DNA from: a virus | Reading direction: 5' to 3' (one strand) | Virus record (IMG/VR): IMGVR_UViG_3300022188_000175 | Span: 1 to 43,273 of that record | DNA length: 43,273 nt | In this document: positions 1 to 43,273 of the stretch, one piece after another | Numbering within the stretch: position 1 is the first letter of the stretch | Layout: every line of letters starts with the position of its first letter | The notes under the pieces: generated by a model | What the model saw: the letters and a program-made list of their open reading frames with translations, nothing else | What the model was told of the DNA's origin: nothing | Databases searched by the model: none | Made by a program: the position numbers and the translations under genes

Positions 1-2049
1 AGAAATCTTTCGGTTTATCCATGGGTTGGTTAGGGCTTGCGTGTCCGCTTCCACGGGCTCCAGAGTGCATCGACAACGCTGCTGAAGGGCACACAAAACA
101 TTGTGTCCCGGCCACATGTCAATCGCGACTAACTCGTCAGGACGAAACACTCTCCCGATCATAGGCGCGCAATCTTTGCACGTATGTTTGTCCAGTATAC
201 CAACCCACCGAAGCAATTGGATTTTACCAGTTGTGACCTCAAAAAAACGTGAAATCATAACAAGCGGGAGGAGCGAAAAGGCAGCGATCAGACTCAAGCC
301 AAACATAAACGATTGCAACAGCCGGTCGAGGTCTTTTTCGACTTCGTCCCACTTCCTCTCTTCCGCTTTACGGTGCAATTCCTCCAAGCGCTGGTTCCAT
401 TTCGCGAACATGTAATTCTTGTAGTAAGCAACCGCTTCCGCAATTTGGCGATCAACTTCGGAACGTGAATAAGAATCGGGGTCCCACCAAAATGACGCGT
501 AAGAATATCCTAAGTCGATCGCTTCAGGAGTGAACTGATTGAACGACTCCTCCAGCCGGGCCATTGTCTTGTCATAGAGGGAAAGATACGAAGGAATGAT
601 CCGCTGGAGAACCACTCGTTCAGAGAATTCACGCTTAAATTCCTCGTGAAGTTCCCGAGCAGCCTGCACAAATTTCTCAGCCAATTCGGTTCGCTTGGTC
701 ACATACCAAGCGAGCTTTGGGTTCTCCATCAAAGCAAGGTTACGGAGCTTCTCCGGTTGCACCTTGCGCTCGAGTTGCACAGGCGAAACAAACAGTCCTT
801 TTGTTTCTTCCTCTCCCCCCTCTTCCTCCGTTCCCTTTTCAGGAATCTCCTCCGGAGGAGGCTGTTCAGGAGGGATTTCTGTCGGGAAAGGGAATCCGCC
901 CACGGGAGTGAGGCCCATGGGGTTCAGAATTGTGAGCTGGTCACCGCCCTCAACCGGTGGTAACCTCAAATACCTTCTTGCGTCGTTCGGACTGATCAGT
1001 CCCGCGCGAACACCAGCCATTACCTCGGAAAAAGTGATAGGAGGTAGGACTTGGAATCTGATTTCGATGCCGAACTGCGACAGAAACTCGTTCAGCTGAA
1101 CCTCGAGTGCTTTGGCAATGTGGGGGACAAGCGTTGAATAAGGGAGCGGTTCACCACCAGGCACAAGCAAAGAAGCGCTCGGGGGAATATACCCAAACGC
1201 GCGTCTGACCAACCAATCAAACTTGTCGAACAAAGTGACAATCTCGCGGCTGAAGAACTCCTGGGTGAGCTGAACCCATGCGGCTTTCCCTGTACCCCAC
1301 ACAATGGGAATCTTCCCACCCTCTCCCCGAACCAAACTGGACAAGTCCTGCTGAAGTCGTTGAACAACGTCATCGCCCAATGTCTCTTCAAACGCCAGCA
1401 AACCAACAGGAACGTTTCCTTGCCCCCTCGCGCGCTCGTACAACCGCAGCATACTTTGGATCAAAGACGCAGCCTCATAAGTGAGACTCTCGATTATAGG
1501 TGTTCCTTGGAGCGAGTAAGTCTTCGGGAACCCTTGCACGAAAATTACCTCGTTGGGTTCGAACTTCTCCACGTACGACCGCGGATAAGTTATCCTCTGT
1601 ATGTAACCTTTCAGGACCCCCGATTCATCCTTTACTGGGTAAAAGGTCGCCGCGTCCCGACTAACAAAGCCGCTCAGGCGACCCGATGTGGTGAACACGG
1701 GGAGGATCACACACTTGTCCAAAACAACTAAATCGACGGTCGCAGAATAAAGCACCTCGCGGAAGGTTTCACCTGTGGGAGCCTTCCCAAAGACCCGCTT
1801 CTTTATCGTTTCGACGTCGCCAGCTTTGGTTTTAATGATCAAAGGAAGGTCCGCAACGGTTAGAGCTATCTCATCAACACAACTGCGAACAACACTGGAT
1901 TCCCTGTAATAGTACCGCAGGGACTCAGCACTGAGTCCCCTGGTGTAAAATTGCGAAGTTTCACCGGTTTGAAATGAAACAGCACCAGAGACTCTTTTTC
2001 CTTCAACTACTGTAGTTCTAGTGAACAAACGCTTTAACCACTCGAACAT
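1..2049 (-). CDS. Portal protein fused to Mu-F-like minor head domain (3' end beyond window)
   Basis: An open frame of 683 codons without a stop runs from ATG at 2049 to the window edge, so the C-terminus is missing. The ATG follows GAGGTGAGCC. Residues about 1-390 read as a phage portal protein, which forms the dodecameric ring through which DNA enters and leaves the head: an FEWLKRLF start, an early ETSQFYTRGLSAESLRYYRES stretch and a central SMLRLYERARGQG. A Pro/Glu-rich linker (about residues 375-415) leads to a helical region and then a Cys-rich end with TCKDC (624-627), PGHNVLC and CRC (659-661). That pattern is typical of Mu gpF/SPP1 gp7 minor head proteins. In many phages these are two genes, so this looks like a fusion. 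It lies directly downstream of the large terminase, the usual order. Portal identity rests on pattern and position rather than an alignment. Confidence 0.8.
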   Translation of the reverse strand, partial: MFEWLKRLFTRTTVVEGKRVSGAVSFQTGETSQFYTRGLSAESLRYYYRESSVVRSCVDEIALTVADLPLIIKTKAGDVETIKKRVFGKAPTGETFREVLYSATVDLVVLDKCVILPVFTTSGRLSGFVSRDAATFYPVKDESGVLKGYIQRITYPRSYVEKFEPNEVIFVQGFPKTYSLQGTPIIESLTYEAASLIQSMLRLYERARGQGNVPVGLLAFEETLGDDVVQRLQQDLSSLVRGEGGKIPIVWGTGKAAWVQLTQEFFSREIVTLFDKFDWLVRRAFGYIPPSASLLVPGGEPLPYSTLVPHIAKALEVQLNEFLSQFGIEIRFQVLPPITFSEVMAGVRAGLISPNDARRYLRLPPVEGGDQLTILNPMGLTPVGGFPFPTEIPPEQPPPEEIPEKGTEEEGGEEETKGLFVSPVQLERKVQPEKLRNLALMENPKLAWYVTKRTELAEKFVQAARELHEEFKREFSERVVLQRIIPSYLSLYDKTMARLEESFNQFTPEAIDLGYSYASFWWDPDSYSRSEVDRQIAEAVAYYKNYMFAKWNQRLEELHRKAEERKWDEVEKDLDRLLQSFMFGLSLIAAFSLLPLVMISRFFEVTTGKIQLLRWVGILDKHTCKDCAPMIGRVFRPDELVAIDMWPGHNVLCALQQRCRCTLEPVEADTQALTNPWINRKIS

Positions 2050-2091
2050 GGCTCACCTCTATCTTAATGGGGTTAATGGTAAGTTCAAGAA

Positions 2092-3516
2092 TCACCAAGT
2101 AAACACTGCGTAACCTGGTTGACGTCTCCCACCGCGCACAGCCCGATAACCCTCGCGTGCCAACCACCAAGCGATCACCGTATCATCGTGTAGCCCCCAC
2201 GGATAGCTCAGAACTTCCTTTTTCCAGGCGCACCAAGGACAATCGCATTCCATCGAATGATCCCAATAAGGGATCCGCCACAGCTTGTTTTGCAGCTCGA
2301 CGCGCAGGGACCGAATTCCTACATCCCAGTTGTGTTTTTGGGCGCCAGTATAGTATGCTTGGAGGGGAAGCTTTTTCATTTCCGAGATCCAATCTATTAA
2401 CGCATGTTGGTACGCGTTAGATTCCACCATTATCACCAAAGGCTGAAACTTCTCGTACACCTCGATAATTGCGCGGGCAACATCTGGTGAGGACGCTCGT
2501 AGCCTTCGTATGTCAACAGGCCAACGAAGTTGGGTCGTTTCGTCAACCCCGATCGTAAAAATCACCGAGTAATCGTGTGATTTTTTCTTCGTGGATAAAT
2601 CCACTCCGGTGTAATAATGTACTTTAGTTGAACCTGCCTCCTTGGCGGCTACAATCTCGGGAGGATCTTGGGTCGTTCCAAGCTTCCAGGCGGGATCCAT
2701 TTCTAAGGAGGGGAACAAAGCGTCCTCGGTGGAGACAGGACGGTTTCGAAAGCCACGGTCGAAAGCGACGGGGTCTTGCTTCCACTTCTCGAAAAGCTTT
2801 TCTCTCGTCCAAACTTGAGGCCACAGAGGATCAAAGTTGTTGTTTATCCTGTAAACCTTTCGGAACTCAAAAGACGGGTTTGACAAAAGTTCGGTCATCA
2901 GGTCGCCCTCCGCCCAAATGGTTCCTATCACGACGACCTGATGATCTTTCGGCTCCAAGGTATTCATCCATACGTCAAAGAATGTGTTTCGCACTTTACG
3001 CATCAAACCAGGAGTGGCGACCAAACGCTGGTCAACAATGTCATCGCAGATCAAAAGGTCACTTCTTCCACCGGCACCGGACGCGAGAATACTAGAAACT
3101 TCGACGGTGGGATCCCTCAAGACTTTGGTTCTCTCGACGTAGATGCGCTCTTTGGTCCAGTAGCGTGTTTTGGCGGGGCGTATGTGAGGGAAAATCAGGC
3201 GGTACTTGGAGTCGAACAATAAAACGTTTGTGATTGCGTTAAGGATCTCCTTGCCGAGCTCAATCTTATTGACGACGATTTTGACGCGAATGTTTGGGTC
3301 AAGTCCCACGCGCCAAGTTGTGTAAGCGATTGAAACAACACTTGTCTTGGCATGTGCGCGAGGCGCGGCAATAACAATGCTTCGACACTTTTGGAGGGCA
3401 TCACACCATTCCTCGTGCATCGAGGAAAGGGGGAAATCAAAAACGAAGCGGAGGTAAGCTTTGAAGTCGGACCGACAAGCGGCTCGAAGTTTTTCTAGGA
3501 GAAGGGAGTCCTTCAC
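2092..3516 (-). CDS. terL: Terminase large subunit (TerL)
   Basis: This 474-residue protein is the packaging motor: an ATPase that pumps DNA into the prohead and a nuclease that cuts concatemers. The N-terminal ATPase has a variant Walker A, APRAHAKT (51-58), and a Walker B with catalytic acids in LLICDDIVD, followed by a coupling-type segment VVVIGTIWAEGD. The C-terminal RNase H-like nuclease shows YYTGVDLSTKKKSHDYS with its first acidic residue and VIMVESNAYQ with the second. A Cys cluster ECDCPWC near the end is unusual for TerL and could bind metal. The start is GTG at 3516 without an obvious ribosome binding site, 36 bases after the putative TerS gene. It precedes the portal gene, the common head-module order. 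Confidence 0.9.
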   Translation of the reverse strand: MKDSLLLEKLRAACRSDFKAYLRFVFDFPLSSMHEEWCDALQKCRSIVIAAPRAHAKTSVVSIAYTTWRVGLDPNIRVKIVVNKIELGKEILNAITNVLLFDSKYRLIFPHIRPAKTRYWTKERIYVERTKVLRDPTVEVSSILASGAGGRSDLLICDDIVDQRLVATPGLMRKVRNTFFDVWMNTLEPKDHQVVVIGTIWAEGDLMTELLSNPSFEFRKVYRINNNFDPLWPQVWTREKLFEKWKQDPVAFDRGFRNRPVSTEDALFPSLEMDPAWKLGTTQDPPEIVAAKEAGSTKVHYYTGVDLSTKKKSHDYSVIFTIGVDETTQLRWPVDIRRLRASSPDVARAIIEVYEKFQPLVIMVESNAYQHALIDWISEMKKLPLQAYYTGAQKHNWDVGIRSLRVELQNKLWRIPYWDHSMECDCPWCAWKKEVLSYPWGLHDDTVIAWWLAREGYRAVRGGRRQPGYAVFTW

Positions 3517-3552
3517 ACAAAGAATTTAGGGAAATTGTAGGAAGGAAACAAG

Positions 3553-3999
3553 TTAGCGGGATGAGGATCCTTCCAACTTCTTTACGAACTCCTCAATTTC
3601 CTTTCGTTCCTCTTCAGAGAGACCCTCTCCGACACCCTCCGCACGTGTTCTAACCACAAGGTCAAGAGCCCTAACGAGATCACCCCAGTTTGTGGGCCTC
3701 ACTCCAGAGTCCAACGCCTCGTTTATCCGGCGAAGCAACTTGACGAAGATCTGATTGAGATCGACTTCGTCCCCCGTGGAAACCGACTCCACCTCCACTT
3801 GGTCCTCGTCGTTCTGAAGGCGAGAAACCTCTTCCATCACCCCTTCTACCTCAAACCGCGCATCCCGAATAACCCTCCGAACCGTCGGAGCACTAACTCC
3901 ACAAAATGCGGCGGTTTTGGACACAGAGCCAGTCTTCTGGTAGGTCTCGATGATCCTCTCTTTTAAGAGGTTACTGATCGGCTTACGCCCACGTGCCAT
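3553..3999 (-). CDS. Putative terminase small subunit (HTH protein)
   Basis: This 148-residue protein has an N-terminal helix-turn-helix (MARGRKPISNLLKERIIE, then VSKTAAFCGVSAPTVRRVI), a middle acidic segment and a helical C-terminus rich in Glu and Lys. DNA recognition followed by a helical oligomerisation region is the architecture of TerS, which binds the packaging site and feeds DNA to TerL. The neighbouring TerL gene 36 bases downstream supports this, but the sequence alone would also fit another HTH regulator. The start is ATG at 3999, preceded by GGGAGGAAAGAC; the longer open frame up to 4101 has no better signal. It overlaps the end of the upstream gene by 17 bases. Confidence 0.6.
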   Translation of the reverse strand: MARGRKPISNLLKERIIETYQKTGSVSKTAAFCGVSAPTVRRVIRDARFEVEGVMEEVSRLQNDEDQVEVESVSTGDEVDLNQIFVKLLRRINEALDSGVRPTNWGDLVRALDLVVRTRAEGVGEGLSEEERKEIEEFVKKLEGSSSR

Positions 4000-4417
4000 G
4001 TCTTTCCTCCCAAACTTGCTGAAGATAGTGTTCAAGCTCCACGATTTGAAACTCGTCGACAACCAAAAACCGCTCACACCTAATCGGTGAGCCGGCGACA
4101 CACATCAGAATGGGTGAACCGTGCTTAGCGAAAACCAAGCACGGTTCACCCGGAAAGTCACGAGCAATCTGCTCGGCTTCATGAAACGCTTCGCGTAACT
4201 CCTTGTCCACCCCACGCTTTAGCGAGCGCAACAGCGAAAAGTGCTTGAGGTACTTAAGCACAAAGTAGTAAGCGTGGGGCAGATCATAGTAATACGTCTC
4301 CCCCTTCAGCACCGCCATCGACATCCCCTGAGGGTGCTCGAAGGGTTTCATCGTCTTCAGAAACCTCTCCTCCAGGCGCTTCTGCGACTGCTCTGTCTTT
4401 GAGAGCGCGTCGAACAT
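3983..4417 (-). CDS. Hypothetical protein overlapping the recA end
   Basis: A 144-residue protein of unknown function. It has a charged helical start, an aromatic stretch (GETYYYDLPHAYYFVLKYL), a charged helical middle, then a compact hydrophobic end (PCLVFAKHGSPILMCVAG and FLVVDEFQIVELEHYL). The ATG at 4417 has a very strong ribosome binding site (GGGGGGAGGAT), so the start is well supported even though it lies 134 bases inside recA in another frame. It lies between recombination and packaging genes, which does not settle its role. Confidence 0.7.
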   Translation of the reverse strand: MFDALSKTEQSQKRLEERFLKTMKPFEHPQGMSMAVLKGETYYYDLPHAYYFVLKYLKHFSLLRSLKRGVDKELREAFHEAEQIARDFPGEPCLVFAKHGSPILMCVAGSPIRCERFLVVDEFQIVELEHYLQQVWEERHGTWA

Positions 4418-5423
4418 CGAAGATCCTCCCCCCTAATTCTTCACCGTAAAATTCTGTCAAGACCTCACGTTCCAGCTTCAGCGCAAGTTCGGGCTGTAAA
4501 CGAGCGTCAGTCGATCGAAATGTGGTCCCGTCTTTGTGAACATACCAGCCTCCCCCTTTCTTTTTCCATAACCCAAGATAAGCTCCCATCTCCAACACGA
4601 ACGCTCCGTCGTCAAACCCACGGTCAAAGTAATAATCGACTTCAGCAGTTCTAAACGGACGACCCACCTTGTTCTTAACCGCGGTGAGTTGGATGGTGAT
4701 CCCTACAATTTCGTTTCCCTTTTTCAGCAACTGTTTGCGCTTGAGCTGCAGTTGAACAGCCGCGTGAAAATCGAGCGCGTGACCGCCTATTTTCGCGACA
4801 CCACCGCCACCGAAGGGCCCCATCATCGGACGTTCTTTTTGCTGGTTTATCCAAATCAACGCCACCTTCCGCTCCCAAATCAAATCGGTGATTTTTCGTA
4901 GAATCCGTGACAGTACCCTTGCGTGAAGTGCAGTTGCCTTATCAGAAAGGTCCTCATCAACCTCTTCCAAGACGGGAGTCGCGGCAAGAGAGTCAACCCC
5001 GATTAACACGGGGACGTCGGGGTTCCGCTTGCGTAACTCATCGCACAGGAAAGTCAACTGGTTACCCAGCTCCTGCAAATGACTCGGTTGAAACACCAGC
5101 AGTTTGCTCGGATCGATCCCGAATAGTCTACTCCAATCGTCAGTGTAAGAGTGCTCAGTGTCCGCCAGAATTGCGACGCCTCCCAGCTGCTGACACATCC
5201 CTAAAGCGGACGCAAGAACCGCACTTTTTCCCACGGATTCAAACCCAAAGATCTCGACCATTCGTCCCAACGGAATTCCGCGCTTACCCAACACGAAATC
5301 CACAGGTAAGAGCCCCGTGGGTACGAACGCGTCAGGTGAAGAGAACATGTCTTTTTCATCCTCCAAAAAATGTAAGGACCCTTCTCCAAACCTCTTGCAA
5401 AACTCGTTCACCAAATCCTCCAT
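4284..5423 (-). CDS. recA: RecA-family recombinase
   Basis: A 379-residue RecA-type strand-exchange ATPase that would form filaments on single-stranded DNA for recombination-dependent replication and repair. The core has Walker A GFESVGKS (60-67), the ADTEHSYTDDW segment matching the catalytic Glu region of RecA, Walker B VPVLIGVDSLAATP, and a loop L2-like region with IWINQQKERP followed by a Gly-rich GPFGGGGVAKIGG. A Lys-rich C-terminal domain and an acidic tail (GEVSEDDETLRAPSGDVDGG) follow, as in bacterial RecA. The start codon overlaps the SSB stop codon as TGATG, implying translational coupling. The last roughly 45 codons, including the acidic tail, overlap the next gene in another frame. 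Confidence 0.9.
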   Translation of the reverse strand: MEDLVNEFCKRFGEGSLHFLEDEKDMFSSPDAFVPTGLLPVDFVLGKRGIPLGRMVEIFGFESVGKSAVLASALGMCQQLGGVAILADTEHSYTDDWSRLFGIDPSKLLVFQPSHLQELGNQLTFLCDELRKRNPDVPVLIGVDSLAATPVLEEVDEDLSDKATALHARVLSRILRKITDLIWERKVALIWINQQKERPMMGPFGGGGVAKIGGHALDFHAAVQLQLKRKQLLKKGNEIVGITIQLTAVKNKVGRPFRTAEVDYYFDRGFDDGAFVLEMGAYLGLWKKKGGGWYVHKDGTTFRSTDARLQPELALKLEREVLTEFYGEELGGRIFDVRRALKDRAVAEAPGGEVSEDDETLRAPSGDVDGGAEGGDVLL

Positions 5424-6283
5424 CAGTCACCCCCTAACAAAGTTTCTAGCATCTGCTTGAGCTGCGCTGGATCACGAACCGCTTGTTGTTGGGACTGTTG
5501 AGATTGAGGCTGAGGTTGGGGCTGGGGTTGAGGTTGTGATTGTTGCGGAGGCTGAACATTCTGAGGCTGCTGCTGCGAAACCGGTGCAGTAACAGGATTG
5601 GTTTGCGGTTGGCTTTGTGGTGCGCTCTGTCCCTGGCTTTGACCCTGGAGGGCATTCGGTTCTCGTCCCTGAAGCGCACCCGCGCTTTGTGCCATCGCGT
5701 TCAATCTCGTGATGTTCACATGAATGCCCTCGTCTCGCAAAATCTCGATCAACTGCGAAGGTTCAACCGCGGAGTACACAGTTTTCAGGTTCGGGATGTC
5801 CTTCAGGAAAGAAGAATCAATTTGGCTAACTTCAGGCTCGGGGAGAACCTGATATCGTGTACCTATCCCAGTGCCCTCCCGAATGATCACCAAATTACGA
5901 CCGTACATCGGGTCTGTTATGTCGCCCCACTTCCCTTCAACAATCAACCTCGCGACATCCGCCCAAACCGATGCGGGCATTGGCCAAATTTGTACTCCAT
6001 CCTGTGGAGCGTCCAGATCGACAATACTGACCAGGAAGCGCTCGATCGTTCTGATTGTGTTCCCCATTATGACACCAGTTGACAGGATCTCGCAGACCAA
6101 ACACTCGGGCTGGGTACACAAGACTGGACGGCTTCCGATCCAATGGAGCCTCACCGCGTGGTAAAAGGGCTCGTTGGGATCCAGTGGCGGGAGAATCCTA
6201 ATGTGGTTCTCCCCCTCCCGAGGTCTCCAAAAACCTCCCCTCTTCCTTCTTTCTAAATCCCTTCGTACCTGCTCAACGTTCAT
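5423..6283 (-). CDS. Single-stranded DNA-binding protein, gp32-like
   Basis: A 286-residue protein resembling phage gp32-type single-strand DNA binding proteins. It has a basic N-terminus (RRDLERRKRGGFWRPREG), an OB-fold-like start (NHIRILPPLDPNEPFYHAV), and a Cys pattern LCTQPECLVCE where gp32 relatives carry their zinc site. The core ends near residue 205. A long low-complexity linker of Pro and Gln (about 205-265) follows, then a short conserved-looking tip (PAQLKQMLETLLGGD). A flexible linker with a terminal acidic peptide is how SSB proteins recruit partners. The ATG at 6283 follows GGAGGTGTTACG. The stop overlaps the recA start, and polA lies just upstream, so SSB, RecA and polymerase form one replication unit. 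Family assignment is by pattern, not alignment. Confidence 0.72.
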   Translation of the reverse strand: MNVEQVRRDLERRKRGGFWRPREGENHIRILPPLDPNEPFYHAVRLHWIGSRPVLCTQPECLVCEILSTGVIMGNTIRTIERFLVSIVDLDAPQDGVQIWPMPASVWADVARLIVEGKWGDITDPMYGRNLVIIREGTGIGTRYQVLPEPEVSQIDSSFLKDIPNLKTVYSAVEPSQLIEILRDEGIHVNITRLNAMAQSAGALQGREPNALQGQSQGQSAPQSQPQTNPVTAPVSQQQPQNVQPPQQSQPQPQPQPQPQSQQSQQQAVRDPAQLKQMLETLLGGD

Positions 6284-6301
6284 CGTAACACCTCCTTTTT
6301 A

Positions 6302-9094
6302 TTAGTCTTCTACTATTATGTCACCTTCCTCGCCCCAAAACTGACCGATGGTAATCTCGACAGGGATTACCAAATCGGTATCAGCAACGGGGCGCTCCAT
6401 TACCATTTTTACTAATTGCGCGACATCATCAACAATTTCCTCTTTGCACTCAACGTACAACGCGTCATGTACGTTCAAAACCACGTGCGCATCAAGCCTC
6501 TCCTTCTTAAAGAGCTGAACTAGGATCGCCATCGATTGGTTAGTGTGCATCGCGACCACGGATTGAATGGGGAAGTTAATCGCTTGTCGTTCCCACTCGG
6601 ACAAAAACTTACCGGGACCAAAACGGCGCGTCGCACCGAATAGGTTGCGAATGATTCGCTTGCTTTTGGCTTCTTCGACAATACGGTGCATGTATTCGCG
6701 AATTTCCGGATAAGTGTCGAAGAAGCTTTCGTACAGTGTGGTCGCTTCCTCCAAGCTAAGATCAAACTGCTCAGCCACACTCGAGGGGCCACGACCGTAA
6801 CAGTTGTGCGTAAACAACCCATTCGCGACAAAGCTATGATCATCCTCTACCGTTAGGTCGTAAACCTCCCCATCGTGAGAAACCTTCTCGATCCGAACGA
6901 TCTTCTCGTCCGCGTAAAGTCGCTCTCCTGAGGAACACCCAACGTCTTCCGACCCCAACGCCAAAACAGTTCGCCCGACCTCGAGGTCTTCTGCTCTAAC
7001 AAACCTGTTGCCAGCCAAAATCATATGATCGGGAGTACAACGAATGACCTTACCTGTGTTAGTCGCAATTTCCAAAAGCTCTCCCGCTCTGACCCTGTGT
7101 ACGTCCAAAACTCGCTTCCAGTTCCCTTTGTGGGTCAAAACTAACTCACCGGGCTTAATATCTTTGATCTTCTTATACCCGCTACGAGTTACAACGAGTG
7201 TGTCACCGTCCAAACAAACACCAAAATTGAAAAACTTCGCAAGTTTCCTTTCGTGATCGTCAATTTGCTCCAAAGGCTTCTTGAACAAGTAAGAAGCGGT
7301 AAGCTTGTGCAGATCCACACCTCTCTGGAGAGCGTCAAGCATTGTTTTGCATTTCGAGATGTACGCAACGACTCTTAGCTCCGCTTGACTGAGATCAGCC
7401 TCGATCAGTTTGTATCCTGGTGGCGCCACAAAAATATTCCTTACCGAGGTCTTTGGGATGGTTTGAAGCGGAGGGTCAGTACAACTCAACCGCCCTGTCA
7501 CAGTCCCAGTCACCTTGAAGTCAGGGTGTACCCTCCCGTCTTCCTTCACGAACTGATAAATCCCACCTCGACCTCCTGCCAAATAAGTAGAAAGCACCTT
7601 GTATCGCTTTCTCAGCTTCAACAAAAGCTGCGGAACACGATGCACCTTGGCCAACTCACGAAGCGTGTCCTCGTTGGTGGACGCTGCTCCCTTTGCGGTA
7701 CGAAATTTAACAGGGAGCTTGAGCACACCAAACAAAATATCCTGCAGTTGTTTGGTCGAACGCCAATTGAACCTTTTTCCGACTTCCTCGAACAACTCCT
7801 CCTCGATTTGCGCGATCTCTTCTTGTAGCCTCTTTGAAAATTGGGTCACCTTTTGACGATCAACGGAAATCCCGTAGTACTCAACCTCTGCGAGTGCTTT
7901 CGCCGTAGGGAGCTGAACCTCCCAGAAAACTCGCTTCCATCCCTCGTCGCGCAGAATCTCAGGCTCGAGCGCCTGCGTGATCTTGTAAGCGGCCACAGCG
8001 TCACCACCCGCGTACTTGTACAAAACCTCAGAAGGAATCTCAGAGTACGACCGAATCTTCTTTCCTTTCTTTATTTTGAGCAGATCCCAATCGTACTTGG
8101 GTAGGTTCGTGTACAACGAGGTGAGGGAGGTTAAATCAAGCGGAAAGTTCTCGTTGATCGTGTGCTGCGCGATCGTGACGTCAAAGTAGTAGTTTTTGAA
8201 CCCAACACCTAACTTGCGCAAAAACTTCAAATCGAATTTCAGGTTGGCACCTGTTTTCCGAACGGGTGTTTCAAGAATCGCACGTAACGCATCAACAAAC
8301 CGCGGATAACTTGCGGGTAACACATATCCCACCTTTCCATCGAAGGAAAAAGAAGCGCACAAAACAGAATCACTCATGAAGTCGAATCCTGTGGTTTCGA
8401 GATCAAACGCCAACAAATCCTTAGAACCCAAACTGCGCACCTTTTCGATAAACCACTCCACCGCAACGGGAGAGTCCAAAACTATCACATCAAGAGGGTC
8501 TTCCTGGTAACGTTCGCAAAGAACCCGGTACGCTTTAGCCAAATCGCGCACAAAAACCTCTTCCTGTTCAGGAACGCGTAACACATACGCAGGATGGTAC
8601 GTGGGGAGAACAAGTCCGACCGGTGTTGGAATGACGAAACCACGGAAGGAAGTAATGTGTTCTTCGTCAAGTAAAAACTTCAAGGCGAGTGCGCCCAACG
8701 CAATGATAATCTTGGGTCGCAGTCGTTCGAGTTCCCGCAACAATCTCTTCTTACAATGCGGCGCATAGTTTTTGTCAGGGGTTTTTAGCTCACACAAACA
8801 AGCGTTAGTAATGTAAAAATGCTTGTGGCGAAGTTCGTAAAACTCATCACTGCTTCCCGCCTTGCTGTGCTCCTCATACAAGGAGGGAAAGAAACGACTG
8901 ATGTACAAATTCAACAATTCACCCGACGCACCGCAAAATGGGAAACCACGTTCGAACTCAGTTTGACCCGGACTCTCCCCTACGATTACAACTTGTGCGT
9001 CGAGCGTCCCGCACGGGGGAACAACCTTCGGTGAACGTTCCTTAAAATAAGGGCACTCCCCACACAAATCATCTACCCGTACTTCCAAGCCCAT
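6302..9094 (-). CDS. polA: DNA polymerase I with N-terminal uracil-DNA glycosylase domain and an in-frame mini-intein
   Basis: A 930-codon replicative polymerase. Residues 1-195 are a family-4-type uracil-DNA glycosylase as in SPO1-like polymerases: GESPGQTEFERGFPFCGASG (39-58), LPTYHPAYVLR (163-173) and Cys residues 11, 14, 99/101 and 114 that fit an iron-sulfur cluster. Residues 225-375 are a DEDD 3'-5' exonuclease with D231/E233 in AFDLETTG, TGANLKFDLKF, and the last acid in YAGGDAVAAY. The family A polymerase follows: TGRLSCTDPPLQ, motif A EADLSQAELR (565-574), motif B split by the intein after FNFGV (622-626) and resuming CYGRG at 765, and motif C VLNVHDALYVE. Removing the 138-residue intein leaves 792 residues. 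The start ATG follows GAGGGGTAGTC and overlaps the dUTPase gene by 26 bases. All expected catalytic residues are present. Confidence 0.93.
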   Translation of the reverse strand: MGLEVRVDDLCGECPYFKERSPKVVPPCGTLDAQVVIVGESPGQTEFERGFPFCGASGELLNLYISRFFPSLYEEHSKAGSSDEFYELRHKHFYITNACLCELKTPDKNYAPHCKKRLLRELERLRPKIIIALGALALKFLLDEEHITSFRGFVIPTPVGLVLPTYHPAYVLRVPEQEEVFVRDLAKAYRVLCERYQEDPLDVIVLDSPVAVEWFIEKVRSLGSKDLLAFDLETTGFDFMSDSVLCASFSFDGKVGYVLPASYPRFVDALRAILETPVRKTGANLKFDLKFLRKLGVGFKNYYFDVTIAQHTINENFPLDLTSLTSLYTNLPKYDWDLLKIKKGKKIRSYSEIPSEVLYKYAGGDAVAAYKITQALEPEILRDEGWKRVFWEVQLPTAKALAEVEYYGISVDRQKVTQFSKRLQEEIAQIEEELFEEVGKRFNWRSTKQLQDILFGVLKLPVKFRTAKGAASTNEDTLRELAKVHRVPQLLLKLRKRYKVLSTYLAGGRGGIYQFVKEDGRVHPDFKVTGTVTGRLSCTDPPLQTIPKTSVRNIFVAPPGYKLIEADLSQAELRVVAYISKCKTMLDALQRGVDLHKLTASYLFKKPLEQIDDHERKLAKFFNFGVCLDGDTLVVTRSGYKKIKDIKPGELVLTHKGNWKRVLDVHRVRAGELLEIATNTGKVIRCTPDHMILAGNRFVRAEDLEVGRTVLALGSEDVGCSSGERLYADEKIVRIEKVSHDGEVYDLTVEDDHSFVANGLFTHNCYGRGPSSVAEQFDLSLEEATTLYESFFDTYPEIREYMHRIVEEAKSKRIIRNLFGATRRFGPGKFLSEWERQAINFPIQSVVAMHTNQSMAILVQLFKKERLDAHVVLNVHDALYVECKEEIVDDVAQLVKMVMERPVADTDLVIPVEITIGQFWGEEGDIIVED
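6803..7216 (-). other. Mini-intein in PolA motif B (138 residues, no homing endonuclease)
   Basis: Residues 627-764 of the polymerase interrupt the O-helix motif between FNFGV and CYGRG. The insert starts with Cys1 in CLDGDTLVVTR (block A), has the TxxH signature in RCTPDHMIL (block B), and ends with EVYDLTVEDDHSFVANG (block F) and LFTHN followed by Cys+1 (block G). These are the residues for N-S acyl shift, transesterification, Asn cyclisation and release. Joining the flanks restores a normal motif B ending NFGVCYG. At 138 residues it is near the minimal splicing domain and has no room for a homing endonuclease, so it can splice but probably cannot home unaided. Confidence 0.95.
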
Positions 9095-9503
9095 GACTAC
9101 CCCTCTCTGTAAATTGGCTATTAAGGTATGTAATTGTTTCCCCGTCCGAAGGAATCAACACCACCTCCTTTGGAGACAAGAACAACAACTGAGCAAAACG
9201 TTCACCTTCTTCAATGGTTAAAGGGTGAGCGTTCAGGTTTGTAACCACAGGATTAACCTCACCGTCAAACCCTGGATCAAAAAGCGCTAAACAAATTATC
9301 CCTTTCAAACGCCAACTACTACGAGGAATTACTAACCCCGCTACACCGTTCGGAAAAGCAATCCGAACGCACGTCTTAACGATTCGAGAGGCGTGGGGTG
9401 GAAGCTCAACCGTTTCGGCGCAACGTAAGTCAAACCCTGCCGCCCCATGTTTCCTGGTTGGCCAGAGATCTCGAGAAGGTGCGGTGAAGTAAACCTCAAG
9501 CAT
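9069..9503 (-). CDS. dut: Deoxyuridine 5'-triphosphate nucleotidohydrolase (dUTPase)
   Basis: A 144-residue trimeric-type dUTPase that hydrolyses dUTP to dUMP and pyrophosphate, keeping uracil out of DNA and supplying dTMP synthesis. All five family motifs are visible: AAGFDLR (motif 1), PRSSW (2), FDPGFDGEVNPVVTN (3), GERFAQLLF (4) and the C-terminal RGSHGLGSTGR (5). Length is normal. The ATG follows AGGGGGTC. Its 3' end overlaps the start of the polymerase, which itself carries a uracil-DNA glycosylase domain, so two uracil-control functions are adjacent and probably translated together. Confidence 0.95.
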   Translation of the reverse strand: MLEVYFTAPSRDLWPTRKHGAAGFDLRCAETVELPPHASRIVKTCVRIAFPNGVAGLVIPRSSWRLKGIICLALFDPGFDGEVNPVVTNLNAHPLTIEEGERFAQLLFLSPKEVVLIPSDGETITYLNSQFTERGSHGLGSTGR

Positions 9504-10323
9504 TTTGACCCCCTGTCGAACGATAGCTTATACGTGAAAACGCACTGTGTGGGTGGATTGATTCGAAATGCTCACACGACACCACGAAGTCTCGTATCCT
9601 TCCTCGCGACACCCAACTGGAAAGTTCCTCAGCCAGACGTCGTGTCATATCTTCAACAAACCTCGGGTTCTCGTGAGCGCGCTCGGTAACCCACTTTTCA
9701 TCTGGTCTTTTCAGAACAGAAAAAATCGGTGAGCTCGCCTTTTCCTCAACTAAATTCACTACTTCCTCGATCCAAACCATCTGGTCATTTAACTCCAACG
9801 TCACCTCTGCGACACTTCGCTGGTTGTGAGCGCCTCTTCCCCCGGTTAACTCAAGAGAGCAGGGACACAAAGACAAGTAAGGAACAGCAACAGTCATCCA
9901 AACCTGCTCTCTGTCGCGTGTCCTTCTCCCTGTAAAAGTGACGTCAACGGGCAGAGGACTTTCGATTCTCGAGACAGGCGAAACCTTTGACACAAGATAG
10001 GGAAACCTAAAACGTACGAAGGCGTGCTCTGAGCCTAATCTTTCACGAATCGCCTTGAGGAGCCTGTGAACCTTTTCCACAACCGTTGCGTTGCGCGATT
10101 GCGCGATTGGAACTAAAACTTCTGGGAGCCGCGACATGTTTATACCCCGGACGTTCGGATTGAGATCACACATCAAATCGGCGGACGCGACAGTTTCAAA
10201 CGAGGCGCCTCCGGGCCTCAAAACCAACAAAGAAACTCGTACATCGCGAACCCCCACCTCCTCAATGTACACCGGCGGAAACCCAGTTGTTTGTGCTTGT
10301 ACGTCTGGGAGCTCACAATTCAT
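9496..10323 (-). CDS. folE2: GTP cyclohydrolase IB (FolE2)
   Basis: A 275-residue GTP cyclohydrolase of the FolE2 (type IB) family, which converts GTP to dihydroneopterin triphosphate. The signature is CPCSLELTGGRGAHNQRS near residue 150, with the catalytic-type Cys and the HNQRS motif. VRGINMSRLPE near the N-terminus and the C-terminal CEHFESIHPHSAFSR are also typical. In this genome the product most likely feeds the QueD-QueE-QueC pathway to preQ0, encoded 16-19 kb upstream in transcription order. Folate or biopterin synthesis is less likely because no other genes for those are seen. The ATG follows GAGGGAGGTGCTAA and overlaps the primase gene by 11 bases. Confidence 0.93.
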   Translation of the reverse strand: MNCELPDVQAQTTGFPPVYIEEVGVRDVRVSLLVLRPGGASFETVASADLMCDLNPNVRGINMSRLPEVLVPIAQSRNATVVEKVHRLLKAIRERLGSEHAFVRFRFPYLVSKVSPVSRIESPLPVDVTFTGRRTRDREQVWMTVAVPYLSLCPCSLELTGGRGAHNQRSVAEVTLELNDQMVWIEEVVNLVEEKASSPIFSVLKRPDEKWVTERAHENPRFVEDMTRRLAEELSSWVSRGRIRDFVVSCEHFESIHPHSAFSRISYRSTGGQNA

Positions 10324-11104
10324 TTAGCACCTCCCTCAGTGGTTTTTGTCGCAGTAACAAGTCGAAACACGGAAAACTCAGAAACTCTTCAGTAGTGAAA
10401 TCTCCTGGAGAACCGCGAGGTAGTTTCAACACCAACGTTTCAAACCCCGAACGTATCAGTCTTCTTGACACCTTGAAAGCCTCATCGAGAGCGTCCGCGT
10501 CAAAGCTCACAATTACTTTCTCAAACCCTTTGAGCTTGAGAAGTTCAATCTGTCTTGTGGTCAAACGTTTCCCAAAAGAGGCGATACATTTGTTGGGGAG
10601 CACAAAAGTGTCAAAAACCCCTTCGACGATCACACAAGTTGGCGGTGAAACCGTATCCCACCCGTACAAAACATAAGACGGAAAGGAACTGAAATACTTG
10701 GGCTTCCCTCTAAAAAACCTGATTTGGTAACCTACCTCCCTTCCTTCGAACACGATTGGAATGTATAACCCAACCCTTCCCGAATGCTCCACAATCTTCA
10801 CCCGCGGGAAAAAATTCTCGAGTCCTTTACGAACGACAAACTCATACACTTCGGGGTACGACACCTTAGCTAACCCAAGCGGAACCTCAAAGGGAAACAC
10901 TCTTTTTTGCGCTTCAGTTGGGACGGAAGGCAAAATACGAGTTCCTTGAGGGAGAACACCCGCGTGCCCTTTCGAGTCACCACACACAGGACAGGTGACC
11001 AACGAGACGAAAACCCGCCAGCGAGGTTGCGCACCCGGGGACGCAGGTAAGAGGTTGGAAGCAAAACCCGAAGAACCACACTTAACACAATACCACCTGT
11101 TCAT
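10313..11104 (-). CDS. DNA primase, DnaG type with zinc finger and TOPRIM
   Basis: A 263-residue primase-like protein that would make RNA primers for lagging-strand synthesis. The N-terminus has two Cys pairs (CVKC near residue 6 and CPVCGDSKG near 38), as in the zinc finger of DnaG and phage primases. The C-terminal half has TOPRIM features: the catalytic Glu in VIVEGVFDTF, the CIASFGKRLTTRQIELL segment, and the metal-binding DxD in VSFDADALDEA. It is shorter than cellular DnaG and lacks the C-terminal helicase-interaction domain, as is usual for phage versions. It directly follows the DnaB-type helicase gene with a 23-base overlap. Confidence 0.85.
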   Translation of the reverse strand: MNRWYCVKCGSSGFASNLLPASPGAQPRWRVFVSLVTCPVCGDSKGHAGVLPQGTRILPSVPTEAQKRVFPFEVPLGLAKVSYPEVYEFVVRKGLENFFPRVKIVEHSGRVGLYIPIVFEGREVGYQIRFFRGKPKYFSSFPSYVLYGWDTVSPPTCVIVEGVFDTFVLPNKCIASFGKRLTTRQIELLKLKGFEKVIVSFDADALDEAFKVSRRLIRSGFETLVLKLPRGSPGDFTTEEFLSFPCFDLLLRQKPLREVLNEL

Positions 11105-12548
11105 TGTCCAAGATCTCCTTCAACTCTTCCGGTTTCAGCTTATCAGTAAGGAAGCAATGAATCGGTTTGAAGTCGACGTGCTTGTAGTCCATCTCGAACG
11201 CCATCACCTTTCCAAAGTGGGGTGCGTTGCGAATAAACAGACACCGCATCAACAACTTGCGCTTCCCCTGGGGTGCTTCGTCATCGTCCTCGTTTCCTAT
11301 CCACAAATCCATAGAATCCTCTTCCGTGTTCCCAGGTCCCAATCCCATCTTGGAGGCCATCGATTCGCGTCTCTTCAGCTCCAACTCCTTCGCAAGGCTC
11401 GAAGGAAGCGCTTCGGCCGATAACAACACATCACAGTTGTACATGATGGCGTAAGACTCGCCTATATGCTGCTTCCGAACAGTACCTTCAAGTGCAAGCC
11501 GATTTGTTCTAGCGATAGTCCAGATCGCGGCGTTCTTCTCTTTAGCAAAAGAATGTAATCCGGCGGACACTACGTCCATGATTTTGTACATATTGTCAAA
11601 CTTGGTTTCCGCGTGCACCAAATTCATGTAATCCAACAAAATCAAATCAAACTTAACGCCCTCACGCTCAACCGCTTTATCGTACAGCATTTCGATGGTT
11701 GCCAGTGTGCACCTTCGCGTACTGACGTCGGAAACAACAACTTTGCCCTTTCGCTGTGAGATGCCCTGCAGGATAACCTCCGGGTCAAACTTCCCGCGCT
11801 GGATCTCGTCCAAAGTGTACCGTCCCCCACTTGCGCGTGTGTCGTAACGGAACAAAACCTCGTCCGCGGACATCTCCAAAGTTAAATGCAAAACATTGAA
11901 ACCGCGCCTCGCGGCTTCATCCCCCAACAACACAAGCAGGAAAGACTTCCCAATTTTGGGAGGCGCAACAATTACCCCCAATTGACCCGGACAGAGTCCG
12001 CCGCGCAAAAGGAGATTTAAACTCCGAAAAGGCGTCGGAATTTTGCGCGCACTCCATAGATCTTCGGCGAAGGATTTGCGCTTCTTAACCTCACGCCAAT
12101 CCTCGAACTCAACGCCTCCCTTCTCCAACTTGGCAAGTTGTCTCACCACCTCAACTACCTGCTCGAAACGATCCTCTCTGATAGATGAGGCGGCTTGCCG
12201 CAAAGCCTTTTCAATACGACGCGCTCTGAGGAAGTCAAACGCGTAATCCTTCCAAAACTCAACCTCATCGTCACGCCAAGGAGACGCGGAAAACGCTTCA
12301 GAAAGGAGCTCAGCGATATACGACGCCTCAAGCTCGTGGAACGAACGTAACCTTCTCACTTCTTGCAGTTGCTGCGTTATAACCTCGAAAGTCGGGGTGT
12401 TCCCGTATCGCGTGCCGTAGTTCTTTATGATCTGAAAAAGGATGCGGTTGGGAGGGAAATCAAAGTCATCAGCTTCGTACAATTCGAGAAGTTCGGGGTC
12501 GTAAACCCGAAGAAAGTACTGGATTATCCTACGTTCTCTCTGTTCCAT
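11082..12548 (-). CDS. Replicative DNA helicase, DnaB family
   Basis: A 488-residue hexameric helicase that would unwind DNA at the fork. It has a helical N-terminal domain (MEQRERRIIQYFLRVYDPEL) and a RecA-like motor: Walker A APPKIGKS (195-202), HLTLEMSADEVLFRYD matching the DnaB post-Walker-A segment, Walker B FDLILLDYMNL, and WTIARTNRLA with the Q/R-type sensor region. I chose ATG at 12548 because GGAG lies just before it. A GTG eight codons further up (12572) is possible but has no ribosome binding site. It overlaps the small upstream gene and the primase downstream, giving a compact helicase-primase unit. Confidence 0.9.
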   Translation of the reverse strand: MEQRERRIIQYFLRVYDPELLELYEADDFDFPPNRILFQIIKNYGTRYGNTPTFEVITQQLQEVRRLRSFHELEASYIAELLSEAFSASPWRDDEVEFWKDYAFDFLRARRIEKALRQAASSIREDRFEQVVEVVRQLAKLEKGGVEFEDWREVKKRKSFAEDLWSARKIPTPFRSLNLLLRGGLCPGQLGVIVAPPKIGKSFLLVLLGDEAARRGFNVLHLTLEMSADEVLFRYDTRASGGRYTLDEIQRGKFDPEVILQGISQRKGKVVVSDVSTRRCTLATIEMLYDKAVEREGVKFDLILLDYMNLVHAETKFDNMYKIMDVVSAGLHSFAKEKNAAIWTIARTNRLALEGTVRKQHIGESYAIMYNCDVLLSAEALPSSLAKELELKRRESMASKMGLGPGNTEEDSMDLWIGNEDDDEAPQGKRKLLMRCLFIRNAPHFGKVMAFEMDYKHVDFKPIHCFLTDKLKPEELKEILDNEQVVLC

Positions 12549-12850
12549 CTCTCCAGGAACCGCTTCAGCCACTTTTTACTGGACGCGCACTGCAACCAAT
12601 AAAAGGGGGAGCTCCACACTTCCGACACCCTCTCCGCAACGAACTCAAAATACTCGACCAAATCAAACTCATCAAACCCATATTCGGACGCAAACTCTGC
12701 CACTTTGCGGAGGTTTCGCCACTTTCGGTCGCCTTTACCTGACAAGGGAATGGTCAAGTGCAAAGCAAAGTAGGGGTGGTACTTGCGTACCACATACTGA
12801 AAGCACTTAGCAACCCTGACCACGTCGTTTACCGAAGGGATTTTCGACAA
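12524..12850 (-). CDS. Small protein upstream of DnaB helicase (loader-like position)
   Basis: A 108-residue protein rich in aromatic and basic residues (VRKYHPYFALHLTIPLSGKGDRKWRNLRKVAEFA) with a Trp/Lys-rich end. It starts with TTG at 12850, supported by a strong AAGGAGGTCAGA site. It overlaps the SF2 helicase gene upstream by 44 bases and the DnaB gene downstream by about 25. Small proteins in this position are sometimes helicase loaders or replication cofactors, but I recognise no family, so the role is a guess from context. Confidence 0.7.
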   Translation of the reverse strand: MSKIPSVNDVVRVAKCFQYVVRKYHPYFALHLTIPLSGKGDRKWRNLRKVAEFASEYGFDEFDLVEYFEFVAERVSEVWSSPFYWLQCASSKKWLKRFLERWNRENVG

Positions 12851-14198
12851 TCTGACCTCCTTCGTTTAAAAAGACCACCTCGCCTAAGCGACTGTAAATC
12901 TTATATCGAGCGTGACTGTGTTTAAACAATAGGGGGTGTGCTAAGTCAACAAAATCAACGACCTTCAAGACCTTGCCTTCTCGAAACCGCAACCCGCGAC
13001 CAACACGCTGGCTCGTCACAATGGGTGATTTCCCACCAGCAGCGTTCACGAGCACCTCTATGTTAGGATTATCAATCCCTTCTTCGATCACACTGGTAGC
13101 AATTAAAACACCTTCGGTCATCTTCCGCGCTCGCTCTCGAACGCTCGCGGGGGATGAGGAATCAACGTACAACGAACCAGGAATCATTTGGTGTAACATC
13201 ATCCCGTGTTCTTTACGCCGAACAATCACCAAAGTAACACCTCTTGTGCTCCCCTCGCAAATGAGTTTGATCAACTGGTTCCGCCGCGTAGCACCTACAA
13301 TAAACTTGGACTCCGCTTCATAAAAGTCGTCAGGTCTACTAAACCGCTGTTCTTCGTCGATTATGACCAGAACAAATCTAACCTCACAAGATAGGCCCTC
13401 CTTTCTTGTTGTCTCGTAATCCGCAACCTGAACAACAGGACCCAACAAACGATCCATAATTTTGTCGAGGGCGTCCGACCTTCCCCGCGGGGTTCCTGTG
13501 AACCCAAACCGATAGTAAGCGTCACACATGCAAACCACACGAGAAAAAACTTCACTGACAACATGGTGACACTCGTCGACCAACAAAACAGGAAATTCCA
13601 AAGGGAGATCTTTCAAAGACTGGTAGGTCGCAATAATCGATTCCCCGTGCTTTTTGACGGAACCGGTGATAATTCCAAGGGGGTAATCGGGCGGGAACCA
13701 CTGTTTGAAACGTTCATAGGTCTGTCTCGCGATATCCTGTCGGTGCGTCACGTACAGGAAAGGAAGCCCTAAGCGGGACGCAATCGCGGCAGCGATCACA
13801 GTCTTTCCTGAAGAAACCACACCGTAGATGACGGCTCGCTCGAGGGAGAGCGCTTTCTCAACCGCCTGTTCCTGAAATCCTTTCAGTTTTACACCGCGCA
13901 GCTCAAAAGGTGCTCCTGCTTCAGGTCTTCTCCGTTGATCTACCACCCTAACCTGAATTCCGTGTTGTTCGAGAAAACTAAGTACGTCGTTCAAAAATCC
14001 CGTTGGGAAGGCACATAAGTCCTGGAAGTAAAAAGACCGCGGAACAAACGACCACTCCATTCCTCGAAATGTTCGGTACGCGCGAGGAACGCGAAATGTG
14101 AGCGCGTACTTAACCAGATTTTCCGCACGTCCACTTAGCGAGACGTGCACTAAAGCGTTCCGAACGACCAAGAGCTGATCTGTAGAGTTTTGTAACAC
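12807..14198 (-). CDS. Superfamily 2 DNA helicase (UvsW/RadD-like)
   Basis: A 463-residue SF2 helicase, probably for branch migration, fork regression or R-loop removal as in T4 UvsW. Helicase motifs in order: Q-like KGFQEQAVEKAL, motif I GVVSSGKT (126-133), Ia FLYVTHRQDIARQ, motif II VDECHH, motif III FTGTPRG, motif V ATSVIEEGIDNP and motif VI QRVGRGLR. The N-terminal 95 residues are a separate domain of unknown fold. The start is GTG at 14198, chosen because GGAGGTGG lies six bases upstream, although this puts 89 bases inside the previous gene. It sits between SbcC and DnaB genes, consistent with recombination-dependent replication. Confidence 0.9.
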   Translation of the reverse strand: MLQNSTDQLLVVRNALVHVSLSGRAENLVKYALTFRVPRAYRTFRGMEWSFVPRSFYFQDLCAFPTGFLNDVLSFLEQHGIQVRVVDQRRRPEAGAPFELRGVKLKGFQEQAVEKALSLERAVIYGVVSSGKTVIAAAIASRLGLPFLYVTHRQDIARQTYERFKQWFPPDYPLGIITGSVKKHGESIIATYQSLKDLPLEFPVLLVDECHHVVSEVFSRVVCMCDAYYRFGFTGTPRGRSDALDKIMDRLLGPVVQVADYETTRKEGLSCEVRFVLVIIDEEQRFSRPDDFYEAESKFIVGATRRNQLIKLICEGSTRGVTLVIVRRKEHGMMLHQMIPGSLYVDSSSPASVRERARKMTEGVLIATSVIEEGIDNPNIEVLVNAAGGKSPIVTSQRVGRGLRFREGKVLKVVDFVDLAHPLLFKHSHARYKIYSRLGEVVFLNEGGQIVENPFGKRRGQGC

Positions 14199-15060
14199 GA
14201 GGGACCACCTCCGCGAACACTAAAATCGGAGTCGGTGATAACTCAAAGTATTCGATCCCCCAAGGCATAAAAAACCACGAAACAACCCGTAAATATTCAA
14301 TGCGGGGGAGACCCAAAACAAGGTATTTGATTCTTCTGTGCGAATAAATCCAAGAGCTCCACCGAAGCAATTGGCGTAAGCTCGATAACATCATCACCAA
14401 CATTCCGATGTGACGTGGCGGAGGAGGAACAGGCGCTGGCAAGAACACTTCCTCGAGCTGATCTGAAACCTCTTTGTACACCTGTTCAAACAGGGGTAAC
14501 TCTTGAGTCCTTTTCGTCGACCTTCGGATCGCGAAAATCTTGTTGCTCTCTATCAACTCGCGCCACCTGAAGACCTCCAACCCCGTGTCAGATGGCACGA
14601 ACACGTAGGGCTTCTTCCCAACGGACTCGTGTATCGAAAGAAACGTCCGTATAATGCCGCCGATTCGATAAAACTGTTCGTAATCGAGCCTTTCTACGGG
14701 GAACACAAGCGGAGGTAAAGCGCTAACCGGCTCCCTTGACGGAAAAGCAACGCGCCAGTGCTGTCTGAAGTTACGGAACTGTTCCTTTACAAAGTTAGGT
14801 CTGATCGTTTTTCCGTAGTAGGAAAGAAGGTGTCCGTCAGGAAACACTTTGTAGAGATGCAGTAAACAAATGACGCGAAACAGTTTTTCAAACGGGGTAC
14901 TGTACAAAGCGAGAATCCAAATGCTCGCGCACTCGAACCTGTAAGAACACTTGATACAAGGTTCCTCAAACTGGAATTCATTTCGGCAACCGCGCCTCCA
15001 CCAATAGTCGAACACTTCTTGTTGTGTGGCCGATTTCCGGAAATGCCCATAAGGAACCAT
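14110..15060 (-). CDS. Unknown protein in replication module (Cys cluster)
   Basis: A 316-residue protein I do not recognise. Near residues 25-45 four Cys residues (CRNEFQFEEPCIKCSYRFEC) could bind zinc or an iron-sulfur cluster. The rest is rich in aromatic residues and has a Pro run (PAPVPPPP) near residue 215 separating two halves. Strongly basic helices follow (SSLRQLLRWSSWIYSHRR). The start ATG overlaps the SbcC stop as TGATG, implying coupled translation, and its end overlaps the SF2 helicase gene by 89 bases. It has no transglycosylase motifs I can identify. A nucleic-acid-associated role is inferred only from neighbours and charge. Confidence 0.75.
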   Translation of the reverse strand: MVPYGHFRKSATQQEVFDYWWRRGCRNEFQFEEPCIKCSYRFECASIWILALYSTPFEKLFRVICLLHLYKVFPDGHLLSYYGKTIRPNFVKEQFRNFRQHWRVAFPSREPVSALPPLVFPVERLDYEQFYRIGGIIRTFLSIHESVGKKPYVFVPSDTGLEVFRWRELIESNKIFAIRRSTKRTQELPLFEQVYKEVSDQLEEVFLPAPVPPPPRHIGMLVMMLSSLRQLLRWSSWIYSHRRIKYLVLGLPRIEYLRVVSWFFMPWGIEYFELSPTPILVFAEVVPRVTKLYRSALGRSERFSARLAKWTCGKSG

Positions 15061-16493
15061 CACAAGTACTGTACATTCCCCAAATTTACGTCGCGGTGCG
15101 TAGTCAGAATAACCTGCGAAAAGGTTCGCAGCTCCTCCGAATTCAACATTTGCAACAGCCTTTCGAAGTTTTCATCATCGAGAGCGTCACCTACCGAATC
15201 CAGGAACAAAGGAAGGGGCTCCAAATCTCGGGAGACCAAAAACACCTTTGTAGTTGCAATTCGGAAGCAAATCATCACAAAGTCACGCTGCGCTGTTGAA
15301 AGGTGCTCCACGGGTTCTTCGCCCACGTAAAACTCGAAGTCGGGTGTGATGCGAAACTCACTAAAAGGCGTAAATAACAACAACCTTCGGGTAAAATGAC
15401 TCAAAAACTCAAAAAGTGGAACAGAGATCGCACGGTAGAACTCCCTCAAGATTTGCTTTGCTTCCTCCGCGTACCTCGACTCCTCGAGTTCACGCAGAGT
15501 CGAACGTAACCGTGTTACGGTCTCCTGGAGGTGTCTACGCTTGGACAAAACTTCCAAAAGCCGCGCGCACTCCTCGTCAGAAAGCGAAGGCAACTGTTCC
15601 AGCTTTCTCTTTGCTACCTCAGGATCAATCGGGGGCGGTGAGGGTAACTCCATCAACCGCGCCCTGACCACCTTTAGTCCTTCACGAACCTCGATTTCCT
15701 TCGTGGCCAGTTTCTCAGGATCCCAATCGTGACCACAAAGAGGACACTTTTGCGAATCAACGCGTTTGGCCGTCTCGATCAACGAGAGCAGAGTTTCGAG
15801 CGTCGAAGCAACGCTCCGCAATTGAGTAAGCTCCTCAGTGGAAGCCGCGTTGTATCTCGCGAGAGCACCTCTCAAAAACTGAATTTCGCGCAACGTTTGC
15901 TCGTCATACTCAACCTGAGGGAGAGCGTCGAGTTCCTGCTGGACCTTTTCGAGTTCCTGTCTCAAGACACTCGCACTCGCTTTCAGTGCGGGGACAGAAA
16001 TGGAATCGATCGCCCGCTCGATCACGCTGAGCTGCAACAAAGACAACAAAAAGCGTCGTCGGGTCGACGAATCACTATGAACCAGAAGATCAACCTCCCT
16101 TTGATAACAACACAAAGTGTTACGAAACACACGGGGCGAAACCAACACGCGCTCAAAGAAAGACGTAATCTCTTGCGACCTGGTGGAATATTCTTGTCGC
16201 GAGAGGATCAGTTTGTCCTTGCGAGGCTTCAATCCCCGCAGGACACTAAAGGGTTCACCCATCACAGTACCTTCCAATAACACGTAGCTGTTTCCCACAC
16301 TATCGCGCTTAACACACGAGTTCAAAGGGAACTTCAAACCACCAGAACCCAACAACCCGAACCCGATGGCGCTAATCAGTGATGTTTTCCCCGCGCCGTT
16401 CTTTCCCTGAACGACGTTGAACCCTTCCTGAAAGTGCAAAGTAGCCTCGTCGATGCACCGAAAGTTAATAACTTTTACTTTGCTCAAGTTCAT
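15060..16493 (-). CDS. SbcC/Rad50-like recombination ATPase
   Basis: A 477-residue SMC-like ATPase, partner of the nuclease encoded upstream; the pair corresponds to SbcCD, Rad50-Mre11 and T4 gp46/gp47 and would process DNA ends. The N-terminal lobe has INFRCIDEATLHF and Walker A GKNGAGKT (30-37). A short coiled coil surrounds a zinc-hook motif CPLC about halfway. The C-terminal lobe has a signature-like LSTAQRDFVMIC, Walker B LPLFLDSVGDALD and the H-loop ILTTHRD. It is much shorter than cellular SbcC, close to phage gp46-like proteins. It overlaps the SbcD gene by 29 bases. Confidence 0.9.
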   Translation of the reverse strand: MNLSKVKVINFRCIDEATLHFQEGFNVVQGKNGAGKTSLISAIGFGLLGSGGLKFPLNSCVKRDSVGNSYVLLEGTVMGEPFSVLRGLKPRKDKLILSRQEYSTRSQEITSFFERVLVSPRVFRNTLCCYQREVDLLVHSDSSTRRRFLLSLLQLSVIERAIDSISVPALKASASVLRQELEKVQQELDALPQVEYDEQTLREIQFLRGALARYNAASTEELTQLRSVASTLETLLSLIETAKRVDSQKCPLCGHDWDPEKLATKEIEVREGLKVVRARLMELPSPPPIDPEVAKRKLEQLPSLSDEECARLLEVLSKRRHLQETVTRLRSTLRELEESRYAEEAKQILREFYRAISVPLFEFLSHFTRRLLLFTPFSEFRITPDFEFYVGEEPVEHLSTAQRDFVMICFRIATTKVFLVSRDLEPLPLFLDSVGDALDDENFERLLQMLNSEELRTFSQVILTTHRDVNLGNVQYL

Positions 16494-17436
16494 AGGCGGA
16501 CCTCAAAGCAGTGCGTGCTAATTCAACGGCCTTCTGGCTAAAAGACCTCTGCGACACGAACTCTTCAAAACGCTCAAAAAGATTACCCTTCGAAATCTGG
16601 ATCTCCTCCTGCACCACCTGCTTGTCTGGCTTTTGCCAAGTGACGGAGACACTGAGCGCGACCTTCTTGAGGTCTTTCAACCACTCGTACTCACTAGGTT
16701 GACCTTGTAAAACGACACGAACCACCGCGCCCTCTAAACTCTGAAGGTCGTCAGGTGGGTCGTGCAACGTGACAAACTTCCGGCCCGGAAGCTCGATGTA
16801 ATCGAGTTTCTCGCGTTCCGTGTCATACACGCAAACCCCAACAGGATGACCCTCTTGCTCGAAAGTGAAACGTTCGGGAGGACCCACGTACACGAAGTTC
16901 CTGTCAACCTCGGTGAACATATGTAAGTCACCAGAAAAACAAAAACGGTACAGTTCGTTTTTGACACGAATCGCGTCTCGGTACCTTTTAACGCGAACGT
17001 CTCTCGCGTGACACAGGAGCAAGTCCGCAGGTTCAAAGTAGGGGTTCTCAAGATAGGGTAAAAAGAACACCATCAGATCCCCTACCCTTTCGATCCCCGG
17101 CTTCAAGAAAACGCGAACGTTAGGGAGACGCCGTGGAAGGACGCGCAGGGGACTGCGGTTAAAGGGACTGTCGTTGTCGTGGTTTCCCGCAACGATGTAG
17201 GTTGGGGGGAAATAGGAAAGAACCTCGAACGCGACGTTGTACGCATCGACAGAAGGTCTCCTCGAATCAAACAAGTCTCCCGCGATAAAAACGACATCGG
17301 GTCTTTCCCGATGAACCACTTCCAACACGCGGAAGAAAGCCTCGTAGGTGTCACGCTCACGCACGTTAATCCCGCGCTCGACTTTCCCCAACGCGCGAAA
17401 GCCTAAATGTACATCTGCGGTAACTAGGATCTTCAT
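16465..17436 (-). CDS. SbcD/Mre11-like nuclease
   Basis: A 323-residue metallophosphoesterase nuclease, the catalytic partner of the SbcC-like ATPase. The phosphoesterase motifs are all present: TADVHLGF (motif I), FIAGDLFDSRRPS (II), IVAGNHDNDSP (III), LLCHARD (IV) and FCFSGDLHMF (V), supplying the two-manganese site. The C-terminal third should form the cap and Rad50-binding region. The ATG at 17436 has only a weak ribosome binding site. The overlap with the next gene suggests the two subunits are made together. Confidence 0.92.
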   Translation of the reverse strand: MKILVTADVHLGFRALGKVERGINVRERDTYEAFFRVLEVVHRERPDVVFIAGDLFDSRRPSVDAYNVAFEVLSYFPPTYIVAGNHDNDSPFNRSPLRVLPRRLPNVRVFLKPGIERVGDLMVFFLPYLENPYFEPADLLLCHARDVRVKRYRDAIRVKNELYRFCFSGDLHMFTEVDRNFVYVGPPERFTFEQEGHPVGVCVYDTEREKLDYIELPGRKFVTLHDPPDDLQSLEGAVVRVVLQGQPSEYEWLKDLKKVALSVSVTWQKPDKQVVQEEIQISKGNLFERFEEFVSQRSFSQKAVELARTALRSAYELEQSKSY

Positions 17437-17439
17437 CTC

Positions 17440-17709
17440 TCACTTCAAGAGTAGCAAAATAACCGACTCGAGCTGATCACAATCGACCACCATATCACAC
17501 TCCAACTCAAAAAAAGCCCAACCTGCCTTTACCCGCTCAAAGAGCTTCTCCAGGAGATGTTGCGCACGCGTAACAAACTCGGTGTCCTCATCCGGGGGTG
17601 TGTCAAACACACGAACAAGGTATCCAACTTCTCCTGGTCGAGAACCCTCAAGCAGGTAGAGCATCAAACTGCGCTTAGGAGCTCTCACTCCGACTACCAT
17701 GAACGCCAC
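17440..17709 (-). CDS. Hypothetical protein
   Basis: An 89-residue protein with alternating strands and helices (KRSLMLYLLEGSRPGEVGYLVRVFD; TRAQHLLEKLFERVKAGWAFFELE) and an acidic, hydrophobic end. No family recognised. It starts with GTG at 17709 behind GGAGTTAAC and overlaps the PD-(D/E)XK nuclease gene by 35 bases; the SbcD gene follows after three bases. It could be a small accessory of the repair genes, but that is only context. Confidence 0.65.
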   Translation of the reverse strand: MAFMVVGVRAPKRSLMLYLLEGSRPGEVGYLVRVFDTPPDEDTEFVTRAQHLLEKLFERVKAGWAFFELECDMVVDCDQLESVILLLLK

Positions 17710-18154
17710 TTGTTAACTCCGCAGGAGATACTTCCAAGAAGCGCTCAAGGGTTGATATACAAACATTCCCCCATCGAAACCCCCCACAGTCGAAAGTCGT
17801 CACGACAATCGTGGGTCCGCGGTCGCGATGCGCGATCAAAACCGGAATCCTCCCCTCTGGGCACTCACGTAAAGTCTGCTCCCACCAACTCACGATCTCG
17901 CCCTTTTTCCCCGTCAAGAAATCCTCGACGCGAAAGTTCTTGTGGTGCTTGAGCTCGAACACACAAGGGCACGGAGGGTAGTTGGCGTCGATCTGGATGA
18001 CATCACCACACTGGTGGACCGCGCCACTCGGCTGCTTAAACGTAGGGGAACGCCAAAACACTCTGTCGGTCTTTCCACCGGACCACCAAAGGGAAAGAAC
18101 CCGACAGATCTTCCTCTCAAACCGTGCTCCCTTCTCTTTGCTCCTTCTTCCCAC
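17675..18154 (-). CDS. PD-(D/E)XK nuclease, Holliday-junction-resolvase-like
   Basis: A 159-residue protein with a restriction-endonuclease-fold core: the N-terminal helix with Glu (KEKGARFERKICRVL), the GDVIQID strand with the catalytic Asp, and FELKHHKNFRVEDFL carrying the E-x-K pair. These are in the spacing of small phage and archaeal resolvases and VRR-type nucleases. A plausible role is cutting branched DNA during recombination or before packaging, next to SbcCD. Two Cys (CPC) lie between the acids. It starts with GTG at 18154 after TGAGGCGTC and overlaps genes on both sides. The exact substrate cannot be told from sequence. Confidence 0.72.
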   Translation of the reverse strand: MGRRSKEKGARFERKICRVLSLWWSGGKTDRVFWRSPTFKQPSGAVHQCGDVIQIDANYPPCPCVFELKHHKNFRVEDFLTGKKGEIVSWWEQTLRECPEGRIPVLIAHRDRGPTIVVTTFDCGGFRWGNVCISTLERFLEVSPAELTSGVHGSRSESS

Positions 18155-18302
18155 GACGCCTCAAGCACCACTTAACCAAACGCAAAATCGTTGCGGGGGT
18201 AACGTGACCCTCCACGTTGAAGGGTCTGAAAGTTACCCTAACGTCAAACGATCCTGGAGCCGAAACCCTTACTGTGTTCTTAAGCATCTCGATCCGCACC
18301 AT
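18117..18302 (-). CDS. Small basic hypothetical protein
   Basis: A 61-residue protein with a beta-rich first half (MVRIEMLKNTVRVSAPGSFD) and a very basic end (LVKWCLRRRGKKEQRE) that could bind nucleic acid. The ATG is preceded by AAGGAGGGAGGAG, a strong site. It overlaps the upstream regulator by 23 bases and the nuclease gene by 38. No family recognised. Confidence 0.65.
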   Translation of the reverse strand: MVRIEMLKNTVRVSAPGSFDVRVTFRPFNVEGHVTPATILRLVKWCLRRRGKKEQREGSTV

Positions 18303-19056
18303 CTCCTCCCTCCTTCTTTTTTATTTCCTTCAAAACCTTCCGTGCATACACAAAGGAGACTTTCGCCTCCTTTGCAATCTTTTTGATCGGCCAATCAGGG
18401 TGTGCACGATAAATCTCTTGTATCCTCTGTGCTTTAGAAGCACGAGAAGACCTTCCGGACCGACAAGCTTCGATCAAAGTGTCGATACTCGAGATGTTTT
18501 CCACAAAATACTCGCTCACGTCCTCTACGTTACGCCACTTCTCTGGAACAAAAACGCACTCGTGTCGGAAACGGCACAGTAAACACGAGGCCAGATTCAC
18601 CATGCAAGAAGCCCTCGCGCACGCGATCTTTTTGCTCAGCTCCTCCTTGTACGCGTCCCTTACAAATTCGATAAACAAATCATCACCCACTTTAATGTAA
18701 GCCATCTCGTCCTCCTCGTGCTTTTTCCCACTGAGAGTGCTGTGTGTGCCCGGTGGCCAACGAACGACACCACCTAAATACTCTTCGACAAAACTACGCA
18801 TGTCCTCACTTAAACCCCTTTTGACAGCCTGGAACGCGAGTTTGCGCAGAGCCTGCGCTTCAAGCTGTCGCACCCTCTCCTTTGTTACCCCTAACACCTC
18901 AGCGATCTCACCAAGTGTATGCGGACCCTCGAGAGCCATCCGAATAACACAATTCCCGTATTTCTCGCGGCCCTTCGGGGTCATCTTTTCCCAATATCTA
19001 CAGCTGCGATCGTTACAAACGAAGTTCAATTTGTAACATTTTACATACTCCTCCAT
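18280..19056 (-). CDS. Sigma-70 region-4-like transcription regulator with second HTH
   Basis: A 258-residue two-part protein. The first half has a Cys-bearing N-terminus (VCNDRSCRYWEK) and a sigma region 4 helix-turn-helix (TLGEIAEVLGVTKERVRQLEAQALRKL), the part of sigma factors that reads the -35 element. The second half has four Cys residues near its middle (ACARASCMVNLASCLLC) and a C-terminal HTH (DWPIKKIAKEAKVSFVYARKVL). No region 2 is present, so alone it could not melt a promoter; a regulator or auxiliary sigma-like factor is more likely. Start ATG 19056 follows AGGAGGGGGAAG. A strong site (GAGGAGGACGAG) before an internal ATG at 18705 could also yield the C-terminal half alone. Confidence 0.75.
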   Translation of the reverse strand: MEEYVKCYKLNFVCNDRSCRYWEKMTPKGREKYGNCVIRMALEGPHTLGEIAEVLGVTKERVRQLEAQALRKLAFQAVKRGLSEDMRSFVEEYLGGVVRWPPGTHSTLSGKKHEEDEMAYIKVGDDLFIEFVRDAYKEELSKKIACARASCMVNLASCLLCRFRHECVFVPEKWRNVEDVSEYFVENISSIDTLIEACRSGRSSRASKAQRIQEIYRAHPDWPIKKIAKEAKVSFVYARKVLKEIKKKEGGDGADRDA

Positions 19057-19355
19057 CTTCCCCCTCCTTTGTCCTCTGCGACGTACAAAATGTAAAACTT
19101 GACCACCTTGAACGCATCGGACAAACTCTCCTCCCTGAGGGGTACTGCGCAAAACCTGAGGAACCCAGGAGGAACCTCGTCGCGCGAAAAGACCAACCAA
19201 AACGCAGGAAAGATCTTGCGCGCAAGACTACCTAATTGCGCGTCAGTCGAGGCTTTCGTACCACGATGAAACTCATGGACATTCGGTTTCCATGGAACAA
19301 CAATAGTTGGGAGACATAAATCGCCAAGCTCAATAACACCTACCTCGATCTGCAT
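19041..19355 (-). CDS. Hypothetical protein
   Basis: A 104-residue protein, beta-rich at the start (MQIEVGVIELGDLCLPTIVV) with WLVFSRDEVPPGFLRFCAVPLR in the middle; no recognised family. The ATG overlaps the sigma factor stop as TGATG behind GGAGGCGGGGTG, and the end overlaps the next regulator by 16 bases. Its position between two sigma-like genes hints at a regulatory partner, but nothing in the sequence shows this. Confidence 0.7.
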   Translation of the reverse strand: MQIEVGVIELGDLCLPTIVVPWKPNVHEFHRGTKASTDAQLGSLARKIFPAFWLVFSRDEVPPGFLRFCAVPLREESLSDAFKVVKFYILYVAEDKGGGRWRSM

Positions 19356-20020
19356 CACCCCGCCTCCAACTGCTCGCGCATTTTCTTCAAGCTTCTCTTG
19401 TACAGCTGCTCGATCCTCTGGCGCGAGACCCCGTACTCCCTCGCGATCTCCTCATAAGTGTACCCAAGAGCAGCATACTTCCACACAATGTCTCTGTCAC
19501 GATCTTCCAGCACCGAGATCGCTTTGCCTAAATCTACCCGCGCTACACCGTCGCTCGGGTGCACCCAAGCGCTCCGCGGCGGTACCTCGAAGTCGTCCAG
19601 AGAAGCATGTACGACATTGTCCCGGAGGAAAGCATTCGCTCGGCTCTTCACCCACAGAACGAAGTAGGAGGAGAACTTAACGTTTTTCGATCTGTCAAAC
19701 TTGAACAACGCGTGTATGAACCCGTCGATCGCCAAGGAGTAAATGTCGCGGAAGTTATCATGCCCGTACTGCCTGTACGGCTCCAAGATTTTCGCGATAA
19801 GAGGTATGTGCCGCTCCAGCGAACGCATTACTACCTTCCAGAACAACTGAAGCACACGTAGCGCTCGTTCATCGTTCGAACGCGAAATTATCCTGAGACC
19901 CTCTTCGTTAAAAGGTAGGGGTCTTCCTAAGATTCGTTCCGCGACTCTAAATAGCCGACGGATCTGATGGATCGCTATCAAATCCTTCTTCGGATCGTAT
20001 TTGTTTGGATCGTAACGCAT
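19355..20020 (-). CDS. RNA polymerase sigma-70 family factor
   Basis: A 221-residue sigma factor that would direct host RNA polymerase to phage promoters. Region 2 is visible as HDNFRDIYSLAIDGFIHALFKFDRSKNVKFSSYFVLWVKSR, matching the core-binding and -10-melting helices of sigma factors. Region 4 is at the C-terminus: LEDRDRDIVWKYAALGYTYEEIAREYGVSRQRIEQLYKRSLKKM. A short linker with HPSDG separates them, and regions 1.1 and 3 are reduced. It lies in a block of HTH genes and probably governs a later transcription class; the repeated elements at 31131, 36170 and 41866 are candidate targets. ATG 20020 follows GAGGGCCT and overlaps the preceding gene by 74 bases. Confidence 0.88.
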   Translation of the reverse strand: MRYDPNKYDPKKDLIAIHQIRRLFRVAERILGRPLPFNEEGLRIISRSNDERALRVLQLFWKVVMRSLERHIPLIAKILEPYRQYGHDNFRDIYSLAIDGFIHALFKFDRSKNVKFSSYFVLWVKSRANAFLRDNVVHASLDDFEVPPRSAWVHPSDGVARVDLGKAISVLEDRDRDIVWKYAALGYTYEEIAREYGVSRQRIEQLYKRSLKKMREQLEAG

Positions 20021-20309
20021 AGGCCCTCAGTGCTCTCAACAGATGTTTTAGTACAGTAGGTTCACTACGATCTGTGCGAGCCAAGACCTCCTTCAGATCG
20101 CCCGTTTTCAAGTAAACCCTAAGCCACTCTAAAACCTCTTTAGTGGAAACTGGTCGGAGCTCGTTGCGAAATTTTACACCGCGGCGCTTGAGTGTTTGGT
20201 AGATCGTAGAGATGTCACAACCGCAGATTCTCGAGATCTCCGTCAAAGACTTCCCTTGGAGATATAACTCCACCCACCTTTGACGTTCCTCCTCTGTGTA
20301 CCTTTTCAT
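19947..20309 (-). CDS. Helix-turn-helix DNA-binding protein
   Basis: A 120-residue protein with a resolvase/transposase-style HTH at residues 5-40 (RQRWVELYLQGKSLTEISRICGCDISTIYQTLKRRG) and a second possible HTH around 50-90 (VLEWLRVYLKTGDLKEVLARTDRSEPTVLKHL). It is probably a transcription regulator. The start ATG has a strong site (GAAGGAGGTGTGAAGG). It overlaps the phosphoribosyltransferase by 95 bases and the sigma gene by 74, an unusual double overlap. The last 15 residues, acidic and Ser-rich, are encoded within the second overlap. Confidence 0.75.
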   Translation of the reverse strand: MKRYTEEERQRWVELYLQGKSLTEISRICGCDISTIYQTLKRRGVKFRNELRPVSTKEVLEWLRVYLKTGDLKEVLARTDRSEPTVLKHLLRALRAYALRSKQIRSEEGFDSDPSDPSAI

Positions 20310-20763
20310 CCTTCACACCTCCTTCAGCTTTTCCTTCCCATGGGAACACCACCCAACAATCAGGCGGTGCCGCGATCACAAACGAAATTCCCTTCTCTGC
20401 GCACTCGGCCGGGCGCTTTGTCACTAAAACGGCACAGTACGGAACCCGCCCGGTCGCTCCAGCAACCATATCTAAGACCGCCTCAAGTGTGGTACCCGTA
20501 TCGTAAATGTCATCCACAACCAGTACGAGGTCGCCAAAAAAGAGTGGAGCGTTCACGTTGGAAACACTCAAGGAATGTCGTGTCCCGCTCTCGTCGTAGG
20601 ACGAAGCTTCAACCCAATACACAGGCTTCCCAAGCGAATGAGAAGCACACACAGCGGGAACTGCGCCCCCTCTTAACACTCCCACCACGTAATCCACCTC
20701 TTCGAACTGGTGAACCAACGCCTTAAAGCTGTTCAAAACCGACCACGGAATAAAAACCTTCAT
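20215..20763 (-). CDS. Purine-type phosphoribosyltransferase
   Basis: A 182-residue type I phosphoribosyltransferase. The PRPP-binding motif is VLVVDDIYDTGTTLEAV near residue 80, with YVVGVLRGGAVPA upstream and the CWVVFPWE ending typical of xanthine/guanine phosphoribosyltransferases. The reaction would be purine base plus PRPP to nucleoside monophosphate. In a genome that makes a free 7-deazaguanine base, salvage of that base or of guanine released from host DNA are both possible; specificity cannot be read from the sequence. ATG 20763 is chosen because AGGAGGATCTT precedes it. About 30 residues after FPWE are encoded mostly in the overlap with the next gene and look unconserved. Confidence 0.85.
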   Translation of the reverse strand: MKVFIPWSVLNSFKALVHQFEEVDYVVGVLRGGAVPAVCASHSLGKPVYWVEASSYDESGTRHSLSVSNVNAPLFFGDLVLVVDDIYDTGTTLEAVLDMVAGATGRVPYCAVLVTKRPAECAEKGISFVIAAPPDCWVVFPWEGKAEGGVKDEKVHRGGTSKVGGVISPREVFDGDLENLRL

Positions 20764-21050
20764 AAGATCCTCCTGAAAAGTATCAACGTCTTCCCTATGG
20801 TACGCGCATACCCCTTCTCGCGTAACCACTTTAACCCCGTCAAACGCGGGAACCCTTCCAGACTGTACGTCCCCGGCCCACGATCAACTAAAAAATCCAA
20901 AAGGGGAGAACCCACGAGCCGGTTCTCCCCTAATAAAGCCAACAACCCAGCCTTCCGTAACGTATAAGACGGCTCAGAAAGAACCTCGATAGAAAAAGCG
21001 CGTTTGGAACTCCCTTTGTCTTTCCTTCGACCAATTCCGGAGCGGGACAT
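20760..21050 (-). CDS. Hypothetical protein; frame contains a terminator hairpin
   Basis: A 96-residue open frame with a basic start and a winged-helix-like end (GFPRLTGLKWLREKGYARTI). Its ATG has a moderate site (GGTGGTGGGA) 77 bases inside nrdD, and its stop overlaps the next start as ATGA. These favour a real coupled gene. Against it, a perfect 11-base-pair hairpin with T-rich tail lies inside the frame at 20888-20931. Either the frame is chance in an intergenic region or it is a gene whose transcript is attenuated. I favour a real gene only weakly. Confidence 0.5.
   Translation of the reverse strand: MSRSGIGRRKDKGSSKRAFSIEVLSEPSYTLRKAGLLALLGENRLVGSPLLDFLVDRGPGTYSLEGFPRLTGLKWLREKGYARTIGKTLILFRRIL
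20888..20931 (-). terminator. Strong intrinsic terminator or attenuator after nrdD
   Basis: On the minus strand AGGGGAGAACC pairs perfectly with GGTTCTCCCCT across an 8-base loop (20902-20912 with 20921-20931). The sequence after it is TTTTGGATTTTTTAG. It lies 43 bases after the nrdD stop, the normal place for an intrinsic terminator, yet inside the 96-codon frame that precedes the phosphoribosyltransferase. It would end or damp transcription from the NrdG-NrdD block into the regulator block. Confidence 0.8.
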
Positions 21051-22803
21051 AATATCCCACCACCCGCGTGATTCTGTCGATGTTATCTTTTTCTCCGCAT
21101 TTAGGACATGAAGTCAACCCGATAAATTTAGCGGAGCACTCGCGGCAGACATTCGCGACGTAATTCACCGCAAAGTAAATCACCTTGTGCATCGCGTAGG
21201 CTATAAGCGCTTTCATCTGTCGCCGACTGATTCTCTCGCCGATGTTTATATGAAGAATCCCGCCCCCGGAAGTCTTCGAATCCAAGCGCCCCGTATGATC
21301 GATCCGGTCCTTCAGCGGAATTTCCTCGTAAAGTGGAATGAACTGATTCGAGTAGCCGACCTCCACATACTGCTTCTCGCCATACAAAATCTCATCCAAC
21401 TTGGACAAGGTAAAAGCAGCTTGCTCCGCAGGGACCGCTTCCACGTTATACACATACCCGTCCTGCTTGGAGAACGCTTTCGCCTTACCCTCGATCCGGT
21501 CGAGTACCTCACCCATGAACGCGAGAATGTCCTCGATCGAGCGCTTGCCCATGTAGCGCGCCATCTCAAACAAACCTATCACCCCGAAAGTACTGAACAT
21601 ACGTGACAAGTACATGAAACCGTGGTCGAAAAACATCAAAAAGTGCCTCGAAATTCTGTCCTTCAATATATCACGATGCGTCTTCAGGAGCTGTCGCGCT
21701 CTCTCAAGGGTTTCGTCAAGTAAACTCCAGAACCTGTCGTGATCTCCATGTGCTCTCACAGCAATGCGCGGAAGATTGAGCGTGACGACTCGAGTCGACC
21801 CAGTTTTTACATCCCCAGACCCAAAGGTGTTAAAGAAGGTGTTGTCCAAAGAAAGTCTACAACACATGAGCGTGCGCGGACGTTTATCCGCGTAAATGTT
21901 CCACGCACCCAACGGCGCGTTCCACTCAGCCAACTGATCGACAAAATACTGATCGAACCCGTTTCCTGTGTACAAGTTCGCCGTCAGCACTGGGAACTTA
22001 TAAGGAAGGCCGTCTACCCCCTCCGAAACCAGCTCCGCGAAAATCCGTTGAACCCGTTGAGTCTCCTCGAGATCAAAACCCGGCCGATATGAAAACGACT
22101 GCACAAGAAGATTCTTATCGTAGATAGACACATTACTGAACAAAGATTGGACCCCCGAGCGCATAGGCTGGTTCAAACTGAACACAAATCGCTGCAACAA
22201 CTGGCGGACACCATAGTCCGTTAGCCCGTCGCGTTTGGTAAAAGTAGCCAGAGCAACCAAGAAGTCGGGAACAGCAACAGCTCCCGCGACTTGGTTTCCG
22301 ACAGAAAACATCGTCTCAACGACTTGCGCCACGAACGAGTCCGCGTGCCGCGGCGGTCGCGAGGTCAACTGCGAATTGAAAGGCATTCCTCGTTCAGCGA
22401 TGTCAAACGCGCTGATAGAAACACAATACGGGACCTGAACCAAAATCCCAGAAGAATCATGAAAATACACATCACCACTGATCACGCTGTCAATTAACTC
22501 ACGCGCTCTCTCCTTTCCATACTGTTTTGCGGCGTACTTCCATAAAAGAAAAAGACCGTGGAGTTTGTACAAAGGCTTGGTTAACTCACTAGCATAGGAA
22601 GTAGGAGACCGAAAGTAACTTGTGTTCGCGTTCTTGTCAATGGTCAACTCTGTTACTTCGGTCTCAAAATATTGCCGCGACCTTTCTGAAAAATCCAAAT
22701 GCTCACGTGAAATCCCTTGAACCTCAAGGACTTCGGGACACTCCTTGTCCCACCACTCAAAGATCTGCTCGAATTCGGGGTCGAACGACACGTCTATTCG
22801 CAT
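20974..22803 (-). CDS. nrdD: Anaerobic (class III) ribonucleoside-triphosphate reductase
   Basis: A 609-residue glycyl-radical enzyme that reduces ribonucleoside triphosphates to dNTPs without oxygen. The C-terminus has the zinc site CRECSAKFIGLTSCPKCG and the glycyl-radical loop RVVGYYVPLRNWSKERQ. Upstream are typical segments such as FDHGFMYLSRMFSTFGVIGLFEM and GGGILHINIGERIS. The N-terminal ATP-cone regulatory domain of many NrdD proteins is not recognisable, so dATP feedback control may be absent, which would suit a virus. Start ATG follows GGAGGTACTTCG. The gene follows nrdG, which encodes its activase, with a 10-base overlap. Confidence 0.92.
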   Translation of the reverse strand: MRIDVSFDPEFEQIFEWWDKECPEVLEVQGISREHLDFSERSRQYFETEVTELTIDKNANTSYFRSPTSYASELTKPLYKLHGLFLLWKYAAKQYGKERARELIDSVISGDVYFHDSSGILVQVPYCVSISAFDIAERGMPFNSQLTSRPPRHADSFVAQVVETMFSVGNQVAGAVAVPDFLVALATFTKRDGLTDYGVRQLLQRFVFSLNQPMRSGVQSLFSNVSIYDKNLLVQSFSYRPGFDLEETQRVQRIFAELVSEGVDGLPYKFPVLTANLYTGNGFDQYFVDQLAEWNAPLGAWNIYADKRPRTLMCCRLSLDNTFFNTFGSGDVKTGSTRVVTLNLPRIAVRAHGDHDRFWSLLDETLERARQLLKTHRDILKDRISRHFLMFFDHGFMYLSRMFSTFGVIGLFEMARYMGKRSIEDILAFMGEVLDRIEGKAKAFSKQDGYVYNVEAVPAEQAAFTLSKLDEILYGEKQYVEVGYSNQFIPLYEEIPLKDRIDHTGRLDSKTSGGGILHINIGERISRRQMKALIAYAMHKVIYFAVNYVANVCRECSAKFIGLTSCPKCGEKDNIDRITRVVGYYVPLRNWSKERQREFQTRFFYRGSF

Positions 22804-23432
22804 CGAAGTACCTCCAGTTCGAAATCTTTGAAGAGTTGTCCATCTGTTTTCTCATACGATTGCACAATCAACCCGGGAAAGTCTCTCTTTAAGGACTCTA
22901 AGTCCTCACACGTATGAATTGGCTTGCAGACTGTGATTCTGAACTCGCTACGTTGCGGGAAGAACCTGCGCAGGAACTCCGCGGATTGTATTATGTTGTC
23001 TAACATCTCGTTCGTAAAGAGCGGGCTAACTCGTTGATAACATTCGAGATTCAGTCGATGCTTGACGTCCAGGGACACCCGATCAAGCAGAGGCATCAGA
23101 CGTACAAGCTTCTCGTAAAACGTACCGTTGGTGAACAACTTGGTCTTCAAACCCATATTGCGAACTCTTTCCAGGAACTCCTCTAAAACCTCCACAGGAT
23201 GAACAAGCGGTTCCCCACCCAAGAGAACAACAGCGGTGGCAAGCGGTACCTGAGATCCAATAAACGCTAAAACTTCCTCGAGAGTCATCTTTGGGGGTTC
23301 GACCACGACTCTCGCGTTGAAACACATGCGACAGCGCATATTGCAGCCGGAGAAGAACACAGAAACCGCAATCTCGTCCTCAAAATCCGAAAACGAAGGG
23401 AAAAGACAAGAATGTACTCTCTTTTTGTTCAC
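22794..23432 (-). CDS. nrdG: Anaerobic ribonucleotide reductase activating protein (radical SAM)
   Basis: A 212-residue radical SAM activase that installs the glycyl radical on NrdD using S-adenosylmethionine and a [4Fe-4S] cluster. The cluster motif is CNMRCRMC (Cx3Cx2C) at about residues 30-37, followed by the SAM-binding VVLLGGEPLVHP segment. It begins with GTG overlapping the upstream stop as GTGA and ends inside the nrdD start, so activase and reductase are translationally coupled. The adjacency makes the assignment secure against other small radical SAM proteins. Confidence 0.9.
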   Translation of the reverse strand: MNKKRVHSCLFPSFSDFEDEIAVSVFFSGCNMRCRMCFNARVVVEPPKMTLEEVLAFIGSQVPLATAVVLLGGEPLVHPVEVLEEFLERVRNMGLKTKLFTNGTFYEKLVRLMPLLDRVSLDVKHRLNLECYQRVSPLFTNEMLDNIIQSAEFLRRFFPQRSEFRITVCKPIHTCEDLESLKRDFPGLIVQSYEKTDGQLFKDFELEVLRCE

Positions 23433-23671
23433 CGCGTGCGCTCGAAAGGTATCACGTTATACCCGTGTCCTTCCAGCCACATTAACATCAGCAGAACGCG
23501 CCGTGAAACCACATCGTGGTTGCGCATCAATTGTCCCAACCCGTAATACTGCAAAATCTTATCGCTCAAGACCTTACCAACGGTACTCCCAACAAGCGCC
23601 GAAAAGGAGTACTGATCCAACAACTGAGTGATTTCCCGCTCGAGATCTCTGAGCTTACTTCCCAGGTCCAT
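23429..23671 (-). CDS. Small helical hypothetical protein
   Basis: An 80-residue, mostly helical protein (KLRDLEREITQLLDQYSFSALVGS; SRRVLLMLMWLEGHGYNVIPFE). No family recognised. I placed the start at ATG 23671 rather than GTG 23704; neither has a clear ribosome binding site, so translation probably relies on coupling to the gene upstream, which it overlaps by 17 bases. The stop overlaps the nrdG start as GTGA. Confidence 0.6.
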   Translation of the reverse strand: MDLGSKLRDLEREITQLLDQYSFSALVGSTVGKVLSDKILQYYGLGQLMRNHDVVSRRVLLMLMWLEGHGYNVIPFERTR

Positions 23672-23942
23672 CGTCGAGCGAGCGCAAAAACTCCAACTTC
23701 TCACGCAAACGACCGCTCAACACTTGCTCAGGAAACCCTCCAAATGACGCCACAAACCGCCGAACAAACTCACGGAGCTCCTCATCCGACAGGGAATCCA
23801 CAAACAGGTTAGCCAATTCTTCACTCACCCACTCGTCAGTAGAGTAATCAGTGGAACGACCACTACTACTGTCGGAGTAGTACCAATAGTACTTGTAGCC
23901 CGTAGTAATTTCAGGCCACACGTACTTTGCAGTGTTGTACAT
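23655..23942 (-). CDS. Hypothetical protein with Tyr-rich N-terminus
   Basis: A 95-residue protein. The first 35 residues are rich in Tyr and Ser (GYKYYWYYSDSSSGRST); the rest is acidic and helical (SEELANLFVDSLSDEELREFVRRFVASFG). The ATG follows GGGAGGTTTAAG, a good site. It sits one base after the RNase HII stop. No family recognised. Confidence 0.7.
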   Translation of the reverse strand: MYNTAKYVWPEITTGYKYYWYYSDSSSGRSTDYSTDEWVSEELANLFVDSLSDEELREFVRRFVASFGGFPEQVLSGRLREKLEFLRSLDDGPGK

Positions 23943-23943
23943 C

Positions 23944-24642
23944 TTAAACCTCCCAACTGTTTAGTAAGCGTGCAAGCTCCGGCATATGCTTACGGTGCAA
24001 AGGTGAAAGTCCGTACCTTCTTATGGCGTTCCAATGAGCCTTACATCTATACCCTTTGTTACTGTCAATACCGTAGCACGCAAAGTCAGGGAGTTGCGCG
24101 ATCGCCTTCACGACCCAGTCCCTCGTCACTTTCGCGAGAATACTCGCATAAGCAATACATTGCACTAACTCATCTCCGTGGGAAATCGCGAGAACAGGGA
24201 AAGGACTGTCCCTCATCGGAAAGTGATCGATCAGTAGTACAGTGGGGTGCGAGTCACACGAAGATACAAGCTGTGTGACAGCTCTCCAACGCGCAAGAGC
24301 ACCTGCGCGCTGCACATTCCGAAACGCTTCGATCTCTCTGACGCTCACTTCAGAGATCGCGTACCGGGGAACAATCTCGATGATTTTCCAAAACAACTCC
24401 TCGCGCCTCTTCTCAGTTAACTGCTTGGACTCTTTGACTTCGAAGTAGTTACTGAGATCACACAGGTCGAAAAGAACGGCCGCAGCATGTATCGGGCCGA
24501 AGAACGCGCCAGTTCCCGCCTCATCAACGCCTATTGCATACCGAAACCCCACTTCTCTCAACGCTTTCTCGATCGAGAAAGGCTCGGGAAACAGCCTCTG
24601 AGCACACAGAGACAAAAATCGCGACAGTGTTACCTCAGACAT
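23944..24642 (-). CDS. rnhB: Ribonuclease HII
   Basis: A 232-residue RNase HII that cuts the RNA strand of RNA-DNA hybrids and single ribonucleotides in DNA. Family motifs: GVDEAGTGAFFGP with the DE catalytic pair, KESKQLTEKRREEL, LLIDHFPM, HGDELVQCIAYASILAKVTRD with later acids, and the C-terminal NKGYRCKAHWNAIRRYG. Length is normal for the family. Start ATG follows GAGGAGGGGTTGT. For the phage it would remove Okazaki primers, complementing its own primase and polymerase, since the polymerase has no 5'-3' exonuclease domain. Confidence 0.95.
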   Translation of the reverse strand: MSEVTLSRFLSLCAQRLFPEPFSIEKALREVGFRYAIGVDEAGTGAFFGPIHAAAVLFDLCDLSNYFEVKESKQLTEKRREELFWKIIEIVPRYAISEVSVREIEAFRNVQRAGALARWRAVTQLVSSCDSHPTVLLIDHFPMRDSPFPVLAISHGDELVQCIAYASILAKVTRDWVVKAIAQLPDFACYGIDSNKGYRCKAHWNAIRRYGLSPLHRKHMPELARLLNSWEV

Positions 24643-24657
24643 ACAACCCCTCCTCAG

Positions 24658-25152
24658 TTACGCTCGCGCCCACCCTCCAACTCCAGCAGACCCCTCAATT
24701 TCCTCGAGTTCCAAGTAACGCCCAGCAAAAGCTTCACCTACAAGAAACGCCAACCCAATTTTGGTCTTTAGGGGCGCGGAACTCCTGAACAAAACCTCCA
24801 ATGCCTCGTCAAGACGCACCTGCTCCCCACACGAATTACACAAAGACTCAACATGAGAAACAGAAACGCCAAAAGCTTCATGGAAAGAAGCCGTTTGGTC
24901 GATGGGTTCTTGGAACTCGTCGGTAAGGTACAATTTCGACGGAGGATTAGAGAGAATTCCCATAACCCCTATGGCGTCGAGAGTAAACGCCATAACCCTC
25001 GACAAGTACGCGACTAAAGCGACGCAAGTAAGACGCTCGCGCAAGTCATCTGTCTGGATCAAGTTGTACGCGAACAACGCCTTTCGCACCGGGTGAACCG
25101 TCTGGAGGATCACCGATGCATACTCGATCACCTCTTGGTGCTCACGAAACAA
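24658..25152 (-). CDS. Hypothetical helical protein, start uncertain
   Basis: A 164-residue protein (or up to 205 if it starts at ATG 25275). It is mainly helical and hydrophobic in the middle (LTCVALVAYLSRVMAFTLDAIGVMGIL), with a single CNSC pair and an acidic end. The longer version overlaps the zinc-ribbon gene by 122 bases and its first 40 residues look like out-of-frame noise. TTG at 25152, one base after that gene's stop and behind AAGGAAGAG, is the more natural start. No family recognised. Confidence 0.6.
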   Translation of the reverse strand: MFREHQEVIEYASVILQTVHPVRKALFAYNLIQTDDLRERLTCVALVAYLSRVMAFTLDAIGVMGILSNPPSKLYLTDEFQEPIDQTASFHEAFGVSVSHVESLCNSCGEQVRLDEALEVLFRSSAPLKTKIGLAFLVGEAFAGRYLELEEIEGSAGVGGWARA

Positions 25153-25153
25153 C

Positions 25154-25459
25154 CTAACTGCTCTTCCTTTTATATCTCCTGCGTTTTGCACCTGCGCGGG
25201 TCCCCCAGTAAATTTTTTGGTACATCTCGCCAGGTACCAAACGCGACGTATCCACGAAGTCAACCTCCCCCACATCCTGGTTCCGCAAACAAGCGAACAG
25301 CGACGACTTCAAACAGTTCGGACAAAGCGTGTAAGAACGACATAAGAAAAAAGTAAGACGCCGAACCCCAGCGTAAGGCTTCCCTCGATGGTAAAAAAGT
25401 ACAAACCCACACTTCGGGCAAGCAACCACAAACTCATGCTGTTGCTGTTCATCTTTCAT
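25154..25459 (-). CDS. Zinc-ribbon protein
   Basis: A 101-residue protein with Cys pairs CPKC (near 14) and CPNC (near 46) that should form a zinc ribbon, and a strongly basic C-terminus (GTRAGAKRRRYKRKSS) suggesting nucleic acid binding. It follows queC by five bases with only a weak ribosome binding site, so it is probably co-expressed with the deazaguanine genes. Function unknown. Confidence 0.7.
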   Translation of the reverse strand: MKDEQQQHEFVVACPKCGFVLFYHRGKPYAGVRRLTFFLCRSYTLCPNCLKSSLFACLRNQDVGEVDFVDTSRLVPGEMYQKIYWGTRAGAKRRRYKRKSS

Positions 25460-25464
25460 GAGCT

Positions 25465-26175
25465 TCAGAAATTGAAAACCTTACGGCAAATTTCAACCGC
25501 ACGTTCCCACTCGTCGTCTGTCAGAAGGGGGTCCTTAACCTCATTCTCGAGGAATGAAAAAGTGCGTTCCATACAAGTAGCGCAGCGCAAACACGGACGT
25601 TCTCCTCCCTCGTAACAGGACCAAGTCAAAGAATAATCCACACCCAACCTCAACCCAAGCTTAACTATCTCGGCTTTTGTCATATTCACAAATGGGGCGA
25701 GTACCTTCACCTGAGTGTAAGTGCCAAGAGAGGACGCTCTCGACAGAGCTTCCACAAATTCAGGACGACAATCAGGGTACACCTCAAAGTCGTTACGGTG
25801 CGCTCCGTAAAAGACATAAGGGATTCCAAGATTCTCCGCCCAAGCAATCGCGATTGACAACAATACCATGTTACGATTGGGAACAACCGTAATTTGCTGG
25901 TTCTCACGAGCGTAACGTTGGTCTTTTGGAATCTCACTCTCGTCGGACATTAAAGCAGAACGATTCGCGACCTCGCGCATGAACGAAATGTTAACGATCT
26001 TGTGCTCCTTACAGAGCTCCTCACCCCAAAAGATCGCATACTGTAACTCCTTCTTGTGCCGCTGACCGTAGTAAAAACTAATCCCGTATACCTCGTCGTA
26101 ATCCCGACTCACATAATGAAGTAAGGTCGTAGAATCCACACCTCCTGAAAAGACCACAACCGCACCCTTTCCCAT
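25465..26175 (-). CDS. queC: 7-cyano-7-deazaguanine synthase QueC
   Basis: A 236-residue ATP-dependent enzyme that turns 7-carboxy-7-deazaguanine into preQ0. The PP-loop is SGGVDSTTL (10-18), followed by the family segments FYYGQRHKKEL, VVPNRNMVLLSIA and YGAHRNDFEVYPDCRPEF, and the zinc site near the end: CYEGGERPCLRCATC. Length is typical. Start ATG is directly behind GGAGGAGGTCG. With QueD, QueE and FolE2 it completes synthesis of preQ0 from GTP, the precursor of 7-deazaguanine DNA modifications in phages and of queuosine or archaeosine in tRNA. Confidence 0.95.
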   Translation of the reverse strand: MGKGAVVVFSGGVDSTTLLHYVSRDYDEVYGISFYYGQRHKKELQYAIFWGEELCKEHKIVNISFMREVANRSALMSDESEIPKDQRYARENQQITVVPNRNMVLLSIAIAWAENLGIPYVFYGAHRNDFEVYPDCRPEFVEALSRASSLGTYTQVKVLAPFVNMTKAEIVKLGLRLGVDYSLTWSCYEGGERPCLRCATCMERTFSFLENEVKDPLLTDDEWERAVEICRKVFNF

Positions 26176-26187
26176 CGACCTCCTCCT

Positions 26188-26382
26188 TCAATCAGGGTAT
26201 CCATCATCTTCCTCGATCACGACGTCTCGTCTCATAGGGTTGGGCTCCAAATAACCGTAACTTCGCAACAGCGCGAGAATACGATCCATGAAGTCAGCGC
26301 CACGTCTTCCTTGAGCAATCCACCCCAAGTTCTCGTACTCCCTTGCGATCTTCACGATCTCGTCCAGTATTTTGCGCTCCAT
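26188..26382 (-). CDS. Small hypothetical protein between queD and queC
   Basis: A 64-residue acidic, helical protein (KILDEIVKIAREYENLGWIAQGRRG, then DRILALLRSYG and VVIEEDDGYPD). ATG 26382 follows GGGGGTGTGAG; the longer frame up to 26574 lies inside queD and is not supported. Unknown function; its position suggests co-expression with the deazaguanine pathway. Confidence 0.65.
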   Translation of the reverse strand: MERKILDEIVKIAREYENLGWIAQGRRGADFMDRILALLRSYGYLEPNPMRRDVVIEEDDGYPD

Positions 26383-26383
26383 C

Positions 26384-26851
26384 TCACACCCCCACGGTTG
26401 CTGAAGAACTTTCGGTTTCGAAAACCGTGACTGAACGAAGCCAAACCGCCTGAGGCGAACCAGGGTTATTCCTCTCCCACCACTCCGCCAACCTTTTCGA
26501 GATCTCGTCGAACAAGTAACGGCAAATCTCCTCAGAAGTAGGATGATTAGGAATTCGAACGATCCGGTACCCAAATGGCTTCAACGCCTCACAAAGCGCG
26601 TCATAACTCTCATCAGTTCCTAACAGTAAGGCGTGGTCCAACTCATCCAAAATGGGGGAAACTATCTCCTTCAAGTGCGCGAAGTCGATTAACATCGACC
26701 CAAAAACTCCTGATTTCCGGAAAGAACCCAAAGGACCTTCCACTCGAACAATCACTTCGAAGCGGTGCCCGTGAATGTTGCTACACTTGCCAGGGTACCC
26801 CTGTAAAACGTGCGCCGCGTCGAAGGAAAACTTCCTCTTCAACAAATGCAT
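26384..26851 (-). CDS. queD: 6-carboxy-5,6,7,8-tetrahydropterin synthase QueD
   Basis: A 155-residue member of the 6-pyruvoyl-tetrahydropterin synthase family, converting dihydroneopterin triphosphate to carboxytetrahydropterin. The start FSFDAAHVLQGYPGKCSNIHGH gives the three zinc-binding His and the catalytic Cys; LIDFAHLKEIV, LDELDHALLL and PTSEEICRYLF are further family motifs. ATG 26851 is supported by GAGGAGGTAGCG; the 34 extra codons upstream have no signal. It receives substrate from FolE2, and its product goes to QueE. QueD is favoured over eukaryote-type PTPS by the neighbours. Confidence 0.93.
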   Translation of the reverse strand: MHLLKRKFSFDAAHVLQGYPGKCSNIHGHRFEVIVRVEGPLGSFRKSGVFGSMLIDFAHLKEIVSPILDELDHALLLGTDESYDALCEALKPFGYRIVRIPNHPTSEEICRYLFDEISKRLAEWWERNNPGSPQAVWLRSVTVFETESSSATVGV

Positions 26852-26868
26852 CGCTACCTCCTCGCGTG

Positions 26869-27054
26869 TTATTCCGTTGTTTCTTGTAACTTGCGTACCA
26901 GAAGACGTCCCAAGCGCTTGTGACCTGCCTTCAAGTACCACTTCTTCCACCATCCAGCGACTACCTTCACAGCCTCGGCATCCAAAGTTTCAAGCTCCTT
27001 GGCTGCTTCCTCCGCAGCTTTGTCCATAGCCTCGATGATCTCCTCTCTCATCAT
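26869..27054 (-). CDS. Small charged helical protein
   Basis: A 61-residue protein, acidic and helical in its first half (EEIIEAMDKAAEEAAKELETL) and basic in its second (GHKRLGRLLVRKLQE). ATG 27054 sits behind GAAAGGAGGTTAAAA, a near-ideal site, although the gene begins 65 bases inside the radical SAM gene. Unknown function within the deazaguanine block. Confidence 0.7.
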   Translation of the reverse strand: MMREEIIEAMDKAAEEAAKELETLDAEAVKVVAGWWKKWYLKAGHKRLGRLLVRKLQETTE

Positions 27055-28411
27055 TTTTAACCTCCTTTCTCACCTTCTCAAAAATTTCCTCGATAGGGGA
27101 CCCAACCTCGAAAGGTTCCATCGGAAGATACGAAGCGGGTCCCACCTTACATTCAACAAGATCAACCGCCATGGTAAACTCACCATCCCACCCGGAAAAC
27201 CATCGCGCGCGGGGTGCTGTGAGAACCTGCGGATGACGCTCCACATACCAAGTGTCAAACATCACATATCGAACGCCCCAGAGCATAGTTGTGTCAGGGC
27301 CTGGGCGTTCCCAACCCTCAAAAAGCTCGGGAGGCCAAGGCTTAACTCGCATACCTCGCGCTCTCCCGAAAGGTTTGAACCCCAAAACCAAAACCGGGAA
27401 CGGAATCCTCTCGACCACCTCAAAAGGAGTGATCCCTTCCACCACATGAATCACAAACTTTGGGCGACGCCCCCGAAAGTGTGACTCACGCACGCGCAAA
27501 AACTCCTCGTAGTCTTCCTTACTGGTAACAGTAATCCCAATCGCTCCAACAAGCTCCCGGAGTACATCCGAGTGCCGCGCCAAAAGCTCAAAAGAGTGAG
27601 TCGTGATGTTAACAACGATGTGTTTTGAGCGCGCGTACTCCAGAATCTGTACCAAATCAGGATGTGTTAAAGGTTCACCGCCGCCAAGCGCTATCTCGAG
27701 AACCTTACCCGAAATGGAATCGAAAAACCTTTTGATGCGCTCGAGAGGCGCAAAGGTCCCACAGCGTGAAGCTGACTCGTAACACCAAGGACACTCGCGG
27801 GGGCAATAAGTGCAGATCTTCACATCAATTGTTTCCGGGAAAACTGGTTCAAGAGATTTGAGCGCGCAAAAGGACACACGATAACGCTCCCCCGTTGTGG
27901 GAGAAAGTACGACCCAATAGTTACCATTTTTCTGTACCCAAAGGTCAATGTCTCCAACAAACCACGGGAACGTTTCAACGCGAGGAAACTCATGCGAGTA
28001 GATAGAAGCGTCACTCCCACCCTTCACCGCGATCTGTGGGAGCAAAACAAACTTTTTCAACTCCCGGTAAAACTCGAGAGCCGGTTCACCCTCAGGCGTT
28101 ACAAACCGAGGCCACCTCGACTGATGGTCAACCGTCAACGTAGCGTTAGTCGTTAACACTACTGCAAGTTCCTCGAGAGAAAACAACCCTGAGATTAACT
28201 CTCTGGTCTTCTCAGCCGGAAACCCTGACTCAAGAACCTGCGCCACAAGGTACGTAAGTTTCCATTCTGTGGAACGTAAAAAGAACCACTCCCAACTGAA
28301 CCCACTCGATGGAAAACTCGGGGCAAATTCGGATTCGTCAAAGCACCACACCAACGCGTGCGAAGAACTGGAGTTCGTCTCGAAGATCGGCCTGTAATGC
28401 CAGACAAACAT
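26990..28411 (-). CDS. Radical SAM protein of unknown function in the deazaguanine cluster
   Basis: A 473-residue protein. Residues 1-190 form a domain starting WHYRPIFETNSSSSHALVW; the FETNSSSSH motif recurs in uncharacterised phage proteins. A radical SAM core follows: CPRECPWC (Cx3Cx2C cluster motif) within a Cys-rich ICTYCPRECPWCYESASRC, LEIALGGGEPLTHPDL for SAM binding, then VNITTHSF and IGITVTSKED strands. It lies between queE and queD, its ATG overlapping the queE stop as TGATG, so it is co-translated with preQ0 enzymes. It is clearly distinct from QueE and NrdG. It may modify the deazaguanine base or a peptide, but this is inference from context; no substrate motif is evident. Confidence 0.85.
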   Translation of the reverse strand: MFVWHYRPIFETNSSSSHALVWCFDESEFAPSFPSSGFSWEWFFLRSTEWKLTYLVAQVLESGFPAEKTRELISGLFSLEELAVVLTTNATLTVDHQSRWPRFVTPEGEPALEFYRELKKFVLLPQIAVKGGSDASIYSHEFPRVETFPWFVGDIDLWVQKNGNYWVVLSPTTGERYRVSFCALKSLEPVFPETIDVKICTYCPRECPWCYESASRCGTFAPLERIKRFFDSISGKVLEIALGGGEPLTHPDLVQILEYARSKHIVVNITTHSFELLARHSDVLRELVGAIGITVTSKEDYEEFLRVRESHFRGRRPKFVIHVVEGITPFEVVERIPFPVLVLGFKPFGRARGMRVKPWPPELFEGWERPGPDTTMLWGVRYVMFDTWYVERHPQVLTAPRARWFSGWDGEFTMAVDLVECKVGPASYLPMEPFEVGSPIEEIFEKVRKEVKNDERGDHRGYGQSCGGSSQGA

Positions 28412-29049
28412 CACACACCCCTTTTCGTGTCAAAAATCGCAATGTGTAACCGTGGGGAGAACCTCACTCCATACTTCACACACCACTCCCACACTTTGGG
28501 CGCATTTGACAAATACTCAGCTCTTGTCGCACCCAAGGGCATCAAAAACACTCTCTCGCGGGGAAATTTGTATTCGGAGACTTTCTCAAGTGCGCGCAAA
28601 ACCTCATCCTCCTGTGATACCACAAACTTCAAGAAGGTGTTAGGAGCACTTTTCCAATCCTTCCAGTGAATAGGCTTGTAACGGTCGAAACACCACAACT
28701 TCGGGGAAATGATCCACCTTGTGACACCAGTGTCAAAAGGAAGTCCGATTGTTCCATTCGTCTCCACTTCCACCTCGAAGTCCCTGGAAAGTAAAGTTAG
28801 AAACCGCACAATGTCAGGTTGCAGAAGTGGTTCACCCCCCGTTACCACCACCAAGTCGGTACCCTGTTCTTTGACCCGCTGAAGGAGCTGTTCAACCGAA
28901 ACCTGTTCAGGTGGGGCGCCCTGCCAAGAGTAAGTGGAGTCACACATAGCGCACTTGAGATTACACCCAAACGTGCGCACAAAGGTAGCAGGACGCCCCG
29001 CGCTCGGGCCCTCGCCTTGCAAGCTTTTAAACACCTCAGTTAGCAGCAT
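28411..29049 (-). CDS. queE: 7-carboxy-7-deazaguanine synthase QueE
   Basis: A 212-residue radical SAM enzyme that contracts carboxytetrahydropterin to 7-carboxy-7-deazaguanine. The N-terminus shows SLQGEGPSAGRPATFVRTFG followed by CNLKCAMCDSTY, the cluster motif in the arrangement typical of QueE. VVTGGEPLLQPD binds SAM and VEVETNGTIGLP is a further family motif. The product is passed to QueC. The ATG lies 14 bases inside the preceding HTH gene and the stop overlaps the radical SAM start. Confidence 0.94.
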   Translation of the reverse strand: MLLTEVFKSLQGEGPSAGRPATFVRTFGCNLKCAMCDSTYSWQGAPPEQVSVEQLLQRVKEQGTDLVVVTGGEPLLQPDIVRFLTLLSRDFEVEVETNGTIGLPFDTGVTRWIISPKLWCFDRYKPIHWKDWKSAPNTFLKFVVSQEDEVLRALEKVSEYKFPRERVFLMPLGATRAEYLSNAPKVWEWCVKYGVRFSPRLHIAIFDTKRGV

Positions 29050-29476
29050 CTTTCGCCCTCTTCAGTACTCTGTGGACCCAGACGAGGCTACACCCGAGCT
29101 CGCGCGCAATCTCTTTCGGGCGCATCCCTCTGTTGGACAGCTCCAAAATCTTTTCGCGGGTTTGAGACCTGTTGCGGCCTTTTTGCACCTGCTCACGCGC
29201 CATCTTTTTCACCTCCTTCCTATGATTTTTTCCCGAAGCTCGAAACTTTTTATCGGAAGCTCGAAACTTTTTATCGGAAGAAACGCCTTCGCGCAACACC
29301 TCCCGTAGGGTAAGCTCCTTGAGACGCGGGTCTCTAACCGCGCAGGATTCCCGCTTCGGGCAAGTCGCAAGACAATGAAACAGCGTGTGGTACCCAACGT
29401 GTCTGCACCAATGAAGCTGAGCGAGCCATCGATACTCGTCCTTCAGATCCTCTGTCTTGAAAAACGTGTCCTTCAC
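29036..29476 (-). CDS. HTH protein with Cys-rich N-terminus and tandem repeat; possible internal start
   Basis: A 146-residue protein. The N-terminal part has His/Cys residues (WCRHVGYHTLFHCLATCPKRESC), the middle a duplicated SDKKFRA heptapeptide from a 21-base tandem repeat, and the C-terminus an HTH (ILELSNRGMRPKEIARELGCSLVWVHRVL). GTG 29476 has a strong site (GAGGAGGGTATC). A second strong site, GGAAGGAGGTGAAAAAG, precedes an in-frame ATG at 29203 and could produce a 55-residue HTH-only form; alternatively the two parts are separate genes fused by loss of a stop. It is a likely regulator just ahead of the deazaguanine genes. Confidence 0.7.
   Translation of the reverse strand: MKDTFFKTEDLKDEYRWLAQLHWCRHVGYHTLFHCLATCPKRESCAVRDPRLKELTLREVLREGVSSDKKFRASDKKFRASGKNHRKEVKKMAREQVQKGRNRSQTREKILELSNRGMRPKEIARELGCSLVWVHRVLKRAKDAAN
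29235..29276. repeat. 21-base perfect tandem duplication
   Basis: Two adjacent identical copies of a 21-base unit (29235-29255 and 29256-29276), with the first four bases of a third, lie in frame inside the HTH gene. They encode SDKKFRA twice. Length is a multiple of three, so the frame is preserved. Confidence 0.95.
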
Positions 29477-29510
29477 GATACCCTCCTCAAAATAGCGTCG
29501 AGCTCAACCG

Positions 29511-30176
29511 TCACGGAAGTAGCTCCCACGCGCGTAACGTCTCGTTGTAACGCAACTGGTCCGCAGTAAACTTACGTGGCACCTGAAACGGAAGGAGCGA
29601 CTTGTGATGTTTCATGAACGTGCGCAGGTCAACCGAGCGTACATGAGACGTGTGCTCGAACACGGGAAGGGAGAACATAGTGGGCTCGTGTAAAAACTTA
29701 ATCGCAAGTCTCTTTGCCCTCCGGTTCACAAGGATTTCGGCGAACTTCGCATCCCCTGCGAAAGACGTCGTGAAAAACAACCTGTATTTTGTCACCTGAA
29801 CGGCATATCCTGTGGGTCGGAGACAAAACTCTTCTTTTGCGGAAATCTGCTCCGGAGTGAAAAACCTCACCATCGCCACGTGCCCGTCTGCGAGAACGAT
29901 GTCGATGGGGAGTACCTTGCCTCCCAAACCGGTGGTCGAGCTCACCCAGCGTGCAAACCGCGCAGAGCGAATCAAGTACTTTCTCCGCTGATTCGTACTC
30001 CACAACTTTAAACCACGACGCTCCTGCGTGAACTCAAGGCAAAGATCGTTTGGAGGCTGAACGTACGCGCGAACGTAATTCCCAGCTGGGGGCTTGGTCA
30101 AAACCAAGACCGCCCCATCACTGTTAAACTGCCCATAAACCGTCGACCTTCTGGGTGGTACATAAACCTCCCACAT
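29511..30176 (-). CDS. Hypothetical protein
   Basis: A 221-residue protein, beta-rich and basic (MWEVYVPPRRSTVYGQFN; LKLWSTNQRRKYLIRSARFA; TKYRLFFTTSFAGDAKF). No family recognised. ATG 30176 is chosen because CAAAGGAGGTGGAAGG precedes it; the 25 codons upstream overlap the previous gene and have no signal. It may form a unit with the gene at 30200. Confidence 0.75.
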   Translation of the reverse strand: MWEVYVPPRRSTVYGQFNSDGAVLVLTKPPAGNYVRAYVQPPNDLCLEFTQERRGLKLWSTNQRRKYLIRSARFARWVSSTTGLGGKVLPIDIVLADGHVAMVRFFTPEQISAKEEFCLRPTGYAVQVTKYRLFFTTSFAGDAKFAEILVNRRAKRLAIKFLHEPTMFSLPVFEHTSHVRSVDLRTFMKHHKSLLPFQVPRKFTADQLRYNETLRAWELLP

Positions 30177-30199
30177 CCTTCCACCTCCTTTGTTTGTGA

Positions 30200-31108
30200 T
30201 TAAGGCCATGAAACAATCCACCCCCCAGAGATGTACTTCTGAGGAAGACAAAGGACCTTGAACAAATCCTCCTGTAACTGGACCCGAAGAGGAACACTAA
30301 CTTGGTCGCTCTCCGTCAACAACAAAAGCTCAGAGAGCTTTTTTACGATTACGTCATCAAAAGTTCCCCACATCATCTCAGCCAGCGACTTCCCATACTT
30401 CTGAACGAAAAAGCGCCGATCGATCGGTCTGAGCTTCACCTCCAAAGAAGCGGCCCGATCCTCAAGAATCGGCGCCAATTCCAACACGTCTGCTACTGCT
30501 CCACTAACATCCAAACCGCGAAACTGTGCGATATGAATAACGCGGCGTAACCTTGTGAAAACAGATCCGGTTGAGAGCCTGAGGCGAACTCCAACGGTCG
30601 CGGCACCAACCCCCGTTTCAGAATTCAGCAAAACGAGATAAGGAAAGTAAGGTACGTCATGAAAGGTACTCTTAACACCTTTGACTTCCAACACCGCAAG
30701 GTCATCGGTTAAATACACCCATCGAGGATCGCTAAAGTCAAAAAGCGAAAGCGACACCTCAAGTGCTGGCAAAGCGACTTCGACCAAATCCTTGTGATCG
30801 AAAACTTTGTACCGGGTCGAAAGGATCGCGCGCACCGTATCGTCACGAGTACGTACCAACCAACTCGCGCGGCGTGGTAAAGTGTGAGACACCACATCAG
30901 CGAGACCAAAAGACGCAAGAATGTCAAAGAACCTTGTGGAGCAACCCGCAACTTTACACAATTGTGATTTCGCGCGCGGGGACAAAGTAAAAGCGTCATC
31001 GTGTAACCTTAATAACCCTTCCTTTGTTACCTGCAGTGACGAAACCTCGAAATCCTTACAGCCTTGACTAAAGGCTAAGGCCTGCTCCTTCACCTTCTCG
31101 AGTCCCAT
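30200..31108 (-). CDS. DUF932-like phage protein
   Basis: A 302-residue protein. The stretch VRAILSTRYKVFDHKDLVEVALPAL and the following beta-rich part resemble the DUF932 family common in phages and plasmids, whose function is not established. LCKVAGCSTRFFDILASFG upstream fits the N-terminal portion of such proteins. The assignment is by recall of the pattern and is moderate. The ATG has GGGGGTGTAGG before it and lies 54 bases downstream of the repeated element at 31131-31166, so it may be the first gene of a transcription unit. Confidence 0.7.
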   Translation of the reverse strand: MGLEKVKEQALAFSQGCKDFEVSSLQVTKEGLLRLHDDAFTLSPRAKSQLCKVAGCSTRFFDILASFGLADVVSHTLPRRASWLVRTRDDTVRAILSTRYKVFDHKDLVEVALPALEVSLSLFDFSDPRWVYLTDDLAVLEVKGVKSTFHDVPYFPYLVLLNSETGVGAATVGVRLRLSTGSVFTRLRRVIHIAQFRGLDVSGAVADVLELAPILEDRAASLEVKLRPIDRRFFVQKYGKSLAEMMWGTFDDVIVKKLSELLLLTESDQVSVPLRVQLQEDLFKVLCLPQKYISGGWIVSWP

Positions 31109-31130
31109 CCTACACCCCCTTTAAGCTTTA

Positions 31131-31166
31131 TTGCTTTTTTGTTTTAGAAATTGGACCTGACCTAGC
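31131..31166 (-). promoter_or_regulatory. Repeated boundary element, copy A
   Basis: This 36-base segment differs from the one at 36170-36205 at four positions; the inner 24 bases (31143-31166) differ at one. The minus-strand core reads GGTCCAATTTCTAAA. It covers the TAG stop of the gene at 31162 and precedes the next gene by about 22 bases. GACCTGCTAGGTC at the stop can form a 5-bp hairpin. It may be a phage promoter, a terminator or both; which one cannot be decided by eye. Confidence 0.6.
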
Positions 31167-31611
31167 AGGTCGTGACCAAAATCCCCTCACCCCCAGGTAC
31201 CACAGCCTTCGGGGTAGAAGCGGCGATGACAAACTGAAACGCGTCACGCGTGTCTACGTCAGAGGAGAGGAAACACTCACACAAACCCAGAGCATCTCTT
31301 AACACACGCACATCATAAAGAAAGAATTCAGACGCCTTAAAGAAGAACGTTTCGCCAGGGAGTAGAGGATAGTAGTCGAGTCGCAGCTCCATCTTACCCG
31401 TAAGGTGGAGACAAAACTCAAGGTCCGTCTCGGGCTTCAGAAAGCCCAACCGTAAGGCGGCGCACCGCATAAGAGGGTCCTCGCCTTCCTTAAGAAGCGA
31501 AGCGGAAAAACAGATCTTGGGGTAGACGAAATCATTGTGGTGACACAATAAAACTTCTCCACTGCGCAATTTCACCTCGCGCAGCCTAAGCGCATCTTCC
31601 CTCTTCACCAT
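31162..31611 (-). CDS. Hypothetical protein
   Basis: A 149-residue protein, beta-rich with scattered Cys (SGEVLLCHHNDFVYPKICFSASLL; LGFLKPETDLEFCLHLTG) and a C-terminal AVVPGGEGILVTTC. ATG 31611 follows GAGGAGAACG. No family recognised. Its style (short strands, leucine-rich helices) recalls the three paralogues at 35-39 kb, but I cannot align it with them. Confidence 0.7.
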   Translation of the reverse strand: MVKREDALRLREVKLRSGEVLLCHHNDFVYPKICFSASLLKEGEDPLMRCAALRLGFLKPETDLEFCLHLTGKMELRLDYYPLLPGETFFFKASEFFLYDVRVLRDALGLCECFLSSDVDTRDAFQFVIAASTPKAVVPGGEGILVTTC

Positions 31612-31858
31612 CGTTCTCCTCAAGATCTTCTACGACCCAAACTCCTATCTTGTCCGCCAACCTATTAACCTTACCAGAGAACACCCCGCGTTCGAGTCTT
31701 ACAAACCCCGAAAAGCAGATTTCAGGATCAGGATCGTAGTCGACCCCAAAGCGCTTTCTGCACCATCTTTGGCAAGCCCAAACGTGAACCTTCTCCAACT
31801 TCTCTCCCAGCGCACGAGCCAGGTATGCAATTAACCACCAAAGGTCAACCACGTACAT
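31586..31858 (-). CDS. Hypothetical protein
   Basis: A 90-residue protein with a hydrophobic helical start (MYVVDLWWLIAYLARALG), a middle with CQRWCRKRFG and an acidic end (VEDLEENDGEEGRC). ATG 31858 follows GAGGTG closely. It is preceded by the inverted repeat at 31876-31899. Unknown function; weak membrane association of the first helix is possible. Confidence 0.6.
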   Translation of the reverse strand: MYVVDLWWLIAYLARALGEKLEKVHVWACQRWCRKRFGVDYDPDPEICFSGFVRLERGVFSGKVNRLADKIGVWVVEDLEENDGEEGRCA

Positions 31859-31875
31859 CACCTCGTAACGTCAAT

Positions 31876-31899
31876 AGGTTCTTTAGTTCTCAAGAACCT
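31876..31899. promoter_or_regulatory. Perfect 8-bp inverted repeat upstream of a gene
   Basis: AGGTTCTT and AAGAACCT are separated by 8 bases, in the largest gap between genes (31859-32000), 18 bases before a start codon. There is no T-tract on the minus strand after it, so an operator or an RNA hairpin is more likely than a terminator. The rest of the gap shows no gene with a convincing start. Confidence 0.5.
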
Positions 31900-32000
31900 C
31901 TATCCCCACAAAAGCTCATCTCGCATGGGTACACTGTGCTTGGGTGGACAAATCGCCTCACCTAACGCTTCTCAACACCAATACCCTAGACATTCTCACC

Positions 32001-32465
32001 TCACCAGCTTATGCGCACCCTCGGTCTCTTACCCTCCTCCTGCTTCCGCATACCCAACCTGAAAAACCTGATAAGGGAGTTCGCCCAAACTACCGCTCTA
32101 AGAATGTCTCCGCTTCTACTCATTGATACTTCCCCTTCTCCCTTAAATGCCTCTGCCACCGCAATACCAAATTCCATCTGCTCTTTCTGTTCCTCGGTAA
32201 GCTCGCCCGTAAGCACCGCCTCAAAATATTTCTTCAACACAAACGGTAAGTTTTCCCAATTCTTCTTAAAGTCATACTCTAGCGGTTCTTTCAATTCCCA
32301 ATACTCCTCCGGAAATAACGTCCTTAGCACCTCATTTTCCAGCACCATACCTATACTTGCCCTCAAATAACCAACATGACCATGAGCAATGCTAAATCCA
32401 GTAAATTGTGCTTCCCTCTCCTCCTCAGTCTGACCGTCCCATGTCAAATAAACATCAACCCCCAT
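32001..32465 (-). CDS. Hypothetical phage protein
   Basis: A 154-residue protein starting MGVDVYLTWDGQTEEEREAQ, then FSIAHGHVGYLRASIGM; an N-terminus of this kind occurs in hypothetical proteins of phages and their hosts, function unknown. The middle is acidic and helical and the C-terminus basic (LGMRKQEEGKRPRVR). ATG 32465 follows GGGGAGGTAGGAGAAG. Confidence 0.75.
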   Translation of the reverse strand: MGVDVYLTWDGQTEEEREAQFTGFSIAHGHVGYLRASIGMVLENEVLRTLFPEEYWELKEPLEYDFKKNWENLPFVLKKYFEAVLTGELTEEQKEQMEFGIAVAEAFKGEGEVSMSRSGDILRAVVWANSLIRFFRLGMRKQEEGKRPRVRISW

Positions 32466-32523
32466 CTTCTCCTACCTCCCCAATTGCTCGCGCAGTTTCA
32501 ACAACCCACACAAATTCAACTTC

Positions 32524-32706
32524 CTACTCCGCTCTGAAAACAAAAAACACTTTGTAAAGGTATTCTCCCGTCCAATGCGGGCAGGGCGGCGTTTTCCCAA
32601 CATACCCCTCTGAATGGCGATCCCAGACTACTTCGTGTACTTGTTTGCAGAACGGACACACAACTTTCGACTCCTTTACCTCACTGGTTGCTTCCCTGAT
32701 TTTCAT
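32524..32706 (-). CDS. Small zinc-ribbon protein
   Basis: A 60-residue protein with CPFCKQVHEVVWDRHSEGY and a later CPHW; two Cys plus nearby His and a third Cys could bind zinc. ATG 32706 is chosen because GGGAGGTGAAGAAG precedes it. Overlaps the next gene upstream by 26 bases. Function unknown. Confidence 0.7.
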   Translation of the reverse strand: MKIREATSEVKESKVVCPFCKQVHEVVWDRHSEGYVGKTPPCPHWTGEYLYKVFFVFRAE

Positions 32707-32938
32707 CTTCTTCACCTCCCTCAGGGTCCTTATTTCCCCCTCTCCTCAAACACACCTTACACATCTCCCCCTTAGCCACTTGTCCCACCTCAGCTTCCTC
32801 AACCCACCTCCACATTCTCTCTATTCCACACCAAGAAGTCGGTCCGAAAGCATCGAACCTCTTGCAGATGTGCCACTTCCTACCATGGGGCGTTTTGAAA
32901 GCTATTTCCCCAAACGAACCGCACACAGGATACCTCAA
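32681..32938 (-). CDS. Small Cys-rich protein, TTG start
   Basis: An 85-residue protein with Cys at MRYPVCGSFGE, HICKRFD, SWCGIER and CKVCLRRGG, the last a typical zinc knuckle. It starts with TTG at 32938, behind GGAGGGGAGGCT, and that start overlaps a TGA as TTGA. The acidic, Gly-rich tail lies partly in the overlap with the next gene. Function unknown. Confidence 0.6.
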   Translation of the reverse strand: MRYPVCGSFGEIAFKTPHGRKWHICKRFDAFGPTSWCGIERMWRWVEEAEVGQVAKGEMCKVCLRRGGNKDPEGGEEDENQGSNQ

Positions 32939-32957
32939 AGCCTCCCCTCCTTTACCT

Positions 32958-33000
32958 CCTCATCTCTCACAAATATCCCCTTCCTCCCCCTTACCTCCAC
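32958..33000. repeat. Diverged direct repeat, copy 1
   Basis: This 43-base stretch matches 33789-33831 at 34 positions without gaps. On the minus strand both copies read VEVRGRKGIFVR. Here it is in a 21-codon frame (32935-33000, GTG start, no ribosome binding site) that I regard as a gene remnant rather than a gene. Confidence 0.7.
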
Positions 33001-33019
33001 ATGTAGGCAATCGGATGCC

Positions 33020-33148
33020 TTATGGCACTTGCCACCCTGAATGGGGATCAAGCCAGCCGAGGATGCGGTGGGCGGGAAGTTCGGAAAGCTTGCCGTATTG
33101 CCTGTCCTTGGCGGTGATTATGCCGTCGATGACGGAGAAGATCTTCAT
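33020..33148 (-). CDS. Very small hypothetical protein (42 residues)
   Basis: A 42-residue frame beginning MKIFSVIDGIITAKDRQYGK and ending HSGWQVP. It is supported by a near-perfect site, CAAGGAGGTGCCGA, before ATG 33148 and by fitting exactly between neighbours. No family recognised; it may be an inhibitor or regulator, as many phage micro-proteins are. Confidence 0.6.
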   Translation of the reverse strand: MKIFSVIDGIITAKDRQYGKLSELPAHRILGWLDPHSGWQVP

Positions 33149-33165
33149 TCGGCACCTCCTTGGCT

Positions 33166-33336
33166 TCACTCTTTTCCCCTCAATGCTTTAATTTGTTTTT
33201 CTAACCTTGTCGGGTATGCTCTTATCAACCAATCAAACAGTAATTCCGCTTTCCTGTGTATCAACACTTCTAACTCTCTTTTATCTTTACATTTCAATGC
33301 CTCTTCCCAGAAAGGATGCAATTGGTCTTCACACAT
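33166..33336 (-). CDS. Small charged hypothetical protein (56 residues)
   Basis: A 56-residue, strongly charged helical protein (HPFWEEALKCKDKRELEVLI, then LLFDWLIRAYPTRLEKQIK). ATG 33336 follows AAAGGAGGTCTAAA, one of the best ribosome binding sites in the window. Unknown function. Confidence 0.7.
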   Translation of the reverse strand: MCEDQLHPFWEEALKCKDKRELEVLIHRKAELLFDWLIRAYPTRLEKQIKALRGKE

Positions 33337-33380
33337 TTTAGACCTCCTTTCTCTTTCTTTGGCTTATGCATCCCATCCTC

Positions 33381-33476
33381 TCACCCCGCTAACCACATGA
33401 CCACATAAGACACCACTAGCCAATCAACAAAACGAGCAAAAGCCAACTCAAGCCCCTCGTCCCTCGTGACCGTCAT
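33381..33476 (-). CDS. Candidate 31-residue membrane micro-protein
   Basis: A 31-codon frame starting MTVTRDEGLELAFARF, followed by a hydrophobic run (VDWLVVSYVVMWLAG) that could be a single membrane segment. ATG 33476 has a strong site, GGAAGGAGGTGTGAAG, and nothing else occupies this stretch. Too short for any family assignment. Confidence 0.5.
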   Translation of the reverse strand: MTVTRDEGLELAFARFVDWLVVSYVVMWLAG

Positions 33477-33497
33477 CTTCACACCTCCTTCCACTTT

Positions 33498-33707
33498 TCA
33501 GCTACGAGCATCCTTCTCTATACCGGACTCATAGAAGAAAGGTCCGCGAGAACAATATCGTTCTTCTACCACCAACATACTGCCTATCATCCTCAGTCTT
33601 ATTCCAAAAGGGCAACAGTAAGAGCAATAGCCACTTGTGTCCATTTTCCCACAAGCACACATATCTGGCTCATAATGAACGGTGCCGTCAGTATAAGCGA
33701 ACCTCAT
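33498..33707 (-). CDS. Small Cys-rich protein
   Basis: A 69-residue protein with a dense Cys cluster (MCACGKMDTSGYCSYCCPFG) that could bind zinc, then a beta-rich end. ATG 33707 is chosen for the strong CCGGAGGGGGATAAT before it. Function unknown. Confidence 0.68.
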   Translation of the reverse strand: MRFAYTDGTVHYEPDMCACGKMDTSGYCSYCCPFGIRLRMIGSMLVVEERYCSRGPFFYESGIEKDARS

Positions 33708-33708
33708 A

Positions 33709-33951
33709 TTATCCCCCTCCGGTCCAATTACCGAACGCCCAAATTTCGAGAGATTGCCGAACCTTAAGGGAAGGCTTCCGATCATCATCCTCGCACCTCA
33801 CGAATATTCCTTTCCTCCCTCTCACCTCCACCAGCTTTATCCCGTCTCTACATTCGCCAACTTGCCCGCTCCACCCGCTACCCAAGTCGACGACGCAGAA
33901 GGGAATGCCTCGTTCAAGCTTCCTCTTTGCCTTTTCCCATACATTCCTCAT
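33709..33951 (-). CDS. Hypothetical protein carrying the VEVRGRKGIFVR repeat
   Basis: An 80-residue protein starting MRNVWEKAKRKLERGIPFCV, with a central VEVRGRKGIFVRCEDD encoded by the second copy of a duplicated DNA segment. ATG 33951 follows CAGGAGGCACAGA; the upstream extension to 34116 is not supported. It overlaps the upstream gene by 38 bases. Unknown function. Confidence 0.65.
   Translation of the reverse strand: MRNVWEKAKRKLERGIPFCVVDLGSGWSGQVGECRDGIKLVEVRGRKGIFVRCEDDDRKPSLKVRQSLEIWAFGNWTGGG
33789..33831. repeat. Diverged direct repeat, copy 2
   Basis: Matches 32958-33000 at 34 of 43 positions, inside the gene at 33709-33951, where it encodes VEVRGRKGIFVR. This is the likely intact copy, since its gene has a good start signal. 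Confidence 0.7.
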
Positions 33952-34234
33952 TCTGTGCCTCCTGAAACAATCTTTGATCCTCGCACACTGGACACAAAGC
34001 GCAGTAGTAGATGCTGAAACTGCGCTCTCCTGTCCACTCCTGCACCTCGTAAGCCTTCCAGTCACTACACAATTGCAGAAGAACCTCCTTGCTAGGAGCA
34101 GAAACCTCAGCGCCACAGCACATACAAAACACCGAATAACGTGTTCGTGGTCTCTGGATGACCTCCCCCAAAGGTATTTCTGACAAAAACTCCAAGTTTC
34201 TACACCCCTTCGCTTTTCCTCGCGTGTTCCTCAT
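33914..34234 (-). CDS. Zinc-ribbon-like hypothetical protein
   Basis: A 106-residue protein with Cys pairs CMCCG (near 37-40) and CALCPVC (near 78-84), spaced as in a two-knuckle zinc ribbon. The C-terminus is acidic and Lys-rich. ATG 34234 follows CAAGGAGGGGTAGG. Function unknown; one of several such small proteins in this region. Confidence 0.72.
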   Translation of the reverse strand: MRNTRGKAKGCRNLEFLSEIPLGEVIQRPRTRYSVFCMCCGAEVSAPSKEVLLQLCSDWKAYEVQEWTGERSFSIYYCALCPVCEDQRLFQEAQNEECMGKGKEEA

Positions 34235-34235
34235 C

Positions 34236-34664
34236 CTACCCCTCCTTGTCTTCTGTATTTTGGAACTTCACAAAACCATTCTCTACAAGCCAAATTAACA
34301 TCTCGGCACGGGCGTTTGACTCAGTATTGGTAAAGCCCCTTACCCTAATTCGCCTCTCATTATCCTCAACGCATTCTACATACCACTCAAAGCCTCGCGG
34401 AAGCTTGACGCAGAACGGATAAGCTACGTCATTTATAGATGGTAACCACTCCCCCAGCTCCCGGAGGGTGGGAGCCTTAATAAAGCAAGTCCTGAAGAAG
34501 AGATCGTTAGGCGGGTTCTCCACGAACGTCAATCCCACCCAAGGGTACCAACTTATGTCATAATACCACCCTCCACCTTCTTGAGGATAACCAAGTTCTC
34601 TCAAGCGCTTACACAGCTCCAAACTCGGAACCTCCTTCGCTGGGTTAAACAACTTGCACATCAT
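34236..34664 (-). CDS. Hypothetical phage protein
   Basis: A 142-residue protein with SLELCKRLRELGYPQEGGGWYYD, WYPWVGLTF and APTLRELGEWLP; proteins with this opening are found in many phages and bacteria without known function. The end (SNARAEMLIWLVENGFV) is typical of the family. ATG follows GGAGGAATGAG. Family placement is by memory of the pattern. Confidence 0.75.
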   Translation of the reverse strand: MMCKLFNPAKEVPSLELCKRLRELGYPQEGGGWYYDISWYPWVGLTFVENPPNDLFFRTCFIKAPTLRELGEWLPSINDVAYPFCVKLPRGFEWYVECVEDNERRIRVRGFTNTESNARAEMLIWLVENGFVKFQNTEDKEG

Positions 34665-34665
34665 C

Positions 34666-34845
34666 TCATTCCTCCTTCATATCCCTAAAATTCCTCACAA
34701 ATTTCGCAAATTCTGTCGTCTCTTTCAGTTCCTCCTTCCTGAGTTGTCTCTCTCGCTTGTGAAAGAGCCTCTTCACTTTCCTACGAGCAGAAGTCCGCTT
34801 TGTAGCGTAAACCCAGCTTTTGTACTTGTTTCTCTTTCTTCCCAT
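34666..34845 (-). CDS. Small, very basic protein
   Basis: A 59-residue protein starting MGRKRNKYKSWVYATKRTSA and rich in Arg and Lys throughout, so probably nucleic-acid binding. Its ATG overlaps the preceding stop as TGATG, implying coupling. Function unknown. Confidence 0.65.
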   Translation of the reverse strand: MGRKRNKYKSWVYATKRTSARRKVKRLFHKRERQLRKEELKETTEFAKFVRNFRDMKEE

Positions 34846-35156
34846 CACCACGTCCGAAAAACACGTCCTTCACCCCTACAGGAAGGACAAGTGATCTCGC
34901 AATCCAAGATGGGACAATTATCACACTCAAAGTCGCACTCAAGAGGACACCCGTACTCCTTTATCGCCTGCTCAACACTCACAACCCCTCGCCCTCCACA
35001 TAACCCACACTCATACTCCACCTCGTAAAACTGCGTCAAATAATTCCCAGAGTCCCACGCGTCAGATCGCCTGGAAGAAATCACACTACCAACCACCGGG
35101 TCAACGTCCCGGAGTATGTCAATCAACTTCTGCAGCAACCGTTCTCTGTTCACCAT
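34845..35156 (-). CDS. Zinc-binding protein with DnaJ-like Cys knuckles
   Basis: A 103-residue protein. A helical N-terminus (RERLLQKLIDILRDVDPVVG) is followed by CGLCGGRG, CPLECDFECDNCPILDC and CPSCRGEGR. The CxxCxGxG-type knuckles recall the DnaJ zinc domain, but no J-domain is present. ATG 35156 follows GGAAGGAGGTAGTG. Role unknown. Confidence 0.72.
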   Translation of the reverse strand: MVNRERLLQKLIDILRDVDPVVGSVISSRRSDAWDSGNYLTQFYEVEYECGLCGGRGVVSVEQAIKEYGCPLECDFECDNCPILDCEITCPSCRGEGRVFRTW

Positions 35157-35171
35157 CACTACCTCCTTCCC

Positions 35172-35408
35172 TTACTGGTTCGTACCCTGATCTTGTCCAG
35201 ACGAGTTCTCCGGAACACTTATCAGAGTTAATGGCCAAACCAAAGCTGGGAATCCTCTGACCCTGAGTCTTTCCGCTTCGCGCTCAGCTACCGCTTTATC
35301 TGTAAAAACCAAGGCTTGCCCATTTTCATCCTCGTAGATTTTTGACGGGTCGTTCCTCACACTACCAACGGCCCACAAGTAATGTGAGTAAATGATCGGG
35401 TTAAACAC
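35172..35408 (-). CDS. Hypothetical protein
   Basis: A 78-residue protein with an aromatic start (MFNPIIYSHYLWAVGSV), a helical middle (DKAVAEREAERLRVRG) and a polar tail (SSGQDQGTNQ). It starts with GTG 35408 behind AAGGAGGAGTCAAG and overlaps the preceding paralogue gene by 8 bases. No family recognised. Confidence 0.68.
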   Translation of the reverse strand: MFNPIIYSHYLWAVGSVRNDPSKIYEDENGQALVFTDKAVAEREAERLRVRGFPALVWPLTLISVPENSSGQDQGTNQ

Positions 35409-36066
35409 CTTGACTCCTCCTTATCAATTGAACTATTCTGTCCAAGCTTTCAGGCACGTAATTACTACAAAAGCGCTTTAGACCTTCGGCACCCCAGTGC
35501 TCGACAATAAACGAAACTATCTTGTGCATATGCGTCGAGATAAACACAAGAACTCGCGGTAATCTGGATCCATCGGCAATAACGGGTTGAAACTCAAACC
35601 AATTGCCTCCAACGAGAACACAACACTGCGGGAGCAACAAGAGAGGAAAACTACCCTGTGTTTTAAACCCCCTAAGCTCGAGACGAGGTCGCATCCCACT
35701 GCTGTACTGAACGATCAAATTACCTAATTCCCCTTTCATTCTGAACACCAAATCCACAGAATCCAAATGCGTCGTAAACTTCTGAACAGTTTCTTCAAGA
35801 GAGGAAGTCGTAGCGGAAACGCCGTTTCGAGCTAAGGAGCACACATCCTCTGTACACCCTGCCCAAGACCCTTTGTCGGAAAAAAGTCTCAACAAAAGCA
35901 ACGAATGCAAAAAACTCGCAATCTGAACGCCAGAGTCGAGGTTGATCTTCGAAGGGCCTTTGTGAGATTCACTCCAACTAGAAACCGAAAAAGAACGGCG
36001 AAGCATAGTGAGACTAAACCCCCTTTCCGAAACTTTTATGGAAGTTACCTTCCACCTTTCGTTCAT
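35401..36066 (-). CDS. Paralogous family of unknown function, member 1
   Basis: A 221-residue protein belonging to a three-member family in this window (also 36519 and 38566). Shared features in order are ERWKV at the start, an RRS-type strand, KGPSKINLDSGVQIA, a Leu-rich helix, RNGVS, FRMKGELGNLIVQY, FPLLLLPQCC, FEFQPVIADGSRLP and a helical end with EGLKRF. The order suggests a compact alpha/beta fold; no catalytic signature is evident. ATG 36066 follows AGGGAGGGTTGGAG. It is the first gene after boundary element B. Confidence 0.8.
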   Translation of the reverse strand: MNERWKVTSIKVSERGFSLTMLRRSFSVSSWSESHKGPSKINLDSGVQIASFLHSLLLLRLFSDKGSWAGCTEDVCSLARNGVSATTSSLEETVQKFTTHLDSVDLVFRMKGELGNLIVQYSSGMRPRLELRGFKTQGSFPLLLLPQCCVLVGGNWFEFQPVIADGSRLPRVLVFISTHMHKIVSFIVEHWGAEGLKRFCSNYVPESLDRIVQLIRRSQGV

Positions 36067-36169
36067 CTCCAACCCTCCCTATAAAGGTTACCTTCCTCAC
36101 AAACCACCAAAACTCCCCAAACTGGTAAACCCAACACTATTGTACCCCCTCGACCTCTACTCTTTTTGT

Positions 36170-36205
36170 TTGCTGTTTTTATTTAGAAATTGGACCCGAC
36201 CTAGC
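36170..36205 (-). promoter_or_regulatory. Repeated boundary element, copy B
   Basis: Near-identical to copy A at 31131-31166 (32 of 36 positions; 23 of 24 in the core). Here the core overlaps the last codons and TAA of the gene ending at 36179, read in a different frame, so the similarity is at DNA level. GGACCC and GGGTCC flank it and can pair as a 6-bp hairpin. A 112-base gap before the next gene contains TACAAT, a possible -10 box, without a clear -35. Confidence 0.6.
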
Positions 36206-36595
36206 GGACAGGGTCCTGAGAGCAACCCTACACAGCTCACATCGGTGAGCAACACTTGCCGCCCTTCCTAAAAGCCTGAAGTGAACAGGATATCTTGTCC
36301 TGAGCGGAATGAGTAACTTCCTCAAAACCAAAAGGGAATACACGATCCGCGAGCCATCGGTGCACCCCAAGTACTCCCTTAGTAACTCATAAGCGCGCCA
36401 CATCACAACATGAACCAAGTCGCAAAACCTCTCACACTGAGAGCAAAGAAAAGGCGGAACCCCAACGTTGTCACATCTTCTTGGGTGAGCGCTCCTCTGA
36501 AGTCGAGCGCACAAACGCTCAAGCTCCCTCTTGTGCTCCTCTTCCAACCTCCGCAGATTCAACCAAAAATCTCTCTCCCGCCTCACCCGACTCAT
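36179..36595 (-). CDS. Hypothetical Cys/Arg-rich protein
   Basis: A 138-residue basic protein: a helical start (RVRRERDFWLNLRRLEEEHK), CDNVGVPPFLCSQCERFCD resembling a zinc-binding cluster, then hydrophobic helices and CELCRVALRTL. ATG 36595 follows GCGAGGGGGGT; the upstream 16 codons lie in the overlap with paralogue 2 and are unsupported. Unknown function. Confidence 0.68.
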   Translation of the reverse strand: MSRVRRERDFWLNLRRLEEEHKRELERLCARLQRSAHPRRCDNVGVPPFLCSQCERFCDLVHVVMWRAYELLREYLGCTDGSRIVYSLLVLRKLLIPLRTRYPVHFRLLGRAASVAHRCELCRVALRTLSARSGPISK

Positions 36596-37241
36596 ACCCC
36601 CCTCGCAGAGTTTCCAAAACCTTTTCCAAACCCATATGCTCATAGTCAGTGATAAAGCGTCTCAATCCCTCCGCACCGCAGGTCTCCACGATAAAGGAGG
36701 CAAGACGTAACGCGCTCCTAGGAACCCAAAACGAAACCTTAGGTAACTGGGTCCCATCAACAAGAACCGGACGAAACTCAACCCAATTACCCTTCACAAC
36801 CTGACAATACTTGGCCAGAAGTAAAAGAGGGAAACGACTTCCTCGAAAGTATGCGTTCCGAAATTGCAAGTCGGTAAACCATTTGTTGTACCTCACAGTT
36901 AGGTTCCCTAAGCTACTCTTTAACCTGAACACAAAAGTCGAAGAATTCAGGAACTGCTTCACAACCTTCTCCAGAGACATCTCTTTGGCAGGAGAAACCC
37001 CGTCTTGCACCAGAGACCGAATGGACGCGAAGTAATCTTCCCGGCCTCCCTTAGTGTAGGCTCTGAGGAGAAACGAGGACAAAATCAAGTTGGCGATCTG
37101 GGCACCAGAATCGAGGTCGATCTTCGAAGGACCTCTGTAAATCTCGCCTTTGAAGTATGCCACGTAGGAGCGTCGGTACAAATCGAAGCGAATCCCACCC
37201 AGGTCAGCTTCCAAAGAAATTACCTTCCACCTCTCGTCCAC
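36519..37241 (-). CDS. Paralogous family of unknown function, member 2
   Basis: A 240-residue member of the family, closest to member 1. It shares DERWKVISLE, RGPSKIDLDSGAQIAN, QDGVS, FRLKSSLGNLTVRYN, FPLLLLAKYC, VEFRPVLVDGTQLPKVSF, and CGAEGLRRFITDYE. A Gly/Glu-rich tail of about 25 residues, absent in the others, is encoded where it overlaps the next gene. It starts with GTG 37241 behind AAGGAGGTGAAAC. Confidence 0.8.
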   Translation of the reverse strand: MDERWKVISLEADLGGIRFDLYRRSYVAYFKGEIYRGPSKIDLDSGAQIANLILSSFLLRAYTKGGREDYFASIRSLVQDGVSPAKEMSLEKVVKQFLNSSTFVFRLKSSLGNLTVRYNKWFTDLQFRNAYFRGSRFPLLLLAKYCQVVKGNWVEFRPVLVDGTQLPKVSFWVPRSALRLASFIVETCGAEGLRRFITDYEHMGLEKVLETLRGGYESGEAGERFLVESAEVGRGAQEGA

Positions 37242-37684
37242 GTTTCACCTCCTTGCTCCCTTAACCTGAACAACGCGATGTTTAAACCCACGGCAACAGG
37301 ATCATGGAACAACTCCACAACCTCCCACGAGAATGCTCTCAGAGCCTCCACAAAGCTATGAAGCGCGTCCACCGTGTAATGACACACACGCTGCGCATCA
37401 GGTAGCGCGCAATACGCGTCTTTCACATTCTTTGACGACAAAGGGAAACAAAAGCAGGCGACACCAAGGTCAAGAGAAAGACCTCGAATCACTTGTTCCA
37501 TCAAAGAACTCGGCGCCGCAGAACCCGAAGCTATTTCATAACACCGACGCAAAAACTCGGACGTAACACTAAGGGTACAAGAGTTAAAAACCAAAGAGAC
37601 ATTGAAGTAATTAGAACAAAAAGAGGAGTGCAGCACAACGTAAACGTCATTGTCTCCAACCACAAACTCCTTCCTACCTCCCAC
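37220..37684 (-). CDS. Hypothetical protein next to the paralogue family
   Basis: A 154-residue protein with a beta-rich start (DNDVYVVLHSSFCSNYFNVSLVFN), MEQVIRGLSLDLGVACFCFPL in the middle and a helical end. GTG 37684 has GGAGGCTTCGG before it. It may be a partner of the paralogue it overlaps by 22 bases, but no sequence relation is visible. Confidence 0.68.
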   Translation of the reverse strand: MGGRKEFVVGDNDVYVVLHSSFCSNYFNVSLVFNSCTLSVTSEFLRRCYEIASGSAAPSSLMEQVIRGLSLDLGVACFCFPLSSKNVKDAYCALPDAQRVCHYTVDALHSFVEALRAFSWEVVELFHDPVAVGLNIALFRLREQGGETWTRGGR

Positions 37685-37979
37685 CCGAAGCCTCCGTCTC
37701 AGAGATACTCACCACCTTCACCGCTCCGTACCTTCTCCCATCCACAATCACCGCTACCAAATCTAACTCAGGGAAATTCGGGACTGGGTCCACTCCATAA
37801 CGCTCGTACAAGTCAACCCAGTCATTCCACACCGTATCCTCCAACGGCTCAATTTCAGTTTCACCATCTACCGGGATTCTAAGTCTCTCCACAACGGTGC
37901 GCTCAAACTCCAGCTCACATCGCTCCCCTTCAACAACTCTTCTCTGACCCCTTCTATCGACAAACTGAACCCTTATCAT
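37674..37979 (-). CDS. Hypothetical beta-rich protein
   Basis: A 101-residue acidic protein: MIRVQFVDRRGQRRVVEGER, then WNDWVDLYERYGVDPVP and LVAVIVDGRRYGAVKVVS. ATG follows CAAAGGAGGTTTAGCT. No family recognised. Confidence 0.7.
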   Translation of the reverse strand: MIRVQFVDRRGQRRVVEGERCELEFERTVVERLRIPVDGETEIEPLEDTVWNDWVDLYERYGVDPVPNFPELDLVAVIVDGRRYGAVKVVSISETEASGGR

Positions 37980-38000
37980 AGCTAAACCTCCTTTGCAGAA

Positions 38001-38207
38001 CTACTCGTACCGTAAAAGGAGCTTGACCAATCGAATTAATTCCTCCCGACTCAAACTTTCGAGCCACTTCTCCAAAGAATCCTCGCTCAGGTAGATAATG
38101 TCCACAGACTCCCACTCACTGTCAGGGGTCTGCGCTCTCACATAGATCCCGGTACTCTCTAACTCCCACAACTCCTTTTCTTTCCACCTGTTGGGATCCA
38201 CCCTCAT
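38001..38207 (-). CDS. Small hypothetical protein
   Basis: A 68-residue acidic protein (WKEKELWELESTGIYVRAQT, then SEDSLEKWLESLSREELIRL). The helical C-terminus resembles that of the protein at 23655 only in composition. The ATG overlaps the preceding stop and follows GTGGAGGTGATGAG. Unknown function. Confidence 0.7.
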   Translation of the reverse strand: MRVDPNRWKEKELWELESTGIYVRAQTPDSEWESVDIIYLSEDSLEKWLESLSREELIRLVKLLLRYE

Positions 38208-38455
38208 CTCATCACCTCCACCACATGCCTAAACACTTCCTCCGCCTTGTGTACCGCGCGAGCGATCTCCTCTGGGGTCGCAACGATCGCAACTCCGTCA
38301 ACAGTGCCTATCTTCGTCACCGCTGTCGTGCCTTCTTTGGTGGAAGCGAGATCCACCGCAATTTCGTCCACCACAACGTACCCGCTCCAACGAAACCTGT
38401 TATCCCAAGGTATAAACCGAACCTTCACCTCAAGTACCTTCTTCCTTGGCTCCAT
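38204..38455 (-). CDS. Hypothetical protein
   Basis: An 83-residue protein with a beta-rich body (KVLEVKVRFIPWDNRFRWSG; VTKIGTVDGVAIVA) and a helical end (EEIARAVHKAEEVFRHV). ATG 38455 is behind CAAAAAGGAGGTGTTCG; the 17 codons upstream have no signal. Possibly the first gene after the terminator-like structure at 38525. Confidence 0.7.
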   Translation of the reverse strand: MEPRKKVLEVKVRFIPWDNRFRWSGYVVVDEIAVDLASTKEGTTAVTKIGTVDGVAIVATPEEIARAVHKAEEVFRHVVEVMR

Positions 38456-38524
38456 CGAACACCTCCTTTTTGTTTTTGATAGACTATCTCTTTGACCGAG
38501 AACCAAAAACTTCCGTTTCTGAGA

Positions 38525-38556
38525 GAAAAACTAACTCCCCGGGGGTTGTCTCTCTT
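38525..38556 (-). terminator. Possible weak terminator after paralogue 3
   Basis: On the minus strand AACCCCCGGGGAGTT can fold into a short stem, flanked by GAGAGA and TCTCTC and followed by AGTTTTTC, 15-45 bases after the stop of the gene at 38566. The usable inner stem is only about five pairs, so termination would be weak. It divides the 110-base gap that also precedes the next gene. Confidence 0.35.
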
Positions 38557-38565
38557 TCGCGTACC

Positions 38566-39213
38566 TCAAACCACAGGGGGGCCGGTGACCTGCGACCAAT
38601 GCTCAACAACAAAACGCCTCAAGTTCTCGACATCGCAAAACTTCACAACGCATGTGAGCAACTTTAACACGCTCAAAGGTACGGAGAAAGAAGCTTCTGG
38701 TAACTGCGTCCCATCGAGAATGACTGGTCGGAAGGTGAACCGTCCTCCCTTTTCGTGAGTACAACACTGTGGCAAGACCAAAGGAAGAAGAAAGTTACAT
38801 TGCCTGTTTGACTTATCTTTCAAAGTCAAAAGGGGAGAGAAATCCGGTCCGTAGGCCACTAACAGACGCCCAAAGTGTCCTTTCATTCGGAACTTTACGA
38901 GAAACTTTTTCGCTAAGCGCAAGACACTCTCACGCAAGGGAACGTGAGTCGAGGAGACACCGCTACTGATCAAAGACCGAATGAACTCCACATTGTTAGG
39001 AGATGAATCAGTGTAAAGTGCGTAAGAGAGGAGCGAGTGAAAGAGTCCAGAAAGTTGTGCGCCAGAATCGAGGCTGATCGCAGAGCGTCCTTTATGAAAA
39101 ACATCTTCACAAGTGGAGATCGTGAAAGTACGACGACGAAGAGAAACACGAAAATGAGGGTAGTAAGGCTCCTCGACTTCCACCGCGTATACCTTCCACC
39201 TCCCGTCAAACAT
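38566..39213 (-). CDS. Paralogous family of unknown function, member 3
   Basis: A 215-residue, more diverged member of the family: DGRWKVYAVEV, HKGRSAISLDSGAQLSGLF, SSGVSS, FRMKGHFGRLLVAYG, LPLVLPQCC, FTFRPVILDGTQLPEASF and ENLRRFVVEH line up with the others. ATG 39213 follows CTGAAGGAGGTTGGG; the 11 codons before it are not supported. It has a shorter C-terminus than its relatives. Confidence 0.8.
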   Translation of the reverse strand: MFDGRWKVYAVEVEEPYYPHFRVSLRRRTFTISTCEDVFHKGRSAISLDSGAQLSGLFHSLLSYALYTDSSPNNVEFIRSLISSGVSSTHVPLRESVLRLAKKFLVKFRMKGHFGRLLVAYGPDFSPLLTLKDKSNRQCNFLLPLVLPQCCTHEKGGRFTFRPVILDGTQLPEASFSVPLSVLKLLTCVVKFCDVENLRRFVVEHWSQVTGPPVV

Positions 39214-39224
39214 CCCAACCTCCT

Positions 39225-39647
39225 TCAGTTTATCACGACTGCCCAAGCATAACGTGGTGTGAAGCGCTTCGCTTTATGATGTGGTAACAACAAGTCGATC
39301 CTGTCGTCCTTCCACTTTTCAGACATCACATCCTCTGCGACCCACACACCCAAACCCTCAATGTAAATCTTCCGACCAAGCCATCCTCGTCGTACCAGAC
39401 TTCTCGAGATTGCGCAGGTTCTACCTGGAACGGGGCGTGTCATCAAAGCGGTGTGCTCGAGATCTTCGTCGCATTGACGCCTGTCCAGAGAGTAAGCGGT
39501 CACCAAAACCCGCCTCACGAGCGGTTCTTGAACCATCACAACGTGAATTGTCTCCTTGGTCGGAGTCCTAAGGTACATAACCACAAGCAACCCGGCAGAA
39601 AACCCAAGTAAAAACAGGCAAAGCAAGGTCAAAGCGAGGACTCGCAT
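39225..39647 (-). CDS. Membrane-anchored 3D-domain protein (possible cell-wall enzyme)
   Basis: A 140-residue protein. Residues 3-27 (VLALTLLCLFLLGFSAGLLV) form a signal anchor or signal peptide. The rest resembles the 3D domain of MltA/YocH-type peptidoglycan proteins: VTAYSL, GRTCAISRSLVRRGWLG, KIYIEGLGVWVAEDVM, and RIDLLLPHHKAKRF with an Asp near the site of the family's conserved acids. It could act on the cell wall during infection or lysis. ATG 39647 follows TAGGAGGTGTG. The family call is from pattern, without an alignment. Confidence 0.65.
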   Translation of the reverse strand: MRVLALTLLCLFLLGFSAGLLVVMYLRTPTKETIHVVMVQEPLVRRVLVTAYSLDRRQCDEDLEHTALMTRPVPGRTCAISRSLVRRGWLGRKIYIEGLGVWVAEDVMSEKWKDDRIDLLLPHHKAKRFTPRYAWAVVIN

Positions 39648-39655
39648 CACACCTC

Positions 39656-40855
39656 CTAAATGACGATTACGCTACCAAAAGGTACCTTGGGGTCGAGCGT
39701 TTGCTCAGTTTCAACAACCACCCACAACACAGGGTAAGAGGGTGGTCTCTTGGGGAATTCTCCAAATGTGTCAGTGAAGTACACAAGCAAAGTTGGTTTG
39801 ATCTTGCGTCTGTCGATGTCTTCGAACAGGGGTACGAACGAAGTTCCACCTCCACCAACTAACTCAATCTCAGATAACACAGGATTGTGGTAATACCTGT
39901 GCACCTCCGCGTCCGCAACCCAGACGTGTAAATCACTCACGAGTCGCATCAGCTCGCTCAATCCAGTCATGAACGTAGAAAGCTCGAGGTGCGAAATCGA
40001 ACCCGAGGTGTCGATCCCGACGCCTAACACAGTGTGCTTCTTGAGCACACCTGGGAGTCGAACTCCATTGATCAGGGCCGCACGGCTGTAAAAAGGTATC
40101 TTCGTGTAAGTGAATTCTCTCGAGCGAACACCCAACACCGAGCTGATCTTCTGCTGAATGTACCTCTTCCAATTCACACCAGTGGAAGAAGAGCGCTCAA
40201 ACTCACGTTTGATGTGTGCTGGCATTGAACCCTGTGACTTGTGTCTAGCGAACTCCTCACGTGCAACCCCTGAGCCTTCCACTGAGTTCTTCTCTCCTGT
40301 TGGTGGGACGCCAACCTCACCGCTACCACCACCGCTTGAATGACTCTTCCATCTGACCTTACCGGGTGAATGTGGTGTCGGATCTTCCACAACGACAAAT
40401 GAAACACCACCAACGGTAAACTCCTTTTTACCCTTAGAGATCTCTGATTGGATGTTTTTCATCAGCCAACGATAAACCACCTCCACTGGTCCGCGCGGTG
40501 CACCTTCAAGAAAGAGAAATCCCTTGGACTTGAGCTCATACTCTGGGATCCCAACCGCATCGACCAAAAAGCAATGCACAGTATGATCAGCCGCGATATT
40601 CCAAATCACGGGGTGGCGACCAACACCACGCTCAAGATGCTTGAGCATGTGGTGACACAACTCGTGCATAAAAGTGTACAGCTTCACATCACCTCGCAAT
40701 CCTTCTGGTAGGAAGATCTTGCCACTCCAGGTTAAAGCTCCACCAGCGGACACGAACTTATCTGTGTAGTACAAAGGTACATAAAGCGCGAAGGAGGTAC
40801 CTAGCTTTGCGTAAGCTCTGATCCTCACAGGGTCTCGAGTAACCTCCTTCTTCAT
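39656..40855 (-). CDS. VWA-domain protein with metallopeptidase-like N-terminus
   Basis: A 399-residue protein. The N-terminal part has a zincin motif HELCHH (64-69, HExxH) in LYTFMHELCHHMLKH and then IWNIAADHTVH, as in the DUF2201-type metallopeptidase-like domain. A Ser/Gly-rich linker follows (SHSSGGGSGEVGVPPTGEKN). The C-terminal half is a von Willebrand A fold with the metal-site motif GIDTSGSIS, the Thr in GGGGTSFVP and Asp in VYFTDTFGEFP. Such proteins pair with MoxR ATPases, and the gene directly follows one, overlapping it. Target unknown. ATG 40855 follows AAGGAGGATTGAG. Confidence 0.85.
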   Translation of the reverse strand: MKKEVTRDPVRIRAYAKLGTSFALYVPLYYTDKFVSAGGALTWSGKIFLPEGLRGDVKLYTFMHELCHHMLKHLERGVGRHPVIWNIAADHTVHCFLVDAVGIPEYELKSKGFLFLEGAPRGPVEVVYRWLMKNIQSEISKGKKEFTVGGVSFVVVEDPTPHSPGKVRWKSHSSGGGSGEVGVPPTGEKNSVEGSGVAREEFARHKSQGSMPAHIKREFERSSSTGVNWKRYIQQKISSVLGVRSREFTYTKIPFYSRAALINGVRLPGVLKKHTVLGVGIDTSGSISHLELSTFMTGLSELMRLVSDLHVWVADAEVHRYYHNPVLSEIELVGGGGTSFVPLFEDIDRRKIKPTLLVYFTDTFGEFPKRPPSYPVLWVVVETEQTLDPKVPFGSVIVI

Positions 40856-40856
40856 C

Positions 40857-41846
40857 TCAATCCTCCTTCCCCTCAAGAATGTCCAAGATCTTGCGCGAAA
40901 GCTCAGTGACCAAGCGGTTCTGCTCCCTCAAAAGCTTAATCATCGCATCGCGGTGGAATATATACAACGACTTAAAGTAACAAAACTGCGCGTCCTCATG
41001 TAACTCTCTTTCCACAAACGCGAGAATCTCCTCGTCGGGCGTGTAGCGAGCGAGTGCGCTCGCTATCACCACTTGGTCCTTGGCCGATTGCGGTTTATGC
41101 CTCAGCAAATCCTTAGGACCCAAGCCCAGGATCGGCCACGCATCAATGAATCGTGAGCCCGCCTCCTCTCCTACAACCCCAATTGCAACATCCTTTGGGA
41201 AACCTCTCTGGAGGGCGCGAGAGAGCGCAAACCAAGATCTTGGAGATGCAAACTTACGAGAAGTGGGTGGTTCCGAGGTGAACAAGTACTCAGGATGTGA
41301 AAGCACAAAAGCGATAACTTTTGAGTCGACACCCTGGGAGTGCGCGTACTCCGCAAAGTCCTCGGGCGTGGGTCTGAATTCCAAGCCAAAGTCGAAACGG
41401 TCCATAATAGGAGCAAGAATTTCGTTGGCACCCGCACTTTGCAGTGAAAGGTTTCCAATGGCAACAAACCTCGTGCCCTCGGACACTGTGTGCCCGTGCA
41501 ACCTTCTACACAACAGCAACTCAAATAGCGGGGATTGGAGCTGCTCCGTTGCCAAGTGTATATCATCAGCGACCAACACCACTTCTCTTTCCTCAGGGAG
41601 CCAATCTGGGCGCGTCCAGAACGTTCGCCGCGACTCACGATCGATATCAGGTAATCCTTTGGCCTCACCGGGTTCCATTAAGTAAAGTCTGATCTCGTGA
41701 TAAGGCAGTCCAATCTCATTGCAAGCTTGCGCTACAATCTCCGACTTCCCAACACCTGGTGGACCCGAAATGATCACGCTGAAGTTGTCCTCCAAACACT
41801 TGAGAAGGAACTTCTTGAGATTCCTTCCTCCTTCGATCTGGTACAT
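40857..41846 (-). CDS. MoxR-type AAA+ ATPase
   Basis: A 329-residue AAA+ protein that probably remodels or activates the VWA partner or its target. Walker A is SGPPGVGKS (27-35), Walker B VVLVADDIHLA, sensor 1 FVAIGNLS, and an arginine-finger-like IMDRFDF; the order and MEPGEAKGLPD insert fit the MoxR branch. ATG 41846 has CTAAAAGGAGGTGGTC before it and lies 20 bases after boundary element C. The VWA gene follows immediately. Confidence 0.87.
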   Translation of the reverse strand: MYQIEGGRNLKKFLLKCLEDNFSVIISGPPGVGKSEIVAQACNEIGLPYHEIRLYLMEPGEAKGLPDIDRESRRTFWTRPDWLPEEREVVLVADDIHLATEQLQSPLFELLLCRRLHGHTVSEGTRFVAIGNLSLQSAGANEILAPIMDRFDFGLEFRPTPEDFAEYAHSQGVDSKVIAFVLSHPEYLFTSEPPTSRKFASPRSWFALSRALQRGFPKDVAIGVVGEEAGSRFIDAWPILGLGPKDLLRHKPQSAKDQVVIASALARYTPDEEILAFVERELHEDAQFCYFKSLYIFHRDAMIKLLREQNRLVTELSRKILDILEGKED

Positions 41847-41865
41847 GACCACCTCCTTTTAGTTT

Positions 41866-41901
41866 TTGCTTTGTTTAATTTGAAAAGGGACCTACTCGGA
41901 C
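41866..41901 (-). promoter_or_regulatory. Repeated boundary element, copy C
   Basis: Aligned without gaps to copy A over 28 bases (41866-41893 with 31131-31158), 21 positions agree, including the TTGCTTT end and GGACCT. It covers the TAG stop of the gene at 41892 and lies 20 bases before the MoxR ATPase start. TCGGA and TCCGA just upstream can pair. More diverged than A and B. Confidence 0.45.
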
Positions 41902-42578
41902 CGATCCGACTCGGGCTCAAGAGCGCGTCGAATCAACCTGTACAACTCAAGATGCTCCGAGTCGGAAAACACAACAAAAGGCCTCATCTGGTCTATCAGG
42001 AAGGACGCGAACTCTCTCCCATACTTGCTCTTAATCCAAAAGGAAGTAGACACTTCATCATCAAAGTCCACATACACAACGCTCGGGGGTAACCCAAAAG
42101 GTGCGGCTAACCGAGCTACCGCTTTACCAAGACGTTCCCCTTCAAGTTCCACCTCAAAAGCCACAGGCACAAGGGGACGTACACCGAGTACGCGCAACCT
42201 ACCCTCGCGCAAATCTCGTAACAATCTTCGCCTCAAGTGAGCACGCATCTTTTCTCTCTGCTTCAGAGAACTCTCGTGTTCCTCCTGCGCCTTCAGGAAA
42301 GCCTCCAAAATCTCACGTCCAATGTCAGTTATTGTCGCTTGCATTGGCCTTTCCTGGACCGAAATGATCCCTGACACAAACAGAAAGAGGAGATCTCTCG
42401 CTTCGCTCTCCACACAACGTCGTGGATTGGGTAACTTGTTCAAATCCAACTCTCTAAACAAGTAGAGTAGATCATCACCCCACACTTCGACTTCGCGTCC
42501 GCGCACATTCACCGTGGTATGAAAAAACGGCCTTATTCGGAAACGTTTGCCTTCAAAAAGGACCTCCTTAGGTTCCAT
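41892..42578 (-). CDS. Hypothetical protein upstream of MoxR-VWA pair
   Basis: A 228-residue protein with a beta-rich start (MEPKEVLFEGKRFRIRPFFH), a helical, highly charged middle (LKQREKMRAHLRRRLLRDLREG) and a C-terminal alpha/beta part with VAFEVELEGERLGKAVARLA. It does not look like a known family. ATG follows GGAGGAAAAGG. It may be a third component of the MoxR-VWA unit, though element C stands between. Confidence 0.72.
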   Translation of the reverse strand: MEPKEVLFEGKRFRIRPFFHTTVNVRGREVEVWGDDLLYLFRELDLNKLPNPRRCVESEARDLLFLFVSGIISVQERPMQATITDIGREILEAFLKAQEEHESSLKQREKMRAHLRRRLLRDLREGRLRVLGVRPLVPVAFEVELEGERLGKAVARLAAPFGLPPSVVYVDFDDEVSTSFWIKSKYGREFASFLIDQMRPFVVFSDSEHLELYRLIRRALEPESDRSE

Positions 42579-42867
42579 CCTTTTCCTCCTTCTCCTTTTG
42601 TATCAGGAAAGACGCTAACTCCACCAGCAAGTCGGTGGACAACGCGTCGGGATCAACGTCGCCTACCACCGCGCGAGTACTACTGTCCAACAAAACAAGA
42701 TTGGGGTACTTCCCATCTATCCACTCCACTCCAAAGAGCAACTCATCATCAAACGGAATTAGTGTGAGTACTTTGTCACGAGGACGAAGGCTCTCGAGAG
42801 ACCACTGAACTAAAGCAAGAGCCTCCTCCCTCAAATCCATTAACCTCTCCTTCAACCCCAACTCCAT
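42568..42867 (-). CDS. Hypothetical protein
   Basis: A 99-residue protein: helical start (LKERLMDLREEALALVQWSLES), a beta-rich middle (VLTLIPFDDELLFGVEWIDG) and an acidic helical end. ATG follows GGAGGTGTAGGT. Overlaps the next gene by 11 bases. Unknown function. Confidence 0.72.
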   Translation of the reverse strand: MELGLKERLMDLREEALALVQWSLESLRPRDKVLTLIPFDDELLFGVEWIDGKYPNLVLLDSSTRAVVGDVDPDALSTDLLVELASFLIQKEKEEKDGT

Positions 42868-42878
42868 ACCTACACCTC

Positions 42879-43067
42879 CTAATCGAGATAGGTCGTTTCT
42901 ACAACTTCACCACACTCGGGGCAAAACACTTCCACCCACTTCGAGTTTGGAAAGATCGCCGTGGCATCGATAACCAGGTTGTCATTCTCATCGTACATCC
43001 CCTCAAACGACATGTGTTTTAACACGTTCACCTTCTTGAGAACCTTCCCACAACTGGGGCACTTCAT
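42879..43067 (-). CDS. Small zinc-ribbon protein
   Basis: A 62-residue protein with CPSC at residues 3-6 and CPEC near 49-52, a classic four-Cys zinc ribbon, with beta strands between. ATG follows GGAGGTGTAACG. Probably nucleic-acid or protein binding; role unknown. Confidence 0.75.
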   Translation of the reverse strand: MKCPSCGKVLKKVNVLKHMSFEGMYDENDNLVIDATAIFPNSKWVEVFCPECGEVVETTYLD

Positions 43068-43266
43068 CGTTACACCTCCTAAGCCAATAATCTACTACAA
43101 ACAACCCTATTGGGCGTCCTTTCTTTTCCACCTCCTTCACCAACTCCGCTACCACCTCGTCTTTGCACACCCGTGGCGGCAACTCCAACTCGTCAGGAAC
43201 GCACCACAACTCAACCCTATTTGACCTCCAAGCCAAAATTGCTACCACCTTCGTCTTTCCCTTCAT
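43003..43266 (-). CDS. Hypothetical protein at the window edge
   Basis: An 87-residue protein (KTKVVAILAWRSNRVELWCV; VVAELVKEVEKKGRPIGLFV). ATG at 43266 is seven bases from the window end, so its ribosome binding site cannot be seen and a start further up is possible. It overlaps the zinc-ribbon gene by 65 bases. No family recognised. Confidence 0.6.
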   Translation of the reverse strand: MKGKTKVVAILAWRSNRVELWCVPDELELPPRVCKDEVVAELVKEVEKKGRPIGLFVVDYWLRRCNDEVPQLWEGSQEGERVKTHVV

Positions 43267-43273
43267 AACACAC

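Follow-up and report, generated by a model that had tools for sequence, protein, structure and literature searches.

A class 1 mini-intein in the O-helix of a phage UDG-exonuclease-PolA and the recurrent occupation of its insertion site

How can an insert come to lie, and to persist, within the catalytic helix of a DNA polymerase when it carries no recognisable endonuclease of its own? The question is raised by a polA gene in the IMG/VR virus record IMGVR_UViG_3300022188_000175, of which the stretch analysed here, called the window, comprises positions 1 to 43,273 (43,273 nucleotides). The gene (6302..9094, minus strand, as are all other window features given below) encodes a 930-aa precursor with a uracil-DNA glycosylase (UDG) superfamily domain (aa 29-179, 8558..9010; PF03167, 1.8e-23), a 3'-5' exonuclease domain (aa 215-380, 7955..8452; PF01612, DNA_pol_A_exo1, 1.4e-14) and a family A polymerase domain (Pfam DNA_pol_A, 1.9e-87). 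Membership of family A is also supported by the conservation of D567, R616, K620, F624, H876 and D877 among 41 aligned PolAs. The UDG domain scores above the PF03167 cut-off and reaches 84.5 bits with TIGR00758, below the cut-off of 125.3; four candidate cysteines for the Fe-S site of a family 4-like UDG were picked out in it by eye. The fusion of UDG to a polymerase, regarded as unusual in the initial annotation, proved to be recurrent: alignments to many phage relatives begin at residue 11, and a UDG-containing Pol I has been described in Pseudomonas phage PaBG (PMC7412058).

The DNA_pol_A match falls into two pieces with an Intein_splicing domain between them. Translation of the reading frame bears out, with exact coordinates, the 138-residue in-frame insert originally reported at 6803..7216 (codons 627-764), which runs from CLDGDT to GLFTHN and is flanked by KFFNFGV and CYGRG. 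The N-extein (aa 1-626, 7217..9094) contains the UDG and exonuclease domains, the palm and the first part of the O-helix; the C-extein (aa 765-930 and the stop codon, 6302..6802) contains the remainder of the O-helix together with motif C (VHD). When the insert alone was compared with profiles, it matched TIGR01443 (3.1e-10), TIGR01445 (5.4e-10) and PF14890, Intein_splicing (1.5e-15), the last from intein residue 34 onwards, support for the first third coming from the predicted fold, the alignment and TIGR01445. The junction pattern K...FGxC...[DE]T gave one match in the window and none in 100 shuffles. Because of the profile matches and the absence of the pattern from the shuffles, the insert is not a chance resemblance.

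All residues expected of a class 1 intein are present, together with VYDLTV: the first splicing nucleophile Cys1 (7214..7216), block B as TPDH (T61 to H64, 7025..7036), D120, the C-terminal pair His137-Asn138 (6803..6808) and the second nucleophile Cys+1 (6800..6802), which would remain in the polymerase at E. coli position 765. The class 1 residues, T61 and H64 of block B among them, are invariant in 14 same-site inteins. AlphaFold predicts an all-beta HINT fold for the insert alone (mean pLDDT 92.3, pTM 0.84), and the top Foldseek matches of this model are inteins. The best match and closest solved structure is the phage-type mini-intein fold of gp41-1 (PDB 6qaz; TM 0.82/0.88), which differs in sequence (28% identity) and in its host protein, a gp41 helicase. 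A profile scan of the 138 residues found no endonuclease family at E <= 1. Across the intein body there is no long ORF in another frame, one ORF overlapping the last intein codons, and no second intein was found within the window. By its residues and predicted fold the insert is thus a textbook class 1 mini-intein, free of an endonuclease as had been proposed.

By motif alignment, the point at which the insert interrupts the O-helix (motif B) lies between E. coli residues 764 and 765. In the precursor, the sequence here is R616-K-L-A-K620-F-F-N-F624-G-V626 ^ C765-Y-G, with the first part at 7217..7249 and the second at 6794..6802, and corresponds to R754...K758...F762-G-x764 ^ x765-Y766-G in E. 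coli; the agreement of 765 and 766 in the two numberings is accidental. Among the 41 aligned PolAs, K620, F624 and G625 do not vary, and R616 is almost invariant. In the intein-free relatives checked, the O-helix is uninterrupted and carries a contiguous NFGxxYG. In the predicted precursor it is shortened, with one helix spanning 613-624, the next starting at 770 and confidence at the junction below 50. Because the helix is unbroken in the intein-free relatives and cut in the predicted precursor, an unspliced polymerase is very unlikely to work. Both the exact placement in motif B and the need for splicing therefore hold as first claimed, the latter as a strong inference from a chain that would not form a normal O-helix. 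The possibility that relatives keep the segment within a folded polymerase is answered by these unbroken helices and by an insert predicted to fold alone as a HINT domain.

The initial annotation had suggested a search of viral PolAs for the same site. Junction patterns demanding Cys at the intein start plus either Phe762 or Cys+1 were run over 2.9 million viral contigs, and an identical insertion point was found in 21 others, a few of them near-identical to one another (L031, L038, L054, L063, L069, L073 and L075; L083, L085, L086, L087, L088, L089, L090, L091, L093, L094 and L095; L320, L324 and L389). Both junctions were resolved in 18, and the C-junction only in L085, L088 and L091. LAGLIDADG_3 was matched by 13 of the scanned same-site inserts (3e-13 to 5e-23), that is, by every one except those of the window, L073, L320 and L324. 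The LAGLIDADG inserts form size groups of about 327-340 aa and 423-438 aa, with L086 at 372 aa. An empty K..NFGxCYG site is present in 40 contigs, all of which align to the PolA of the window; in one comparison, the empty L255 and the filled L083 share 249/300 and 251/300 bases on the two flanks (~83%). Of the relatives read from a set found without selection for Cys, nearly all have Leu, Ile, Val or Phe at position 765, and Cys765 was never seen there in an intact helix; the Cys needed by the intein is thus a minority state there.

Several candidates were set aside. L084 and L092 matched the C-junction pattern in proteins that are not PolA, and the O-helix of Bacillus phage Moonbeam is intact. 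When a single protein served as the query for related loci, all that was retrieved were YKKIKDIK inteins, which are unrelated and lie in proteins other than PolA. No PolA was among the listed matches that were read from a junction scan of genome contigs, nor among the best matches listed for isolate phages when the queries were the window intein and two same-site inteins of full length; the isolate-phage matches were inteins of terminase, helicase and reductase.

How the mini-intein arose is suggested by the comparison of intein and extein trees. The intein tree places the window and L073 together as sisters (96/80) in a clade of five (100/98.7), the other members of which, L038, L063 and L093, all carry LAGLIDADG; the window and L073 lack it. 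In the extein tree, the window again pairs with L073 (100), and L038, L063 and L093, two of them represented by partial sequences, are scattered. Supported branches of this tree force at least seven label changes, with same-site elements spread across distant PolA lineages. Identity between the window and L073 is 62.4% for the intein and 54.6% and 57.0% for the exteins; the corresponding dN values are 0.32, and 0.51 and 0.42, the lower intein value being comparative only, as dS is saturated and yields no dN/dS. GC and GC3 are equal in intein and exteins, and so there is no compositional sign of recent insertion. L073 also keeps the order ssb, PolA, dUTPase, FolE2, Toprim and DnaB, in which ssb and PolA are separated by one SIS-domain gene. 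In the window, PolA adjoins a dUTPase gene (9069..9503; PF00692, 1.2e-22), an order kept in L073, and a gene for a gp32-like single-strand binding protein (5423..6283; PF08804, 1.3e-4, below the curated cut-off), a similar gene being found in L073. Most likely, the clade moved among polymerase lineages while it bore an endonuclease, and inheritance of the mini form was vertical from then on, as indicated by the pairing of the window and L073 in both trees and by their common gene order. The history that fits best is one in which the endonuclease was lost and the intein was then retained vertically for a long time; the direction, loss rather than gain, rests on parsimony in a clade of five rows with two known mini-inteins.

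Taken with its relatives, the insert is very probably a cis-splicing class 1 mini-intein that descends from a LAGLIDADG homing intein, lost its endonuclease and had the motif B codons (FGx^CYG) as its homing site. The precursor would be made as a single 930-aa chain, in which Cys1 would bring about an N-S acyl shift at Val626 and Cys+1 would then attack. Asn138 would cyclise with the assistance of His137, and an S-N shift would join Val to Cys. The predicted products are a UDG-exo-PolA of 792 aa, its O-helix restored, and the released 138-aa intein. Sequence comparison and prediction provide the residues, the fold, the site and the homing relatives; the splicing chemistry, with excision, ligation and the dependence of activity on them, is an inference for which the conserved class 1 residues are the basis. 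With the endonuclease gone, the intein would no longer home by itself. Since both flanks are residues of the catalytic helix, an active helix would be regained only through an in-frame deletion precise to the codon, and the intein is most likely retained by purifying selection on splicing. Cys765 would thereby be fixed in a double role, as polymerase residue and splicing nucleophile.

An alternative to retention by bare necessity is that splicing acts as a switch, responsive to redox, temperature or DNA state, which sets the timing of phage replication and has been retained for the advantage this brings. The intein has been retained without an endonuclease over a long divergence, is better conserved than the exteins and interrupts the active-site helix, and other inteins are known to splice conditionally (reviewed in PMC5874633). 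In addition, oxygen could matter to this phage, which encodes an anaerobic ribonucleotide reductase, NrdD (20974-22803; PF13597, 2.7e-106), and, next to it, a radical SAM protein resembling an activase (NrdG-like; 22794-23432); from these genes the host is probably at least facultatively anaerobic. However, the conservation is equally expected from the bare need to splice, and the response to redox or temperature through Cys residues put forward in the initial annotation finds no support. The cysteines of the intein are C1, C60 and C94: there is none at -1, Cys1 and Cys+1 are the usual nucleophiles of class 1, and C94 is missing from L073. C60, which precedes TPDH, is also present in L073, L038, L063 and L089. 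Obligate splicing by itself is no switch, and a regulatory role would be an added hypothesis. We therefore consider such a switch unlikely, and its more specific form, an intein stripped of its homing engine and kept as a conditional replication checkpoint in the polymerase helix of a phage with an anaerobic host, decidedly unlikely.

The spread of same-site elements over distant PolA lineages, with its seven or more forced label changes, implies an actively colonised site, and the mini-intein might accordingly still be mobile with a homing endonuclease supplied in trans. This is improbable, given that no LAGLIDADG-type gene was seen among the main window ORFs scanned and that the agreement between the window and L073 in both trees and in gene order suggests vertical descent. 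HINT domains that do not splice are known in general, but it is very improbable that the insert is one of these, left in place in a working or dead polymerase, in view of splicing residues that are all intact and invariant, of polymerase, exonuclease and UDG domains that are all recognisable with their conserved residues kept, and of an O-helix that runs unbroken in those intein-free relatives that were checked and is interrupted in the predicted structure of the precursor. A splicing mini-intein that lost its endonuclease and became trapped in the helix remains the preferred reading.

Bacteriophage DNA polymerase I has already been named as an intein host (PMC549080), and PolA is listed among intein-bearing proteins (PMC5874633). 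No description of a phage PolA with an intein at motif B was found in the papers that were accessible, and priority is not claimed. The DNA polymerase P45 of Hamiltonella phage APSE-1, likewise a phage enzyme of family A, has an intein-like insert that ends in HN^C. However, its own O-helix is intact (RQIGKVMELGLGYG) and its insert lies elsewhere, just before CENICQA, so that it was ruled out as a same-site case; it also differs in an annotated HNH endonuclease gene, APSE-1_46, nested in another frame. The PolA of Microcystis phage Mvi-JY20 also contains a mini-intein, of 133 aa, but at the TGR-SS motif instead of the O-helix and on an unrelated branch of the intein tree. Inteins also interrupt conserved motifs of the active site in archaeal and mimiviral family B DNA polymerases, which are replicative too (PMC549080), a likeness drawn by description; the polymerase family is another one, and the mimiviral intein has an endonuclease domain. 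Group I introns in phage polA (SPO1, Pf-WMP3 and others) are also mobile elements in conserved polA codons, but they are RNA introns, at positions 674, 676 and 881 (PMC3428280), and a site common to them and the window intein (764/765) was ruled out.

A different arrangement was observed in L320, L324 and L389, the last assigned by sequence. Their same-site inserts are 258-267 aa long and have a Cys start, a T-x-x-H block and a terminal Asn followed by Cys+1 (SN^C); those of L320 and L324 gave no match to Pfam intein models. Inside each lies a +1-frame ORF of 196-236 codons (L320:5946-6653, L324:7170-7757 and L389:9514-10104, plus strand), the protein of which (GRGI...LDFDRxxNxGxYSKxNLRLV) looks by eye like HNH homing endonucleases; Pfam gives weak support in L320 (0.068) and none in L324 or L389. 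The +1-frame proteins are 47-53% identical, against 37-43% for the intein frame, and the third positions of the +1 frame are the most variable; the ORF is therefore very probably a real gene. APSE-1_46 (L215:3636-4301, minus strand) is nested likewise inside P45. An endonuclease gene overlapping its own intein out of frame deserves separate study. Some phage PolA genes also hold several inteins: three each in L325 (2339-6970) and L324 (3560-8365), both on the plus strand, at sites in the exonuclease region, TGRLS, IQ^TVPKH, DYSQ or the O-helix. A second intein was read at an IQG^SNADT site in L087 and L095, and the C-exteins of L090 and L094 are long enough to hold one.

Elsewhere in the window, genes for FolE2 (9496-10323), QueC (25465-26175), QueD/PTPS (26384-26953) and a radical SAM protein that is possibly QueE (28411-29049) likely form a preQ0 set, which suggests 7-deazaguanine modification of the phage DNA; no transglycosylase for this modification was identified among the window ORFs scanned. 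At 39656-41852, a MoxR-like AAA ATPase gene adjoins one for a VWA-like DUF2201 metallopeptidase protein, for which PHROGs gives the conflicting label of HNH endonuclease.

What is new here is the recurrent motif B site and the homing stages found side by side; the proposed mechanism is ordinary. Surveys of viral PolAs that require an intact motif B may mishandle intein-bearing genes. A compact natural intein with an O-helix dependent on splicing would offer a clean test of whether mini-inteins that persist act as regulators or are simply trapped. With empty, full-length and endonuclease-free states together, the homing cycle, in which an intein invades, loses its endonuclease and gets stuck, may be read in a single gene.
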